A stretch of DNA of 64,000 nucleotides from Aquisphaera giovannonii (GTDB taxonomy: Bacteria; Planctomycetota; Planctomycetia; Isosphaerales; Isosphaeraceae). Of the stretch, positions 1-64,000 are shown piece by piece. A program made the position numbers and the translations under genes. The stretch lies in the NCBI RefSeq assembly GCF_008087625.1, contig NZ_CP042997.1, positions 7,564,001-7,628,000 of the forward strand. Reading direction: 5' to 3'. The notes below the pieces were generated by a model. It was not told where the DNA came from. It searched no databases and saw nothing but the letters and a program-made list of their open reading frames with translations. Position 1 is the first letter of the stretch. Each line of letters starts with the position of its first letter.

Positions 1-261
1 GACATCGATTTCGCCATCGACTTCCAGAGGATGATGGTCCAGGACGAGAACCGCTACTCCCCCTACACCGGCTACCTGAGGAGCGTCCGCGTCGTCGCGC
101 AGACGGCGGCGAAGGACGAGGACATCGTCACGAAGAGCAGCGTGCTGCCCAACTTCATCCACGTCAATTCACGCCTGAGCGTGACCACCGAGGCGGCGAA
201 TCGGCTCAAGGCCCACTCGATGGACAGCTCCTACATCAAGGCCATCGACAAGCTGCCATGA
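1..261 (+). CDS. C-terminal end of an unknown protein (partial)
   Basis: An open frame runs from the first base of the window to a TGA at 259-261, giving 86 residues with no start inside the window that must be used. The visible part is mixed polar and charged, with no membrane segment or metal motif, and ends in SYIKAIDKLP. I do not recognise the family. A hairpin that may end its transcript lies just downstream and is shared with the convergent ilvD gene. Confidence 0.6.
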   Translation, partial: DIDFAIDFQRMMVQDENRYSPYTGYLRSVRVVAQTAAKDEDIVTKSSVLPNFIHVNSRLSVTTEAANRLKAHSMDSSYIKAIDKLP

Positions 262-268
262 AAACGAA

Positions 269-299
269 GGGAGCCCGGCATCCTCGCGGCCAGGCTCCC
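269..299. terminator. Hairpin between convergent genes
   Basis: GGGAGCC at 269-275 pairs with GGCTCCC at 293-299. After one C/A mismatch, GGC 277-279 pairs with GCC 289-291 around a 9-base loop. It lies between the stop of the partial gene and the stop of ilvD, where a two-way terminator is expected. There is no strong T-tract. Confidence 0.45.
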
Positions 300-350
300 C
301 GCTAGCCTTGTTCGTCGAGCCTTGGCGGGCGCACGCTGCGCCCGCCGGGC

Positions 351-2255
351 TCAATCCCACTTCAAGATCGCGCCCGTATCGGCGCTCGTGGCCATCTTCG
401 CGTAGCGGGCCAGCCAGCCGGTCTTGAAGGGGGACGGCCGGGGCTTCCACTCCGCGCGGCGGGCGGCGAGCTCCTCGTCGGAGAGCCGCACCGAGAGCTT
501 GCCGGCGGGGATGTCGATCTCGACGATGTCCCCGTCGCGGATCAGGCCGATCGGGCCGCCGACGGCGGCCTCGGGGCTGACGTGGCCGATCGAGGCCCCC
601 GCGCTGCCGCCGGAGAAGCGGCCGTCGGTGACGAGCGCGCACTTGTCGTCCAGCCCCACGGCCTTGATGGCCGTCGTGGGCGCCAGCATCTCCTGCATGC
701 CCGGCCCGCCCCTGGGGCCCTCGTTGCGGACGATCACGACGTCGCCCGGCTTCACCTTCCCGAAGACGATGCCGTTGTAGGCGTCCTCCTCGCTCTCGAA
801 GATGACCGCAGGCCCGGAGTGCACGTACATCGACTTGCTGACGCCGGCCGTCTTCACGACCGCACCCTTCGGGGCCAGGTTCCCGGAGAGCATCGTCAGG
901 CCGCCCGTCTCGGAGTAGGCGCGGGAGACCGGGCGGATGACGTCGTACGGATCGAAGCCGTCGCCGTGGCCCCCCCCGTTCCCATTCTCCCCGGACGAGG
1001 GCGACCCGCTCTCGCCCTCGGCTTCGAGCAGGGCGAGGCCGGCGGACTGAGACCGCGGGTCGGCGGAGACGCTGGGCACGGTCCAGGCCTGGGTGGTCCG
1101 CTCGCCGCCCGGGCGCACCGCGGCCCACGTCCGCGCCATGGACACGGCCTTCCCGCTGCGGACGTCGAATTCCTCGATGTTCTCGCCGAGCGTCTTGCCG
1201 GTGACCGTCCGGCAGGACAGGTCGAGCAGGCCGGGGCGGCCGCGGGCGACCTCGCCGAGGATCGTGTGGATGCCCCCGGCGCGCGCCACGTCCTCGATGT
1301 GGTAGCTGCTCGACGGGCTCACCTTGCAGATGTTCGGCGTCTTCTTGCTGAGCTCGTCGATCCGATCGAGCGTGAACGGCACCCCGGCCTCGTGGGCGAT
1401 GGCCAGGATGTGGAGCACGGTGTTGGTGCTGCCGCCCATCGCCATGTCCAGCACCATGGCGTTGTCGAACGCGGCCGACGTGGCGATCTCGCGCGGCAGC
1501 AGCCCGTGCCCTTCCCCTTTGCGGCCGAATTCCAGGGCCATCTCCACGACCCGCTTCGCGGCGCGCTCATAGAGCTCCTTGCGGTCGGCCGACGTCGCAA
1601 GGATCGTCCCGTTGCCCGGCAGGGCCATGCCGATCGCCTCGGCCAGGCAGTTCATGCTGTTGGCCGTGAACATGCCGGAGCAGCTGCCGCAGGTCGGGCA
1701 GGCCGCCTGCTCGATCTCGAGCAGCTCCTCCTCCGAGATCTTGCCGTTCGCCTTCTGCGCCCCGGCCACGAAGGCGTCGATCAGGTCGACCGTCTTCCCG
1801 CCGACCGTCTTGCCGGCCTCCATCGGGCCGCCCGAGACGAAGATGGTCGGGATGTTGACGCGCATCGCGCCCATGAACATCCCCGGGACGATCTTGTCGC
1901 AGTTCGGGATGCAGATCATCCCGTCGAACATGTGCGCCTCGATCATCGTCTCCACGCTGTCGGCGATCAGCTCTCGGGAGGGGAGCGAGTACTTCATCCC
2001 CCGGTGGCCCATGGCGATGCCGTCGTCCACACCGATCGTGTTGAACAGGAACGGGACGCCCCCCGCGGCGCGGACGCACTCCTTGACGTAGTTGCCGACG
2101 GCCTGGAGATGGACGTGCCCCGGGATGATGTCCACGTGGCTGTTGCAGACCGCGATGAACGGCTTCTTCCAGTCCTGCTCGGTGACCCCGGTGGCGCGGA
2201 GCAGGCTGCGATGGGCCGCGCGGGCGTCGCCCTGCTTGATCGTGTCGGAACGCAT
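351..2255 (-). CDS. ilvD: Dihydroxy-acid dehydratase
   Basis: Catalyses dehydration of 2,3-dihydroxy acids to 2-oxo acids in isoleucine, valine and leucine synthesis, in the cytoplasm, using an Fe-S cluster. Family signatures are clear: cluster cysteines in CNSH (about residue 37), [11 protein letters not shown] (119) and [11 protein letters not shown] (186-192), the DGRFSGG segment and the C-terminal [12 protein letters not shown] start at the Met of MRSDTIKQG because GAGG lies about 8 bases upstream; the frame stays open further upstream but without family similarity. At 634 residues it is a little longer than E. coli IlvD (616). The extra length is a G/S/E-rich stretch around residues 400-436 between the two domains. 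The zinc-ribbon gene lies 168 bases upstream on the same strand. Confidence 0.96.
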
Positions 2256-2423
2256 GGAGGGACCTCTGTTTCGGTGGCACGAATCGTGGACCCCCCATGG
2301 TAGCAGACGGATGACCGACCTCCCAGGGGCGGGGACATCGATCGGGCGGGCGAATGCGGCGACGCCGGCGCACGTCCTTGACCTTGGAGCAGGCACGACG
2401 GGCCGTCGCGGGCGGCCCGTGCC

Positions 2424-3119
2424 TCACCGCCAGACGAAATGGCCGAGCAGGAGCCCGGCGATGAAGGCCATGGGGACCGCCATGAGGACAAGGAGCGACC
2501 ACGCGAGCACCGTCGCGGGCTGGAGGACGACCTCGCCGGCCCGTGGATAGGGCGGCGACTCGGGGCGGATGGACGACGGTCCGAAGTCGATCCCCGCGAC
2601 CGGGGCCACCGCGTCACCCGCCGATAGGGTTGAAGTCGGGCCCTCTTCGAAGGTGGTCGGGATGACGACGGGGACATCGCCGAATCCCTCCGCAGGCCGC
2701 GTCGCCTCCGTGCGGGTCCCGCCGGCCGCACGACCGCCCGACGTGTCGATGGCCGGGAAGGCCGCGGACTCGGTCGGTCCAGGAGGGTCGGGCTCGGCCG
2801 TCCCGTATTCGAAAGGCCGCGGTGGAGAATCGTGCTCGCGCGTGACGATGAAGTTGGCAAAGTCCCCCTCGGCTCGGATGTCCTCGGGGCGGATCGACGC
2901 GAGGTCATCGGGTATCGCCGCGGCGATCTGGTCCAGGAGCGACGGGGTAGCCCCCTGGGACGATGGCGACATCTCCACCGCGGGCCGGGCTTCCGGGTCC
3001 GGGACCAGGAGCTCGGCGCGGCAACGGGGGCATGCGACCGTCGTTCCCGATTTGCGCCCGGCGACCCCGATCAACTGCTGGCACTTGTAGCAACGGAACT
3101 TGAGTTTCGTCTCCGGCAT
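2424..3119 (-). CDS. Zinc-ribbon protein with C-terminal membrane anchor
   Basis: 231 residues. The N-terminus carries a CYKC...CPRC zinc ribbon (about residues 9-33) of the MJ0042-like kind common in planctomycetes. A long acidic, proline-rich linker follows, with one hydrophobic helix at the end (VLAWSLLVLMAVPMAFIAGLLLG) and almost no tail. The ribbon should therefore face the cytoplasm, held by a tail anchor. Start chosen at MPETKLKF, with AGGA about 9 bases upstream; the longer frame upstream is not protein-like. Function unknown. A second protein of the same general type is encoded at 11917-13317. Confidence 0.75.
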   Translation of the reverse strand: MPETKLKFRCYKCQQLIGVAGRKSGTTVACPRCRAELLVPDPEARPAVEMSPSSQGATPSLLDQIAAAIPDDLASIRPEDIRAEGDFANFIVTREHDSPPRPFEYGTAEPDPPGPTESAAFPAIDTSGGRAAGGTRTEATRPAEGFGDVPVVIPTTFEEGPTSTLSAGDAVAPVAGIDFGPSSIRPESPPYPRAGEVVLQPATVLAWSLLVLMAVPMAFIAGLLLGHFVWR

Positions 3120-3403
3120 GTTGGTCGTCCTGCGTCCCGCGTGGGCCCCGGCGAGGAAAGTCCAGTTCCAGGTTACGACGGGGAGCATCGAGTCGCCAGA
3201 TCGGCGCGAGGTCCGGGAGATACGCCCTCCCGGCGGCCGCGATTCGGCCACCCGACGCGGCAATTGGCCTGCAAGGCTCGAGAGTGCGGAGTGTAGACTG
3301 ATCCCAGCCGGGGGGAGCCGCGAACACCCTGCGCGGCGCGCGAGGCGTCGCGTGCCGAGGGGCCGGGGCGAGCGGCCGGGCGAGGCCCGAGGAGGAGCGG
3401 ACG

Positions 3404-5731
3404 ATGCGAGGGAGCTTCACGGCCGGGCGAGGCATGGCGATCCTCGCCGCCTTCGTCGCATGCGTCTCCGCTCAACTCGGCCCGGTCGCCCCGGCCGACA
3501 CGGTCTACCTGAAGAACGGCATCGTCTATCGCAGCCAGGGCGCCCCGGATCGGGACAACACGCTGGTGTTCCTGTGGGACGGACTCAAGAAGACCGTGAT
3601 CCGCGACTCGAGGATCGACCACATCATCGGCGACAATGCCTTCCGGACCGGCGAGAAGTTCACGCTCGTGCAGCCGCTCAGCGTGCACGGCGGGTCCATG
3701 CCCAAGAACGTGACGAGCGTCCAGGCCGGCCCGTGGAACGAGCGCGGGCGGAGGGACTTCCGGTACCAGGTCTCGCCGACGAGCCGACCCGTCGCCATGG
3801 AGCAGGCGATCATCGAGATCGGCCCCCACGTCACGCGATACCGGGCGGTGGACAACTTCTGGCTCGGGCAGGTCGCGACCTCGCAGGTCCCGCGCGAGGT
3901 GATCACCGGCCTGCTCGGGAAGGTGGAGCAGGCGAACCAGGCCGAGCGAGAGCGCGTGGTCCGCTTCTTCATGGACGCCGGCTGGTATCCCGAGGCGAAA
4001 ACCGAGCTCGACCGGCTGGTGAAGGAGTTCCCCAAGACCGACCTGGCGGAGCGTGCCGCCGGCGCGAAGACCTTCATGCTGCAGGCCGAGGCGACGCAGC
4101 GGAGGTCCGACTTCGAGGCGAGGCGCAGGGCCCAGCAGTATCGGAAGGCGTCCGCCCTCCTGAAGTCGTTCACCGACAAGGCGATCCCCACGGAGCTGGT
4201 GCTGGAGGTCCGCGAGCTGATCCGCCAGGATGACGACCAGCGGGCCGCGGACCAGGCGATGGCCTCGGACCTGTCCAGGCTGGAGGCCAAGCTGCCGGCC
4301 GTCGACCGCGGGACGTGGCGCAAGCGGACCATCGAGGCGACCCGGGCCCTCGGGCAGGCGCCCGACGCCGTCCGCGAACGCTTCAACGCCTGGAGGAAGT
4401 CGAAGGCCGTCCCCGGGACGACCGATGCCAATCAATTCGCGCTCGCGATGTCGGGCTACGTCGCCGGCAGCGATGCGGCCAGCCCGGACCTGAATGCGGC
4501 CGACGCCCTATGGAAGGCCCGCGATCTCATCCGCGACTATCTCAACGCCCCGGACGCGGCCGCGAGGGAGGGGATCTCCGCCCGGCTGGAGGAGCTGGCC
4601 TGGCCGGCGGGGGAGAACGTGCCCGACGGCTATCGGCGGCTGGAGCTCGCCACGAAGATCGCCCAGCTCATGCCGCCGCCCCTCCACGACCCGTCCGCCG
4701 AGCCGGATAAGGTCATCGCCCACAAGCTGGAGGCGGGGGAGGAGGAAGAGCCGACCGAGTACTCGATCGTCCTGCCGCCCGAATACCACCCGCTCCGGGC
4801 GTACCCCGCGTTGGTCGTGCTCCACTCCGGCGACGGCCCGAAGAAGGGCCTGGACGCCTGGTCCGCGGAGGCGACACGCCGCGGGTACATCGTCATCGCC
4901 CCCGAATACGGGACGTCCGGCGAGGGCGCGGAATACCACTACTCCCCCTCCGAGCACGCCGCCGTCGAGATCGCGCTCCGCGACGCCCGCAAGCGGTACG
5001 CGATCGACAGCGACCGCGTCTTCGTCGCCGGCCAGTTGCAGGGCGGGACGATGGCGTGGGACCTGGCGCTGGGCCACCCCGACCTCTTCGCGGGCGCGGC
5101 GGTGATCTCCGGCTTCCCGGCGAAGTACGTCCTCCGCTCGCTGGGCCAGCACGATCGCCTTCCGCTCTACTACGCGGTCGGCGACCTCGCGCCCGCGGCC
5201 AACGAGATCGTGTTCGGGAACTACCTCAAGCCGCTGATCCTCAAGGCCTGGGACGTGACCTATTGCGAGTACACGCGCCGGGCGCTGGAGGAGCTGCCGG
5301 AGGAGATCCCGTTCGTCCTCGACTGGACGGACCGGCATCGCCGCGACCCCTACCCGAAGACCTTCGACGCGGCGAGCGCCCGGACCTGCGACAGCCGGTT
5401 CTTCGGCGTGGTCGTCCGCGACTTCTCGCCGGGGCGCACGACGGCGCCCGAGGCCGTCGAGGTCCTCGGCCAGAACCTCAGCCCCGCGACCATCAAGTAC
5501 AGGACCAGCTCCGTCGGCAACCTGGTGAACGTCCGGGTGTCCGGGGTGAACCGCCTGGACGTCTGGGTGAGCCCGCGGTTGATCGACTTCAAGAAGAAGC
5601 TGGAAGTCCGCGTCAACGACAAGCCCCGTGTGAAGGGCATGGTCAAGCTGGACCTGGAACCCTTCCTCGAGGACCTGCGGATCCGCGGCGATCGGCAGCA
5701 GGTCTACTGGCTCAAGGTCACGGCCGGCTGA
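3404..5731 (+). CDS. Secreted alpha/beta-hydrolase-fold protein without nucleophile serine
   Basis: 775 residues with an N-terminal signal sequence (hydrophobic from about residue 10, cleavage near residue 31). Residues 30-400 are helical, with tetratricopeptide-like character around YPEAKTELDRLVKEFP. Residues 440-650 form an esterase/peptidase-type alpha/beta-hydrolase domain: YPALVVLHSGDG, then DRVFVAGQLQGGTMAW, then HPDLFAGAAVISGFP. The elbow that normally reads GxSxG is GQLQG, with leucine at residue 545 (TTG codon at 5036). The nucleophile is therefore missing and the protein is probably non-catalytic or uses another chemistry. The C-terminus is beta-rich. RBS GGAGGAG lies about 7 bases before the ATG. 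The GH13 gene follows 38 bases later on the same strand. Confidence 0.85.
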   Translation: MRGSFTAGRGMAILAAFVACVSAQLGPVAPADTVYLKNGIVYRSQGAPDRDNTLVFLWDGLKKTVIRDSRIDHIIGDNAFRTGEKFTLVQPLSVHGGSMPKNVTSVQAGPWNERGRRDFRYQVSPTSRPVAMEQAIIEIGPHVTRYRAVDNFWLGQVATSQVPREVITGLLGKVEQANQAERERVVRFFMDAGWYPEAKTELDRLVKEFPKTDLAERAAGAKTFMLQAEATQRRSDFEARRRAQQYRKASALLKSFTDKAIPTELVLEVRELIRQDDDQRAADQAMASDLSRLEAKLPAVDRGTWRKRTIEATRALGQAPDAVRERFNAWRKSKAVPGTTDANQFALAMSGYVAGSDAASPDLNAADALWKARDLIRDYLNAPDAAAREGISARLEELAWPAGENVPDGYRRLELATKIAQLMPPPLHDPSAEPDKVIAHKLEAGEEEEPTEYSIVLPPEYHPLRAYPALVVLHSGDGPKKGLDAWSAEATRRGYIVIAPEYGTSGEGAEYHYSPSEHAAVEIALRDARKRYAIDSDRVFVAGQLQGGTMAWDLALGHPDLFAGAAVISGFPAKYVLRSLGQHDRLPLYYAVGDLAPAANEIVFGNYLKPLILKAWDVTYCEYTRRALEELPEEIPFVLDWTDRHRRDPYPKTFDAASARTCDSRFFGVVVRDFSPGRTTAPEAVEVLGQNLSPATIKYRTSSVGNLVNVRVSGVNRLDVWVSPRLIDFKKKLEVRVNDKPRVKGMVKLDLEPFLEDLRIRGDRQQVYWLKVTAG

Positions 5732-5769
5732 CCAACCCGACCCGCCGCCGCGATGGGAGAGAACGTCTC

Positions 5770-7233
5770 GTGCAGCCTCAGACACCGGATTGGGTCCGCG
5801 ACGCCGTCTTCTACCAGATCTTCCCCGATCGATTCGCGAGGAGCGTCACGGTACCCAAGCCGAAGCACCTGGACGAGTGGGGCGCCACGCCGACCTATCA
5901 CGGCTACCAGGGGGGCGACCTGATCGGGGTGATCGAGCACCTGGACTACCTCCAGGACCTCGGGATCAACGCGATCTACTTCACGCCCATCTTCCAGTCG
6001 GCCTCCAACCACCGCTACCACACGCACGACTACGAGAAGGTGGACCCGATGCTGGGGGGGAACTCCGCGCTCGGCCGCCTCATCGAGGAGGCCCACGCGC
6101 GACGGATCCGCGTCGTGCTCGACGGCGTGTTCAACCACGCCAGCCGCGGCTTCTTCCAGTTCCACGACATCATGGAGAACGGGCAGAACTCGGCCTATCT
6201 CGACTGGTTCCACATCAACGGCTTCCCGCTGAACGCCTACGACGCGGAGAAGAAGCCCAACTACGGGGCCTGGTGGGGCCTGCCCGCCCTGCCCAAGTTC
6301 AACACCGGCTCCCCCGAGGTCCGCGAGTTCCTCTGGGGGATCGGCCGGCGTTGGATCGACGCCGGGATCGACGGCTGGAGGCTGGACGTACCCAACGAGA
6401 TCGACGACGACTCGTTCTGGCGGGAGTTCCGCCGCCGCGTCCACGCCGGCAATCCCGAGGCCTACATCGTGGGCGAGGTCTGGACCGACTCCCAGCGCTG
6501 GCTCCAGGGCGACATGTGGGACGCGGTCATGAACTACCAGTTCACGAAGGCGTGCGTCGCCTACTTCATCGGCGAGAAGGTCAATGAGAAGGAGCTGAGG
6601 CCGACGGCCCTGCATCCCGCCGGAGCCCCCGGCGCGGAGTCCTTCAAGAGGGCGATCGAGCGCCTCCTGGGGTTGTATGCCCCGGAGATCAACGCCGTGA
6701 TGCTGAACCTGCTCGGCAGCCACGACATGGCCCGTTTCGTCACGCTCGCCAACGACGACGTCTCGGCGTTCCGCCTGGCGACCACCTTCCAGTTGACCTA
6801 TCCGGGCGCGCCGTCGATCTATTACGGCGACGAGGTCGGGCTCCGGGGCGGCCACGATCCGTTCAATCGGGGCGCGTTCCCCTGGCACCGCCCGGAGGCC
6901 TGGGACAGGGACCTGCTCCACGAATTCCAGCGGCTGATCTCGCTCCGCCGCGCCCGCCCGGCGCTGCGCCGCGGGTCCTTCAAGATCCTGCACGCCGCCG
7001 GCGACCTGCTGGCCCACACGCGGCAGCTCGACGGCGAGACGATCGTGGTCGCGTTCAACGCGGCGACGCGACACCACAAGCTTTCCATCCCCATGCAGGG
7101 CGTCGCCGACGACGACACCGTCTTCGAGGAGCCCGGGAAGCCGCGATCGGCGCAAAAGGTCCAGGCCGGTGCGCTCCACGTCGAGCTCCCGCCGCGGTCC
7201 AGCCTGATCCTGGCCACGCCCTTCCCCGGCTGA
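5770..7233 (+). CDS. GH13 alpha-amylase family protein (neopullulanase/cyclomaltodextrinase type)
   Basis: 487 residues, no signal peptide, so a cytoplasmic maltodextrin-degrading enzyme. The (beta/alpha)8 barrel starts directly (DAVFYQIFPDRFARS). The four GH13 regions are present: DGVFNHAS; GWRLDVPNE with nucleophile Asp206; IVGEVW with acid/base Glu236; and LLGSHD with Asp319. PKFNTGSPEVREFL is typical of the neopullulanase/cyclomaltodextrinase group, but the N-terminal domain usual there is absent. The start is GTG at 5770, with GGGAGA about 10 bases upstream; an ATG at 5753 is out of frame. Exact specificity is not visible from sequence. Confidence 0.93.
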   Translation: MQPQTPDWVRDAVFYQIFPDRFARSVTVPKPKHLDEWGATPTYHGYQGGDLIGVIEHLDYLQDLGINAIYFTPIFQSASNHRYHTHDYEKVDPMLGGNSALGRLIEEAHARRIRVVLDGVFNHASRGFFQFHDIMENGQNSAYLDWFHINGFPLNAYDAEKKPNYGAWWGLPALPKFNTGSPEVREFLWGIGRRWIDAGIDGWRLDVPNEIDDDSFWREFRRRVHAGNPEAYIVGEVWTDSQRWLQGDMWDAVMNYQFTKACVAYFIGEKVNEKELRPTALHPAGAPGAESFKRAIERLLGLYAPEINAVMLNLLGSHDMARFVTLANDDVSAFRLATTFQLTYPGAPSIYYGDEVGLRGGHDPFNRGAFPWHRPEAWDRDLLHEFQRLISLRRARPALRRGSFKILHAAGDLLAHTRQLDGETIVVAFNAATRHHKLSIPMQGVADDDTVFEEPGKPRSAQKVQAGALHVELPPRSSLILATPFPG

Positions 7234-7258
7234 TCCTCGGGTCGCGAGAGGTCTCGCC

Positions 7259-8050
7259 ATGCCGCTCGACCGCGTGCCGCCCGCGTGGAGGATGCCCGAG
7301 GGGGTGAACGTCTCCCTCTGGGAATACCTCCACACGCCCCGCCTGGCCGTCGAGGAGGACGCCTACTTCGCCGGCCATCCCCTCTTCGAGGCCGACGCGC
7401 GGATCCTCGACAGTCGCCTCGACGTGCCGGGCCGGCTCGTCGACCTGGGCTGCGGGGCCGGGCGACACGCCCTGCGGTTCGCGGCCCGTGGGTTCCCGGT
7501 CGTGGCCGTGGATCTCTCGCGGTCCATGCTCGAGACGGTCCTCCGCAAGGCCGACGACATGGGCGTGCGGCTATTGACCACGCGGGCCAATCTCTGCCGG
7601 CTGGGCTGCTTCCCCGACGCGACCTTCGACCTCGCCCTGTCCATGTTCAGCACGCTGGGCATGATCCGCGGCCGCGCCGCCCGGCGACGGGCCCTCGGCG
7701 AGGCGTGCCGGATCCTCCGGCCCGGCGGCCGCCTGGTGCTTCACGTCCACAACCTCTGGCTCAATCTCCGGGACCCGCAGGGCCGGATCTGGCTCATGGG
7801 CCAGCTCGCACGAGCCATCCGCGGGCATTCCGAGCTGGGCGACCGGCGCATGACCTATCGCGGCATCCCCGGGATGGAAGTGCACCTCTATCGCCTGGGT
7901 GAGATCCGCCGCGAGCTGGGCCGCGCGGGCTTCCGCGTCGAGGAAGTCATCCCGCTCGAGGACGTCTCCTATCGCGTCATCGAGCGCCCCCGGCTCCTGC
8001 CCGGCATCCGCGCAGGCGGCTGGATCCTGTTCGCGCGGAAGCCGGGTTGA
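7259..8050 (+). CDS. Class I SAM-dependent methyltransferase
   Basis: 263 residues. Motif I is VDLGCGAGRHAL (about 61-72), followed by an acidic second strand VVAVDLSRSML. A motif IV-like segment, DLALSMFSTLGMI, and ILRPGGRLVLHVHN complete a Rossmann-type SAM-binding domain of the Methyltransf_11/25 group. The substrate is not evident. It starts 25 bases after the GH13 stop, with AGAGG close to the ATG, so co-transcription is likely. A strong hairpin follows. Confidence 0.9.
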   Translation: MPLDRVPPAWRMPEGVNVSLWEYLHTPRLAVEEDAYFAGHPLFEADARILDSRLDVPGRLVDLGCGAGRHALRFAARGFPVVAVDLSRSMLETVLRKADDMGVRLLTTRANLCRLGCFPDATFDLALSMFSTLGMIRGRAARRRALGEACRILRPGGRLVLHVHNLWLNLRDPQGRIWLMGQLARAIRGHSELGDRRMTYRGIPGMEVHLYRLGEIRRELGRAGFRVEEVIPLEDVSYRVIERPRLLPGIRAGGWILFARKPG

Positions 8051-8162
8051 AGCGGGCCAGGGGCTTGCCTCGCGTGAGGGAAAGGAATTCATTCCGTAGG
8101 GGCCGCATGCGCGCGGCGACCGGATGAGTGCCGGCCGGCACAATCACGTTTCGATCACGGGA

Positions 8163-8207
8163 GCGAGGCTCCTGCCGAGCCGCCACACGGCTCGGCAGGA
8201 GCCTCGC
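8163..8207. terminator. Perfect 20-bp stem with 5-base loop between convergent genes
   Basis: Bases 8163-8182 and 8188-8207 are exact reverse complements around the loop CCACA, with no mismatch. It lies between the methyltransferase and kbl, whose 3' ends face each other, so it most likely ends both transcripts. The T-tract on the plus strand is weak (GTGTTT at 8215-8220). Confidence 0.7.
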
Positions 8208-8266
8208 CCTCCCTGTGTTTGACCGGGTCGATATTCTTGCGGAGCAACCGGTCCCGGCACTCCGCC

Positions 8267-9451
8267 TCAGATGCCCAGCTCATCCCTCGCGGCCGTGAAC
8301 GCCTCGATGGCGAAGTCGAGGTCCTCGCGCGAATGGGCGGCGGAGATCTGCACCCGCACCCGGGCCTTGCCGTGGGGGACGACCGGGTAGGAGAAGCCGA
8401 TCGCGTAGACGCCCTTCTCCAGGAGCTTCTCGGCGAGCTTCCCGGCGAGCGCGGCGTCGCCGATCATGATGGGGGCGATCGGGTGCTCGCCCGGGATGAT
8501 GTTGAACTTGCGCCGCGTCATCTCGTCCCGGAAATATCGGGTATTCGCCTCCAGCTTGTCGCGGAGCTCGGTGGATCGGCGGCAGATCTCGATGGCCTTG
8601 AGGGAGGCCTCGAGGATCGGCGGGGCGACGGCGTTGGAGAACAGGTAGGGCCGCGAACGCTGCCGGAGCAGGTTGATGACCTCGGCCGGCCCGCTCGTGT
8701 AGCCGCCGCTGGCGCCGCCGAGGGCCTTGCCGAGGGTCCCGGTGAGGATGTCCACCCGGCCCATGACGCCGCAATGCTCGTGGGTGCCGCGGCCATGCTT
8801 CCCCATGAAGCCGACGGCATGCGAGTCGTCCACCATCACCGTGGCGTCATATTTCTCGGCGAGGTCGCAGATCCCCTCCAGGTCGGCGATGATGCCGTCC
8901 ATCGAGAAGACGCCGTCGGTCGCGATGAGCCGGAACCGGGCCGGGGCGGCCTCCTTCAGCTTCGCCTCCAGGTCGGCCAGGTCGTTATTCTTGTATCGCA
9001 GCCGCTTCGCCTTGCAGAGGCGGATCCCGTCGATGATGGAGGCGTGGTTCAGCTCGTCCGAGATGACCGCGTCCTCGGGGCCGAGGATCGACTCGAAGAG
9101 GCCCCCGTTGGCGTCCCAGCAGGACGAATAGAGGATCGTGTCCTCGGTCCCCAGGAACTCGGAGATGGCCGCCTCCAGCTCCTTGTGCGGCGCCTGCGTC
9201 CCGCAGATGAACCGCACCGAGGCCATGCCGTTGCCCCACTTCTCCAGGGCACCTCGTGCGGCGGCCACGACCTCGGGATGATCCGCCAGCCCCAGGTAGT
9301 TGTTGGCGCACATGTTCAGGACATCGCCGCGTCCCCGGACCCCCACGTGGGCCTGCTGGGGTGACGTGATGATGCGCTCGCCCTTCCACAGGCCCGCGCC
9401 CTTGATCTCCTCGAGCTGGCCCCGGAGATGGCCCTTCAGCGTCCCGTACAT
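8267..9451 (-). CDS. kbl: Glycine C-acetyltransferase (2-amino-3-ketobutyrate CoA ligase)
   Basis: 394 residues, the normal length. Cleaves 2-amino-3-oxobutyrate with CoA to glycine and acetyl-CoA; PLP-dependent, of the alpha-oxoamine synthase family. Seen: [15 protein letters not shown] near the N-terminus, the substrate and cofactor segments [16 protein letters not shown], and the Schiff-base lysine in [15 protein letters not shown]. It begins 37 bases after the end of tdh on the same strand, the usual tdh-kbl order, so the pair forms the two-step threonine degradation route. Confidence 0.96.
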
Positions 9452-9488
9452 CGGATGCGATCCTCCTCGTCGCCGGCCCCGGCGCCGC

Positions 9489-10529
9489 TCAGCCTTCGTT
9501 CCACGTGAGGACGACCTTGCCGGACTTGCCGGACCGCATGGCGTCGAACCCCTTCTCGAAATCTTCGAAGGCGTAGCGGTGCGTGATGACGGGCGAGATG
9601 TCGAGGCCGGACTGGAGCATCACGGTCATCTTGTACCAGGTCTCGTACATCTCGCGCCCGTAGATGCCCTTGATGGTGAGCATGTTGAAGACCACGGTGT
9701 GCCAGTCGATCGCGATGTCCTGGGTGGGGATCCCCAGCATCGCGATCTTGCCGCCGTGGCACATGTTGGCCAGCAGGTCGCGGAACGCGGCCGGGTTGCC
9801 GGACATCTCGAGGCCGACGTCGAAGCCTTCCTTCATCCCCAGCCGCTCCTGCGCCGCGGGGATCGACCCCTCCCGGACGTCCAGCGCGAGGGTCGCGCCG
9901 AGCTTCCGGGCCAGCTCCAGGCGGTATGGGTTGACGTCCGTCACGACGACGTGCCGCGCACCGGCGTGCCTGACGACGGCCGCCGCCATCACGCCGATGG
10001 GCCCCGCGCCGGTGATCAGGATGTCCTCGCCGAGGACGTCGAACTGCAGCGCGGTGTGGACCGCGTTGCCGAACGGGTCGAAGATCGACTGCACGTCCCG
10101 CGGGATGTGCGGGTCGTGGACCCAGACGTTCGTCATGGGCAGCGCCAGGTACTCGGCGAAGGCCCCCGGGCGATTGACGCCGACGCCCTTCGTGTCCTTG
10201 CAGAGGTGCCGGCGGCCCGCCAGGCAATTGCGGCAGCGGCCGCAGACCACGTGCCCCTCGCCGCTGACGATGTCGCCGATGTGGAAGTCGGTGACGTTCG
10301 ACCCGGCCTCCACGATCTGCCCGACGAACTCGTGGCCCACCACCATCGGCACCGGGATGGTCTTCTGGGCCCAGGCGTCCCACTCGTAGATGTGGACGTC
10401 GGTCCCGCAGATCCCGGTCCGGAGGACCTTGATCAGCACGTCATTGATGCCGATCCGGGGGACGGGAACCCGCTCCAGCCACAGTCCGGGCCTGGCTTCC
10501 TTCTTCACCAGGGCCTGCATCGTCTCCAT
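9489..10529 (-). CDS. tdh: L-threonine 3-dehydrogenase
   Basis: 346 residues, zinc-dependent medium-chain dehydrogenase that oxidises L-threonine with NAD+ to 2-amino-3-oxobutyrate, which Kbl then cleaves. Seen: catalytic zinc ligands in [13 protein letters not shown] and GHEFVG, the four-cysteine structural zinc lobe [15 protein letters not shown], and the NAD-binding [14 protein letters not shown]. Start chosen at [17 protein letters not shown] lies 8 bases upstream, while the ATG seven codons earlier has no such site. First gene of the tdh-kbl operon. Confidence 0.96.
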
Positions 10530-10679
10530 CGTCGGAACTCTCCGCGTCAAGGCAGGGCGATCGTCGTGCGCGAGTCGTCGCGGCGCACCATCTACCCAGC
10601 GTACCCGCCCGTCGCCGGGTCGTGCAACGCGAGGACAAGCCTGCGCGCAGCCGTGGCGAGCCCGGGAAACGAGGCGGGC

Positions 10680-11051
10680 TCAATGCCAGAAGCAGCCCAT
10701 CGGATCCCGGGCGATGAACTCCAGGGCGTCGTCGAGGGAGAGGATGATGCCGCCGAATTCCCCGACGGCGCTCCAACGCTCCCGGAATGGGCTCCAGTAG
10801 AGGACTTCGAAACGCTCCCCCGAGTCCCTGGGCCGGAGCCGGGCCACGGGCGTGACCATGTCGAGATGGAAGAGCGAATATCCATGGGCGTCCTTGCGGA
10901 CGGCCACGCCGCCGCCCCGCGCGGCATTGAACGCCTCGATCCGCCTCTGGATGAAATCGAGGACGACGGCCTTGGCCTGGCGGCCGCCCGAGGCCCTCGG
11001 CACTGTCCGATCGCGCAACGGGCGACCGTTCCCAGACTTCTTGGGCTTCAT
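10680..11051 (-). CDS. Small hypothetical protein
   Basis: 123 residues, soluble, with a basic N-terminus (MKPKKSGNGRPLRDR) and a mixed alpha/beta body containing GYSLFHLDMVTPVARLRP and FEVLYWSPFRERWSAVGEFGG. The ATG at 11051 has GGGAG about 7 bases upstream, which supports a real gene. I recognise no family. It lies 150 bases upstream of tdh on the same strand and is probably a separate unit. Confidence 0.6.
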   Translation of the reverse strand: MKPKKSGNGRPLRDRTVPRASGGRQAKAVVLDFIQRRIEAFNAARGGGVAVRKDAHGYSLFHLDMVTPVARLRPRDSGERFEVLYWSPFRERWSAVGEFGGIILSLDDALEFIARDPMGCFWH

Positions 11052-11371
11052 CAAACGCTCCCGATCGGGCCGTATCCATCGCCCTTCGCTCGGGCGAGGA
11101 TCTGAAGGGATCCATCATAACCGATCCGGGGCGATGCCTGGCAATCCTCGGGGCCGTCCGCGGGTACCGCGTGGCCCGGGACCCGACGTTTGGCGGCGTC
11201 CCGTCGGGCCCATTCACGGATGCGTCCGGCGGCCGATCAAGTGGGGTTGCATCCGGGCGTCCTCTCGCCGAATCTGGATGCTTGCTGGGCCGCCGCGAGG
11301 GCGGCTTTCGAGGACGCGGAGAACGCCCGAGGGCCGGAGCCCTCCCCTCCGGGTCCGCAGGGAGAATCGAG
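11052..11371. other. Divergent intergenic region
   Basis: About 320 bases between the hypothetical gene (minus) and the DinB gene (plus). It must contain both promoters, but I see no clear -10/-35 pair, palindrome or RNA structure. Confidence 0.4.
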
Positions 11372-11872
11372 ATGACGCCGGACAAGTCCCTCCTGATGCT
11401 GCTCGACTGCGTGCGCGACAAGACCCTCAATGAGTTGAAGGACCTGGATGATAGGCACGCACGCTGGGCCCCTCCGGGACTGCAGAACTCCTGCCTCTGG
11501 CACGCCGGCCATGCGTACTTCGTGACCGAGTTCCTGACGATGAAGGCGCTCGGCAAGGAGCCGAAGCTCCCCGCCAACTGGCTGAAGATTTTCAGCTGGG
11601 AGAGCAACCCGGCCCACACGGCGCCGGAGAGCTGGCCGCCGCTGGACGACATCCGCGAGGCCCTCATCGAGCAGCACGCCCGGCTCCGGGAGGTGTACGC
11701 GGGCCTGTCCCCCGAGGCTCTCGACGCGCCGGACGCCGGCAATCCCTCGAGGACGGTCCGCTACGCCATCCTCCGCGCGCTCCAGGACGAGGCCAGGCAC
11801 AGCGGCGAGGTCACCCTGCTCCGCAAGATGATGAGGAAGACCTTCGTCGTCCCGTCGCCGTCGCTGGGCTGA
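11372..11872 (+). CDS. DinB-family protein
   Basis: 166 residues, the usual size of a DinB/YfiT-like four-helix bundle with a three-histidine metal site. Candidate ligands are the histidines in CLWHAGHAYF (about residue 47) and DEARHSGEV near the C-terminus, in the normal spacing for the fold. Such proteins include thiol-S-transferases and many of unknown role; substrate unknown here. Start chosen at MTPDKSLL, with GGGAGA about 7 bases upstream; the frame is open further upstream without family similarity. Confidence 0.8.
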   Translation: MTPDKSLLMLLDCVRDKTLNELKDLDDRHARWAPPGLQNSCLWHAGHAYFVTEFLTMKALGKEPKLPANWLKIFSWESNPAHTAPESWPPLDDIREALIEQHARLREVYAGLSPEALDAPDAGNPSRTVRYAILRALQDEARHSGEVTLLRKMMRKTFVVPSPSLG

Positions 11873-11896
11873 GCGCCGGGCCGTCGCACGCCGGGG

Positions 11897-11924
11897 CCCC
11901 GTGCACCAAGTTTAGGTCACGGGG
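11897..11924. terminator. Hairpin between convergent genes
   Basis: CCCCGTG(C)ACC pairs with GGTCACGGGG around the loop AAGTTTA, a 10-bp stem with one bulged C. It lies 24 bases after the DinB stop and overlaps the stop codon of the convergent zinc-ribbon gene. Confidence 0.5.
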
Positions 11925-13317
11925 TCCTGAGCTGGATGTCGCGGAACACGGCCTTGTGCGGCCGGGACGCCGTGTTGACCGCCGCGATCCCCACGTCCAC
12001 CCTGGCGGATGGGAAGGAGATCGGCTGCGAGGTCGTCCACGTCGCATTGTCCGTGCTCGTCCCGACGACAAGCTTCCCGTTCTTCCGCTCCGCGAACAGG
12101 TAGCACGTCCCGTCGGGGCTGGCGGCTTCTTCTTCCTCCTTGGGCTCCCACTCGCCCATCTGGTACGAGGAGAGGAAGTAGGTCGTGAGCACGCCATCGC
12201 GCACGAAGGATGCACGCTCAATCCTCATGGACTCGCCATCCTCCCCCATGAGGAACAGGCCGGCCCCATGGTAGGGGGCGCCCGGGCCCATCGGCGACGC
12301 ACCACGCGGGGGCTGATAGGGCGGGACGGCCACCTTGATGAAGAAATCCCCCTCCACCGTGGTGAAGGCCCTCGGTGCGGTGGCGCGCGAGCCGGGTCGG
12401 CGGACCAGGTCGTGGAGGCCGGACGGGACCTCGATCTGGGCCGACGTGCCATCCACGCTGATCCTGCAGTCGCCGGCCGGATCATCGGTCGCCTCGAACG
12501 GGCCCAGCGCGGTCTTGTAGGCATCCCCATCGGGCCGCCCGAGCGGCCCCGATTCATCGGCCACCCTCAACCTGTCCCTCCCCCACGGGGCCGGCTTCCC
12601 GGGGCCCGCTGCGGCCTGCGCCTTTGCCGTGCCCGGGAAGCCGGGCGTCCCCCTGCCCGCCCCCGGGAAACCGGGCGGTGCTTGCGGGGCTCCGGGCGAT
12701 TCCTTCGCCTGGACGCGCGGGGGCGGCGGGACATGGACCACGCTCGGCGCGCCGTCGGCTTTCCGCTCGGCGGAGCGCTTGACCAACCAGACCGTGCTCC
12801 CGATCAGCAGTGCGTTGCTGAGCAGCCCGATCGCCACCACGGCGGCGGCACGCGAGGCCATGGACAGGCGAGTCTGACGGAGGATCGCCATGTTGGCCGT
12901 CACGAACGCCCCGGCAATGCCGCCGCCGATCCCGCCCCCGATCGCGCCGCCGACCGTCATGAGCCCGATGGCCCCCAGGAAGGGGAGGAAGCCGATCGCT
13001 TGCGCGAGCGGGGGCAGCGGCGGGCGATCGGCCACGTCGTCCGTGCCGCGGGGCCGGGGCGAAGGCCTGCCCGAGAGCGCGACCGTCTCGCCGACCTCCC
13101 ACTGCTTCCCGGTCCGTTTCGCGATCGCCCGTTCATCCGGGATGCCCGTCGGCTCGGCGGCCCGCGGCCGCGGTCGGGCCGCGGGCTCCGCGACGAAGAC
13201 CGATGCGCACGACCGGCAGCGCACCTTCTTCCCCGACCATTCCGCGGGGACCTTCAAGGGAGCCTCGCACTGGGGGCAGGTAACGACGGCCATGGCGACG
13301 CCCTTCCGATCGGACAT
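11917..13317 (-). CDS. Zinc-ribbon membrane protein with C-terminal lectin-like beta domain
   Basis: 466 residues. Order: zinc ribbon CPQC...CRSC (about residues 14-36); a basic/proline linker; a hydrophobic, glycine-rich helical segment (IGFLPFLGAIGLMTVGGAIGGGIGG, about 108-140); a second membrane helix (AAVVAIGLLSNALLIGSTVWL); a proline-rich linker; and a beta-rich domain from about 260 to the end resembling the concanavalin-like DUF1349 fold (GDFFIKVAVPPYQP, GLFLMGEDGESMRIERASF). The C-terminal domain probably lies outside the cytoplasm and may bind a glycan (inference). Alternative start: the Met at residue 9 (MAVVTCPQC). No enzyme motif seen. Confidence 0.78.
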   Translation of the reverse strand: MSDRKGVAMAVVTCPQCEAPLKVPAEWSGKKVRCRSCASVFVAEPAARPRPRAAEPTGIPDERAIAKRTGKQWEVGETVALSGRPSPRPRGTDDVADRPPLPPLAQAIGFLPFLGAIGLMTVGGAIGGGIGGGIAGAFVTANMAILRQTRLSMASRAAAVVAIGLLSNALLIGSTVWLVKRSAERKADGAPSVVHVPPPPRVQAKESPGAPQAPPGFPGAGRGTPGFPGTAKAQAAAGPGKPAPWGRDRLRVADESGPLGRPDGDAYKTALGPFEATDDPAGDCRISVDGTSAQIEVPSGLHDLVRRPGSRATAPRAFTTVEGDFFIKVAVPPYQPPRGASPMGPGAPYHGAGLFLMGEDGESMRIERASFVRDGVLTTYFLSSYQMGEWEPKEEEEAASPDGTCYLFAERKNGKLVVGTSTDNATWTTSQPISFPSARVDVGIAAVNTASRPHKAVFRDIQLRTP

Positions 13318-13611
13318 GGATAGGAGGATACGCGTTGATCGATCATCCCCCGCATGGTCCCATGGGTCAAGCGCCCACCTCTCACGACGAAACGCCCGGC
13401 CGTGAGCGAGATCATCGGCCTCGATCGGACGACATCGCGGGTTTGCGTCTTTGTGGATCTTGATATCCGGAATGGCTGGTGGTAGGTTGGCTATGAGCTG
13501 GAAACGACGGACGCCGGGAAGCTCGCCGGTTCGTCTCCCTCTGGACTCGTTTCAAGAATTTTGCGATTGCCTCATTTATTCTGGCCCTGGCCGAGAATGG
13601 GCGTCATAATC
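13318..13611. other. Divergent intergenic region
   Basis: About 290 bases, more AT-rich than its surroundings toward the right end, between the zinc-ribbon gene and the haem protein gene. It should hold both promoters; I see no convincing element. Confidence 0.35.
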
Positions 13612-14967
13612 ATGTCGAGAAATCGGCCGATTTCCCGATACACCAGGTTGGTCGCGCGGTTGCGGAACGACAGGGTCGTGCCGTTCGCGGTTTGCGTGGC
13701 CAGCCTGGTGGTCACTGCTCCCCTCCACTCGGCCGAGATTCCCTACGATCGGCCGCCGATCGCCTACCTGACCGCACAAGCGGAAGATCCGGTCGCGAAG
13801 CTCGAGACCCGTCTCCAGTCCGGTGGGGCTTCGTTGAGGCATGACGGCCGCCAGGGCTATTTGCGCTCGGTCCTGGCGCTCCTGGATGTGCCGGTCTCTT
13901 CCCAGGTCCTCGTCTTCTCGAAGACGAGCTTCCAGAGCACTTTGATCGGCCCCGAGACGCCACGGGCGATCTATTTCAATGACGACGTCTACGTGGGCTA
14001 CGTCCAGGGCTCGGACGTGCTCGAGTTCTCGGCGGCCGACCCTTCGCTCGGGGGGACGTTCTATCTGCTCGATCAGGAGCAGACGCCGAGGCCCTCGTTC
14101 CGGAGGCAGACTCACGACTGCCTTCAGTGTCATGCGTCGTCCAAGACGGAGGACGTGCCCGGGCACCTGATCCGCTCCGTCTATCCCGAGCCCTCGGGCC
14201 AGCCGGCCTATAACGCCGGCACGTTCACCACCAGCCATGAGAGCCCGCTCCGCGAACGCTGGGGAGGCTGGTATGTCACCGGCACCCACGGCCGACAGCG
14301 GCACATGGGGAACGTGCTGATCTCCGATCGGATGCGTCCCGAGCTCCTGGACGTGGGCCGGGGCGCGAACCGGACGGACCTGAAGCCGAAGTTCGACACG
14401 AGCGCGTACCTCGCCCCGGGCAGCGACATCGTGGCCCTCCTGGTGCTCGAGCATCAGGCGAAGATGCATAACCTGATCACGCTGACGAACTATCAGGCCA
14501 GGATGGCCGTGGAGTATTCGCGCGAGATCAACAAGGCCCTGGGCGAGCCGGAGGGCGCCATGTCGGAGAGCACGGCCCGGCGGTTCCACGGCCCCGCGGA
14601 GGATCTGGTCAGGTACATGCTCTTCGCGGACGAGGCGGAGCTGACCGATCCGATCCGGGGCACCTCCTCCTTCGCCGTCGACTTCTCCGCGAGGGGCCCG
14701 CGGGACGGCCGCGGCCGTTCGCTCCGCGACTTCGACCTGGAGACGCGGATCTTCCGCTATCCGTGCAGCTACCTCATCTATTCCAGGGCCTTCGACGCGC
14801 TCCCCGCCCCGGCGAAGGAACGGGTCTACCTGCGACTCTGGGAGGTCCTGAGCGGCAAGGACCAGACCCCGGCCTATGCGAGGAGGACGCCCGAGGAGCG
14901 GGCGGCGATCCTGGAGATCCTCCGCGAGACCAAGGTCGGGCTGCCGGATTACTGGAAGGCGCGCTAG
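13612..14967 (+). CDS. Secreted monohaem c-type protein
   Basis: 451 residues with a basic n-region and hydrophobic core (VVPFAVCVASLVVTAPLHSA), so exported. One CxxCH haem-attachment motif (DCLQCHASS) lies about residue 183, followed by a conserved-looking segment rich in His, Tyr and Trp (FTTSHESPLRERWGGWYVTGTHG) and by GHL and HRQ residues that could supply axial ligands. No classical cytochrome c fold is visible around the motif. Upstream in-frame ATG (13597) and TTG (13561) codons are possible starts; none has a strong ribosome binding site. The large haem/cupredoxin gene follows 127 bases later, and the two may act in one extracytoplasmic redox chain (inference). Confidence 0.78.
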   Translation: MSRNRPISRYTRLVARLRNDRVVPFAVCVASLVVTAPLHSAEIPYDRPPIAYLTAQAEDPVAKLETRLQSGGASLRHDGRQGYLRSVLALLDVPVSSQVLVFSKTSFQSTLIGPETPRAIYFNDDVYVGYVQGSDVLEFSAADPSLGGTFYLLDQEQTPRPSFRRQTHDCLQCHASSKTEDVPGHLIRSVYPEPSGQPAYNAGTFTTSHESPLRERWGGWYVTGTHGRQRHMGNVLISDRMRPELLDVGRGANRTDLKPKFDTSAYLAPGSDIVALLVLEHQAKMHNLITLTNYQARMAVEYSREINKALGEPEGAMSESTARRFHGPAEDLVRYMLFADEAELTDPIRGTSSFAVDFSARGPRDGRGRSLRDFDLETRIFRYPCSYLIYSRAFDALPAPAKERVYLRLWEVLSGKDQTPAYARRTPEERAAILEILRETKVGLPDYWKAR

Positions 14968-15094
14968 CAGACACGTTGCCCCGCCGTCGGCGGCGAGATA
15001 CCCTGGACGCTCGCCGAAGCCGGTACGCCCGCCCCAGCCGCCCCGCCCACCCCAATCCCGCGTCGAGGCTTCGCGAAGCCCAGGGGACCAGGAC

Positions 15095-18000
15095 ATGATG
15101 CCGACCGCCCGCAGGTCACGCGCGTTGGGACCGGCCGCCGTCGCGGCCCTCACCGTCTGGATAGCTCTGGGACAGAGGTGCGGGACGTCCGCGGAACCGC
15201 CCCCGTCGGCCGGCGCGCAGCTCTTCGCGCGGGACAACCTGATCGCCTGGTGCATCGTCCCTTTCGATTCCAAGAAGCGGTCGCCCGAGGAGCGGGCCGC
15301 CATGCTCCAGAAGCTCGGCTTCAGGCACTTCGCCTACGATTGGCGTGCCGAGCATGTCCCCACGTTCGACGCCGAGATCGAGTCCCTGCAGCGCCACGGG
15401 GTCTCGCTCGACGCCTTCTGGGGGTCGGGCGAGCTGAACCCCGACATGCGGCACATCCTCGACGTCCTGAAGCGGCATCGGGTGAAAGCCCAGCTCTGGG
15501 TGCTCCTGGACCTCGGACAGGACGCGGTGAAGGGGGCGGAGCAGGAGCGCAGGGTGGAGGCGGCCGCCGCGAAACTCGGGCCATTGGCCGAGGAGGCGGC
15601 GAAGATCGGCTGCTCCGTCGCCCTGTACAATCACGGGGGCTGGTTCGGCGAGCCCGAGAATCAGCTCGCCATCATCGACCGGCTCAAGTCGCGGGGCGTT
15701 GCCAACGTCGGCATGGTCTACAACCTCCACCACGGCCACGATCACCTCGGCCGCTTCGCCGCGATCCTCCGGCAGATCAGGCCGCACCTCGTCGCGCTCA
15801 ACCTCAACGGCATGGACAGCGGCGGCGATCGGGTGGGCCGGAAGATCCTGCCGCTCGGCCAGGGCGAGCACGACCTGGAGCTGCTGCGGATCATCCGCGA
15901 CAGCGGCTACCGCGGGCCGATCGGCATCCTCGGCCACACCCAGGACGACGCCGAGGCCCGCCTCCGGGACAACCTCGACGGCCTGGACTGGCTCCTGCCG
16001 CAGCTCGACGGGAAGGCGCCCGGGCCGCGGCCGACGCCCCGTACGCCCGTCCCGCCCCGCCCGGACGCGAAGGCCGCGGGTGCGGGTGCGGGTGACGACG
16101 CGAAGGCCGTCGAGGCCGCGTCCCTGGCCGCCGTCGCGAGGAAGGAGGGCGATCCCCGGCGGGGGGTCGCCGTCTTTCTCGATCCGAAGTTCAGTTGCAC
16201 CAACTGCCACCGCGTCGGGGATCTCGGCGGGACGATCGGCCCGGAGCTGACCACCGCGGGCGCCTGCCTCACGCCCGAGGAGATCGCGGAGTCCGTCCTC
16301 TTCCCCAGCCTGAAGGTCAAGCCGGGCTACCAGGCACTCGCGGTCTCCACGCAGGACGGGAAGAGCTACCAGGGCTACCCGGTCGAATCCTCGTCCACGG
16401 AGATCCTGTTCAAGGACGCCGCCAGCGGCAGCCTCGTCAAGCTCGCGAAGTCGAGCATCGAGGAGGAACGCCCGATCGGGACCGTGATGCCGGACGGCAT
16501 CGCGGCGTCCATGACCCGGGCGGAGCGCAGGGACCTCGTGCGATTCTTGATGGACCTGGGACGGCCCGGCGGCACGGCGGCCGGGCTGGTCGCCCGGGGC
16601 GGCCATGCGACGGCCGCCTTCTCGTACGATCGCCGCCCGTTACACCCCGAACGATGGGAACACTGGCAGGAGAAGGTCAACCGCGACCGGGTCTACGACT
16701 TCTATCAGAAGGAGGCGGAGGCCTTCCGCGGGAAGTCCCCGCTCCCCGCGATGCTCCCCCCCTATCCCGGCCTGGACGGCGGCAGCTACGGCCACTGGGG
16801 CAACCAGAACGAAGCGTCCTGGGCCGACGACCGCTGGAACAAAACCTCGCTCGGCTCGGTCCTGTCCGGCGTCTTCCGCGGCGCGGGGGTGACCGTGCCG
16901 AAGGGGGTGTGCGTCCGCCTCGGCGAGCGTGGCGAGCTCTCGGCCTGCTTCAATCCCGAGACGCTCTGCTACGAGGCGGTCTGGGCCGGCGGCTTCGTCA
17001 AGTTCTCCCCCACCCGGCACGGGTTCATGGACGGCCTCATCATGGACGGGTCGCCCCTGCCCCGCCCCGAGGGCAAGAAGCCCGACCGACCCTTCCAGTA
17101 CCGGGGCTTCTACCGGCACGGCTCGAGCGTGATCTTCGCCTACCGGATCGACGGGCGGGATTACCTGGACGTGGCGGACGTGAAGGACGGCGCCTTCCGC
17201 CGCACCGTGCTCCCCGCCGGCGCCGAGGAGATGGCCCGACTCGCCCGGGGTGGGCCCCCGCAATGGCCGCAGGTGCTGACGACGAGGGGCACCGCCGGCC
17301 GCGGGCGTCCCTATGCGATCGACACGATCGAGCCCCCCTTCGCCAACCCGTGGAAAGCCCTGCTCTTCTTCGGCGATCACGACTTCCTGCCCGACGGCTC
17401 GGCGCTCGTCTGCACGGTGCAGGGGGACGTCTGGCACGTCTCGAACCTGGACGACTCGCTGTCGGCCGTCCGCTGGCGGAGGTTCGCGTCCGGCCTCCAT
17501 CAGGCGCTGGGGCTCGTCGTCGTGGACGGCAAGGCGTGCGTGCTGGGCCGCGACCAGATCACCCGGCTGCACGACCTGAACGGCGACGGCGAGGCGGACT
17601 TCTACGAGTGCGTCAGCAACGCCTACGAGACGTCGCCGGCGGGGCACGACTTCATCTGCGGCCTCCAGCGAGACCCGGCCGGGTACTTCTACACGGCCTC
17701 CGGCAAGCAGGGGGTGTTGAAGATCTCCCCGGACGGGCGCTCGGTGGAGGTGCTCGCGACGGGACTACGCAATCCGGACGGGGTGGCGCTGAGCTCGACG
17801 GGCATCCTGACGGCGCCCAGCTCCGAGGGCGAATGGACGCCCACGTCGATGATCTGCGAGGTCAAGCCGGGCGCCCATTTCGGATACGGCGGCCCCAGGG
17901 GAGGCCAGCCCCCGTGCCTGCCCCTGGTCTTCCTGCCGCGGGGGCTGGACAACTCGAGCGGATCGCAGGTCGAGGTGACGAGCGACCGATGGGGGCCGCT

Positions 18001-19081
18001 CAAGGGCCTGATGGTCCACTTCTCGTTCGGCGCCGGCACCGCGTTCCTGGTCCTCCGCGAGCAGGTCGAGGGCCAGTCGCAAGCCGCCGCGATCCCGCTG
18101 CCGGGGGACTTCCGCTCGGGCGTCCACCGCGGCCGGTTCAGCCCGAAGGACGGCCAGCTCTACGTCAGCGGCCTGACCGGCTGGGGGACCTACACCCCGG
18201 ACGACGGCTGCTTCCAGCGCGTCCGCTACACGGGCGACCCTGTGCAGCTCCCCGTCGCCAGCCACGCCCACGAGAACGGCATCCTGCTGACCTTCAGCGG
18301 GCCGATCGACCGGGCCGTCGCGGGGAAGGCGTCGAATCACCTGGCGCAGGCCTGGAATTACCGTTACAGCAGCGCCTATGGCTCGCAGGAGCTCTCCCCG
18401 TCGCACCGCGGCGTCCCGGGCCACGACGTCTGGCCGGTCCAGTCGGCCCACGTCCTGGCCGACGGTCGCAGCCTGTTCCTGGAGATCCCCGACCTCCAGC
18501 CGGTGAACCAGCTCCACCTCCGCGTGAAGGTCGATGCGGGCGAGCCCCTGGATGCGTTCCTCACCGTCCACAGGCTGACCGCCCCGTTCACGGGGTTCCC
18601 CGGCTACCGACCGGGCAACAAGACGATCGCGGCTCATCCCCTGCTCGCCGACCTGGCCTCCCTGAACGAGGCCAGGGTCCCCAATCGATGGCGGCCCAAG
18701 ATCGCGGGCGCCCGAGAGGTCCGCGTGAAGGCGGGCCCCAACCTCACGTTCCTCCCTTCCTCGCTCACGGCCCGGCCGGACGAGCCGATCAAGCTGGTCT
18801 TCCAGAACCCCGACGTGGTCCCGCACAACTGGGCGCTCCTCCGCCCGGGATCGCTCGCGAGGGTCGGCGACCTGCTGAATCGGATCATCGCCGAGGCGGA
18901 CGCCGCCGTTCGCCACTACATCCCGCGCTCCGACGACGTGATCGCGTACGTCGACATCACCGACCCGGGGACGGAGTTCGCGATCTACTTCCGCGCCCCG
19001 TCGGCCAGGGGGCGATACCCGTTCGTCTGCACGTTCCCCGGGCACTGGATGGTCATGAACGGCGTGCTCACCGTCGAATGA
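15095..19081 (+). CDS. Secreted four-module protein: TIM barrel, cytochrome c, beta-propeller, azurin-like cupredoxin
   Basis: 1,328 residues with a signal peptide (AAVAALTVWIALG). Residues about 45-310 look like a xylose-isomerase-like TIM barrel (LGFRHFAYDW, VALYNHGGWFG, VGMVYNLHHGHDH). CTNCH at 368-372 is a c-type haem motif in a domain ending near 490. Residues about 500-800 contain a DUF6797-like region. A beta-propeller of the sugar-dehydrogenase/NHL kind follows (LHDLNGDGEADFYEC, GLRNPDGVALSSTG). The C-terminus is a cupredoxin: His1244 (VVPHNW), Cys1312, His1317 and Met1321 in CTFPGHWMVMNG match the azurin ligand spacing (C, +5 H, +9 M). Start at ATG 15095, with AGGGGA upstream. Most likely an extracytoplasmic dehydrogenase that passes electrons through haem and copper. 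Confidence 0.88.
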   Translation: MMPTARRSRALGPAAVAALTVWIALGQRCGTSAEPPPSAGAQLFARDNLIAWCIVPFDSKKRSPEERAAMLQKLGFRHFAYDWRAEHVPTFDAEIESLQRHGVSLDAFWGSGELNPDMRHILDVLKRHRVKAQLWVLLDLGQDAVKGAEQERRVEAAAAKLGPLAEEAAKIGCSVALYNHGGWFGEPENQLAIIDRLKSRGVANVGMVYNLHHGHDHLGRFAAILRQIRPHLVALNLNGMDSGGDRVGRKILPLGQGEHDLELLRIIRDSGYRGPIGILGHTQDDAEARLRDNLDGLDWLLPQLDGKAPGPRPTPRTPVPPRPDAKAAGAGAGDDAKAVEAASLAAVARKEGDPRRGVAVFLDPKFSCTNCHRVGDLGGTIGPELTTAGACLTPEEIAESVLFPSLKVKPGYQALAVSTQDGKSYQGYPVESSSTEILFKDAASGSLVKLAKSSIEEERPIGTVMPDGIAASMTRAERRDLVRFLMDLGRPGGTAAGLVARGGHATAAFSYDRRPLHPERWEHWQEKVNRDRVYDFYQKEAEAFRGKSPLPAMLPPYPGLDGGSYGHWGNQNEASWADDRWNKTSLGSVLSGVFRGAGVTVPKGVCVRLGERGELSACFNPETLCYEAVWAGGFVKFSPTRHGFMDGLIMDGSPLPRPEGKKPDRPFQYRGFYRHGSSVIFAYRIDGRDYLDVADVKDGAFRRTVLPAGAEEMARLARGGPPQWPQVLTTRGTAGRGRPYAIDTIEPPFANPWKALLFFGDHDFLPDGSALVCTVQGDVWHVSNLDDSLSAVRWRRFASGLHQALGLVVVDGKACVLGRDQITRLHDLNGDGEADFYECVSNAYETSPAGHDFICGLQRDPAGYFYTASGKQGVLKISPDGRSVEVLATGLRNPDGVALSSTGILTAPSSEGEWTPTSMICEVKPGAHFGYGGPRGGQPPCLPLVFLPRGLDNSSGSQVEVTSDRWGPLKGLMVHFSFGAGTAFLVLREQVEGQSQAAAIPLPGDFRSGVHRGRFSPKDGQLYVSGLTGWGTYTPDDGCFQRVRYTGDPVQLPVASHAHENGILLTFSGPIDRAVAGKASNHLAQAWNYRYSSAYGSQELSPSHRGVPGHDVWPVQSAHVLADGRSLFLEIPDLQPVNQLHLRVKVDAGEPLDAFLTVHRLTAPFTGFPGYRPGNKTIAAHPLLADLASLNEARVPNRWRPKIAGAREVRVKAGPNLTFLPSSLTARPDEPIKLVFQNPDVVPHNWALLRPGSLARVGDLLNRIIAEADAAVRHYIPRSDDVIAYVDITDPGTEFAIYFRAPSARGRYPFVCTFPGHWMVMNGVLTVE

Positions 19082-19121
19082 GCCGACCATGACCCGCCCA
19101 TGACCGAGGGGCGGCGAGCGA

Positions 19122-19147
19122 AGGGGCGGCCGCGCGAAGCCGCCCCT
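19122..19147. terminator. Perfect 9-bp stem between convergent genes
   Basis: AGGGGCGGC (19122-19130) and GCCGCCCCT (19139-19147) enclose an 8-base loop. The hairpin sits in the 85 bases between the stop of the large redox gene and the stop of the metalloprotease gene, and can serve both. Confidence 0.6.
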
Positions 19148-19166
19148 GCATCGGCAAGAACTTTGT

Positions 19167-21155
19167 TCAGTCGGCGTAACGGACCTCGCCGAATTCCCGC
19201 CTCGCCTTCTGGAATTCCTTCTCCCACTCCTCCGGCCAGCCGAACGCCTTGCGAGCCAATGGACGCAGGTCCTTCCCGGCGGCGCCGCTCAGGAAGTGGA
19301 CGAACTCGCCCCAGTTCATCTCGCGGCCGTAGCGCAGGGTCCGGTCGTCGTCCTCATAGTCCTTGGGGAAATAACGGGCCGCGAGGCCGAGGAAGCTCGC
19401 CATGAGCTTCGACTTCCCGTGGTCCCGCCAGGCCGGGAAGAAGAAGTCGCGGAACCAGTGGGTCCCGGCCCTGGGGAAGTCATCCGACTGGGCGACGAAC
19501 GCATCGAACACCCTCTTCGCCTCGCCCTCCATGCCCAGGCCGACGTAGAGGTCGTACTCGTAGATCTCATTCCACTTGCCCTGCCAGAGTCCGGAGGCCG
19601 GGGAGCCGTGGATGCCGTGGGCAACCGCTTCCACGAGGCGGCCGATCTCGAACATCGGGACCGCCGACGTCGAGGCGGGCCAGGGCCCGGGGCCGAAGTC
19701 GATGACGTTGCGCCGGTCGTGGGAGGCGTCGAAGTGGGTAGAGGAATGCCCCCCGCTGTAACGCCCCTGGTGGAAGATCGCGTAGAGGTGGCCGTCGGGG
19801 CCGAGGTCGCCGTAGGTCTGCTTCGAGTACTTCCAGACCTTCGAGAGCAGCGGGACGATCCATCGCGTCGACTCGTCGCGGGGGACGTCGTCGTCGAAGT
19901 ACACCGCGACGTCGTCGGTGGCCTCGACGAGCTTGACGAGCTGGTCGTGCTCGAACCAGTGTTCCTTCCAGGTCGGCCGCGGGTCCGAGGGCCTCCGGCC
20001 CCTCCCCGGCCGCCCCGGCCCGCCCCCCGCGCCGCCCCTGGCCGGGCGATCGGCCCTGCGAGGCCGGTCCTTCGGCGCATCGATCGACGCCAGCCATTCC
20101 TCGTTGAGGGCCTCCGCGGACTTGCCCGTGAGGCGGGCCCAGGTGGCCTCGTCGTAGCGGACGTCGCGCAGCGCCCGGTCCAGCTTGCGGACGATGTCGG
20201 GGTCGTGCTTCCTGGCCACGAAGTCGAGGAACGTCGCCGTGGTCCGGTAGGCGCCGTCGTAGTTGGCGGTCATCGGGTTCACGGGCCCGGCCTTGCCCGG
20301 CTCGTAGACGAAGAAGCGGATGTAGTCGTCCATGCCCTCGACGAGCCACGACGGGCACCGCGGCGTGCCGTAGCCGCGATAGCCCTGGATCAGGTGGACC
20401 GTCTCGTGGATGATCGCCCCGCGGTCGTCGCGATGCCCGTCGAACCAGGCGACCGACGCCGTGATGTGGTTCCGGCCCGCCTCGGCGACCCCGCGGTAGT
20501 CCTTGCGGAATTCCAGCCGCGCGCGGCCGGGCGGCGTGCACGGGCCGTCCACGAGGGTCAGGACGAGCGTGTCGTACCACTGCTCGCAGAGCCGGGCGGT
20601 CTCGTCCGCCCAGGTCTTCAGGCCGGGCTCGTCGTCGCAGACGACCGTGAGCTCGAACGGGTGGAGGTACGGCTTCACCCGGTCGGACTCGATCGCGAGC
20701 TCGCGGACCTCCAGGGGATGCCCCAGGTCGCGGGCGGCCGCGATCCGGATCGCGCGGATCGGGCCCCCGGAGATCGTCGCCCTGGCCACGCCGCGGGCGT
20801 CGAAATCGGCCACGCGCTCGAACTTCGCCCCGTCCTCGGAGACCTCCAGCACGCCCGCGTCCAGCGGCTCGGAGCCATCGGGCCGGCCGGTCGTCACGCC
20901 GACCGATTTGACGGATGCGGCCGCGTCGAACGTCAGCGTCAGGGAGTCGCCCGCCTTCGCCGGGTCCCGGGATCGGAACGAGGTCTCCGCCTTGCCGTCG
21001 AAGGCCCGCTGTCGTATGTGGTCATCCCGCGACATCAGCGGGCTCGTCATCGCGACCTTCGCCCGCCCCCTATCCGCCGCCGGCTCGCCCGCCACGGCCG
21101 TCGAGCCCACGGCCGCCGCCAGCCCGACCAGGCAATGCGTCATTCGAAACGCCAT
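19167..21155 (-). CDS. Secreted basic-secretory-protein-type metalloprotease with discoidin-like N-terminus
   Basis: 662 residues with a signal peptide (CLVGLAAAVGSTAVAG). Residues about 30-155 look like an F5/8-type C (discoidin) beta domain. Residues about 165-360 match the plant basic secretory protein family: zinc motif HETVH at 250-254 in a GAIIHETVHLIQGYRG context, followed by PSWLVEGMDDYIRFF. A basic, glycine-rich linker (365-395) leads to a second region (395-662) that ends in similar motifs but has AHGIHG at 512-517 where the zinc helix would be, so it may be a decayed second copy. Probably acts on extracellular protein or glycoprotein. Confidence 0.85.
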   Translation of the reverse strand: MAFRMTHCLVGLAAAVGSTAVAGEPAADRGRAKVAMTSPLMSRDDHIRQRAFDGKAETSFRSRDPAKAGDSLTLTFDAAASVKSVGVTTGRPDGSEPLDAGVLEVSEDGAKFERVADFDARGVARATISGGPIRAIRIAAARDLGHPLEVRELAIESDRVKPYLHPFELTVVCDDEPGLKTWADETARLCEQWYDTLVLTLVDGPCTPPGRARLEFRKDYRGVAEAGRNHITASVAWFDGHRDDRGAIIHETVHLIQGYRGYGTPRCPSWLVEGMDDYIRFFVYEPGKAGPVNPMTANYDGAYRTTATFLDFVARKHDPDIVRKLDRALRDVRYDEATWARLTGKSAEALNEEWLASIDAPKDRPRRADRPARGGAGGGPGRPGRGRRPSDPRPTWKEHWFEHDQLVKLVEATDDVAVYFDDDVPRDESTRWIVPLLSKVWKYSKQTYGDLGPDGHLYAIFHQGRYSGGHSSTHFDASHDRRNVIDFGPGPWPASTSAVPMFEIGRLVEAVAHGIHGSPASGLWQGKWNEIYEYDLYVGLGMEGEAKRVFDAFVAQSDDFPRAGTHWFRDFFFPAWRDHGKSKLMASFLGLAARYFPKDYEDDDRTLRYGREMNWGEFVHFLSGAAGKDLRPLARKAFGWPEEWEKEFQKARREFGEVRYAD

Positions 21156-21360
21156 CAGTCATTGTCCTCTGTGGGGAATTCCGATACCGCAAGTCCTAAG
21201 ATAATCGGGGCACACGCCGCTGTCGTCCCGGCTCCGCCCCGAGGCGCGCCCGCGCGTGGTCGCAGAGGGCTATCGGCGACGTTCGTTCTGCCGTAAGCTG
21301 GCGTATCCCCCCGGGGGGGAGCTGGATTCCGAGGCGATCAGGCGACGAGGCGGGACGCGG

Positions 21361-22401
21361 ATGAAAGACGACGACAAGGCCGTGTATCTCGGCACCGATT
21401 GCGGTGCGACGACTTCGAAGGTGGGGGCGGTCTGGGGGGATGGGACGGTCGTCTCGACGAAGCTCCTCCAGCGGGTCACGAGGAGCCAGGACGGCCCGGC
21501 CGCGGTGGTCGCGAGCTGGGTGGACGCCGCGAGCGACTTCCTCTCGCAGCACGACCTGACCTGGGACCAGGTCCACGGCGCCGGGCTGGCGATCCCGGGG
21601 CCGTACCAGCGTTACGGCGTCCTCGACAAGTCGCCCAACCTGCCGGACACCTTCACCGGGTTCGACGTCCACAACGCCTACGCCGGCGCCCTGGCCGACC
21701 GCGCGGGCCGGCCCATCCCCCTGGTCGTGGGAAACGACGGCAATCTCGGCGGCGTCGGCGAGGCCCAGCACGTCCGCGGCCGGGGCCACGGCACCGTCCT
21801 GCTGCTGGCCCCGGGATCGGGCCTCGGCTGCGCCTTCGTGGACGAGCGTGGCCTGCCGCTGGACGGGGACACCCTCGCCGGGATGGAGGGGGGCCACGTC
21901 CCGATCCCGCTGCACCTGCTCGGCGCCAAACCGTACCCCTGCGGCTGCGGCCGGACCTGGGGGTGCGTCGAGGTCTACACGACGCTCTCCGGACTGCCCT
22001 ACCTGCTCGAGGAACGCCTGGAGAAGTACCCGGACCACGAGCTGGCGAAGTCCGGCAAGCCGATGAAGGAGCGGGCCTTCGCGCTGCGGACCCTCGCCCA
22101 GAACGGCGACCCGCTCGCCCTCGAGATCTTCGACTTCCAGGCGAAGGCCCTGGGGATCCACGTGGCGGTGATGGCGATGGCCGTGGACCCCAGGTATGTC
22201 GTCATCGGCGGCGGCCTGATGGACCCGGAGGCCACATCCGACGCCTTCCGGGAACGCTACCTGGGCGTGGTCCGCGACACGGCGCTCCCCCTGCTCTGGC
22301 CGGCCCAGCGGACGACGCTGACGATCGTCCCAGCGTCGCTGGGCGACCTCTCGCAGTCGATCGGCGCCGCCCTCGTGGCCCTCTACCGGAGCCGCTCCTG
22401 A
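21361..22401 (+). CDS. ROK-family sugar kinase (glucokinase-like)
   Basis: 346 residues. The N-terminal phosphate-binding segment is YLGTDCGATTSKVGAVW. The catalytic aspartate lies in VVGNDGNLGGVGE, and the ROK zinc site is GGHVPIPL...CGCGRTWGCVE (about 178-202). VVIGGGLMD is the second nucleotide-binding segment. These point to an ATP-dependent hexose kinase; the precise sugar is not decided by sequence. Start chosen at MKDDDKAVYLG. It is divergent from the metalloprotease gene (205 bases) and convergent with ndh. Confidence 0.9.
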   Translation: MKDDDKAVYLGTDCGATTSKVGAVWGDGTVVSTKLLQRVTRSQDGPAAVVASWVDAASDFLSQHDLTWDQVHGAGLAIPGPYQRYGVLDKSPNLPDTFTGFDVHNAYAGALADRAGRPIPLVVGNDGNLGGVGEAQHVRGRGHGTVLLLAPGSGLGCAFVDERGLPLDGDTLAGMEGGHVPIPLHLLGAKPYPCGCGRTWGCVEVYTTLSGLPYLLEERLEKYPDHELAKSGKPMKERAFALRTLAQNGDPLALEIFDFQAKALGIHVAVMAMAVDPRYVVIGGGLMDPEATSDAFRERYLGVVRDTALPLLWPAQRTTLTIVPASLGDLSQSIGAALVALYRSRS

Positions 22402-22430
22402 TCCTCCGCCAAAGGCTCGACCGGCCGAAG

Positions 22431-22468
22431 CCCGGGAGGGTGGCTCGCACCCAGATTCAACTCCCGGG
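22431..22468. terminator. Possible hairpin between ROK kinase and ndh
   Basis: CCCGGGAG (22431-22438) pairs with CTCCCGGG (22461-22468), with an inner GGTG/CACC pairing at 22439-22442 and 22448-22451. The right arm lies inside the last codons of ndh. No T-tract. Confidence 0.35.
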
Positions 22469-23785
22469 CGACCGCGAGAAGCTGGCGAGGGTCGGCTTGG
22501 GGCCGGGCCCCGGGATCGCCACCGGGATCTTGGGGTCGCCCGTGATCAGTCTGGCGCCGCGTCCGAAGGTGAAGAGCTGCCAGGCCCAGTTGAAGAGCAC
22601 CGCGGTCCGGTTCCGGAAGTTGACCAGCGAGAGGACGTGGACGCAGGCCCAGAGCAGCCAGGCCAGCAGCCCTCCGAACTTCAGCCGGCCGATCTGCGCG
22701 ACGGCCCGCCCGCGGCCGATGGTCGCCAACGTGCCCTTGTCGCGGTAGACGAACTTGCGCCGATCCGGCGGCACGACCTCGCCCCGGGCCTCGGCGGCGA
22801 TGAGCTTCGCGGCATGCTTCCCCATCTGGATGGCGGCCGGCGCGACCCCCGGAACGGGCTTGCCCGGCTCCACCTCGGCCGCCGCCATGTCGCCGATCAC
22901 GAAGACGCCGGGCGCGCCCGGGACGGTCAGGTCCGGGGCGACCATCACCCGGCCCGACCGGTCGAGCGGTGCGCCGAGGGTCCTGCCGATCGGGTTCGCC
23001 TTCACGCCGGCCGCCCAGAGGACGTTGCGGGCCGGGACGAACTCGTCGCCGATGGTCACCCCCCCCTCGGTCACGCCCGTCACCCTGGAATTCAGCATCA
23101 CCTCGACGCCGAGCTTCTCCAAATCCTTCTTCGCCCGCTCGCCGAGCGACGGGTCCAGCCCCGGCAAGAGGCGGTCGCCCCCCTGGAGCAGGAGCACCCG
23201 GGCGGTCTTCGTGTCGATGTTGCGGAAGTCCGCGGGGATCGCCTTGGCGGCGATCTCCTTGATCGCGCCGGCGAGCTCCACGCCCGTCGGCCCGCCGCCG
23301 ACGATGGCGAACGTCAGGGCCGCGCGGCGGCCCTCCTCCCCGACCTCGTACTCGGCGTCCTCGAACGCGAGGAGCAGCCTGGTCCGGATCGTCGTGGCGT
23401 CCTCCACCGACTTCAGGCCGGGCGCCAGGTGCTCCCAGTCGTCGCGTCCGAAGTAGGAGTGGGTCGCCCCCGCGGCCAGGATCAGCCAGTCGTAGGGGAT
23501 CTCGCCGCCTTCCACCACCACGACCTTGCGGGCCGCGTCGATCGCGGTCGCGTGCGCCAGCGCCACGCGGCAGTTCGCCTGCTTGTGCAGGATGTGCCGG
23601 ATCGGCGAGGCGATGTCCGCCGGCGACAGCGCGGCGGTCGCCACCTGGTAGAGCAGCGGCTGGAACGTGTGGTGATTCTTGCGATCCAGCAGGAGCACCT
23701 CCACGGGCGCCTTGGCAAGCTTCTTGGCCGCCTCGAGCCCGCCGAATCCGCCCCCGATGATGACGACGCGTTTTCTCTCTGCCAT
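22457..23785 (-). CDS. ndh: Type II NADH dehydrogenase (NDH-2)
   Basis: 442 residues. Non-proton-pumping flavoprotein that passes electrons from NADH to quinone at the inner face of the membrane. FAD motif [15 protein letters not shown] at the N-terminus, [18 protein letters not shown] (typical of NDH-2), NAD motif [13 protein letters not shown] near 160, and FVIGDMA near 290. The C-terminus ([21 protein letters not shown]) is hydrophobic and should anchor it to the membrane. Start at MAERKRV; a TTG five codons upstream is the alternative. Confidence 0.94.
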
Positions 23786-24203
23786 CGCGATTGACTGCAA
23801 CCTCGGTGGGTTCCGGAGGCGAGGGGCCGTCGTTGACGGACGACGTGGATGTACCCCAGGATGCTCCGACGCGCCGATCGAATCAAGGCCGACGGCGGTC
23901 GGGGGGGCCCGCCGGGATCATCCACGTCTCGCAGATGAGCGAATCCTGGGCCCGAGCGAGGGCGGATTCCCCGGGAAGGATTGGCCTGCACCCCGGATCT
24001 TCGCCGCGGATCGCTTCGCACTCCGGGGACGCGCCACGGACGATGGGGCGGAATCGCTTTTCGGCTTGCCGAGCCGATGTCGGCACGACGCCCGTCCCGT
24101 CCGCGAGGCCCTGGCACGGGCCCGGACTCGGTGGGATGATGAGCCGAGGGCCCGCCGGGTCGGCGGCCCCGCAACTCCTATCGCTCCCGTGGTGCTCTCC
24201 CCC
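23786..24203. other. Divergent intergenic region between ndh and glpK
   Basis: About 420 bases that must contain the promoters of ndh and glpK. Open frames continue through it, but none has recognisable protein features. I found no clear operator. Confidence 0.35.
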
Positions 24204-25715
24204 ATGCTCATCCTCGCACTCGACCAGGGCACGACCAGCTCGCGGGCCATCCTCTTCGACGAGGCGGGGGCCGTGAGGGGCGTCGCCCAGAGGGAATTCC
24301 GCCAGATCTATCCGAAGCCGGGCTGGGTCGAGCACGACCCCTCGGAGATCTGGTCCTCGCAGATCGGGGTGGCGGCGGAGGTGCTCGGCCGGTGCGAGGT
24401 CGGCCCGCGAGACGTGGCGGCGATCGGGATCACCAACCAGCGCGAGACGACCATCGTCTGGGATCGCGCCAGCGGCCATCCGATCCACAACGCCATCGTC
24501 TGGCAGGACCGGCGGACGGCCCCGCTCATGGACCGGATGAAGGCGGACGGATCCGAGGCCCTGCTCCGCGAGCGGACCGGGCTGGTCGCGGACCCGTACT
24601 TCTCGGCGAGCAAGGTCCGGTGGATCCTCGACGCCGTGCCGGGGGCTCGCCAGCGCGCCGAACGCGGAGAGCTCGCCTTCGGCACCGTGGACTCGTGGCT
24701 CGTCAGCCGGCTGACCGGCGGGAAGCTGCACGCGACGGACGCAACCAACGCGAGCCGGACCCTCCTCTTCAACATCCACACTCGGCAGTGGGATGATGAG
24801 TTGCTGGGGCTCTTCGGCGTCCCCCGCGCGATGCTCCCGGAAGTCCGCGACTCGAGCCACGTCTACGGCGAGGTCACGGCCGACCTGGCGCCCGGCAACG
24901 TCCCGATTGCGGGGATCGCCGGCGACCAGCACGCGGCCCTCTTCGGGCAGCAATGCCGCCGCGGCGGGATGCTGAAGAACACGTACGGCACCGGATGCTT
25001 CATGCTCATGAACACGGAGGGGGACGCCATCGCGTCGTCCCGGGGCCTGATCACGACGCCAGCCTGGAGCCTCGGGGGCAAGCTGACCTATGCCTTGGAA
25101 GGGAGCGTCTTCGTCGCCGGCGCGGCCGTCCAGTGGCTGAGGGACGGGCTCGGCCTGATCGAGTCCGCGTCGGACATCGAGCCCCTGGCGGACTCGGTGG
25201 AGGACGCCGGCGGCGTGTACCTCGTCCCGGCGTTCACCGGCCTGGGGGCCCCCTACTGGGATCCGCACGCGCGGGGCGTGCTGGTCGGGCTTTCGCGGGG
25301 CGCGTCGCGGGCCCACCTGGCGCGGGCCGTGCTGGAATCGATCGCCCACCAGTCGGCCGACCTGGCGGAGGCGATGGAGGCCGACGCCGGCCTCGGGCCC
25401 AGGACGCTCCGCGTGGACGGCGGCGCGTCGTGCAACAACCTGCTGATGCAGATCCAGGCCGACCTGCTCCAGGCGCCGGTCGAGCGGCCCGTCGTCACCG
25501 AGACGACCGCGCTGGGTGCCGCCTTCCTGGCCGGGCTGGCCGTGGGCTTCTGGAAGGACGACGACGAGCTGGCGGGTAGCTGGACGCTGGATCGACGCTT
25601 CGAACCTCGCATGTCTCCCGGCCATGCCGCCGAGCAACGTCGGCAGTGGCGGCGGGCGGTCGAGCGTGCTAAGGGATGGGCCGAGGCCGATTCGGCCGGC
25701 ACCGTGCCCGCGTGA
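24204..25715 (+). CDS. glpK: Glycerol kinase
   Basis: 503 residues, the family length. Phosphorylates glycerol with ATP to sn-glycerol 3-phosphate. FGGY kinase hallmarks: [15 protein letters not shown] at the N-terminus, [12 protein letters not shown] with the substrate-contacting Arg-Glu, [13 protein letters not shown] with the catalytic Asp, and [19 protein letters not shown] near the C-terminus. Start chosen at MLILALDQG; the upstream sequence lacks a good ribosome binding site, and a GTG four codons earlier is possible. glpD follows 57 bases later and uses its product. Confidence 0.96.
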
Positions 25716-25772
25716 GCCTGGTCCGCAGAGACATTCGGGGCACCCGGCCGCGCTACGCCGCAGGAGACGGGC

Positions 25773-27335
25773 ATGAATCGCGACGAGATGATGGCGAAGC
25801 TCTCGGACCGATCCATAACGTGGGACGTGGTCGTCATCGGCGGCGGCGCGACCGGAATCGGTGTCGCCGTCGATGCGGCGGCACGCGGCTACCGGACCGC
25901 GCTGCTCGAGCGGTCGGACTTCGGCAAGGGCACGTCCAGCCGCTCGACGAAGCTCGTGCACGGAGGCGTCCGGTATTTGCAGCAGGGGAACGTCAGCCTC
26001 GTGATCGAGGCCCTCCGCGAGCGGGGGCTCCTGATGAAGCTGGCGCCGCACCTCGTCGGCAACCTGCGGTTCGTCGTGCCGAATTACGCGTGGTGGGAGG
26101 CCCCCTTCTACGGCATCGGGATGAAGGTGTACGACCTGCTGGCGGGTCGGTACGGCTTCGGGCCGTCCAAGGTCCTCTCGAGGGAACAGACCCTGGCCCT
26201 CCTGCCGACGATCCGGACCGACGGGCTGCGCGGGGGCGTCCAGTATTTCGACGGCCTGTTCGACGACTCGCGACTGCTCATCAACCTGGCCCAGACCGCC
26301 TTCGAGCATGGCGCCACGGTGGCGAACTACGTCCGCGTCGATCGGCTGCTGAAGGACGCCGAGGGCCTGATCAGGGGCGTCGTGGCGCAGGACCTGGAGG
26401 CCGGGGCGGAGCTCGAGCTGTCGGCCCGCGTCGTCGTAAACGCCACGGGCCCCTTCGCGGACGCGCTGCGGCGAGCGGATGATCCTTCCCTCGGGCCGAT
26501 CATCGCGCCCAGCCAGGGCGCCCATGTCGTTCTCCCGAAGGAGTTCCTGCCCGGCGACTCGGCGATCATGGTCCCGCACACCGCCGACGGCCGCGTCATG
26601 TTCGCGATCCCCTGGCACGGCCACGTCGTCGTGGGGACGACGGACGTGCCGATCGACCACGTCCCCGTCGATCCGGCCCCGATGTCAGACGAGGTCGACT
26701 TCATCCTGGAGACTGCGGCCGGATACCTCGCCAGGCCGGCGACGCGGGCCGACGTGCGGAGCGCCTTCGCGGGCATCCGGCCGCTCGTCCGCGCCGGGGA
26801 GGGGACGAGCACCGCGGCCCTGTCCCGGGACCACCACCTCGAGATCGCGCCGTCGGGCCTGGTCACCATCTGCGGCGGCAAGTGGACCACCTACCGCCAC
26901 ATGGCGGAGGATACGGTCGATCAGGCGGCCATCGTCGGCGGCCTGCCCGAACGTCCCTGCCCGACCCGCGAGCTCTTCATTCACGGCTCCGCCGAGACGC
27001 TACTCGGCGAGGATCCGCTGTCGGTCTACGGCTCGGACGCGATCGCCATCCGGTCGCTGGCCCGCTCCTCGGGGCGCCTGGCCGGCCAACTCCACCCCGA
27101 TCTGCCGATCGTCGCCGCGCAGGTCGCCTGGGCGGCCCAGCAGGAGATGGCCCGGACCGTCGAGGACGTCCTCTGCCGCCGCACCCGCGCGGCGTTCCTG
27201 AACGCCCCGGCCGCGCTCGCCATGGCGGCCGACGTCGCCTCGATCCTGGCCGCGGAACTTGGCCGGGATGATGCCTGGGCCGCGTCGCAGGTCGAGGCAT
27301 TCCGGCCGATCGGCGAATCCTTCGTCGCCTCGTGA
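25773..27335 (+). CDS. glpD: Aerobic glycerol-3-phosphate dehydrogenase
   Basis: 520 residues. FAD-dependent, membrane-associated enzyme oxidising glycerol 3-phosphate to dihydroxyacetone phosphate and reducing quinone. FAD motif VVIGGGATGIGVAVDAAARGY (first 20 residues of it), then TSSRSTKLVHGGVRYL, AGIRPLVR and GGKWTTYRHMAE, all family signatures. It forms an operon with glpK. Its stop lies 13 bases from that of the convergent propeller gene. Confidence 0.96.
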   Translation: MNRDEMMAKLSDRSITWDVVVIGGGATGIGVAVDAAARGYRTALLERSDFGKGTSSRSTKLVHGGVRYLQQGNVSLVIEALRERGLLMKLAPHLVGNLRFVVPNYAWWEAPFYGIGMKVYDLLAGRYGFGPSKVLSREQTLALLPTIRTDGLRGGVQYFDGLFDDSRLLINLAQTAFEHGATVANYVRVDRLLKDAEGLIRGVVAQDLEAGAELELSARVVVNATGPFADALRRADDPSLGPIIAPSQGAHVVLPKEFLPGDSAIMVPHTADGRVMFAIPWHGHVVVGTTDVPIDHVPVDPAPMSDEVDFILETAAGYLARPATRADVRSAFAGIRPLVRAGEGTSTAALSRDHHLEIAPSGLVTICGGKWTTYRHMAEDTVDQAAIVGGLPERPCPTRELFIHGSAETLLGEDPLSVYGSDAIAIRSLARSSGRLAGQLHPDLPIVAAQVAWAAQQEMARTVEDVLCRRTRAAFLNAPAALAMAADVASILAAELGRDDAWAASQVEAFRPIGESFVAS

Positions 27336-27348
27336 GCCCGGCCGCGCT

Positions 27349-29271
27349 TCAGCGGGCGGGCGAGCCCCGGTCCTTCGAGTCGTCCGCACGCTCGGTCGGG
27401 TCGACGACGACGAACGTGTGCCCGGTGTGGCAGCCGTTGCAGTAGTGGTAGCCGTCCTGGCGGACGCCGCTGTAATGGTCGCCCGCATACGCGAAGTAGG
27501 AGCGTGAAGGCCGACCCGCCGAAGGCTTGCCCGACCACCGGGCGACCTTGCCCTCGGCGTCCTGGCCGACAAGGACCATCGGGCGCAGGGGGTCGCTCGG
27601 GATCCAGCCACGCAGGGCCTTGTTGTCGGCCATGGGCATGACCGCGACCTTTTCCCACTTCCCGGGCACGCGCAGCTTCACGGGGTCGTCGAACCGGTCC
27701 CGTCCGGCCGCGTAGGCCGCGACGGACGCCACATTCGGAGGCGGGGAGATCAGCGGGTTGACGCGGGGATCGACCTTCGCGGCACCGCTCCGATCGTGCC
27801 AGGGGATGGGATTGCGGATGGGGAGGTTGATCGCGAGGTTCTCGACGTAGCCCATCGGGCCCTCATAGATCTCGCCGTTGACGAGCGGGAAACTCCGTGG
27901 CTTCTCGTGGATGTCGCTGGGCGGCGTCATCTTCCGGGTCTCGGATGCCAGCCGCCGCGGATAGACGGCCGCGGGCTCGGCGTCCACGAATGCGGGGTCG
28001 TCGAAGAGTCGGCGGGGTGCGGCCGTCCCGGAGGTCCAATCGTCCGCGACCTCATAGATGCCCGTCTCCGAGGGTGAGGCCCCGACGGGCGAGGCCGCGA
28101 AGAGGACGCGATGGCCGGGCGCGGGGGTCGGGCACGAGGCGTTAAGCCGGCGACCTTCCTCGTCGCACTCCGGGCCCAGGTCCAGGCGGGCCCCGCCCTC
28201 ATACGGGAGGTCCTCGCCGGCGGCGAGCGAGCTGGGGGCGGTGCGGATGTAGCCGTGGTCGGCCTGGGCCAGGCGCGTGGGCGAGCCGGGGGACGGGGCC
28301 GTCATGAAGGCGATCCGGCCGTTGAACAGCGGCCTGGGACGCCACACGGGCTCGCGGGACTTCACGGCGTAGGCGAGCTGGGCGCCGTTGGTCATGACCA
28401 TCGCCCCCATCCAGTTGTCCGCGGGCCGGGTCAGGTGTTCCCCGCCCATCGAAACCGGCTCGACGCCCTCGAGGTCCGCGCGGACCGCCTCGCGATTGCG
28501 GCTCCAGAGGCTGAAGAGGACCTGGTTCGAAGGCAGGAGGACGGGCCAGCGGTCGTTGTTGCGATTGCCGGTCAGGGGGGTCGGGGCCGCCGCGTCGGGC
28601 GCCCAGGCCCAGATCTGGGTGGCCCGGCGGCTGTGATCGCGGCCGAGGTCCGGCATCCGGCTGGAGGCGAAGGCGAAGCCGTTCGGGCCCAGGTCGGCGG
28701 GATCGACGTCGTCGAAATCCCGCCTCCGCCTCTCGTCATCGGGGATCCGCGAGCCGTCGGCCCGGAAGCGGAGCGGCGGCACGGCGACGCAGCCTGGGTC
28801 GTCGGGGCCGCCGGTCAGTCGCTCCAGCCCCGACCCGTCCGGCCGGACCTGGAAGATCCGCCAGCGGTCGTTCCGGTCCGTGCGGCCGGCGAACAGGACG
28901 CGTGTGCCGTCTAGGGAGACGGACGGGCTCATGACGTCGATGATCGTGGACCCGTCGGCCAGAGGCCGGTCCCAGGTCAGCTCCCGCATGCGGCCGTCCT
29001 CGAGCACGCGAAGCCGCCCCTCGCGGGCGGCCCAGGGGACCCGGACCGGCTCCCGATACGGCTCGGACTCGGGTGCCTCGGGCTGGAGGCTGGCCGGCTC
29101 GGTGCGTGAGGTGAAGACGATCGCGGCCTCGCGACGATTCGCGGCTGGCGCGGCCGGCACGCCGGCGGGCGTCGCCATGCCGCGGCGGGTGGCGGCGTAG
29201 ATCCCGACGAACAGGATCGAGGCCGTGATGGAGGCCAGGAGCAGCGTCCCGGGCGTTCGGCGGATCGGCAT
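27349..29271 (-). CDS. TolB-like beta-propeller with C-terminal c-type haem motif
   Basis: 640 residues with an N-terminal signal anchor (TLLLASITASILFVGIYAA). Repeats of the TolB/WD40-like type follow (SPSVSLDGTRVLFAGRTDRNDRWRI at about 115; NRNNDRWPVLLPSNQVLFSLWS at about 235), giving a beta-propeller. Near the end, YHYCNGCHTGH supplies one CxxCH haem motif (about 610). It is probably an exported or membrane-anchored electron-transfer or sensing protein. Downstream of the lipoprotein-DUF1559 pair on the same strand, 104 bases from it. Confidence 0.8.
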   Translation of the reverse strand: MPIRRTPGTLLLASITASILFVGIYAATRRGMATPAGVPAAPAANRREAAIVFTSRTEPASLQPEAPESEPYREPVRVPWAAREGRLRVLEDGRMRELTWDRPLADGSTIIDVMSPSVSLDGTRVLFAGRTDRNDRWRIFQVRPDGSGLERLTGGPDDPGCVAVPPLRFRADGSRIPDDERRRRDFDDVDPADLGPNGFAFASSRMPDLGRDHSRRATQIWAWAPDAAAPTPLTGNRNNDRWPVLLPSNQVLFSLWSRNREAVRADLEGVEPVSMGGEHLTRPADNWMGAMVMTNGAQLAYAVKSREPVWRPRPLFNGRIAFMTAPSPGSPTRLAQADHGYIRTAPSSLAAGEDLPYEGGARLDLGPECDEEGRRLNASCPTPAPGHRVLFAASPVGASPSETGIYEVADDWTSGTAAPRRLFDDPAFVDAEPAAVYPRRLASETRKMTPPSDIHEKPRSFPLVNGEIYEGPMGYVENLAINLPIRNPIPWHDRSGAAKVDPRVNPLISPPPNVASVAAYAAGRDRFDDPVKLRVPGKWEKVAVMPMADNKALRGWIPSDPLRPMVLVGQDAEGKVARWSGKPSAGRPSRSYFAYAGDHYSGVRQDGYHYCNGCHTGHTFVVVDPTERADDSKDRGSPAR

Positions 29272-29375
29272 GGCGTGCCCCGCGGGTCATTCATCTGGGG
29301 GAACCGCCCCGGCCCGAGGCGACGGGGTCGCGGGCCTCGGGCCGGGCGGGGATGGCGTCGGATACGACGGCCGGC

Positions 29376-30452
29376 TCAGTAGGCGTCGGCGCTGACGACC
29401 TCGCCGCCGGCGCGGGTGCCCAGCGCCGTGTACGTCGTCGGGTTGATGGTGGACTTGATGAAGCGGACGCTGCCGTCGCCCATCAGGAAGTTCGCGCCGC
29501 CCGCGTGGTTGCTGCCGTAGCTGACGATGTAGGCCTCGAGGGCCGCGCCGCTGTTCACGCTCGGGTCGAGCGGCTTGAGGTTCATCGGCACGCCGGTGCT
29601 GCCCATCGCCTCGTTCATGCTCATCTCGCAGTCGATGCTGTCGGAGCCGAACTCCCAGAGGCCCTTCCGCCGGGCCACGCCCTGGAGGTCGAGCTCCGAG
29701 ACGCTGTACGAATTCTTCAGCCTGTAGACCTCCTCGCCCACGAAGACCGTGTTCGAGAGCCCGTCGGTGAAGGCCGGGATCTTGAGGCGCCGGCCGTAGG
29801 TCTGGCCGCCGGTCGTCCGCTCGAGCTGGAACGCACCGTCGTTGTTGGTGATGGCGTCCTGGTCCGTGTTGAGCTGCAGGGCCTTGCCGGAGGCGTTCGC
29901 GGCGTAGCTGATGGGCACGCGCCGCTGGACGATCCAGTTCTCATAGCTGGGCGTGTAGACGTGGTCCGGGATGTCGTGCGACGGGCACCGGAGGATGGCG
30001 ATCTCGGTCTCGCAGGCCGCCACGCACCGCTCGGTGGCCGGGCCCCAGGCGCCGCCGTCGCTGCCCTGCTTGGTGATGTCGGGGGCGGGGAAGCCGGGAT
30101 CCGGTGCCGCCCAGTCGCCGTTGGAGCCGGGCTGGCCCAGGTTCCCGTCGTCCAGGTGGTTGCCCTCCGGCAGGAGCCACATGGCGTCGGACAGCGCCTT
30201 CTGCTCGAAGTAGGGGGTCAGCCAGGCCGACCAGATCGCGCCGTTGTCGAGGGCGCCGGGCGGGAAGCGGTTCTCGGTCGAGTGCACGTTGTGCAGGCAC
30301 AGCCCGATCTGCTTCAGGTTGTTGGTGCACTGGGCGCGGCGGGCGGCCTCGCGGGCGCTCTGCACCGCGGGCAGCAGCAGGGCGATCAGGACGGCGATGA
30401 TCGCGATCACCACAAGCAGCTCGATCAGGGTGAAGCCACGTCGTCGCTTCAA
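29376..30452 (-). CDS. DUF1559 prepilin-like protein
   Basis: 358 residues. Opens with a type IV prepilin leader ([18 protein letters not shown]), predicted to be cut after the glycine by a prepilin peptidase, then a hydrophobic helix and [20 protein letters not shown], the planctomycete DUF1559 signature. It ends with the H-x9-DG type motif [17 protein letters not shown]. There is no ATG near the leader: I start at TTG 30452, with GAGGAGA 5-6 bases upstream. Likely a pseudopilin-like surface protein. The preceding lipoprotein gene ends 37 bases upstream. A paralogue starts at 63540. Confidence 0.92.
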
Positions 30453-30489
30453 GGGAATCTCCTCGCGTAGGAAGGAAGGGATGGAAGGA

Positions 30490-30939
30490 TCACTTGCCGG
30501 ACTTGACGTCGAAGGTGAACTCGTTGGCACCGCTCCCGACGGTCGCGGTGATCTTCGTCTTCTCCGGGTCGCGGAACTCCTCCGCGACCGCCTCGGTCTC
30601 GGTCTTCTCCTTCTCCTGCGCCTTGCCGCCGCTCCCGGCGGGCGTCGGCTTGCCCTTCACGCGGGTCTGGGAGAAGGTGACCTTGTACTCGCCGGCGGGG
30701 AGGCCGGTATTCTTCCCGACCTCGCCGATCGTGAATTTCCCGGCCGTGTCCGTCCGGGTGGCCCCCCCCGGCCACGAATCCCTGGACGGCGGGATGAATT
30801 TGACCGCGACGTAGGGCGCGGGCTGGCCGTCCAGGGTGACCGTGCCGGTGACCGCGTGACGGGACGGCTCCTGGGAACACCCCGCGGCGAGCGCGAGGGC
30901 GAGCAGCGGTAATGCAGCGATTCGTGCGCGGCGTCGCAT
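30490..30939 (-). CDS. Small lipoprotein with carboxypeptidase-regulatory-like fold
   Basis: 149 residues. Basic n-region and hydrophobic stretch end in the lipobox LAAGC (Cys about residue 20), so it is lipid-anchored. The rest looks like a transthyretin/carboxypeptidase-regulatory domain ([41 protein letters not shown]). I prefer ATG 30939 because AGAGG lies 9 bases upstream; ATG 30948 would have no spacing. It precedes the DUF1559 gene, an arrangement repeated at 62989-64000. Confidence 0.85.
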
Positions 30940-31066
30940 CGGATTCATCCTCTTTGGTCGGCCCCGGGGGACCGCGAGATTGGACCGCGAATCGGTTATG
31001 GACAATGGAACGCAGGATTCAGCTTTCGCCAATTTTCGGGGCCCTGCTGACCGGGCACTCCCGCCT

Positions 31067-32956
31067 TCATCGGGCGCCCGCGCCGACGGCCGACTCGATG
31101 ATGCCGCGATAGTGCGAGAGGCCCGGGACGTCGAGCCCCGGCACCTTCGCCGTGTCGTCCCATCGTCGCAGCCGGATCGCGTCTCGGTGGTGCGGGTTGG
31201 CCTCGAACTCGGCGACCCCCTCGGCGTCGAAGGGGCCGCCCTGGAGCGTGAGGCTCTGGCGGGAGGCCTCGGAGAGGCTGCCGGCGTAGGCCGGGTCCAC
31301 CGCGCACAGGTACCGCTTGGCCGCGACGTGCAGCCGGATCGGCTCGATCACCGACAGGCCGAAGGCCTCGGACAGCCACGCGGGGCCGGTCTCCTCGTGC
31401 CGGCCGTCGATGCCGCGGTCGGCGAGGTCCTCGTCGTGACCTGCCACGAGATGGCCGATGTCGTGCAGCAGCGCGGCGACGATGAGCTCCGCGCTCGCCC
31501 CTTCCCGCTCGGCCAGGTGCGCCGATTGGAGGGCGTGCTCGGACTGGGTCACGTCCTCCCCGAAGTAGGCCGAGTCGCCCCGGTCGGTGAAGATCCGTTC
31601 GATCCGCTCGTAGAGGGAGGGCATCTCGTGATTCATGTCTACTGCCGTGTCCTCGGTCCGGAGTTCGGCCCTTCGCTGGGCCAGGAGATAGATCATCGCG
31701 ACGGCCGCCGAGGCCCACGCCACGACGGCCAGGGCCAGGAACACGCCCCGCCATCCGAAGTCGATCGAGGTGCGCGCCAGGCCCCACCCCGCGAGCGCCC
31801 CGCCGAGGTAGCCCGCCGCATCCACGAACCCGGACGCCGTGGCCCCGCCGTGCTTGCCCCCGAGGTCCAGCGAGATGGCGCCGGCCAGGTAGGAATAGGG
31901 CCCCAGCAGGCAGAAGGCGACGGCCGCGACCAGCGCGATCGGTATCCGCTGCGATCGGCCGAAGTCGCCCATCCCCAGAGCCAGCAGGCCCAGGCCGGCG
32001 AGGGACAGGCCGGCGAGGATGACCGCCCCGCGGCCCGCCCGGCCCAGCCTGTCGCCCAGGTACCCGGCCAGCAGCACCGAGATCCCGCCGAAGAGCGGGA
32101 AGAGCGAGCTGGCCCTGGCGGCGTCGGCCCTCGACAGCCCGAGCGACTCCGCGAAGTACGTCGGCGACCAGGCGTTGAACGACTCCCGGAGGAGCGTCAG
32201 GCCCAGCGAAAGGCCGCAGACCAGCCAGAAGCTCGGGCTCCGCAGGAGCGGGACCAGGAGCTTCCGGAGCCCGCTCGCCCTGGGCCGGTCCCCCCCCTTC
32301 CCGTAGACCGAGGCGTCGCCCGCGTCCGGCTCCGGCAGGCCCAGCTCGGCGGGCGATTCCCGCAGCCAGAGGCCGTTGATCACCAGCAGGCCGGAGAGGA
32401 TCCCCGCCGACGCCAGGAAGATGCCCCTCCACCCGAAGCCGAGGTCGATGAGCCGGCCCATCGCCAGCCTCGCCGCGGCGTCGCCGAAGAGGAAGCTCAG
32501 GCTCAGGAGCCCCATCGCCGTGCCGTACCGCGAGGGGGGGAACCAGCGGGAGACGACCTTGATCGCCCCCGCCCATCCGAAGGACTGCACGAGGCGATTC
32601 CCCGCCCAGATGGCCGTGAAGGCCGGCAGGGTCCCCGACATCGCGAAGGCGACCGTGCAGGCGATCGAGCCGGCCATGCCCCCCAGGAACCCGGCCCGCC
32701 CGCCGAAGAAGTCCGCGAGCGGCCCGGCGAAGGGCTTGCCGAGCGCGTAGGCGAGGATGCCCAGCGAGATCGCCGCCCCCAGGCCGAGCTTCGCCGCCTC
32801 GGCCGAGACGCCCGCCGCCCCGAGGTCCTGGATGATCATCGTCTGCGCGACCGACAGGTTCGACCGGCAGGCGTAGTAGCCCGTGTACCCGGCGATCAAC
32901 AGGCCGAGCGTCAGCGAGCGTCGGATCGTGAGACTCGGAGTGCCGTCCAATCCCAT
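31067..32956 (-). CDS. MFS transporter fused to PhnZ-type HD-domain oxygenase
   Basis: 629 residues. Residues 1-430 form a 12-helix MFS transporter with an N-terminus (TGYYACRSNLSVAQ) like organophosphate:phosphate antiporters. From residue 441, which is a Met, the rest matches PhnZ, the mixed-valent di-iron oxygenase that cleaves 2-amino-1-hydroxyethylphosphonate to glycine and phosphate. Numbered from that Met, Tyr24 and Glu27 (YFGE), His34, His58-Asp59 (LLHDIGH) and His80 fall at the positions I recall for PhnZ. His103, Lys107 and Asp160/161 are within one residue. The linker is about 13 residues; in another frame the same bases read TAG, then TGA just before the PhnZ part. It starts 7 bases after the phosphatase-family gene, with AGGGGA just upstream. 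No PhnY hydroxylase gene is in the window. Confidence 0.85.
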   Translation of the reverse strand: MGLDGTPSLTIRRSLTLGLLIAGYTGYYACRSNLSVAQTMIIQDLGAAGVSAEAAKLGLGAAISLGILAYALGKPFAGPLADFFGGRAGFLGGMAGSIACTVAFAMSGTLPAFTAIWAGNRLVQSFGWAGAIKVVSRWFPPSRYGTAMGLLSLSFLFGDAAARLAMGRLIDLGFGWRGIFLASAGILSGLLVINGLWLRESPAELGLPEPDAGDASVYGKGGDRPRASGLRKLLVPLLRSPSFWLVCGLSLGLTLLRESFNAWSPTYFAESLGLSRADAARASSLFPLFGGISVLLAGYLGDRLGRAGRGAVILAGLSLAGLGLLALGMGDFGRSQRIPIALVAAVAFCLLGPYSYLAGAISLDLGGKHGGATASGFVDAAGYLGGALAGWGLARTSIDFGWRGVFLALAVVAWASAAVAMIYLLAQRRAELRTEDTAVDMNHEMPSLYERIERIFTDRGDSAYFGEDVTQSEHALQSAHLAEREGASAELIVAALLHDIGHLVAGHDEDLADRGIDGRHEETGPAWLSEAFGLSVIEPIRLHVAAKRYLCAVDPAYAGSLSEASRQSLTLQGGPFDAEGVAEFEANPHHRDAIRLRRWDDTAKVPGLDVPGLSHYRGIIESAVGAGAR

Positions 32957-32963
32957 CGTCCCC

Positions 32964-33890
32964 TCAGCGTGCAGCGGCCGTCGGCGTGGACGCGGCGAAC
33001 GCCGCCCGGACCGGCCGGGCGATCCAGCATTCCGGCGGGTTGATGCCGAGGACCGCGGCGACGGTGGCCGCCGTGTCGAACGTGTTCACGGGCGACCCGA
33101 TCTCCTTGCCCCGGGCGACGCCGGGGCCGGCCACGATCCAGGGGATCTCCAGCTCGCCCATCGTGTTGCCGCCGTGCCCCTTCCCCTTGCCGCCGTGGTC
33201 CGCGGTGATCAGGACCAGCGTGTCCCCGGCCATCCCCGCCCGCTCCAGCGCCCGGAGCACCTCGCCGATCAGGCGGTCCGCCTCCGCGACCGCCGCGTAA
33301 TACTGCGGCGTGCCGTGCCCGTCGTGATGCCCCGCGTGATCGACGTGATCCAGGTGGATGAAGGTGAGCGTCGGCTTCTCCTTCATGATGTACTCCACGG
33401 CCTTCTCGACGGTGGCCTGAGGCCCCTTCGGATTGAGGACGACGTCCGCGACGCCGGGCTCGACCAGCCGGGCGAAGCCGTCCCAGTCGTGGAAGATGCC
33501 GATCTTCGACTTCGGCCTCTGCTCGCGGAGGATGCCGAAGACCGTCGGGAATCCCCCATGGGCCTGGGCCGTCGGCGTGATCGACGACTTGCCGGGCTGC
33601 CATTCGTTCGAGAGCACCCCGTGCTGCTCCGGCCCGGCCCCCATGATCATGGACGCCCAGTTCGGGCTGCTGACCGTCGGCATGACCCCTCGAGCGTGGA
33701 AGCTCCACGCCCCCTCCCGCTTCAGCCGGTCGACGACGGGGACCTTCGCCTTGAGGAGGCCGTCCGGGCTGAGGCCGTCCACGCCGATGATCACCACATG
33801 CCCGGCGCGGGGGACGACCGCTTCCTCGCCCCCGCGGACGGGCATGACCATGAGTCCAACCACGGTCGCAATCCAGGCCAATCGACTCAT
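32964..33890 (-). CDS. Secreted alkaline-phosphatase-superfamily hydrolase (nucleotide pyrophosphatase/phosphodiesterase type)
   Basis: 308 residues with a signal peptide (LAWIATVVGLMVMPVRG). Metal-binding start VVIIGVDGLSPDGL. A PTVSSPNWASMIMGAGPEQHG segment (17 of it: PTVSSPNWASMIMGAGP) places a Ser or Thr nucleophile as in nucleotide pyrophosphatases and phosphonoacetate hydrolases. HLDHVDHAGHHDG supplies Asp and His ligands, and ITADHGG another Asp-His pair. It should act outside the cytoplasm on phosphate esters or phosphonates. First gene of an operon with the MFS-PhnZ fusion; GAGGGGG precedes the ATG. Confidence 0.87.
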   Translation of the reverse strand: MSRLAWIATVVGLMVMPVRGGEEAVVPRAGHVVIIGVDGLSPDGLLKAKVPVVDRLKREGAWSFHARGVMPTVSSPNWASMIMGAGPEQHGVLSNEWQPGKSSITPTAQAHGGFPTVFGILREQRPKSKIGIFHDWDGFARLVEPGVADVVLNPKGPQATVEKAVEYIMKEKPTLTFIHLDHVDHAGHHDGHGTPQYYAAVAEADRLIGEVLRALERAGMAGDTLVLITADHGGKGKGHGGNTMGELEIPWIVAGPGVARGKEIGSPVNTFDTAATVAAVLGINPPECWIARPVRAAFAASTPTAAAR

Positions 33891-34258
33891 TCGTCATTCC
33901 CCCTCGAAGGCCCATCCCGGCCGGCGGATCGAGCCCGATGCCCTGCCCAGGGCGGCCACCAGGCTCGACGACCCGGCGTCGATCTGCGACACCGGTGTGC
34001 ACACACTGCACGGCCATGACAAGGAAGCTGTATATACAGACATCCGCCGCTCGCTCATTCGAGACGGGCAGATAGTGCCATGGCATCCGGCAACTTCAAG
34101 TGAATAACTCGTGAATGTTCCGTGTCGGGGCCACGGTGACTCCTAATTTGTCATCATCCGCGATAGCCGATTGACGCCGGCACTGGCGAGGGGAACAATC
34201 TGCGCTACCCAGTTTCGCGCGATTCGCTTCAACCTTAGAATCCAGTCGAGAAGGCCCC
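33891..34258. other. Divergent regulatory region
   Basis: 368 bases between the phosphatase operon and the GntR/LacI-type regulator, noticeably more AT-rich than the genes. It carries the palindrome at 34028-34039 and must hold both promoters. No other element could be fixed. Confidence 0.5.
34028..34039. promoter_or_regulatory. Palindromic operator candidate for the GntR/LacI-type regulator
   Basis: CTGTATATACAG is a perfect 12-bp palindrome. Its TGTA-TACA core resembles the operator of AraR, which has the same GntR-HTH plus LacI-sensor build, and fits the HutC-type GTnTAnAC pattern. It lies 137 bases upstream of the phosphatase operon start and 219 bases upstream of the regulator gene. Confidence 0.5.
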
Positions 34259-35374
34259 ATGCCGCCCGAATCGCTGCCGAGATATGTCGAGATTGCGCGG
34301 GCGATCGAGGCGAGCGTCTCCGCGAAACCGCCGGGAGATGCCAGGCTGCCGAGCTCCAGGGAGATTGCCCGCGAACACGGGGTCTCTCCGGTCACGGCCT
34401 CGCGGGCGATCCAGGTCCTCCGCGACAAGGGGCTGATCCGGACGATCGACCGGTCGGGCAGCTACGCGACGCCGAGGGCCCAGGCCGCGGCGGCCGACTG
34501 CTGGGCGCTCGTCCTGAGGAACACGCCGGGACCGTGGTGGCATGCGAGCCACTCGTTCGCCCTCTCGGCGTTCGAATCGGCGGCCCACGCCGAGGGGTCT
34601 CGATTCGACCCGGACTGCTTCGACCTGGACGGCCCCGCCGCCCGCGAGTCGCATTTCCGCCGCCAGGCGAGGGAGGCCGTCGCCTCGGGAATCCGGGGAG
34701 TCTTCCTCATGCCCTCCCGGGCCAGCGACAAGGAGGCGGCCCGCGACGAGGCGCTGTTGCACGCCTGCCTCGAGTCGGGCCTGCCGGTGGTCCTGATCGA
34801 GCGGAACGTCCGGGGCGCCGGGCGTCGGCTCGAACACGACCTCGCCGCGGCCGATGACTTCGACGGCGGCCTGCGCTGCACGGAGCATCTCCTGGAGATC
34901 GGACGGCGGCGCATCGCCTTCATGGCCGGCTCGCCCACGAGCAGCCACGAGGGGCGGCTCGCGGGGTATCTCGCGGCGCTGGGGCGGGCCCAGATCGCGC
35001 TCCGCCCGCTCATCCTGGAGCAGCAGTCCGATCCCGACCCCCGCGACGCCTGCCGACGCCTCGCCGACCAGGTGCTCCGGCAGAAGGCGGACGCGGTGGT
35101 CTGCTACCAGGACTACGCCGCCCTGTCCCTCATCGTGGAGCTGCTCGCCCGCGGGGTCCGGGTGCCGGCCGACGTCGCGATCACGGGCTTCGACAACCTG
35201 CCCATCGGGGAGGCCTTCGCGATCGGCCTGACGACCTATGCTTTCCCGATGGAGGCGATCGCGTCCCAGGCCATCCGGGTCATGCGGTGGCGACTGACTT
35301 CGCCGAGCGGCCCGCCGGTCAAGGTCCTGGTCCAGGGCGAATTGCTCGTCCGGCAGAGCACGGTCCCCGCCTGA
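34259..35374 (+). CDS. GntR-HTH / LacI-sensor transcriptional regulator (AraR-like)
   Basis: 371 residues. Residues 1-75 form a GntR winged helix (LPSSREIAREHGVSPVTASR, then LRDKGLIRTIDRSGSY). Residues about 80-370 are a periplasmic-binding-protein-like sensor of the LacI/GalR type (GGLRCTEHLLEIGRRRIAFM, then DVAITGFDNLPIGEAF). Sugar or another small ligand likely. It is divergent from the phosphatase/MFS-PhnZ operon and 122 bases upstream of the GH32 gene, so either could be its target. AraR of Bacillus is the best known protein with this build. Confidence 0.92.
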   Translation: MPPESLPRYVEIARAIEASVSAKPPGDARLPSSREIAREHGVSPVTASRAIQVLRDKGLIRTIDRSGSYATPRAQAAAADCWALVLRNTPGPWWHASHSFALSAFESAAHAEGSRFDPDCFDLDGPAARESHFRRQAREAVASGIRGVFLMPSRASDKEAARDEALLHACLESGLPVVLIERNVRGAGRRLEHDLAAADDFDGGLRCTEHLLEIGRRRIAFMAGSPTSSHEGRLAGYLAALGRAQIALRPLILEQQSDPDPRDACRRLADQVLRQKADAVVCYQDYAALSLIVELLARGVRVPADVAITGFDNLPIGEAFAIGLTTYAFPMEAIASQAIRVMRWRLTSPSGPPVKVLVQGELLVRQSTVPA

Positions 35375-35496
35375 CGGGGCCCGCTTCGACGACGGATGCC
35401 CCGGGCCCTCGACTTCTGGCTGCCCCCTCGCCCGAGCGGCCGCGTGGCAGTAAGATCGCGGCGCTGCAGAACCATTCGACCGCGAGTCCAAAGCCC

Positions 35497-37695
35497 ATGC
35501 GCACCGCCATCCTCCTCTGCCCCCTACTCGCCCTCCCGGCCCCGAGCGGGCAGCAGGCCGCCGGGCCGTCTCCGCCGGCCCCGGTCGATCCGGTTTTCCG
35601 GTCCGCGATCGCCGCCTGGCAGATGGGCGATGCGCGATCGCTGGCCGGCGACGACGCGCTCCGCATCGCAGGCGATGCTGGCATCGGGGTGACGCTGGAC
35701 GGGGATGACCTACGCGCCTCGCTCGAGGGCGGCAACGACGGCCGCGTCGCCCGGCTGGACGGCGGCTATCTCGACGCCGGCCAGGGCGCCGGCGGGAGGC
35801 TCAACCCGTCCGGCCGGTCCCTCACGGTCAGCGTCCGCCTGCGATGCCCATCGGGGGCCTGGGACGGCCCGATCTTCAGCAAGCACGGCGGGCACGACCG
35901 GCTGGTCTACAACGTCTACTCGAGCCGCTCGCACGTCGGATTCGAGCTGGGGCTGCGGGACCGGCCGGGGATGACTTCGGTGCTGGTGCCGCTGGATCGA
36001 ATCGGGGAGAAGGACTGGCACGACGTCGTCGGACGCTACGACGGCAAGGCCGTGCAGGTCTTCGTCGACGGCGTGCTCATGGACGAGGCCCCGGCGGAGG
36101 GCCCCATCCGCGAGGGCAACGCGGCGCCTTGCCTCATCGGCGGCGAGCCGTCCGGCGGCGGCGTGAAGACGGGCTGGAAGGGGCTCATCGATCACGTCGC
36201 CATCTGGGACCGGGCCCTGCCGGCGGCCGACATCGAGCGGCTGGCCGGCGGTGCGGCGTCGGTCGCCGCCCGGAGAAAGCGGTACACCCAGGTCGTCCAG
36301 CTGCCTCCGGCCCCCGACCTCTACCGGGAGACGCTGCGTCCGCAGTTCCATTTCACGGCCCGGCAATGGGGCGTCCGCAAGCTCAACCCCGGGATGCGCG
36401 AGGAGGGCTGGCTCAACGACGTCAACGGGCTGATCCACTTGGACGGCGAGTATCACCTCATGGCCCAGCGCTGGGCCCGCTGCTGGATCCACGCGGTGAG
36501 CAAGGACCTGATCCACTGGACGGAGCTCCAGCCGGCCTTCTGGGACGACAGGCGGTACGGGACTGGGGTGCAGTCCGGCACGGCCGTCCTCGACGCGAGG
36601 AACGTCTCGAAGCTCTCGCCGGACGACCGGACGCCCCCGCTGGTCGCCTTCTGGTCCGGCTTCGACAACCACAGCCAGTGCATCTCGTACAGCCTGGACC
36701 GCGGCCGGACCTGGGCGAAGTACGCCGGGAATCCCATCTTCCACCACCCCGAGCGCGACCCGAAGGTATTCTGGCACGAGCCGACGCGACGCTGGGTCAT
36801 GGTCCTGTCGTGCGTCAACAGCTACCTCTTCTTCACCTCGGAGAACCTCCTCGACTGGCACGAGGAGAAGGATCCGATCCCCGACTGCTTCGAATGCCCG
36901 GACTTCTTCTCCCTCCCGCTCGACGGCGACCCCTCGAGGCCGAAGTGGGTGCTGATCCGGGGCAACGGCAGCTACTCCGTCGGCGAGTTCGACGGACGGT
37001 CCTTCCGCGCCCAGACGCCGGTACGCCCGGGCGACCACGGGCCCAACTTCTATGCGACCGGGTCGTGGGGGGACATCGCCGGCCAGCCCGGCCGCCGCGT
37101 CCAGATCGCCTGGATGCGAGGCGGGTCCTATCCCGAGATGCCCTTCAACCAGCAGATGTCCTTCCCGTGCGACCTGAGCCTGCGCACCGTCGACGGCTCG
37201 CCGAGGATGTACCGGAGGCCGGCGCCGGAAATCGCCACGCTCCACGGCAAGGAGCATGCCGTCGGCGACCTCGAGCTCGCCCCCGGACAGTCGCGTCCCT
37301 TGCCGCAGCCTCGCGACGGCTTCCGGCTCCTGGCCGAGGTGGAATGCGGCGAGGGCGCCACGCTGACCTTCACCCTTCGAGGCACCAAGGTCGTCATCGA
37401 CGGCAAGACCATCGTCAGCCGGTGCGAGCCCGTCGCCGCCTCCGGGAGCGTGAGGACGGTGGAGATCCTCGTGGATCGCGCCTCGATCGAGACGTTCGCC
37501 AACGACGGCGAGGTCTCGATCTCGGCCTGCTTCCTGCCGACGGACGATCGCCTCGCGGTGGGGTCGTCCGGGGGGCCCGCTCGCGTCCGATCCCTCAGGA
37601 TCATCGAACTGGAGTCGGCCTGGCCTACGAGAGTCGATGGACCGGGACCGGCCGCCCGGGCCGGAAGCTCCGCACGTCGCGGACTTCCAGGCTGA
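35497..37695 (+). CDS. Secreted GH32 beta-fructosidase with N-terminal concanavalin-like domain
   Basis: 732 residues with a short signal peptide. Residues about 35-260 form a LamG/pentraxin-like domain (SVRLRCPSGAWDGPIFSKHG; IDHVAIWDRALPAADIERL). The GH32 five-blade propeller follows: nucleophile Asp308 in WLNDVNGL (usually WMNDPNG), Asp421 in RDPKVF, and acid/base Glu466 in FECPDFF. A C-terminal beta-sandwich ends with EILVDRASIETFANDGEVSIS. Hydrolyses sucrose, inulin or levan; which one is undecided. The last 71 bases overlap the convergent CobW-type gene. Confidence 0.92.
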   Translation: MRTAILLCPLLALPAPSGQQAAGPSPPAPVDPVFRSAIAAWQMGDARSLAGDDALRIAGDAGIGVTLDGDDLRASLEGGNDGRVARLDGGYLDAGQGAGGRLNPSGRSLTVSVRLRCPSGAWDGPIFSKHGGHDRLVYNVYSSRSHVGFELGLRDRPGMTSVLVPLDRIGEKDWHDVVGRYDGKAVQVFVDGVLMDEAPAEGPIREGNAAPCLIGGEPSGGGVKTGWKGLIDHVAIWDRALPAADIERLAGGAASVAARRKRYTQVVQLPPAPDLYRETLRPQFHFTARQWGVRKLNPGMREEGWLNDVNGLIHLDGEYHLMAQRWARCWIHAVSKDLIHWTELQPAFWDDRRYGTGVQSGTAVLDARNVSKLSPDDRTPPLVAFWSGFDNHSQCISYSLDRGRTWAKYAGNPIFHHPERDPKVFWHEPTRRWVMVLSCVNSYLFFTSENLLDWHEEKDPIPDCFECPDFFSLPLDGDPSRPKWVLIRGNGSYSVGEFDGRSFRAQTPVRPGDHGPNFYATGSWGDIAGQPGRRVQIAWMRGGSYPEMPFNQQMSFPCDLSLRTVDGSPRMYRRPAPEIATLHGKEHAVGDLELAPGQSRPLPQPRDGFRLLAEVECGEGATLTFTLRGTKVVIDGKTIVSRCEPVAASGSVRTVEILVDRASIETFANDGEVSISACFLPTDDRLAVGSSGGPARVRSLRIIELESAWPTRVDGPGPAARAGSSARRGLPG

Positions 37696-38722
37696 GCCCC
37701 CGCTCGCCGCAGGCGTCCGCAAGGACCCGGCGGACGGTGTCCTCGAGGATGGCGGGTTCCATGGCCACCCGCGCATTGACGGTGACCGCCACGTCGTCCG
37801 ACCGACCGGCCGCGGGGATCGAGAGCGCCGCCCCTCCTCGATTGTCCACGACGCTCGCCACGCCGTGGAGGGGCCCGCTCCGCGCCGCCACCTTCAGGTG
37901 GGCGATGTCGGCGTCCTCGCCCGGCAGCGAATCGCCGATCCTGCGGGCGATCGAGAGGACCAGGTCGTCCACCGAGATGGGCTGCGGGGAGCGGATTTGC
38001 GCGGTCGCGTTCAGCCAGCCGAGCTCGGCCTCGCCGTCGGCGTACGCGTCGTAATCCACGTCGAGCTGCCGGGCCCCGATCGGGCCCTCGCCGTCGAGGC
38101 GATCGATGAGCGAGTCGAATCCCTCGCCCGTCCGCGCGGAGGCATGCAGTATCGAGGCGGCGGGATTCGTCTCGCGAGCGAGCCGATCGAGCCGGCCGAC
38201 CTGGACGGCGTCCAGGGCATCGACCTTGTTGATCAGGATGACGTCCGCCTCCTCCAGCTGCTTGCGGAAGATGTAGGACGTGCCGGACGCGAGGGCGGCC
38301 TCGTCGCCGTCGAGCAGGCGGCTCGCGTACTCCGGCTTGACGAGGACGCAATACGGGCCGACTTCATACTCGCCGCCGAAATACCGCATCAGAGGGCGGA
38401 CGACCGTGGCGACCAGGTCGGTGCAGCTGCCGACGGGCTCTGCCAGGATCACGTCCGGGCGGGCGCCCGCGGTCAGCTCGGCCGCCGAGCGAGTGAGCTC
38501 GTTGAAATGGCAGCAGAAGCAGGCGCCGGACACCTCCCCCACGTCGAAGCCTTGCGCGCGGAGCGAGAGCGTATCCACCAGGTCGTCGGCCTGGTCGTTC
38601 GTGATGATCCCCACGCGAAGGCCGCGATCGCGGTACATTCGCGCGAGCCGAGCGATGGCCGTCGTCTTCCCGGCTCCCAGGAATCCGCCGACGAGGACGA
38701 AGCGAATCGGACCGTCCGCCAT
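37625..38722 (-). CDS. CobW-family GTPase/metallochaperone
   Basis: 365 residues. Walker A GGFLGAGKTT at the N-terminus; the CxCC metal-binding motif in GACFCCHFNELTRS (about 63-67), as in COG0523 proteins; an ILAEPVGSC segment; and the G4 motif INKVD. The C-terminal half lacks the usual CobW_C histidine stretch and is divergent. COG0523 proteins load or traffic Zn, Co or Fe; the metal is not indicated here. AAGGGGA lies 7 bases before the ATG. Its 3' end overlaps GH32 by 71 bases. Confidence 0.88.
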   Translation of the reverse strand: MADGPIRFVLVGGFLGAGKTTAIARLARMYRDRGLRVGIITNDQADDLVDTLSLRAQGFDVGEVSGACFCCHFNELTRSAAELTAGARPDVILAEPVGSCTDLVATVVRPLMRYFGGEYEVGPYCVLVKPEYASRLLDGDEAALASGTSYIFRKQLEEADVILINKVDALDAVQVGRLDRLARETNPAASILHASARTGEGFDSLIDRLDGEGPIGARQLDVDYDAYADGEAELGWLNATAQIRSPQPISVDDLVLSIARRIGDSLPGEDADIAHLKVAARSGPLHGVASVVDNRGGAALSIPAAGRSDDVAVTVNARVAMEPAILEDTVRRVLADACGERGLSLEVRDVRSFRPGRPVPVHRLS

Positions 38723-38899
38723 GGAGAGTTCCCCTTGCTGTGTTTCGGTTTCGAGCCGCTCAAAGGCTAATCGCGGGCGCCGCGCCCCGCAAGTACCGGC
38801 GGGCAGTTGCCCGGTCCGCGATCCGGCGATACGCTGGCCGGACTCCGGGCCCACCGCGGTCGTGCCGGGCCCCCAACCTCCCCGAGCGTCGGAGCGGCT

Positions 38900-39577
38900 A
38901 TGCGCCGGAAGTCCATCGCCGAGCTGGTGGCGACCTTCATCCTCGTCTTCGCCGGGACGGGGGCCATCGTGGTGAACCAGGAGCAGGGAGGAGCGGTCAC
39001 GCACGTGGGCATCAGCCTGGTGTTCGGCCTCGTCGTCCTCGCCATGATCTACGCGGTCGGGGACATCTCTGGCGCCCACATCAACCCGGCGGTCTCTATC
39101 GCCTTCGCCGCTTCGGGGAGGTTCCCGGCCCGGGCCCTGCCCCCGTACCTGCTCTGCCAGGTCGCGGGGGCCCTCGCGGCGAGCCTGCTCCTGAGGGGCC
39201 TCTTCCCGTCCAACGACACGCTCGGCGCGACGCTGCCGGCCGGGGCGGTCTGGCAGTCGTTCGTCTTCGAGCTGGTGCTCACGTTCATCCTGATGTTCGT
39301 GGTCCTGCGCGTCTCGTCGGGGGCGAAGGAGAAGGGCATCACGGCGGGGATCGCCGTCGGCGCCGTGATCGCGCTGGAGGCCCTCTTCGGCGGGCCGGTC
39401 TGCGGCGCCTCGATGAACCCGGCCCGCTCGCTGGCGCCGGCCGTCGTGAGCGGGCACACGGAGCACCTCTGGGCGTACCTGGCGGCCCCGACGCTCGGGG
39501 CGCTGCTCGCCGTCGCGTTCGACAAGCTCCTGGAGCAGCAGCCGGCGACCGGCGTCAGCCCCGGAAGCGCCTCATGA
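38900..39577 (+). CDS. Aquaporin / MIP-family channel
   Basis: 225 residues, six membrane helices. The two NPA half-helices are HINPAVS and SMNPARS, and the start SIAELVATFILVFAGTGAI is typical. Similarity in style to NIP/glycerol-permeable members is possible but not decided; water or small neutral solutes such as glycerol may pass. GGAG sits 6 bases before the ATG. The end overlaps the convergent KAS II gene by 23 bases. Confidence 0.93.
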   Translation: MRRKSIAELVATFILVFAGTGAIVVNQEQGGAVTHVGISLVFGLVVLAMIYAVGDISGAHINPAVSIAFAASGRFPARALPPYLLCQVAGALAASLLLRGLFPSNDTLGATLPAGAVWQSFVFELVLTFILMFVVLRVSSGAKEKGITAGIAVGAVIALEALFGGPVCGASMNPARSLAPAVVSGHTEHLWAYLAAPTLGALLAVAFDKLLEQQPATGVSPGSAS

Positions 39578-40853
39578 CGAGCGTCGTGTTCTGCCCCCCG
39601 AAGCCGAAGCTGTTCGACATGACGACGTCCAGCGCCCGGTCTCGCGCGGCCTTCGGGACGTAATCCAGGTCGCAGTCGTCGTCCGGCTCTTCGAGGTTGA
39701 TGGTCGGGGGGACGACACCGTCCCGGATGGCGAGCAGGCCGATGATGGCCTCGACCGCCCCGCCGGCCGCGATCAGGTGGCCGGTCATGCTCTTGGTGCT
39801 CGACACGGGGATCCGCCTCGCGTGGTCGCCGAGGGCGTGTTTCAGGGCCAGGGTCTCGACGGAGTCGTTCACCTTCGTGCTGGTCCCGTGTGCGTTCACG
39901 TAGTCCACGTCCTCCGGGTTGAGCCCGGCGTCGTTGAGGGCGTTCTGCATGGAGGCCACGGCCCCGCGGCCCTCGTCGTGGGAGTCGGTCAGGCGGAAGG
40001 CGTCGGCGGTCGAGGCCTGGCCGGCGACCTCGCCCAGGATCTCCGCGCCGCGGGCCCTCGCGTGGTCGAGCGATTCGAGGACGAGCATCCCAGCCCCCTC
40101 GCCCAGGACGAATCCGTCCCGATCGCGATCGAACGGGCGGCTGGCGTGCGCCGGGTCGTCGTTGCGCCGCGACATGGCGGTGAGCAGGATGAACCCCGTC
40201 AGGCCGAATGGGTGGATCATGCTGTGGACGCCGCCGGCGAGCATCGCCTCGGCCGCGCCGTCGCGGATCAGGTCCGCCGCCTCGCCGATCGCCTGGGCGC
40301 TGGCGGAGCAGGCCGTCAGGCAGGACATGTTCGGCCCCGTCGCGCCGAAGGCCGCCGCCAGGTGGCCCGCCGGCGAGCCCGGCTCCTGCTCAGTCTCGTG
40401 CAACGGCTCGAGGACCGACGTCCCCTGGGAGGTGAATCGGCCGGTGTCGACGCGCCCGCCCACGGACGACTTGCCGATCAGCTCGACGAATCGGGGGAAA
40501 TTCGCCTGCCCCTCGCCCGCGCCGAGGTAGACGCCCAACGAGGTCGGGTCGAAGGCCGGGCCGTCCAGCAGGCCCGAGCCGCGGAGCGCCTGCGAGGCGG
40601 CGGCCAGCGCGAATCGGGTGCTGCGGCTGTGCCGGGACCACCGTTCCGCCGCTGCGCCGAGGTCCCGGCTGAGGTCGAAGCCCTTCACCTCGGCGGCGAT
40701 CCGGGTCGCGAAGGTGCCCGCCTCGAAGAGCGTGATCGGGCCGACCCCGCCTCGCCCCTCGCGGATGGCCTCCCAGGAGGACTCAACATCCAGCCCGACG
40801 GGCGTGACCATCCCGATTCCCGTGACCACCACCCTGCGACCGTTCGAGACCAT
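39555..40853 (-). CDS. fabF: Beta-ketoacyl-ACP synthase II (KAS II)
   Basis: 432 residues. Condenses acyl-ACP with malonyl-ACP. Catalytic triad: Cys182 in LTACSASAQAIG, His in NAHGTSTKVND, and His in KSMTGHLIAAGGAVE. The C-terminal SNSFGFGGQN loop is present. A segment around residues 125-165 is longer than in E. coli FabF. There is no neighbouring acyl carrier protein, so it may be a second copy used for specialised lipids (inference). It follows the ferredoxin-SCP2 gene by 43 bases. Confidence 0.92.
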   Translation of the reverse strand: MVSNGRRVVVTGIGMVTPVGLDVESSWEAIREGRGGVGPITLFEAGTFATRIAAEVKGFDLSRDLGAAAERWSRHSRSTRFALAAASQALRGSGLLDGPAFDPTSLGVYLGAGEGQANFPRFVELIGKSSVGGRVDTGRFTSQGTSVLEPLHETEQEPGSPAGHLAAAFGATGPNMSCLTACSASAQAIGEAADLIRDGAAEAMLAGGVHSMIHPFGLTGFILLTAMSRRNDDPAHASRPFDRDRDGFVLGEGAGMLVLESLDHARARGAEILGEVAGQASTADAFRLTDSHDEGRGAVASMQNALNDAGLNPEDVDYVNAHGTSTKVNDSVETLALKHALGDHARRIPVSSTKSMTGHLIAAGGAVEAIIGLLAIRDGVVPPTINLEEPDDDCDLDYVPKAARDRALDVVMSNSFGFGGQNTTLVMRRFRG

Positions 40854-40896
40854 GATTCGACCCCCCTGGGATTCACGGAGAAAGCGACCGCGACCG

Positions 40897-42225
40897 TCAT
40901 CGAGGAAAGCAACGCCGGAACGCCGCGAGCAGTCGGAGGGGACCTCGGGCCCGGATCCGACGGCGGAGGATGGACCAGATGAGACTCCGGTCGCCGGCGA
41001 GGACGCCCAGCCAGGCGTCGCCGTCCGCGACGACGCGGAAGTCCGGTTCGCCGATCAGGCCGTCCTCGACGCGGATCGCCCGATCGCGGATCGTCACGGT
41101 GGCCTCGGCCGGCTCGCGGCCCGTGAACGTGAAATGGTACACGGCGGAGAGGCCCCGGGACGCCTCCCTCTGGAACGTGAGCCGCATGCCGAAGAGGAAG
41201 CCGCGGACGGACGTCGCCGTCACCCCGCGGACGCGCCGGATCGTCTTCCTGGGGAACCGCCGCGCGACGTGCGACTCGGCATCCGAGCCCGGGACGACGT
41301 AGATCGGCTCTTCCTTCGCCGTCAGCGGGTCGACGACGTCCTTCAGGAACTTGCCCCGATCGTCCAGGAACGGGCCGATGACGTCCTCGCCGGCCGGGCA
41401 GACGGCCACGCAGTACGCGGCCTTGTAGTTCGCCTTGAAGGACAGGCTCTGCCACATCGACGCGGACTCCGAGGCCGGGACCCTGCGCCGGTAGTCCCGG
41501 CCGTCCTTGCTGTCGGCGATCGTGGACACCCAGTCCGTGAACCCGCTCATGAACTCGCGGTAGTTGTGCGTGACGCAGGCCGAGAAGTTGAAGTGGCCGT
41601 CCGCGCCTATCGCCCCGACCGGGCAGGCCGCCACGCAGAGCTTGCAGGAGAGGCACGGATTGAAATCTACCGGGGCCGCCTGCGACGAGACGTCGCGGGC
41701 GACGAGGATCGTCCCCAGGTTGATGAAGCTGCCGAAGACCGGGTGGATCACGCAGCGGTGGACGCCCACCTGCCCCAGCCCGGCGGCGACCGCGATCGGC
41801 TTGTGCGAGACCACCCAGATCTTCCCCGGGTACCGGTCCATCTCCATCGGGAACGCCGACGACGGGTTCAGCGCCGGGACGCCCGCGTCCGCCAGGCCCC
41901 GCACGATCCGCCTCGCGACGTCGTTCAGATGCTCGTAGTTGGCGTGGAACTCCTGGTTGGAGACCGACCGGGCCGGCGACCGGATCGGCTCGGGATGGAG
42001 CCGGCACGCGATGCTGATCAGCGCCCGCGTGCCGGGGAATGCCGCGAGGATCTCCGCCCGCTGGTCGGCCACCTCGGCCCGGTCGATGGACACGAACCCG
42101 ACGTCATCCGCCCCCGCCTCCAGGCAGAGCCGCCGCAGCCAGGCCGCGTCCAGCGGGCCGGCCTCCGCCCTCTCTGCCCGGGCGCGATGCCGGACCACCG
42201 TCGGATGTTCGTCGAGCCTGGCCAT
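40897..42225 (-). CDS. Ferredoxin-type (QueG-like) reductase fused to SCP2 sterol-carrier domain
   Basis: 442 residues. The front half is like epoxyqueuosine reductase and related corrinoid/Fe-S proteins (AGADDVGFVSIDRAEV, GQVGVHRCVIHPVFGSFINLGT). Two [4Fe-4S] sites follow: CLSCKLCVAACP with a later Cys, and YCVAVCPAG. It lacks the QueG C-terminal HEAT region. Instead, residues about 340-430 look like an SCP2 lipid-binding domain (VYHFTFTGREPAEATVTIRD, then DFRVVADGDAWLGVLAG). Probably a lipid- or sterol-related redox enzyme rather than QueG. Its promoter region holds a palindrome shared with the MarR gene upstream. Confidence 0.82.
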   Translation of the reverse strand: MARLDEHPTVVRHRARAERAEAGPLDAAWLRRLCLEAGADDVGFVSIDRAEVADQRAEILAAFPGTRALISIACRLHPEPIRSPARSVSNQEFHANYEHLNDVARRIVRGLADAGVPALNPSSAFPMEMDRYPGKIWVVSHKPIAVAAGLGQVGVHRCVIHPVFGSFINLGTILVARDVSSQAAPVDFNPCLSCKLCVAACPVGAIGADGHFNFSACVTHNYREFMSGFTDWVSTIADSKDGRDYRRRVPASESASMWQSLSFKANYKAAYCVAVCPAGEDVIGPFLDDRGKFLKDVVDPLTAKEEPIYVVPGSDAESHVARRFPRKTIRRVRGVTATSVRGFLFGMRLTFQREASRGLSAVYHFTFTGREPAEATVTIRDRAIRVEDGLIGEPDFRVVADGDAWLGVLAGDRSLIWSILRRRIRARGPLRLLAAFRRCFPR

Positions 42226-42237
42226 GCCCACGCCTCT

Positions 42238-42253
42238 TGTTGTAAGTACAACA
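42238..42253. promoter_or_regulatory. MarR operator candidate 1
   Basis: TGTTGTAAGTACAACA: perfect 7-bp arms around AG, in the 70 bases between the MarR stop and the ferredoxin-SCP2 start. It shares GTTGTAnG and CAAC with the site at 42754-42769, at the same 16-bp size. Confidence 0.6.
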
Positions 42254-42295
42254 TCATTGTCAAGTGAACGACCGACCGAATTCACGGAGACGGGC

Positions 42296-42748
42296 TCAGT
42301 CTTTCCTGAGGCCGAGTCGTGCCGCGATCGTGCGGAGCGCCTCGACGCCGTCGTCCCCGAGGAGCGTGCGGGCCTGCCTCTGGGCCTCGGCCCAGGCGGG
42401 CTCGGCCCGCCCGAGCAGGTCCGAGCCGGCCGCGGTGAGGCGGAGGACCTGATTCCGCCCGCCGGCGGGCGGGTCGGACTCGAGCCACCCGTTCCGCTTG
42501 AGCAGCTCGACGTCCCGGCTCAACGTCGATTTCTCCAGCCGCATCGCCCGGCAGAGGGCCGCCGGGCGTGCCTCACCGAGCCTGGCGACCGCCACGAGGA
42601 GGTTCGCCTGGCTGACGCGGAGCCCGCAGGGTCGAAGGGCCTCGTCGTAGATCGCCGTGATGACGCGATTCATCAACCGCACTCGGACCGCGATGCAGTC
42701 CGCGGCGATCCGCTCGGCCATCTCGATCTGTGGTCGGGTCGGCCCCAT
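42296..42748 (-). CDS. MarR-family transcriptional regulator
   Basis: 150 residues. Winged helix with LRVSQANLLVAVARLG, then LCRAMRLEKSTLSRDVELL as the recognition helix, and wing GGRNQVLRLTAAG. Dimerising helices at both ends. It lies immediately upstream of the ferredoxin-SCP2 gene on the same strand and is divergent from the aldo/keto reductase. A palindrome sits 6 bases upstream of its own start and another before the next gene, so it probably controls itself and both neighbours. Confidence 0.92.
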   Translation of the reverse strand: MGPTRPQIEMAERIAADCIAVRVRLMNRVITAIYDEALRPCGLRVSQANLLVAVARLGEARPAALCRAMRLEKSTLSRDVELLKRNGWLESDPPAGGRNQVLRLTAAGSDLLGRAEPAWAEAQRQARTLLGDDGVEALRTIAARLGLRKD

Positions 42749-42753
42749 GGCTT

Positions 42754-42769
42754 AGTTGTATGCTCAACT
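42754..42769. promoter_or_regulatory. MarR operator candidate 2
   Basis: AGTTGTATGCTCAACT: 5-bp inverted arms AGTTG/CAACT around six bases, right before the MarR start and within the divergent region toward the aldo/keto reductase gene. It has the same GTTGTAnG...CAAC pattern as the first site. Confidence 0.6.
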
Positions 42770-42897
42770 TGGAACGAAGTCAAGCGGCCCCCGGCGAGGC
42801 GAAGGGTCGCGCGGCGCGGTCGGCACGGGGATTGCCCGGCTGGGCCCGCTGTGGGTCAAGGAGATCGGCGGATTGGAGATGTAGGGGGCAGGATCGC

Positions 42898-43926
42898 ATG
42901 GAATTTCGGCAGCTCGGCGGATCGGGGTTCAAGGTCCCGGCCCTGACCCTGGGGACCGGCACGTTCGGCGGCGGGACGAAGTTCTTCAAGGCCTGGGGCG
43001 ACACCGATGCGGCGGGCGCCTCCCGCATGGTGGACGTCTGCCTCGAAGCCGGGCTGAATATGTTCGATTCGGCGGACATCTACTCGAACGGACTCGCCGA
43101 GGAGGTCCTTGGGCAGGCCATCAAGGGACGTCGAGAGCAGGTATTGATCTCCACCAAGGGCACCTTTCGCCACGGCGCCGGGCCAAACGACGTCGGCTCG
43201 TCCCGCTGGCACCTGATCAGGGCCGTGGACGGCAGCCTGAAGCGGCTCGGCACGGACTACATCGACCTGTATCAGCTTCACGGCTTCGACGCGGTGACGC
43301 CGGTGGAGGAGGTGCTCGGCACGCTCGACGACATGGTCCGTGCCGGCAAGATCCGCTACATCGGCTGCTCGAACTTCTCCGGCTGGCACCTCATGAAGTC
43401 GCTGGCCGTCTCGGAGAAGTACGGCTGGGCCAGGTACGTGGCGAATCAGGCGTACTACTCGCTCATCGGCCGCGAATACGAGTGGGAGCTGATGCCGCTC
43501 GGCATCGATCAGAGGGTCGGTGCCGTCGTCTGGAGCCCGCTCGGCTGGGGCCGCCTGACCGGGAAGATCCGCCGCGGCCAGCCGCTGCCGGCCAAGAGCC
43601 GGCTGCACGAGACGAAGGACATGGGCCCGCCCGTCTCGGATGAGCAACTCTTCCGGGTGGTGGACGCGCTCGACGAGGTGGCGAAGGAGACCGGCAAGCT
43701 GGTCCCCCAGGTTGCCCTCAACTGGCTGCTCCAGCGTCCGACCGTCTCCACAGTCATCATCGGCGCCCGCGACGAGGAGCAGCTCACGCAGAATCTCGGG
43801 GCGGTCGGCTGGAGCCTGACCGTCGAGCAGGTCGCGAGGCTCGACGCGGCGAGCGCGGTCACTCCGACGTACCCGTACTGGCATCAGAGAGGGTTCGCCG
43901 AGCGGAACCCGTTCCCGACGTCCTGA
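42898..43926 (+). CDS. Aldo/keto reductase
   Basis: 342 residues, NADPH-dependent barrel enzyme. Catalytic tetrad visible: Asp and Tyr in FDSADIYSNG, Lys in ISTKGTF, His in YQLHGFD. SNFSGWHL and WSPLGWGRLTGK are typical of the YajO/AKR11-12 type. Substrate unknown. Start at MEFRQLGGSG. Divergent from the MarR gene and probably under its control. Confidence 0.92.
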   Translation: MEFRQLGGSGFKVPALTLGTGTFGGGTKFFKAWGDTDAAGASRMVDVCLEAGLNMFDSADIYSNGLAEEVLGQAIKGRREQVLISTKGTFRHGAGPNDVGSSRWHLIRAVDGSLKRLGTDYIDLYQLHGFDAVTPVEEVLGTLDDMVRAGKIRYIGCSNFSGWHLMKSLAVSEKYGWARYVANQAYYSLIGREYEWELMPLGIDQRVGAVVWSPLGWGRLTGKIRRGQPLPAKSRLHETKDMGPPVSDEQLFRVVDALDEVAKETGKLVPQVALNWLLQRPTVSTVIIGARDEEQLTQNLGAVGWSLTVEQVARLDAASAVTPTYPYWHQRGFAERNPFPTS

Positions 43927-43991
43927 CGCCACGGCGGGGGCACGATCCGGGCCGGGCGGCTGGGAAAGATTGCCCGCATGGCCCCGCCGGG

Positions 43992-45455
43992 TCAAGGTTC
44001 TCCGGCGCCGGTGGCGCGGTCGTCCTCATCGGCCGGGCCCTGATCGGCCGGATGGATGCCGAGCTGACGAAGCTTCTGCCTCAGCGTCTGGCGTGCGATC
44101 CCCAGGTGCAAGGCCGCCTGGTGCTGGCTGCCGCGGGCGAATTCCATGGCCCTCGGGAGGAGCAGCCGGTCGAGCTGGCGGTGGAGCTCGGAGTACAGGT
44201 CCCGATCCTCCGGGGAGAACTCGCCGAGTAAGTCCGCGTGTAGCGGCCCCCCCTCCCGGCCGGCCTGCCGGGGGGCCGACGCCGGCTCCTTCAGGGAGTC
44301 CGGGAGGAACTGGTCCAGCAGGAGCGGGCCGCTGGCCTGGAGGAGGGCCTGCTTGAGGACGCTCTGCAGCTCCCGGACGTTCCCCGGCCAGGGGTAGGCG
44401 CGGAGCCGGGTCATCGCCTCCGGGGAGACGTCCCGGACGTCGCGACCGAGCTGTGGATTCAGCCGCCGGAGCAGGTAGCGGACGAGCAGCTCCAGGTCTT
44501 CACCCCGCTCGCGGAGGGGGGGCAGGTGGATCGTGAAGACGCCGAGCCGGTAGTACAGGTCCGGCCGGAATTTGCCGTCCGCCGCCCACGTCCTGAGGTC
44601 GCGGTGGGTGGCCGCGATCAGGCGGACGTCCGTGGAGACGGTCTCGTTGCCGCCCACGCGCTCGAAGACCTGATCCTGGAGGATCCGCAGGACCTTGGCC
44701 TGGAGGGCCAGCGGCATGTCGCCGATCTCGTCCAGCAGGATGGTGCCGCCGTTGCACTGCTCGAACTTGCCGATCCGGCGGCGGTCGGCGCTGGTGAAGG
44801 CGCCCTTCTCGTGGCCGAACAGCTCGCTCTCCAGGAGGGTCTCGGGGATCGCCGCGCAGTTGAGCGTCAGGAACGGGGCCCTGGAGCGCCCGCTGTGCTG
44901 GTAGAGGGCCCGGGCGACCAGCTCCTTGCCGGTTCCGCTCTCCCCGGTGATGAGGACCGGGACCTCCTGGGAGGCGACCCGGCCGATCGCCTTGTAGACC
45001 TCGATCATCGCCGGGCAGCTCCCGACGATGACCCCCTCGGCGTCGATGTCGGTGCCGCGCTCGGGGATGATCGCGGGCTCGCGCATCCTCCGGCCGACCT
45101 CGATCGCCCCCTCGATGACGCCGCGGAGCTGGTGGAGGTCCACCGGCTTGACGAGGTAGTCGTAGGCGCCGTGCTTCATGGCCTCGATGGCCGCGTCGGC
45201 CTTCCGCGCCATGGTCACGAAGATGACCGGGATGCGGGCGTCGATGCGTCGGATCGCGTCGTGGACCTCCAGCCCGGACCGGTCCGGCAGGCGGAGGTCG
45301 AGGATGATGACGTCCGGCGCGTCGCGGCCCGCCTTGGCGATGCCCTCGGCCCCCGTCCGCGCCTCGTCCACCTCGTGCTCCGGCCGCGAGAAGACGCGGC
45401 GCATCTGCCTGGCGAGCAATTCGGGATCGTCGTCGATCAGGAGGAGGTGCGCCAC
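43992..45455 (-). CDS. Sigma-54-dependent response regulator (NtrC family)
   Basis: 487 residues. Receiver domain 1-120 with phospho-acceptor Asp53 (IILDLRLPD) and Lys in YLVKPVD. AAA+ domain with Walker A GESGTGKE (171-178) and Walker B ILLDEIGDM. Fis-type HTH at the C-terminus (HQAALHLGIARQTLRQKLR). The sigma-54-contact loop reads GAFTSA at 218-223 rather than GAFTGA. It is divergent from the hybrid histidine kinase, its likely partner. Transcription of its targets should need sigma-54 and a -24/-12 promoter. Confidence 0.94.
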   Translation of the reverse strand: MAHLLLIDDDPELLARQMRRVFSRPEHEVDEARTGAEGIAKAGRDAPDVIILDLRLPDRSGLEVHDAIRRIDARIPVIFVTMARKADAAIEAMKHGAYDYLVKPVDLHQLRGVIEGAIEVGRRMREPAIIPERGTDIDAEGVIVGSCPAMIEVYKAIGRVASQEVPVLITGESGTGKELVARALYQHSGRSRAPFLTLNCAAIPETLLESELFGHEKGAFTSADRRRIGKFEQCNGGTILLDEIGDMPLALQAKVLRILQDQVFERVGGNETVSTDVRLIAATHRDLRTWAADGKFRPDLYYRLGVFTIHLPPLRERGEDLELLVRYLLRRLNPQLGRDVRDVSPEAMTRLRAYPWPGNVRELQSVLKQALLQASGPLLLDQFLPDSLKEPASAPRQAGREGGPLHADLLGEFSPEDRDLYSELHRQLDRLLLPRAMEFARGSQHQAALHLGIARQTLRQKLRQLGIHPADQGPADEDDRATGAGEP

Positions 45456-45644
45456 AGCATTCCCCAGCGGGCCCGATCCGGCTTCGAGGTGCGTCCCGTC
45501 TTTGGTATTGTATTCGCTTGCACCCCTTTTCGGAACCCGCGACCGGCGACGGTGCCCCCCGAGATCCCGCGTCCGACGCCGCCGCGCGGACCGCCGTCGC
45601 CGCGTGTATTTCGCCCGTCGATGCGATCAGACCCCGAGGCCGAA

Positions 45645-48600
45645 ATGGTCGATTCACCCCGACGGAGCTGGAAGGCGACCGGCGTGGCCATCCTCGCCCC
45701 GGCGGTGCTGCTCGCGCTCCGCTGGCCCCTCTGGCCGGCCCTCCACAACCGGCTGCCCAACCTCTGGTTCGTGCCGGGCATCATCATCGCTGCCTACGCC
45801 GGCTCGACCCGGGGCGGGACCATCGCCACGCTGCTCTCCGCCCTGGCGTCGGCCTACTTCATGCTCTCGCCGCGCCACTCCCTGGCGGGCAAGGACGGCG
45901 AGGACCTCTTCGCCCTGGGCTTCTTCGTGGTCATGGGCGTCGTGATCAGCGCCATCATCGGATCGCTGCACGAGACCCGCCGGCGGCTCGTCGAGCAGGA
46001 GCAGCGGCGGGCCGACGCCTCGGTCCGCGAGACCGAGGACCGCTTCTGCCGGATGGCGGAGAGCATCCGAGAGGTCTTCTGGATCTGGGACCCGGGCCGA
46101 TTGTCCCCCACCTACGTGAGCCCCGGCTATCAGGCCCTGTCCGGCCGCAGCTGCGAGAGCCTCCGGAAGCGGCCGCGATCGTGGCTCAAGGCGGTGCATC
46201 CGGACGACCGTCGTCGGCTCCTGGAGCGGGTCCAGGACTGGCGGTGCGGGACGTTCAAGGACGAGGAGTTCCGCGTCGTCCAGCCCGACGGTGCCGTCCG
46301 CCACGTCCGGACTCGCGCCTACCGGGTCTGCGGCCAGGACGGGCGCGAGCCGCAGCTCGCCGGCATCGCCGAGGACGTCACCGAGCGCAAGCAGGCCCTC
46401 GAGGCCCTGACGGCCGAGCGGCACCTGCTGCACACGATCATGGACAACCTCCCCGACTCCATCTACTTCAAGGACGCGGACAGCCGGTTCCTCCGGATCA
46501 ACCGGGCCCTGAGCGACAGCTTCGGCCTGGACGACCCGGCGACGGCGCTCGGCCGGACGGACTTCGACTTCTTCACGGACGAGCACGCCCGGCCGGCCTT
46601 CGAGGACGAGCGGGAGATCCTGAGGACCGGCCAGCCGCTGGTCAACAAGGAAGAGAAGGAGATCTACAGCGACGGCCGGACGCGGTGGGTTTCCACCACC
46701 AAGATGCCCTACCGGGACTGTCAGGGCCGCGTGATCGGGACCTTCGGGGTCGCGCGCGACATCAGCAAGGTCAAGCTCGCGGAGGGGGCCCTGAAGGAGA
46801 GCGAGGCCCGCTTCCGCGGCACCTTCGAGAATGCCGCCGTGGGGATCGCCCACCTGGACCTGGGCGGGCGATGGCTCCGCGTCAATGAGATCCTCTGCCA
46901 GATCCTCAACTACGACCGGGACGAGCTCGCCCGCCGGACGTTCTGGGACATCTCCCATCCCGCGGGGCTGGAGGAGGAGCTCCGCTGCTTCTCCGACCTC
47001 GTCGAGGGCAGGACGTCGTGCTACTCGCTCGAGAGCCGCTACCTGCGGAAAGGGGGCGGGACGATCTGGGTGGACGTCAGCGTCTCGCTCCAGCGGACCG
47101 CCGACGGTGAGCCGGACTACGCCATCGCCGTCATCGAGGACATCTCCGACCGGAAGCAGCTCGAGGAGGAGCTGCGCCGGGCCAAGGAGGCGGCCGAGGC
47201 GGCCAGCCGGGCCAAGGACGAGTTCCTCGCCAACGTCAGCCACGAGATCCGCACGCCGCTGAATGCGATCCTGGGGATGTCCGAGCTGGTCCTGGATACG
47301 CCCCTGTCCGACGACCAGAGGGAATGCCTGGGCGCCGCCAGGTCGGCGGCCGAGAGCCTGCTCGCCATCGTCAACGACCTGCTCGACTTCGCCAAGATCG
47401 AGGCGGGCAAGGTCGAGCTGGACCGCGCGGTATTCCCGCTGCGGGCCACGGTCGGCGACGCGCTGAAGGTGCTCGCCGCCCGCGCACGCATGAAGGGCCT
47501 GGCCCTGACGCTCGACGTGGACGATCGCGTCCCCGACGCGCTCGTCGGCGACGCGGGCCGGCTGAGGCAGGTGCTCATCAACCTCGTCGGGAACGCGGTC
47601 AAGTTCACGGAGTCGGGCCGGGTCACCGTCCGCGTGCGATCGGATGAGCCGGCCGGGGCGGGCCGGGAGCCCGGCCCGTCGCCCGTCCGTTTCGAGGTGA
47701 TCGACACCGGCGTCGGCATCCCGCGAGAAGCCCAGGGGCGGATCTTCCGGGCGTTCGAGCAGCAGGACACCTCGACCACGCGGCGATTCGGGGGGACCGG
47801 GCTGGGCCTGTCGATCGCGTCACGCCTCGCGGCCCTGATGGGCGGGAAGATCGCGGTCGAGAGCGAGCCGGGGCGCGGCAGCACCTTCCGATTCGCCATC
47901 CCCTTCGAGCGCGCGAGGGCGGCGGAAGTCCGCCCCGACCATCCAGCCGCCAGGCCGTCGGCGCCCCCGATCTCGTCGTCCGCCTCCCTGCGCATCCTCG
48001 TGGCGGAGGACGATGAATTTAACTCGCGCTACCTGCAACGGCTCCTCACCCGCCGGGGCCATTCCGTGCGACTGGTCGGCAACGGCCGCGACGCGCTCGC
48101 GCTGGCCGACCCGGCCGATTTCGACGTCCTGCTCCTGGACGTCCACATGCCGGAGCTCGACGGCTTCCACGTCATCCGGGCCATCCGCGAGGCCGAGCGC
48201 ACGCGAGGCGGGCACCTCCCGGTCATCGGCCTGACCGCGCGCTCCCGCCCGGAGGACCGCGAGCTCTGCCTGGCCAGCGGGATGGACGAATACCTCTCCA
48301 AGCCCATCCGGACCGCGGACCTCTACCGGGCCATCGACGACCTCACGGCGGCGCCGGCGGGCCCGCCGGCCGCCGCCCCGCCGCGGGGCCAGGCTCCGGC
48401 GACGACCCCGCCTCGCCAGCCGTCGGCCACGGCCCCGCCCCGCAACGGCTGGCTCCTCTCCCCCGGGCCGCTGCTCTCGGCCTGCGGCGAGGACCAGGCG
48501 CTGCTCGACGAGATGTGTCGCTTCTTCCAGGAGGCCGCCCCGGCCCGCCTCGCGGAGCTGGGGGAATCGCTGCGCCGCGACGACGCCCCGGCGGTCCGCG

Positions 48601-48824
48601 AGGTCGCGCACAAGCTCGCCGGCATGGTCTCCGCCTTCTCCTCGCCCGCGGGCGACCTCGCTTGCGAGATCGAGGAAGAGGCGGCCGAGGGACGCGTGGG
48701 CCGTTCCCTGGCCGTCGCGGAGCGCCTCGGGGCGATGGTCCACGAGCTCGTCGCGGCGATGGACGGCCTGACCATCGCATCGCTCGAGCAGCGGGCGGCG
48801 GCCGGAGTCCATGCGAATCATTGA
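45645..48824 (+). CDS. Membrane hybrid histidine kinase with three PAS domains, receiver and Hpt
   Basis: 1,059 residues. Three or four membrane helices at the start form a DUF4118-like sensor (LPNLWFVPGIIIAAYAGS). PAS domains lie at about 130-250, 255-375 and 385-510. HisKA has His533 in NVSHEIRTPLN. The HATPase region shows NLVGNAVKF, DTGVGIP and GGTGLGLSI. Receiver Asp832 in LLLDVHMPELDG; Hpt His989 in VAHKLAGMV. GAGG sits 5 bases before ATG 45645; an ATG eight codons earlier lacks one. A His-Asp-His relay could pass phosphate to the divergently encoded sigma-54 regulator. The signal is unknown. Confidence 0.92.
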   Translation: MVDSPRRSWKATGVAILAPAVLLALRWPLWPALHNRLPNLWFVPGIIIAAYAGSTRGGTIATLLSALASAYFMLSPRHSLAGKDGEDLFALGFFVVMGVVISAIIGSLHETRRRLVEQEQRRADASVRETEDRFCRMAESIREVFWIWDPGRLSPTYVSPGYQALSGRSCESLRKRPRSWLKAVHPDDRRRLLERVQDWRCGTFKDEEFRVVQPDGAVRHVRTRAYRVCGQDGREPQLAGIAEDVTERKQALEALTAERHLLHTIMDNLPDSIYFKDADSRFLRINRALSDSFGLDDPATALGRTDFDFFTDEHARPAFEDEREILRTGQPLVNKEEKEIYSDGRTRWVSTTKMPYRDCQGRVIGTFGVARDISKVKLAEGALKESEARFRGTFENAAVGIAHLDLGGRWLRVNEILCQILNYDRDELARRTFWDISHPAGLEEELRCFSDLVEGRTSCYSLESRYLRKGGGTIWVDVSVSLQRTADGEPDYAIAVIEDISDRKQLEEELRRAKEAAEAASRAKDEFLANVSHEIRTPLNAILGMSELVLDTPLSDDQRECLGAARSAAESLLAIVNDLLDFAKIEAGKVELDRAVFPLRATVGDALKVLAARARMKGLALTLDVDDRVPDALVGDAGRLRQVLINLVGNAVKFTESGRVTVRVRSDEPAGAGREPGPSPVRFEVIDTGVGIPREAQGRIFRAFEQQDTSTTRRFGGTGLGLSIASRLAALMGGKIAVESEPGRGSTFRFAIPFERARAAEVRPDHPAARPSAPPISSSASLRILVAEDDEFNSRYLQRLLTRRGHSVRLVGNGRDALALADPADFDVLLLDVHMPELDGFHVIRAIREAERTRGGHLPVIGLTARSRPEDRELCLASGMDEYLSKPIRTADLYRAIDDLTAAPAGPPAAAPPRGQAPATTPPRQPSATAPPRNGWLLSPGPLLSACGEDQALLDEMCRFFQEAAPARLAELGESLRRDDAPAVREVAHKLAGMVSAFSSPAGDLACEIEEEAAEGRVGRSLAVAERLGAMVHELVAAMDGLTIASLEQRAAAGVHANH

Positions 48825-48901
48825 CGATTACGCCACGGCTCGGACTTCGATCCGCTGCGGAGCACGCGGAGTCGGCGAGCCCTCGTTCGCTCGCCGGCCC
48901 T

Positions 48902-49645
48902 CTACGACGGCGAGTCCGGGAGCCTGTCCGCGGATGCCAGCGACCTGGGGATCGGCAGCCTGCGGGTCAGGAACCAGACCACCGCCATCCAGGCGGCTCC
49001 CGCCGCCCATCCGGCGACCACGTCGGTCGGGTAATGGACGCCGAGATAGATGCGGGTCAGGCCGACGGTCAGGGTCAGGAAGGACGGCAGCAGGATGGCA
49101 TAGGCGCGGAGCCTCACCCCCGTGGAGAGCCTGGACAGGATCAGGCCGATCGTCAGGTAGACGACCGCGGAATTCATCGTGTGGCCGCTCGGGAAGCTCG
49201 ACAGGTAGGCCGGCGTGAGCTGCAGCACGACGTCCGGTCGGGGGCGATGGAAGATCGCCTTCAGCAGGAGGCTGACCAGCAGGCCGCCGATCGTGGCCGG
49301 GAAGAGGAGCGCGAGGGCGACCGTCTCGCGCCGGATCCACAGGTATCCGGCCACCGCGCCGACCACGAGGACGAGGAGCGAGAGGCTGCCGAGGGAGGTC
49401 AGGTCGCGGACGGCGTCCTCGAACCAGATCGGGCCCAGGGGCCGCGTCGGGTCGCCCGGCTGGCGGAGGCGATGGATCAGCCAGGCGTCGAACCGCCTGG
49501 TCGTACCCTCGGAGACCCCTTCGGCGATCTCCAGGAAGCCCCAGATCGCGACCATGCCGACCGTCAGGATGCCGAGAGCCAGCCAGTCGGCCGCCAGCAG
49601 CCGTGCGCGGAGCCGGTGGACGTGTTCGTGGACGCTCACCCGCAC
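48902..49645 (-). CDS. PAP2-family membrane phosphatase
   Basis: 247 residues, about six membrane helices. The three acid-phosphatase motifs are KAIFHRPRP, SSFPSGHTMNS and RIYLGVHYPTDVVAGW, with the active site on the outer face. Substrates could be phosphatidic acid, phosphatidylglycerol phosphate or undecaprenyl diphosphate; not decided. It follows the CHAP-like gene by 13 bases, so the two are probably co-transcribed. Confidence 0.92.
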   Translation of the reverse strand: MRVSVHEHVHRLRARLLAADWLALGILTVGMVAIWGFLEIAEGVSEGTTRRFDAWLIHRLRQPGDPTRPLGPIWFEDAVRDLTSLGSLSLLVLVVGAVAGYLWIRRETVALALLFPATIGGLLVSLLLKAIFHRPRPDVVLQLTPAYLSSFPSGHTMNSAVVYLTIGLILSRLSTGVRLRAYAILLPSFLTLTVGLTRIYLGVHYPTDVVAGWAAGAAWMAVVWFLTRRLPIPRSLASADRLPDSPS

Positions 49646-49658
49646 GGCCCCCCTCTCG

Positions 49659-50228
49659 TCAGTCGCCTCGAGGCAAAGGCCTCCCGGGGGACTCGCGGCC
49701 CGATCCCGGGCGGTGGTCGCGATCCGAGGCCTCGACCGGCCGGAACGCCCGCAGCGAGCCGGAACGCATCGTGGCCAGCTCCAGCTCCCCCTCCTTCACG
49801 CGCCGGCGCTCATCCTCGTCGTCGCCGTCCATCCCGGTGTTCTGGTGGAGGATGACCAGGACACGCCTGGCCCCCTTGCCGCGGACACCCGAGACGACGG
49901 CCGTGTGATGAGGGAACGTCAGCCTCTGCGTGAAGATAACGCCGTTGGTTCGTCGGCGCTTGAAGAAGACCACATCCTCGAACTGGAGGATGTCTCCCGG
50001 CCGGATTTCAGCGAGTTCGACCTCATCCCCCCAGATCCCTCTCCGGGCGTCGGGCCGCTTTGCCCCGGAATGACGCAGCGCCTGCACCGCCAGCCTCGTG
50101 CATTCGCCGTCTCCCACCTTCTTGCCGATCTGCGAGCGGGCGTAATCGACGACCCGATCCCCGGGAGAAGGGGAATCGCTCATCAAACAGCAGAGGACTA
50201 TCGCGAGCATCGGCGCGTCCGGGAACAT
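49659..50228 (-). CDS. CHAP/NlpC-like cysteine hydrolase domain protein
   Basis: About 190 residues. A short hydrophobic start (MLAIVLCCLMS) may be a signal. Candidate catalytic Cys in GDGECTRLAVQALR, with His in FPHHTAVVSGV. IRPGDILQFEDVVF is the GD-x-hydrophobic strand typical of CHAP and NlpC/P60 amidases. The acidic, arginine-rich tail is probably disordered. It may act on peptidoglycan or peptide amide bonds, but planctomycete members are uncharacterised. ATG 50228 lacks a clear ribosome binding site; GTG codons just upstream or Met at 50210 are alternatives. Confidence 0.65.
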   Translation of the reverse strand: MFPDAPMLAIVLCCLMSDSPSPGDRVVDYARSQIGKKVGDGECTRLAVQALRHSGAKRPDARRGIWGDEVELAEIRPGDILQFEDVVFFKRRRTNGVIFTQRLTFPHHTAVVSGVRGKGARRVLVILHQNTGMDGDDEDERRRVKEGELELATMRSGSLRAFRPVEASDRDHRPGSGRESPGRPLPRGD

Positions 50229-50286
50229 CACCACGGAGGTGGCTTTCGCCCGCAGGTCGACTATGCCCCGGACGCCGGCCCGGGAG

Positions 50287-50463
50287 TCAGCTCAGGGCCA
50301 ACGCGCGGGGATAATCGCCCGGAGACTTGGCATTCTCGAGTGTATCACAGACCAGTCCGGCGACCAGCCACAGCAGAGGGACTCGTTGCTCCTCGGCCTC
50401 TTTCTTCAGATGGCTGAGCAGATCGTCCGAAAGCGTGACTCGGATCTCTGGCTTCATGCTCAT
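50287..50463 (-). CDS. Small ribbon-helix-helix-type protein
   Basis: 58 residues. KPEIRVTLSDDLLSHLKKEA fits a beta strand followed by two helices, as in CopG/Arc-type DNA-binding proteins. Supported by GGAGG 8 bases before ATG 50463. No toxin gene accompanies it, so it is probably a stand-alone regulator. Confidence 0.65.
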   Translation of the reverse strand: MSMKPEIRVTLSDDLLSHLKKEAEEQRVPLLWLVAGLVCDTLENAKSPGDYPRALALS

Positions 50464-50707
50464 GGAGATCGCCTCCAAAGACGTGGCCAAGCGAAGGGTA
50501 GTTGCGAAAGGCTAATGCAGATTCTGTGCCAAGTCGAGGCGGGCCGGAGGAATCGAGGCCCGGGTTCCGTTACGGAATTGCAGCGACGGGGGAGGTGCCA
50601 TCCGGATCCGGCCTCGGGTCGACGCGTGGAGACGAGATCCGACGATCCGAGTCGAGGACGGATTATCGGTCGTGTCGTGACGAGCCGATCGGGTCGCGGC
50701 AGGCCGC

Positions 50708-51661
50708 TCACGCCCGCACGGAGGCGTACTGATCCAGGAGGATGGAGGCCGACTCGCGGAAGAGGCCGATCTCCCGCGGATCGAGCGGGGGCTGGAGGAC
50801 GGTCTCGGCCCCTCCGTGGCCGACGATCGTCGGCAGGCTGAGGGAGATGCCCTCGACTCCGAACTGCCCTTTCATGGGGGAGCAGACCGTGAGCACGGTC
50901 TGCTCGTCCCGGAGCACCGCCTCCACGACGGTTCGGAGGGCGAGTCCGATCGCGTAGTACGTCGACTTCTTGCGCTGGATGATCTCGTAGGCGGCGTTCC
51001 TGGTCTGATCGAAGATGCGGTCCATGGCCGCGCCATCGATGCGTTTGCCCTCCCCGGTGGCGAGGTCGGAGACTCGGATGCCGCCGATGTTGGCCACGCT
51101 CCAGACCGGGACCGCGCTGTCGCCGTGCTCCCCGATGATGTAGGCGTGGACGCTCCGCGGATTCACGTCCAGATAGTCGCCGATGAGGAATCGGAAACGC
51201 GCCGAGTCGAGGGTCGTGCCGGAGCCGAAGACATGCCCGGGCGGCAGGCCGGCGACCTCCGCGGCGATCTCGGTGAGGATGTCCACGGGATTCGTCGCGA
51301 CGAGGATCACGCCCCTGGGGTTGGCGGCGACGATCCTGGGCACGATGTCCCGGATCACGCCGGCATTCCTCTGGAGCAGCTCCAGACGCGTCTGCCCCGG
51401 CCGCTGGTTGGCCCCGGCGGTGATGACGGTCAGGTCGCAGCCGGCCAGCAGCTCGTAGCCTCCCGCCCGGATCCGCATCGGGCTGACGAAGGGCATGCCG
51501 TGGTTGAGGTCCATGGCCTCGCCCTCGGCCCTCGCCTCGTCGGCGTCGACCAGGATCAGCTCGTTGGCGACGCCGCACTGCATGAGCGAGTAGGCGAACG
51601 ACGCCCCGACCATGCCGGTCCCCACGAGGCCAATCTTGTTGCGAGGCGGAAGTCCCGTCAT
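50708..51661 (-). CDS. ldh: L-lactate dehydrogenase (LDH/MDH family)
   Basis: 317 residues. NAD motif GLVGTGMVGASFAYSL; specificity loop GANQRPGQTRLELL, with Gln at the position that marks lactate dehydrogenase (Arg in malate dehydrogenase); catalytic His in GEHGDS; and SGTTLDSARFR. Interconverts pyruvate and L-lactate with NADH. Start at MTGLPPRNK: GGGGAG lies 6 bases upstream, although the frame is open further. Divergent from the acyltransferase gene. Confidence 0.92.
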   Translation of the reverse strand: MTGLPPRNKIGLVGTGMVGASFAYSLMQCGVANELILVDADEARAEGEAMDLNHGMPFVSPMRIRAGGYELLAGCDLTVITAGANQRPGQTRLELLQRNAGVIRDIVPRIVAANPRGVILVATNPVDILTEIAAEVAGLPPGHVFGSGTTLDSARFRFLIGDYLDVNPRSVHAYIIGEHGDSAVPVWSVANIGGIRVSDLATGEGKRIDGAAMDRIFDQTRNAAYEIIQRKKSTYYAIGLALRTVVEAVLRDEQTVLTVCSPMKGQFGVEGISLSLPTIVGHGGAETVLQPPLDPREIGLFRESASILLDQYASVRA

Positions 51662-51773
51662 GATCGACTCCCCTTCGATGAGGGTTCCGAACCGGATCAA
51701 TATACGGAGCCGGACCGACTTGAAGAAAGACGCCACCCCATCCCCGGGCCCGGTCGCACCCACGACGTCGAAA

Positions 51774-52943
51774 ATGCGGGCGAGTCGGCTCGACGGCCTG
51801 GACCTCCTCCGCGGGGCGGTGATGGTCCTCATGGTGCTGGATCACACCCGGGACTACTTCGGCGACGCGACCGTCAACCCGACGGACCTGGCCACGACGA
51901 CCCCCGCCCTCTTCCTGACCCGTTGGGTCACCCATTTCTGCGCGCCGGTCTTCGCGTTGCTCGCGGGTGCGGGCGCCTACCTGGCCGGGGCCCGCGGACG
52001 CCCGCGAGCCGGCCTCGCGTGGTTCCTCGCCACGCGGGGCCTGTGGCTCATCTTCCTCGAGGTGACCGTCGTGCGGCTCGGCCTGTTCTTCGACCTCGTG
52101 AGCCCGCCGATCATCCTGACGGTCCTATGGTCGATCGGGGCCTCCTTCGTCGCGCTGGCCGGCCTCTGCTTCCTCCCGAGCCGCGTGGTCGGGGCCCTGG
52201 GGCTGCTGCTGATCGCGACCCACGGACTGGCCGACCGGTTCCCGCCGGGGTCGGATGCGCCCTCGATGATCAGAGCGGCCTACACGATCCTGCTCCGCCC
52301 CGGCTTCCTGCCGGTGCCCGGCGGGGTCGCCATGCTCGTCGGCTATCCCCTGCTCCCCTGGCTGGGGGTGGTCGCCGCCGGCTACGGATTCGGCGAGCTC
52401 GCCGGCCTCGACCCGGGCCGGAGGCCCAGGGTCATGGCGGCCCTCGGCCTGCTGCTCATGGCCTCCTTCGTCGGCCTTCGCGCCTGGGGGATGTACGGGG
52501 AACCACGCCCCTGGGAGGAGGGAGCGACGCCGGCCCTGACGGCACTGTCCTTCCTGAATTGCACGAAGCAGCCCCCGTCGCCGCTCTTCGTCCTGATGAC
52601 CCTCGGCCCGGCGATCCTTGGCCTGGCGGCGGCCGACCGCTTCGGAGTCCGGGCGCCGGCGGGCCGGGCGCTCGTCACGCTCGGCCGGGTCCCGCTGTTC
52701 TACTACCTGCTGCAGTGGTATGTGATCCACGGGCTCGCCGTGCTGTACGGCCTGGCCCGGGGGTTGCCGGTGGGCTGGCTCTTCTCGGCCGCTGCGCTGG
52801 ACAGGCCGCCGCCGGGATGGACGCTCAGCATCCCGGAGCTCTACGTCGCCTGGGCGATCGTGGTGGCCATCCTCTATCTGCCCTGTCGCTGGTACGCCGG
52901 GTTCAAGTCTCGCCATCCCGGGGGCTGGCTGTCGTACCTCTGA
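51774..52943 (+). CDS. Membrane acyltransferase of the heparan-alpha-glucosaminide N-acetyltransferase type
   Basis: About 389 residues with ten or so membrane helices. N-terminal RLDGLDLLRGAVMVLMVLDH, with the conserved Asp and His of the DUF1624/DUF5009 fold, then LFLTRWVTHFCAPVFALLAG. Such proteins move acetyl groups across the membrane to sugars. Start chosen at MRASRLDG; no ribosome binding site is clear, and in-frame ATG codons at 51660 and 51678 are possible. Confidence 0.82.
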   Translation: MRASRLDGLDLLRGAVMVLMVLDHTRDYFGDATVNPTDLATTTPALFLTRWVTHFCAPVFALLAGAGAYLAGARGRPRAGLAWFLATRGLWLIFLEVTVVRLGLFFDLVSPPIILTVLWSIGASFVALAGLCFLPSRVVGALGLLLIATHGLADRFPPGSDAPSMIRAAYTILLRPGFLPVPGGVAMLVGYPLLPWLGVVAAGYGFGELAGLDPGRRPRVMAALGLLLMASFVGLRAWGMYGEPRPWEEGATPALTALSFLNCTKQPPSPLFVLMTLGPAILGLAAADRFGVRAPAGRALVTLGRVPLFYYLLQWYVIHGLAVLYGLARGLPVGWLFSAAALDRPPPGWTLSIPELYVAWAIVVAILYLPCRWYAGFKSRHPGGWLSYL

Positions 52944-53130
52944 CGGCAAACGCCTCCGTCCGCGGCCCCGGGCGATGGAGTCGCGGCGGGGAGCGTGGGA
53001 GCGTCACCCGACCTTGCCAGCGTTCGGCGGGTGCGTCTAACATGGTGTGTTGCGCCATCGCGACCGAGATCCTCGACGAGGGCGGCCTCGCCCGGTCGAA
53101 TCGCATCGCCTGAGAGCCGGCAAGGAGCCC

Positions 53131-54852
53131 ATGCAGTACAACCCCGCCAACCCGCTCATCGTGCAGGGGGACAAGACGATCCTCCTGGAGGTTGACAATC
53201 CGCTGCACGCCGAGGCCCGGGACACCATCGCGCCGTTCGCCGAGCTGGAGAAGAGCCCCGAGCACATCCACACCTACCGGCTCACGCCGCTCTCGCTCTG
53301 GAACGCCGCCGCGGCCGGGATGACGGCCGAGGAGATGATCTCCGGCCTGGAGACCTACTCCAAGTTCTCGCTGCCGGCCAACCTGCCGGCCGACCTGCGC
53401 GACCTGGTCAGCCGATACGGGAGGGTCCGCCTGGAGCGAGTCGACGGCCGGCTCCGCCTGGTCACGCAGGATCAGCCGCTGCTCGAGGAGCTGGCCCGCC
53501 AGCGGGGCGTGCGGGACTACCTGGGAGAGAGGATCGACGGCACCTCGTTCGCGATCGACGACGCCCATCGCGGCGTGCTGAAGCAGTCGCTGATCGCCGT
53601 CGGCTACCCGGCCGAGGACGTCGCCGGCTACACCACCGGCACCGCGCTGGCGGTGGACCTCCGTGCCACGGCGAAGTCGGGATCGGCGTTCCACGTCCGG
53701 GACTATCAGCGCGGGGCGGTGGAGGCCTTCCACGCCGGCGGCGACGTCAAGGGGGGGTCGGGGGTGATCGTCCTGCCTTGCGGCGCCGGGAAGACGATCG
53801 TCGGCCTGGCGGCGCTCGCGGCGGTCAAGGCGGAGACCCTCGTGCTGACGACGAGCACGACCTCCGTGGAGCAGTGGCGCCGCGAGATCCTCGACAAGAC
53901 CGACCTGACCGAGGACAAGGTGACCCTGTACACCGGCGACTCCAAGGAGATCGGCCCGGTCACGCTCGCCACCTACCAGATCGTGACGTACCGGCCCAGG
54001 AAGGACGGCGACTTCCCGCACTTCGGGCTATTCAGCCAGCGGAACTGGGGGCTGATCATTTACGACGAGGTGCACCTCCTGCCGGCCCCCGTCTTCCGGA
54101 TCACCGCGGACATCCAGGCGCGGCGACGGCTCGGCCTCACCGCCACGCTCGTCCGCGAGGACCACCGGGAGGAGGACGTCTTCAGCCTGATCGGCCCCAA
54201 GAAGTACGACGTGCCCTGGCGCGTGCTCGAGTCCAAGGGCTGGATCGCCGAGGCCCAGTGCCACGAGATCCGCCTCGGCCTGCCGCCCGAGTCGAGGATG
54301 GAGTACGCCGTCGCCGAGTGGCGGGACAAGTTCCGGCTGGCGAGCGAGAACCCGGTGAAGGAGGACCTCGTCGGGCTGCTCCTGGATCGCCACGACGGGC
54401 CGGAGGACAGGGTCCTGGTCATCGGCCAGTACCTGAAGCAGCTCCGCCGCATCGCGGAGCGATACGGCCTGCCGCTGATCACGGGGTCGACCTCGAATTC
54501 CGAGCGCGAGGACCTCTACGGGCGGTTCCGCACCGGGGCCCTCCGCAAGCTCGTCCTCTCGAAGGTCGGGAACTTCGCCATCGACCTGCCGGACGCGAAC
54601 GTCATGATCCAGGTCTCCGGGACGTTCGGCAGCCGCCAGGAGGAGGCCCAGCGCCTGGGCCGGATCCTCCGGCCGAAGGAGGGCGAGAAGGGGGCCTGCT
54701 TCTACACGCTCGTCACCCGGGACACCAGGGAGATGGACTTCTCCCACCACCGCCAGCTCTTCCTCACCGAGCAGGGCTACAGCTACGAGATCGTCGATGA
54801 ATCCGACCTGGTGCCGTCGAAGGCGCCGTCGCCCGCCGAGAGGGCCGGATGA
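53131..54852 (+). CDS. XPB-type DNA repair helicase
   Basis: 573 residues. Residues 1-150 carry the XPB N-terminal helicase-associated region (NPLIVQGDKTILLEVDN; HTYRLTPLSLWNAAAAGMT). The superfamily 2 motor follows: Walker A LPCGAGKTIVG, DEVH box at 312-315 (IIYDEVHLLPAP), motif III LTATLVRED, and motif VI QRLGRILRP. ATP-dependent 3'-5' DNA unwinding or opening expected. AAGGAG lies just before the ATG. First gene of an operon with a 74-residue protein and a Helicase_C_3-type protein. No Bax1-type nuclease, the archaeal XPB partner, is nearby. Confidence 0.93.
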   Translation: MQYNPANPLIVQGDKTILLEVDNPLHAEARDTIAPFAELEKSPEHIHTYRLTPLSLWNAAAAGMTAEEMISGLETYSKFSLPANLPADLRDLVSRYGRVRLERVDGRLRLVTQDQPLLEELARQRGVRDYLGERIDGTSFAIDDAHRGVLKQSLIAVGYPAEDVAGYTTGTALAVDLRATAKSGSAFHVRDYQRGAVEAFHAGGDVKGGSGVIVLPCGAGKTIVGLAALAAVKAETLVLTTSTTSVEQWRREILDKTDLTEDKVTLYTGDSKEIGPVTLATYQIVTYRPRKDGDFPHFGLFSQRNWGLIIYDEVHLLPAPVFRITADIQARRRLGLTATLVREDHREEDVFSLIGPKKYDVPWRVLESKGWIAEAQCHEIRLGLPPESRMEYAVAEWRDKFRLASENPVKEDLVGLLLDRHDGPEDRVLVIGQYLKQLRRIAERYGLPLITGSTSNSEREDLYGRFRTGALRKLVLSKVGNFAIDLPDANVMIQVSGTFGSRQEEAQRLGRILRPKEGEKGACFYTLVTRDTREMDFSHHRQLFLTEQGYSYEIVDESDLVPSKAPSPAERAG

Positions 54853-54904
54853 GCCGCCCGCCGGAGTCCTCATACGCCCCGAGGCGGAGATCGGGAGGCC
54901 CCGC

Positions 54905-55129
54905 ATGAGCCGAGCGCCGTCCAAGGTCCCGGTCAAGCTGCACCGGAACGTGACCTTGATCCGGACGACGGACCCGATCCTCGCCGAGGAGCTGATGTCG
55001 AGGAAGTCGCTGGCCAGGATGGTCCTGGCCAGGCTCACCGACACGCTCCTGCTGGTGAAGCCGGACGAGGCCGAGGGCGCCCTCGACGAACTGCGGCGCA
55101 TGGGGCACACGCCCAGGGTCGTCCGTTGA
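54905..55129 (+). CDS. Small helicase-associated module protein
   Basis: 74 residues. Lies between the XPB gene (52 bases) and the Helicase_C_3 gene (57 bases), with GGGAGG 6 bases before its ATG. By eye, its body (VTLIRTTDPILAEELMSRKS; LTDTLLLVKPDEAEGALDEL) matches the last 60 residues of the 770-residue neighbour (LVLTTPTPEVADGLVQ; GPTSLVVAEEDLGRL) in the order TT-x-P-x-x-A-[DE]-x-L, then T-x-L-x-V, then Gly. It is probably a free-standing copy of that subdomain and may bind the helicase. Confidence 0.75.
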   Translation: MSRAPSKVPVKLHRNVTLIRTTDPILAEELMSRKSLARMVLARLTDTLLLVKPDEAEGALDELRRMGHTPRVVR

Positions 55130-55186
55130 ATCTGGCCGCGCCCCGCCGGCCCCCCGCCTCCCGCGCCCGGAACCAGAAAGCGAGCC

Positions 55187-57499
55187 ATGTCCACCCTCCC
55201 CGGACCGAGACCCGAGCCGCCCGCGCCCACGCCCGCGACGCCGCCATCCGCCCCGCCGGGCTGGGCGGCGGACGCGCCCGCCGAGCCGGCCGACGCCCGG
55301 CTCGCCTTCCGCGACGCCCTGGCGCGCCTGGAGCCCGCCCGGCTCGCCGCCACCCTGCAGGCCGCCGGGCTGGAGCCCTCCCGCCACGCGGCGGGCATGG
55401 CCTCGGACTGGACCTCCCACCTGGACTCGCCCCGCGAGCTGGCGAAGCTGCTCTCCCCGCTGGGCCATCCCGCGCGCATGGTCCTCACCCTCTTCGCGAT
55501 GACCGACACGACGGTCTGGCCCCTGGCCGGGCTCCGACTCGCGCTGCAATGCCTGGGCGTCGAGCCGGCCGCGGCTGTCCGGGAGCTGCTCGAGCCCGCG
55601 CTCGCGGCGATCGACGGCCCGCTCGACCCGGCCGGGCCCGCGTCCTTCCCCGGGCACCTGGACGAAACCTCGCCGCCATGGCTGCTGATCCGGATCCATC
55701 CGGCGGCCCCCGGGGCGGTCCGGGTCACGCTCCCCGAGGCCCCGCCGAGGCCGCTGGAGGAGCCCGTCGTCCAGGTCCGCGACGCGGACGCCCTGGAGCC
55801 CGTCATCCGCCTCGGCGCGATCTGGCAGCGCGTGGGGGCCGAGCCGCTCCGCCAGACGATGCAGGGGGTCCTCTACAAGCGCGACCTGGAGCGGGTGGAG
55901 GGCGACGCGGTCCTCTCGGGGGACGTCAGCGACGCGCCCGAGCCGGCGCCGAGGTTGCCCATCCTCTGGCTATCGCTGGCCAGGCGAGTGGGCCTGATCA
56001 AGGAGGAGGATGACCGGCTCACGGCGGCGGGGGCGGAGTTCTGGCCGGAGAATGCGATCCACCTCCCGTCGATGATCGCCACCGGCTGGCTGGGCCTCCG
56101 CACCTGGAGGGAGAGCGAGCCGTCGCCCCGGACGCCCGACCCGGGCATCCTCCTCGCCTACGCCCGGCCGGCCGTCATCCTCTGGCTGGCCGCCCTGGCA
56201 GAGGACCGCTGGGTCGCGCTGGAGGACCTCGCCGAACACCTGCGGGCCCTCGCCCCGGGCTGGGATCGGACCTCGACGGGCGCGGCCGGCGGCGACGCGA
56301 CGGCGGCGCCCCGGCGCGACGCCCCGCCGAAGCGGAGGATCGCCGGGCCGGGCGGTCGGAACGGCCGGGGCGACCAGGCGCTCCGGGCCATCCTCCTCGG
56401 TTCGGGCTTCGCCGTGGGCATGATCCGCGTCGGCGAGGAGCGGGGGACGGGCCGGACGGCGGTGCAATTGACGCCGCTGGGCCGCTACGTGCTGACGCTT
56501 GGCCCTCCCCCGCCCGCCTCGCCGACGCTGGAGCACTTCCTGTTCGTCCAGCCGAACCTCGAGATGATCGCCTATCGGCAGGGCCTGAGCCCGCGGCTGG
56601 TGGGCCGGCTCAGCCAGTTCGCCTGGTGGTCGAAGATCGGCGCGGCGCTCGAGCTGAAGCTCACCCAGGAGTCCGTCGTCTTCGGCCTCGAGACCGGCCT
56701 GAATGCCGGCCGGATGATCGAGATCCTCTCCTCGCACAGCCAGCGGGCCCTGCCGTCCCTCGTGCCGGACGCCATCGGTCGATGGGCCAGCCACCGCGAC
56801 CGCGTCACCTACTACGCCGCGGCGACCCTCCTCGAGTTCGGCTCGAGGCAGGAACGCGACGAGGCGAGCCATTCCTGGAATCTGGACTCCCCCGACACGT
56901 TCCTCCCCGTCGGCGACCGTTTCATCCTCGTCGAGAGCGCCGAGAAGGTCCCCAGGGACCGGATCAGCAGCCGGGCCGCCCGCGATTACCGGCTCCCCCC
57001 CGAGCGTTGCGTGGCGGTGGAGGACGACGGCATCACCCTCGCCGTGGACCCGAACCGCTCGGACCTGCTCGTGGATGCGGAGCTGCGGCGGATCGCCGAC
57101 GAGGCCCCTCCGCCACGAGGGGCGGGCCAGGGGGCGGCCCTCAGCCGCCGCTACGTCGTCGGCGCGGGGTCGCTGCTCAGGGCGGCGGAGCTGGGCCTGG
57201 GGGCGGACCAGATCGGCGACTGGTTCTTGGGCCGGACCGGCTCGCCCCCCTCGCCGGCGATCGCCCTGCTGCTCCGATCGATCACCCCGGGCGAGGGGCC
57301 CGCCACCGTCCGCGCCCGCCGGCTGCTCGTGCTCACGACGCCGACCCCCGAGGTGGCCGACGGGCTGGTCCAGCACCCCGCCAGCCGCGACCTCGTCGGG
57401 GAGCGAATCGGGCCCACCTCGCTCGTCGTCGCGGAGGAGGACCTGGGACGCCTGCGGAGTGCCGCGGAGTCAGTCGGGCTCCGCATGCTCGACGACTGA
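55187..57499 (+). CDS. Helicase-associated (Helicase_C_3 / XPB N-terminal-like) protein
   Basis: 770 residues without helicase motor motifs. Proline/alanine-rich N-terminus; helical repeats with winged-helix character in the middle; then, from about 445, the Helicase_C_3 domain (EHFLFVQPNLEMIAYRQGLS, FAWWSKIGAALELKLTQESV). Next is a segment (RRYVVGAGSLLRAAELGLGA) that resembles the XPB N-terminal region, and a C-terminal module like the 74-residue upstream protein. Probably a partner or loader of the operon's XPB helicase (inference). Actinobacteria carry similar proteins beside XPB (from memory). Confidence 0.83.
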   Translation: MSTLPGPRPEPPAPTPATPPSAPPGWAADAPAEPADARLAFRDALARLEPARLAATLQAAGLEPSRHAAGMASDWTSHLDSPRELAKLLSPLGHPARMVLTLFAMTDTTVWPLAGLRLALQCLGVEPAAAVRELLEPALAAIDGPLDPAGPASFPGHLDETSPPWLLIRIHPAAPGAVRVTLPEAPPRPLEEPVVQVRDADALEPVIRLGAIWQRVGAEPLRQTMQGVLYKRDLERVEGDAVLSGDVSDAPEPAPRLPILWLSLARRVGLIKEEDDRLTAAGAEFWPENAIHLPSMIATGWLGLRTWRESEPSPRTPDPGILLAYARPAVILWLAALAEDRWVALEDLAEHLRALAPGWDRTSTGAAGGDATAAPRRDAPPKRRIAGPGGRNGRGDQALRAILLGSGFAVGMIRVGEERGTGRTAVQLTPLGRYVLTLGPPPPASPTLEHFLFVQPNLEMIAYRQGLSPRLVGRLSQFAWWSKIGAALELKLTQESVVFGLETGLNAGRMIEILSSHSQRALPSLVPDAIGRWASHRDRVTYYAAATLLEFGSRQERDEASHSWNLDSPDTFLPVGDRFILVESAEKVPRDRISSRAARDYRLPPERCVAVEDDGITLAVDPNRSDLLVDAELRRIADEAPPPRGAGQGAALSRRYVVGAGSLLRAAELGLGADQIGDWFLGRTGSPPSPAIALLLRSITPGEGPATVRARRLLVLTTPTPEVADGLVQHPASRDLVGERIGPTSLVVAEEDLGRLRSAAESVGLRMLDD

Positions 57500-57535
57500 G
57501 CGCGGCTCCCGCCAGGACGGCACCGGCCCGGGGGG

Positions 57536-58234
57536 TCAGAGCATCTTCACCCGGATGTTCCGGAACTCGATCCGGTAGCCCTCGGACTCGACGCCGATGT
57601 ATCCACGCGGGACCGGGCACGGCTTCATCACGCAGGTCACCGCCCCGTTGACCCAGAGCGTGACCTCGCGGCCCCTGCACGTGAGCTCATACGTGTTCCA
57701 CTCGCCGGCCGGCTTGACTCGACGGTCGCGCACCTCCTTGCTCAGGTCGAAGGGTTTCGACGCGTAATTCGACATCGTCTCGCCGAAGAGGTAGCCGCCG
57801 GAGCCGTCGCCGCACTGGGCCTGGTGCCACAGCTTCTGGTCGGACGAGGTCCGGACGTAGACGCCCGAGTTGTAGCCCTTCTTGCCGGCGACCTTCTCGA
57901 ACCGCCATTCCACGTGGAGCACGTAGTCGGTCAGGACCTGGTCGAGCCGGAGCCATTCGTGGCTGTTGCTGCCGTCGCAGATGAGGCTCGACGTGGCCTT
58001 ATCGAAGGACCATGGCGACTTCTCCGGAAGCTCGGCCGTCCCGGGGATCGGCCCGCGGACCCAGCCTTCGAGCTCGGGCCCGGCGCCGGTGAGCATGTCG
58101 ATCCAGCCCTTCGGGTCGTTCTCCAGCAGGCTCGGCTCCCCCTTCGGCTCGTCGCCCGACAGGGCCGAGGCCGGCCCGGCGAGCGCGACGGCGAGGGCGA
58201 TCAATCCGTTCCGGAAGGGCCGCGTGGCGAACAT
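57536..58234 (-). CDS. Secreted DUF1080 (3-keto-disaccharide hydrolase type) protein
   Basis: 232 residues with a signal peptide (NGLIALAVALAGPASALS). The rest is a concanavalin-like sandwich typical of DUF1080: WSFDKATSSLICDG, DYVLHVEWRF, YNSGVYVRTSS, WNTYELTCRGREVTLWVNG and ending GYRIEFRNIRVKML. Members of this family bind or cleave sugars, in some cases 3-keto-glycosides. GAGGA lies just before ATG 58234. Convergent with the helicase operon. Confidence 0.92.
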   Translation of the reverse strand: MFATRPFRNGLIALAVALAGPASALSGDEPKGEPSLLENDPKGWIDMLTGAGPELEGWVRGPIPGTAELPEKSPWSFDKATSSLICDGSNSHEWLRLDQVLTDYVLHVEWRFEKVAGKKGYNSGVYVRTSSDQKLWHQAQCGDGSGGYLFGETMSNYASKPFDLSKEVRDRRVKPAGEWNTYELTCRGREVTLWVNGAVTCVMKPCPVPRGYIGVESEGYRIEFRNIRVKML

Positions 58235-58411
58235 GGCGGGATCCTCGATGGTGCGGCGGCATGCGGGGGCCTCGACGGGCGAGGGCACCTCGCGGGGGAG
58301 GGTGGCGATGGCAAGGGTCGGGCTCGATTCTATGGGGGCCGAGGATGCCCTTCAACCCGCAGCCGGGCCCGCCGGTCGCGGCGATCGGCCCCGCGCCGGC
58401 CTTGCCCTGCT

Positions 58412-60112
58412 TCAGCGATTCGATGGGCCGGAGGCCGAGCTGCCCTCGAGCTCGCGGGAGGGCCTCCATCCCGACTTGTTGCCCGCGGGTGCCGGCGACG
58501 GCCTGGCGGCGACCGGGGCCGCCGGGACGTCTTCCGTGTTGATCTTGCTCGCCCGGGCCGGCTGCCCGCCGGGCCCGGATTCGTCGGTCGGATCCTCGGT
58601 GGCGATGTGGCCGCCGCCCACCGACGGATCGATGTTGATCTCGGTCTGCCTGGGGCCGTCGATCGGCTCGGGCGTGGTCAGCTTCGCGACCTGCTGCCTC
58701 GCGGCGTTTCCGGGGCTGCGGGCCATGCGCCACGTCGAGCCGTCCTTGCCGCCGGAGGCCTGGCGGGTCGCCGGGACCTTGATGTGCAGGAACTCGGGAT
58801 CGGGGACGCGATGCTCCTCCAGGCCGTCCGGAGATTGACCCCGGGCGACCGTGATCGGGGCGGCGCCTCCGCGGGCCTGCGGCCGCGCCTGGCCGCCTCG
58901 GCTCGCCAGCAAGGTGTCGCCCCGGCCGCCCACGGGGGCGTACAGCTCCGTGAGCCTGTTGCGATCCAGGATGGAATAGATGGAGTCGGGCGTCGCGTAC
59001 AGGCCGTGATCGCCCCGCGGCTCGGCGAAGTTGCAGACGCCCGCCAGGTAGCCGTCGGTGGTGTAGAGGCCGCCGCCGGAGCGCCCCTGCTTGGGGGCCT
59101 TGAGGCACTCGATCGCCTCGTACGCCTGGTGGCCGGAAAGGCCGCGCATCTTCGGGTTGATGATCATCGTGGGCATGGGCGTGGCGTCGTGGCCCTCGGA
59201 GCAGCCCACGGACATCATGGCGAACCGCGCCTGCGGCTTCCAGTGGGCCGGGACGACTCGCGAGGCGGGGAGCTTGCGGCCGGGCCGGATCCGGATCAGG
59301 CCGACGTCCAGGTCGAAGTCGTAGTCGATCGCCTTGCCCGGGACCCGCTCCACGAAGTGCACCGTCTGCGGGCTCTCGCCGTGAAGCTTGCCGTCGAAGA
59401 GGTCCACCGAGATGGGCCGGGGGAAGCGGTCCGGCGACGCCTGGCGCTGGCCATCGAGCTTGAAGATGTGCGCGCAGGTCAGGATGATCGCCTCGTCGGC
59501 CGTGCTGTGGATGACCGTGCCCGAGCCGAATCCGATGGAGCCCTTGGACTCGACGCGGATGCGGACGACGGTCTCCCAGGGCCTCGGGTTCCGGAATGCG
59601 GCCGCGACCTCGGCCTCCTCCTCGCTCTCGGTCCTGGCCTTCGGATCCTCGGCCGGCTCCTCATCGTTCGCGACGAGCGCGGCGTTCGTCCTCGCGGGGG
59701 GCACGTCGTCGGCGCCCTCCTCGGCCTCTGCGTCGCCGCCGTCCTCATCCTCCTGCGCGTGGGCGCGTGGGCCGGCGGGGGGATGCGCCTTCGCGCGGGC
59801 CTGGTTGTAGAGCTGGGCGAGCTGCGAGGCCGGCTGGCTGCCCTTGGAACGGCCCAGCTCGTTGCCGGCCCGATCGATCACGACGAACGTGGGGACGGCC
59901 GAGACGCCATATTTCTCGGCGAGCTCGGGATGCTTGTCGATGTCGACGGACCTGATCGGGTAGCCCTTGTCCACGAGCTGCGCGACGACCGGCCGCATCT
60001 GGCGGCAGGGCGGGCACCACTCGGCGTGGAAGTCCAGGAGCACGGGGCCCGACGACGGGGCGGCCGAGGCGGTTGCGGCGGCCAGGGCGACCAGGAGGGG
60101 GGCGAGACTCAT
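58412..60112 (-). CDS. Exported thioredoxin-trypsin fusion protein
   Basis: 566 residues with a signal peptide (LAPLLVALAAATASAA). Thioredoxin domain at 20-105 with the redox pair Cys33-Cys36 (EWCPPCRQM) and cis-Pro in AVPTF. An acidic linker (115-170) follows. A trypsin-like S1 serine protease domain covers 175-390: His215 in LTCAHIF, Asp269 in DFDLDVGLI, Ser345 in GRSGGGLY. A low-complexity, proline-rich tail ends it. Start at ATG 60112 with AGGAG about 10 bases upstream. It may act on misfolded or disulfide-bonded exported proteins (inference). Confidence 0.9.
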   Translation of the reverse strand: MSLAPLLVALAAATASAAPSSGPVLLDFHAEWCPPCRQMRPVVAQLVDKGYPIRSVDIDKHPELAEKYGVSAVPTFVVIDRAGNELGRSKGSQPASQLAQLYNQARAKAHPPAGPRAHAQEDEDGGDAEAEEGADDVPPARTNAALVANDEEPAEDPKARTESEEEAEVAAAFRNPRPWETVVRIRVESKGSIGFGSGTVIHSTADEAIILTCAHIFKLDGQRQASPDRFPRPISVDLFDGKLHGESPQTVHFVERVPGKAIDYDFDLDVGLIRIRPGRKLPASRVVPAHWKPQARFAMMSVGCSEGHDATPMPTMIINPKMRGLSGHQAYEAIECLKAPKQGRSGGGLYTTDGYLAGVCNFAEPRGDHGLYATPDSIYSILDRNRLTELYAPVGGRGDTLLASRGGQARPQARGGAAPITVARGQSPDGLEEHRVPDPEFLHIKVPATRQASGGKDGSTWRMARSPGNAARQQVAKLTTPEPIDGPRQTEINIDPSVGGGHIATEDPTDESGPGGQPARASKINTEDVPAAPVAARPSPAPAGNKSGWRPSRELEGSSASGPSNR

Positions 60113-60836
60113 GCCGGCAGGACTCCTTTCCCTCGGGAATGTCCGCGGGACGGCGTGGGGGCGCCATCCCCGTCCAGGTGCGGCTCGGCCCCCCCGGGGT
60201 CGCCTGGACCCTCGGTGAGCCGCCGCGGTTGGGCGTCGGAACGCGAACCTCGCCCGGCGGGGATCTCGTCGCGGCCCCGGGGTACGCGGACCCTCGGGGC
60301 GGACCGCGCACGATCCGCGCCACGCGTGGGAGACGTCGCCGCCGAAAGAAGAAGATGAAGAGCGAGATGAAGAGCGATGTGCCGGTGGGATGTCCCGGCC
60401 CTTCCTTGGGCTACAAGCCTCGCGATCCGGTCGCCGCGGCCCGTCATCTTGACCGGCCGCGTCCCGCGAGGCCTCTCCGCCCGGGCGGCGGGCGGGCCGC
60501 CCGGAAGGGGGCGGTCGCACGCGACGCGGATGCGAGGGGCCGGCGGTCCCGCGATGGTCGCAACGTCCCTGAAGCTCGTCATCCCCGGACGTCGTGTCCA
60601 GGGTGCACGGGTCCCGGAGGGGATCGCGTTCACCGCGGTGAGCCCCTTTTACAAGGAGTGAACAAGGAGTGCCAGGTCACTTCATCGGCCGGCGGGCCTT
60701 TTTCCCTTGAGACTTCTTCCGGATGAGGCGCAATTCCTTGGAACCGGCCGAGAACGGCGAGGATCGGCTGATGCAACCACGTCGTCGCATGTAGAATGGA
60801 CGCCGGGTATCACCGGCCCTCCTTGCGAGCGACACG
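60113..60836. other. Divergent intergenic region, 724 bases
   Basis: Between the thioredoxin-trypsin gene and the TAXI gene. Open frames here have random-looking composition. Seen: a near-tandem repeat ACAAGGAGTGA/ACAAGGAGTGC around 60651-60671, and a short GC run followed by TTTTT near 60687-60703 that could end a small transcript. I cannot support a gene. Confidence 0.35.
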
Positions 60837-62222
60837 ATGGACGATGCGGAGCGGATCGGACGGCAGCGGCCCGCGCCCCGGCGCCGGGCCCGGTTCACGC
60901 GGTCGATGGCCATCTGGTCGTGGATCGTCGGGCTCTGCCTGGCCTCGCTGGTCGCCTCGTACGTGATGTTCGTGGAGCCTCCGCCGCCCCGCCACCTCGT
61001 CATCGCCGGCGGCTCGCGCGGAGGCGCGTACTTCCGCCATGCGACCGCGTACGCCGAGGAGCTGAGGCGAGAGGGGCTGGACGTCGCGGTCCGCGAGACG
61101 GCCGGCTCGGTGGAGAATCTCGAACTCCTGGTGCAGGACGGCTCGGGCGTCTCGATCGGCATCGTCCAGAGCGGCGTCGCCGACGAGGCGCAGGCGGCTC
61201 GCCTGCTCGCGCTCGGGAGCCTCTACCGAGAACCCCTCTGGGTGTTCTATCGCGGCGACCGGACGATCGATCGCCCGGCCCAGCTGGAGGGGCTGCGGAT
61301 CGGCGTCGGGCCCGAGGGGAGCGGGACCCTGGCCGTGACGATGAGGCTGCTCGCCGCCAATGGGATCGGCCCGGAGCCCACGACGCCGGGCGGACGAGGG
61401 ACGCGGCTGACCCACGCCGAGGCCGCGAATGCCGCCGAGGCCTTCTCCCGCGGCGAGCTGGACGCGGCCTTCTTCGTCGCCGCCTTCGAAGCCGATTACA
61501 TCCGACGCCTGATCGCGGATCCCGCCGCGAAGCTCATGAGCTTCGCGCAGCAGGAAGCGTACCGCCGCCGTTTCCGCTACCTCTCGCCGGTCACGCTGCC
61601 GGCCGGCGTGGTGGACCTCGGGAAGGGCATCCCCGCGCGGGACGTGGCCCTCCTCGCCCCCACGGCGATGCTGGTCGTCCGAGGGGACTTCAGCCCGGCC
61701 CTGGTCCCGGTCCTGCTCGCGGCCGCGACCCGCATACACGGGGGCGGTTCGGTGCTCTCGGAGCCGGGCGAATTCCCCAGCGAGTCGTACTGCGACATCC
61801 CCCTGAGCGAGGACGCGAGGCGGTTCTACCGGTCGGGTCAGCCGTTCCTCCAGAGGCTCCTCCCCTTCTGGCTGGCGTCGCTCGCCGACCGGGCGAAGCT
61901 GATGCTCATCCCGCTCGTCATGCTGCTGATGCCCATGCTCCGGGCCGCGCCCCCCCTCATCCGCTGGCGGACCCGTCGCAAGATCTACCGCTGGTACTCC
62001 GTGCTCCGCGAGATCGACCAGAAGCTGGCCGCGGGGCTCGGCGGCCTGGACCTCGACCGCGAGCTCCAGCGGCTCCGCAACATCGAGCACAAGGTCGTCT
62101 GGGTCGAGGTCCCCCTGAGCTACATGGAGGAGTTCTATCAGCTCCGGATGCACCTCTCGATGATGCAGCAGCGTCTCCTCGACCTCCGGGACCGGGGAGA
62201 GCCGGCCGACGAGCCCTCGTGA
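60837..62222 (+). CDS. Membrane-anchored TAXI-family solute-binding protein
   Basis: 461 residues. Basic start, then a membrane helix (IWSWIVGLCLASLVASYVMF), then a periplasmic TAXI-type binding domain: HLVIAGGSRGGAYFRHATAY, ETAGSVENLELL, IGIVQSGVAD, GLRIGVGPEGSGT and GELDAAFFVAAFE. A second membrane helix pair (about 360-385, KLMLIPLVMLLMPML) and a helical tail follow. TAXI proteins feed TRAP transporters, but no TRAP membrane gene is here, so it may sense rather than deliver a solute. Confidence 0.88.
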   Translation: MDDAERIGRQRPAPRRRARFTRSMAIWSWIVGLCLASLVASYVMFVEPPPPRHLVIAGGSRGGAYFRHATAYAEELRREGLDVAVRETAGSVENLELLVQDGSGVSIGIVQSGVADEAQAARLLALGSLYREPLWVFYRGDRTIDRPAQLEGLRIGVGPEGSGTLAVTMRLLAANGIGPEPTTPGGRGTRLTHAEAANAAEAFSRGELDAAFFVAAFEADYIRRLIADPAAKLMSFAQQEAYRRRFRYLSPVTLPAGVVDLGKGIPARDVALLAPTAMLVVRGDFSPALVPVLLAAATRIHGGGSVLSEPGEFPSESYCDIPLSEDARRFYRSGQPFLQRLLPFWLASLADRAKLMLIPLVMLLMPMLRAAPPLIRWRTRRKIYRWYSVLREIDQKLAAGLGGLDLDRELQRLRNIEHKVVWVEVPLSYMEEFYQLRMHLSMMQQRLLDLRDRGEPADEPS

Positions 62223-62253
62223 GACTCGCGGCCACTTATCGCCTGTTGGGATC

Positions 62254-62526
62254 ATGATGATTCGAGCATGGCTAGCCGCCCCCCTTCTCCCGGGCGCCCT
62301 CGCTCCCGCGACCCCGGCCGGGGAGCGGATCGCAGCCTGGCTCACCGGCCCGTCGGGCTCGGCACGGTTCGAGTCGCAGCCCGGGCCTCAGACCGCGTGG
62401 CCGGATCCTGCGACTCCCGTCATGGAGGTCGATCCCGGGACGACTCATCAGTCCATCGACGGCCTCGCCAACCGAACGCGCCAGCAGCCTACGAATCCCG
62501 TCACGCATCAATGCGCGCACCATTAA
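62254..62526 (+). pseudogene. Truncated remnant of a GH30-type glycoside hydrolase
   Basis: A 90-residue frame with a signal-like start (MMIRAWLAAPLLPGALAPAT). It then has IAAWLTGPSGSARFESQ and VMEVDPGTTHQSIDG, which match the beginning of secreted GH30 enzymes, where the next residues are normally GFG and the barrel starts. Here the similarity stops after SIDG and the frame soon ends (ANRTRQQ...). No continuation is visible in any frame in the following bases. I read it as a 5' fragment left by a deletion. Confidence 0.6.
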
Positions 62527-62988
62527 GGTCTCAGCCCCGCCGCCATGGCTCCCCAGCCATCCGGGACGAGCCGCCGTCGAAGCCCGGTGCATTCGACGCA
62601 AATTCAATTTGCATTGTGAGTTCGATGAGCGCGCTCTTGATGCGACGTAAACTGCTGGCCAGACAACAAGCCTTGCCCGTCGCTTAATTCGTGAAACCAA
62701 CCCACCTCGCAGAATGACTCAGGCGGACAGTTCAAAATTCCGATCGAATTACTAGACAATGATCTTGACCAAGTCGGTCGGAATAGAGAGTATGTCCGCA
62801 CGACGCCCCACGAGTCCTTGCTCGCGTGGCGAGTGCGGTTCGGTGTTGGACCTGGGTGAGGGCCGCCGGCAATCGAGCTCCGACCGAGCGGAGTCGGGCC
62901 GAGATCCGGCCAGGATGGAGCGGGCTCCCGCCGTCCCGAGGGAAGGGAACCGGCGTGGGGGTCGCGCACAATCGAGGGGAATGGTTCC
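62527..62988. other. Non-coding stretch after the GH30 remnant
   Basis: About 460 bases with locally lower GC (around 62590-62770) and no supported gene. A minus-strand frame (62272-62700) has no recognisable protein. It may be the scar of the deletion that removed the rest of the GH30 gene, and it also holds the promoter of the next lipoprotein gene. Confidence 0.4.
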
Positions 62989-63483
62989 ATGGTCGGCGTG
63001 CCCAAGCACGAGAGCGAAAGTCGGGGGCCCGGACGCCTCGCCGGCGTGAGGAGTCGACGGCGAAACTTGCTGCGGATGGCCGCCCTGCTGGCCCCGCTGA
63101 TCGCGGTCGCGGGATGCTCCGGCAACGACGGCCGGGTGGCCGTCTACCCGGTCAAGGGGAAGGTCACGGTCGGGGGCGAGGTGCCGGAAGGGGCGCTGGT
63201 CGTCCTGCACCCGACGGGCGGCGCCGGGGCCACGGAACACTCCCCCTCGGGAAAAGTGAAGCAGGACGGCTCGTTCAGCCTGACGACCTACGAGGCCGAG
63301 GACGGGGCGCCAGCGGGCAATTACGTGGCGACCATCCAGTGGAACAAGCTCATCAAGAAGGGGAACGACTTCGTGGCCGGCCCGAACGCCGTCGCCAAGG
63401 AGTACGGCAGCAAGGACAGCTCCCCGTGGCAGGTCACGGTGGAGTCGAAGCCCAACGAGCTGCCGCCCCGCGAGATCAAGTGA
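62989..63483 (+). CDS. Small lipoprotein with transthyretin-like fold
   Basis: 164 residues. A long basic n-region, then [11 protein letters not shown] with the lipobox cysteine at about residue 43. The mature part has [30 protein letters not shown] and [11 protein letters not shown], the same layout as the lipoprotein at 30490-30939. Start at ATG 62989, with AGGGGA 8 bases upstream; a Met at 63076 is an alternative. Upstream partner of the DUF1559 gene that starts 56 bases later. Confidence 0.85.
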
Positions 63484-63539
63484 CAGCGAACATTCGGGTC
63501 AACGAACGGTCCACGAAACAAGCCAGTACGGAGAATCCC

Positions 63540-64000
63540 ATGAATTCGGCACGTCGCCGCGGTTTCACGCTGATCGAGCTGCTCGTCGTCATCGCCATCA
63601 TCGCCGTGCTCATCGCCCTGCTCCTGCCGGCGGTCCAGTCGGCCCGCGAGGCCGCCCGCCGCGCCCAGTGCGTCAACAACCTCAAGCAGCTCGGCATCGC
63701 GGTCCACAACTTCCATGACGTCAACACCCAGCTCCCCTCCAGCGACCGCCCGGCCGGGGCCACGACGCTGCCCCGCATCGCGGCGCTGACGTTCATGCTC
63801 CCCTTCCTGGAGCAAACGAACGTCTTCAACGCGTACAACCAGTCGGCCAACTGGAGCAGCCCGGTCAATTCGACGTCCTCGCTCAGGAAGATTGCCACCT
63901 TCCTCTGCCCCTCCTCCGCCTACCAGGATGTCTTCGACGGCGACCCGAACCCGCCGATGACGTGGGCCGCGAACGTCACGCCGCCGACCGACTACTCGCC
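63540..64000 (+). CDS. DUF1559 prepilin-like protein (3' end outside window)
   Basis: At least 153 residues, open to the end of the window. Prepilin leader [20 protein letters not shown], then [20 protein letters not shown], nearly identical to the N-terminus of the protein at 29376-30452. GGAGA lies 5 bases before the ATG. Follows a lipoprotein gene in the same arrangement. Confidence 0.93.

Follow-up and report, generated by a model that had tools for sequence, protein, structure and literature searches.

We analyzed a stretch of 64,000 nucleotides of Aquisphaera giovannonii (the window; positions below are counted from its first letter). Its minus strand holds, between positions 31067 and 32956, a single reading frame of 629 residues with an ATG start and zero internal stops. 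GC content at codon positions 1, 2, and 3 was 0.69, 0.53, and 0.95, the pattern of a real gene; GC by codon position was the criterion used here for choosing real genes. The features at and around this locus are the following.

31067..32956, minus strand: fusion gene for an MFS permease, OPA-type, and a PhnZ-type HD oxygenase, 629 aa
31667..32956, minus strand: MFS permease part, residues 1-430
31616..31666, minus strand: joint of 17 residues (431-447); the congener's joint has equal length and a different sequence
31633..31636, minus strand: ATGA, in which a +1-frame TGA overlaps the Met441 codon
31088..31618, minus strand: PhnZ-type HD-domain diiron oxygenase part, residues 447-623
31067..31070, minus strand: ATGA at the fusion stop, which starts pbfD in the congener
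32964..33890, minus strand: phosphodiesterase-like protein (PF01663), 7 nt upstream of the fusion
25773-27335: GlpD-like gene
38807-39577: MIP-family channel gene

Residues 22 to 389 match Pfam MFS_1 (133.7 bits; cut-off 33.4) and residues 473 to 543 match Pfam HD (27.1 bits; cut-off 22), the permease domain spanning about residues 13 to 430 and the PhnZ-type domain residues 447 to 623. An AlphaFold2 model, computed from an alignment of 41 sequences taken from the window and the fetched loci, had a mean pLDDT of 92.9 and a pTM of 0.77. Only 7 residues had a pLDDT below 50, and 441 to 443 formed the only run of three. A sequence-only reading of the window had proposed an OPA-like MFS transporter fused to a PhnZ domain, and this was borne out by the single 629-residue frame, by the matches to MFS_1 and to the oxygenase model TIGR03276, and by the predicted fold.

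The fusion is shared with a second species

In the +1 frame, the joint contains a TAG and then a TGA that overlaps the Met441 codon as ATGA. The sequence-only reading had pointed out these stops and left the choice between a recent gene fusion and a sequencing slip, in which two coupled genes would have been merged by a one-base error. The +1-frame stops, the second of which overlaps the ATG of the PhnZ part, would agree with a slip, as would the overlapping junctions of this sort found in many relatives (see below). However, when genomes were searched for the same fusion, as that reading had suggested, it was found in a congener (G001), a different species represented by a separate draft assembly of about 310 contigs. 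The congener protein is 74% identical and also 629 residues long, and its frame is open from ATG to stop. With residues 430 and 448 or their equivalents taken as its borders, the joint is 17 residues long in both genomes. It measures 42 nt up to residue 445 in the window genome and, with no stop, 51 nt up to the congener's counterpart of residue 448. Two equivalent errors would be required, and the window genome (10.5 Mb) was assembled into only 3 contigs. Because the congener has the same fused frame, joint length, and synteny, a sequencing or assembly slip is very unlikely, and we rejected it. The fusion predates the split of the two species, whose fused proteins are 74% identical; the event itself stands, while the word "recent" needs qualification.

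Both halves are under constraint in one frame, with dN/dS near 0.3. By the Nei-Gojobori method, dN and dS between the two species were 0.189 and 0.598 for the whole fusion (ratio about 0.32), 0.187 and 0.597 for residues 1 to 425 (0.31), and 0.150 and 0.565 for residues 450 to 629 (0.27). The 21 codons of the joint diverged fast (dN, 0.74; dS, 1.00). The fusion is almost certainly genuine, with one polypeptide encoded in one frame. The ATGA at Met441 is possibly the fossil of a stop/start overlap; an A following ATG is frequent by chance.

It may be that the fusion, though real, is neutral for function, a free oxygenase being made as well, from internal starts near residues 441 and 445 or by proteolysis, with no channelling. 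Met codons lie near the former oxygenase start (residue 441/445) in both species, the joint diverges fast, the model is least sure at residues 441 to 443, and relatives encode the oxygenase in a gene of its own. The equal joint length in two species and the conservation of both halves in one frame argue against neutrality, which we consider possible but rather unlikely.

The oxygenase half has the complete PhnZ motif

Residues 449 to 622 scored 230.1 bits against the NCBIfam model TIGR03276, above its curated cut-off of 214.6. This model, of the class 'hypoth_equivalog', is named 'phosphonate degradation HD-domain oxygenase'. The cut-offs of the TmpB equivalog model NF049941 (187.1 versus 300 bits) and of the hydroxymethylphosphonate dioxygenase model NF052439 (184.1 versus 300 bits) were missed. 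With Met441 of the fusion taken as PhnZ residue 1 and positions read from a phmmer alignment, Y464/E467, H474, H498-D499, H502, and H520 correspond to PhnZ Y24/E27, H34, H58-D59, H62, and H80, and H543, K547, S565, R597, and D600 lie one residue early relative to PhnZ H104, K108, S126, R158, and D161. The sequence-only reading was accurate on both counts, namely, a complete motif whose early residues (YxxE, His34, His58-Asp59, His80) fall at the exact PhnZ positions and a shift of the later ligands by one. The diiron ligands H...HD...H...H...D are all present (H474, H498-D499, H520, H543, and D600), and so is the YxxE substrate loop (Y464xxE467). Beyond the diiron motif and YxxE, the comparison took in further PhnZ residues that contact the substrate. 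Foldseek placed TmpB and PhnZ as the best matches of the oxygenase part, with target-normalized TM-scores of up to 0.89 (6npa, 4n71). The same diiron motif and YxxE loop are reported for PhnZ and TmpB in the available text of a previous study (PMC8177086). Judged from its sequence, the oxygenase half probably has oxygenase activity, and the chances that (R)-1-hydroxy-2-aminoethylphosphonate (R-HAEP) is its main substrate appear about even.

The oxygenase might instead act on another hydroxyphosphonate carried by the permease, either N-methylated HAEP, as TmpB does, or hydroxymethylphosphonate (HMP). TmpB is its nearest solved relative, with 80 of 177 aligned residues identical versus 68 of 163 for PhnZ. 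In the accessible parts of the respective papers, the PhnZ of Gimesia cleaves both R-HAEP and HMP (PMC10574752), and PbfD enzymes act on N-methyl-AEP (PMC10590968). Nevertheless, the TmpB and HMP models were missed at 187.1 and 184.1 bits while the TIGR03276 cut-off was passed, and the window genome has no TauD match and no strong phosphonate hydroxylase match among its PhyH proteins, which makes such a substrate unlikely in our view.

The permease half resembles OPA-type transporters

The NCBIfam models nearest to the permease half were TIGR00881 (154.1 bits), UhpC (109.2 bits), and GlpT (74.8 bits), and it remained under the cut-off of every OPA model in that search (TIGR00881, 407.75 bits; GlpT, UhpT, UhpC, and PgtP). 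TIGR00881, a PgtP-subfamily model, was in the top group of its MFS matches. The helix list of the AlphaFold2 model gives 12 transmembrane helices if residues 285 to 329 count as two, the last helix reaching residue 439. With Foldseek, human G6PT/SLC37A4 was the best match of the permease part, and GlpT (1pw4) came 38th, behind some non-OPA MFS proteins. VIA-align superposed it on 9w1r with a Z of 45.6 and an rmsd of 2.5 over 381 aligned residues, in a match list taken up by the MFS part and silent about the PhnZ part; a fold search among viral structures had generic MFS proteins at its top.

Aligned with Escherichia coli GlpT, the permease is identical at 86 of 428 residues. We compared 17 selected GlpT positions; 10 are kept (Y38, Y42, R45, Y76, K80, G137, R269, G302, G386, and Y393) and 7 are changed (K46, N162, H165, Y266, E299, Y362, and G389). 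R45, K80, and R269, important residues of the GlpT phosphate site, correspond to R31, K74, and R257 of the permease. His165, a functional residue of GlpT, is replaced by Phe155, and all 13 non-GlpT sequences in the alignment, including the query and its congener, have Phe or Tyr there. The sequence comparisons support an OPA-type MFS transporter.

The closest known transporter, as judged from its published description, is AepP of Pseudomonas putida BIRD-1. The available text on AepP (PMC8316502) describes a GlpT-related permease for 2-aminoethylphosphonate (AEP) needed for growth on AEP as a nitrogen source, which shares with GlpT the Pi-binding residues and not those for the glycerol part. 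As far as that text goes, both AepP and the fusion permease are GlpT-related OPA-family MFS proteins that keep the GlpT phosphate-binding residues, and both are co-located with phosphonate-catabolic genes, pbfD and a phnX-like gene being next in line in the congener. They differ in that AepP is described there as a separate gene accompanied by PhnWAY/PhnWX or putative catabolic enzymes, whereas the fusion permease is joined to a PhnZ-type oxygenase. The permease half thus resembles AepP in the features compared, and it probably carries phosphonate.

In a different account, the MFS half would carry glycerol-3-phosphate or sugar phosphates or serve as a sensor like UhpC, and the HD half would be something other than a phosphonate enzyme. 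The best MFS matches are indeed to the PgtP-subfamily (TIGR00881), UhpC, and GlpT models, and the window contains the GlpD-like and MIP-family channel genes. However, the GlpT, UhpC, UhpT, and PgtP cut-offs were all missed, no GlpD match was found within the 19 kb fetched around the congener fusion, and phosphonate-gene neighbors recur in relatives and on a Hymenobacter plasmid. We regard this account as highly improbable.

Two phosphonate genes follow the fusion in the congener

In both species, the genes come in the same order: phosphodiesterase-like, fusion, lipoprotein-like, DUF1559, and hypothetical. The phosphodiesterase-like protein has a signal-peptide-like N terminus, as judged by eye, and its 72%-identical homologue lies directly upstream of the congener fusion. 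The congener has two extra genes directly 3' of the fusion, pbfD (TIGR03364, 391.6 bits) and a phnX-like gene (TIGR03351, 222.2 bits), and the start of pbfD overlaps the fusion stop as ATGA. Neither gene follows the fusion in the window, where an ATGA is present at the same place; it is a possible scar of gene loss. Our reading is that pbfD and the phnX-like gene were lost in the window lineage; alternatively, they may have been gained in the congener. We found no convincing remnant of either gene in the window. The only match below E 0.1 was between the PbfD of the window genome and the GlpD-like FAD protein, at positions 25809-26240 (E 2e-7), which we read as superfamily similarity. Besides the fusion, the window has no recognized phosphonate-degradation gene.

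Relatives have separate, often adjacent genes

Among the 45 genomes of the family that were searched, matches at E <= 0.001 occurred in 40, and single matches spanning both parts in two, those of the window and its congener. A third genus member (G002, 92% complete) had no match to the fusion, and two of the three genus members are therefore fused. The idea that close relatives have two genes at this place, which would have spoken for an error, holds outside the genus and fails within it. The class search covered 397 genomes, 210 of which had a match at E <= 1e-30; among the matches listed, which reach down to about E 3e-52, so that a fusion appearing as two weak hits might escape, only the same two genomes were fused. 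A match to the permease part was listed for at least 61 class genomes. At least 24 class genomes have directly adjacent permease and PhnZ genes on one strand among the matches listed; a 25th candidate pair (G004) has a PhnZ gene interrupted by a contig end, and the other 34 of the 61 had no PhnZ neighbor among the matches listed. A draw of 392 genomes of the phylum, which overlaps the class set and leaves the congener outside, gave 26 genomes with a match at E <= 1e-45, the window genome alone being fused. A scan of named genome contigs, from which the records of the window itself may be excluded, yielded 5 loci; one was a planctomycete pair, and no fusion was noted among them. In the plasmid collection, 29 records matched, none with a single place covering 80% of the query.

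A 386-residue frame around the PhnZ gene of G559 was rejected as a fusion; in it, the PhnZ frame continues upstream across a pbfD-like gene that lies in another frame. G037 has a 338-residue frame around PhnZ with one TAA inside, and long permease frames were seen in G156 (598 aa) and G281 (555 aa), whose PhnZ is listed on another contig.

We measured 18 junctions, those of 16 of the 24 pairs, of G004, and of the Hymenobacter plasmid, counting ATG starts only. The ATG overlaps the MFS stop by 1 to 17 nt in 11 of them (in L067, there is an additional ATG 7 nt after the stop), the gap is 1 to 11 nt in 4, and the remaining 3 are wider or ambiguous (L036, L039, and L092). A small indel at an overlapping junction would fuse both genes. 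The ATGA at the window joint fits such an event, although it is a weak sign when taken alone.

In the permease tree, which has some long branches and in which L047 and L048 are perhaps misplaced, the two fused permeases form one clade (100/100) within a region that mixes paired and unpaired permeases. Permeases with and without a PhnZ neighbor are intermingled over the tree, with 7 changes for the paired state, indicating that PhnZ neighbors were repeatedly gained or lost. The permease nearest to the fused clade, L034 (G044), adjoins pbfD and a phnX-like gene and has no PhnZ neighbor.

Other phosphonate genes near the pairs and in the window genome

By ORF clustering, pbfD and/or phnX are found near 12 of the 17 planctomycete pairs fetched. 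The other five (L037, L038, L045, L046, and L047) have neither gene in the fetched stretch, contig ends cutting off the relevant side in L046 and L047; four of these five are, L062 aside, the pairs closest to the fused clade in the tree. Neighbor genes were checked against models for members from L033, L036, and L059, which identified PbfD (TIGR03364), PhnX (TIGR01422) or PhnX-like (TIGR03351), PhnW (TIGR02326), and HpnZ (TIGR03366). In G054, a row of genes encodes a TIGR03364 FAD oxidase, the permease, the TIGR03276 oxygenase, PhnX (342 bits), PhnW (556.6 bits), and an HpnZ alcohol dehydrogenase. According to the available part of one report, PbfD enzymes convert N-methyl-AEP and AEP to phosphonoacetaldehyde, the substrate of PhnX (PMC10590968). 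Another, also available in part, counts PhnZ homologues in 15 of 1,186 phnWX clusters and 24 of 75 phnWAY clusters and suggests a separate route for R-HAEP (PMC8154272).

The plasmid of Hymenobacter sp. NBH84 has adjacent permease and oxygenase genes in two frames. Within about 12 kb, it encodes SusC/SusD, a sulfatase-like protein, an alkaline-phosphatase-family protein, a TIGR03364 oxidase, and a HAD hydrolase. The alkaline-phosphatase-family protein is identical to the window's phosphodiesterase-like protein at 70 of 257 residues, and the sulfatase-like protein at 39 of 134.

The window genome itself has PhnX (319.3 bits) beside PbfD (419.9 bits), 4.8 Mb from the fusion, and PhnW (482.6 bits) at a separate place. 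Elsewhere, genes for PhnE (264.2 bits), a PhnC-like ATPase (263.4 bits versus a cut-off of 266.1), and a phosphonate-binding protein lie together, and the fusion thus need not be the sole phosphonate importer. PhnJ of C-P lyase had no match in the window genome or in the congener.

Searches of the PhyH and TauD families, to the latter of which TmpA presumably belongs, recognized no PhnY/TmpA-type hydroxylase in the window genome. PhyH (PF05721) had two matches in the window genome, both far from the fusion, one in the congener, and none in the third genus member, and TauD (PF02668) at E <= 0.001 had none, one, and none, respectively. One of the two PhyH proteins of the window genome has its nearest models among chlorinating enzymes and ectoine hydroxylases and scored 28.3 bits against a methylphosphonate hydroxylase model (cut-off 500); the other and that of the congener matched no NCBIfam model at E <= 0.001. 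A hydroxylase partner may come from another family. If there is no PhnY/TmpA-type hydroxylase in the window genome, R-HAEP would come from outside the cell, where the phosphodiesterase-like protein might release it.

A proposed role in aminophosphonate use

The reading we favor, and consider likely, is a real fusion of adjacent aminophosphonate genes, for an AepP-like permease and a PhnZ-type oxygenase, that would import aminophosphonates and cleave R-HAEP. The phosphodiesterase-like protein would be secreted and free phosphonate head groups from esters, e.g., phosphonolipids. The permease would bring in the aminophosphonate, as AepP does. Both termini, and hence the oxygenase, would lie in the cytoplasm, as they do in MFS proteins generally, and the tethered enzyme would use O2 and Fe(II)/Fe(III) to convert R-HAEP to phosphate and glycine. 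Imported AEP or N-methyl-AEP, which the oxygenase could not use, would pass to the unlinked PbfD-PhnX pair and PhnW. The fusion would set a 1:1 ratio of the two activities and keep the enzyme at the membrane.

A more speculative and, we think, quite unlikely extension is a self-fuelled exchanger, in which the oxygenase would make phosphate at the cytoplasmic opening of an OPA-type antiporter and this phosphate, as counter-ion, would drive import of the next aminophosphonate. Were it true, the protein would scavenge carbon and nitrogen and return phosphate to the environment, and C-P bond cleavage would set the rate of import.

Because the fusion links an OPA permease to a phosphonate oxygenase, free permeases adjoining PhnZ are probably phosphonate importers too, which would apply to those of at least 24 other planctomycete genomes and of the Hymenobacter plasmid. 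It also offers one protein in which uptake, C-P bond cleavage, and any coupling of the two could be measured, and it bears on the question of PhnZ without PhnY salvaging ready-made hydroxy-aminoethylphosphonate.

MFS enzyme-transporter fusions exist in other pathways, and this kind of fusion is therefore not new. AepP, PhnZ/TmpB, and the gene clusters were already known. We found no permease-PhnZ fusion in the part of the open literature searched, and architecture databases may hold an annotation of it. PhnZ (HF130_AEPn_1) and TmpB (Leisingera caerulea) have their motif and fold in common with the fusion oxygenase, but they are separate enzymes partnered by the hydroxylases PhnY* and TmpA, whereas the fusion oxygenase is C-terminal to a permease and its hydroxylase partner was not recognized. 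In the available text on PhoF of the fungus Fonsecaea multimorphosa, a PhnZ-type enzyme is likewise joined to a pathway partner, which is the hydroxylase PhnY and not a transporter (PMC10574752). The planctomycete and Hymenobacter plasmid pairs have the same two proteins in the same order on a single strand, but in two reading frames, whereas the genus of the window has one frame and the phosphodiesterase-like gene directly upstream.

GlpQ of E. coli is periplasmic and presumably belongs to a different family than the phosphodiesterase-like protein of the window. In glpT-glpQ (NC_000913), as in the window, an OPA permease gene adjoins a phosphodiesterase gene, although the E. coli genes form a glycerol-3-phosphate system without an oxygenase.

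Genes around the permease-oxygenase fusion

The gene adjoining the fusion on the same strand encodes a short, phosphodiesterase-like protein of the PF01663 family, and the two genes are divergent from a regulator and a glycosidase. The neighbors, by window position, are as follows.

25773-27335, + strand, GlpD-like FAD oxidoreductase, wider neighborhood
32964-33890, - strand, PF01663 protein of 308 aa with a signal-peptide-like N terminus
34259-35374, + strand, GntR/LacI-type regulator, divergent
35287-37695, + strand, GH32-type glycosidase, divergent
38807-39577, + strand, MIP-family channel, wider neighborhood

The top solved relatives of the PF01663 protein were phosphodiesterase-nucleotide pyrophosphatases, with a score of only 58 bits. 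Its gene is also kept beside the fusion in the congener G001. The 19-kb stretch of G001 retrieved with its fusion contained no match to GlpD, to the GntR/LacI-type regulator or to the GH32-type glycosidase.

Phosphonate and permease loci elsewhere

The window genome contains a further phosphonate locus (L087, 7829-9792; C1, approximately 2.765 Mb), in which pbfD adjoins phnX; no transporter was recognized among those of its neighbors that were scanned. The OPA permeases of five related genomes (G028-G032, L040-L044) form one clade of the same kind as the permease part of the fusion, are without an adjoining PhnZ gene and have a different set of conserved neighbors. By eye, the PhnZ gene of G559, a distant member of the phylum, is immediately preceded by a pbfD-like gene (L096, 3356-5112), and the opposite strand carries apparent phosphonate ABC transporter genes.

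An island on the Hymenobacter plasmid NZ_CP043649.1 (27.9-40.3 kb; L092, L095) carries an OPA permease and PhnZ together with SusC/SusD, a sulfatase-like hydrolase, an alkaline-phosphatase-family hydrolase, a TIGR03364 oxidase and a HAD hydrolase, and PhoX and a Na/Pi symporter are encoded close by. It looks like a phosphonate-ester utilization island in Bacteroidota.
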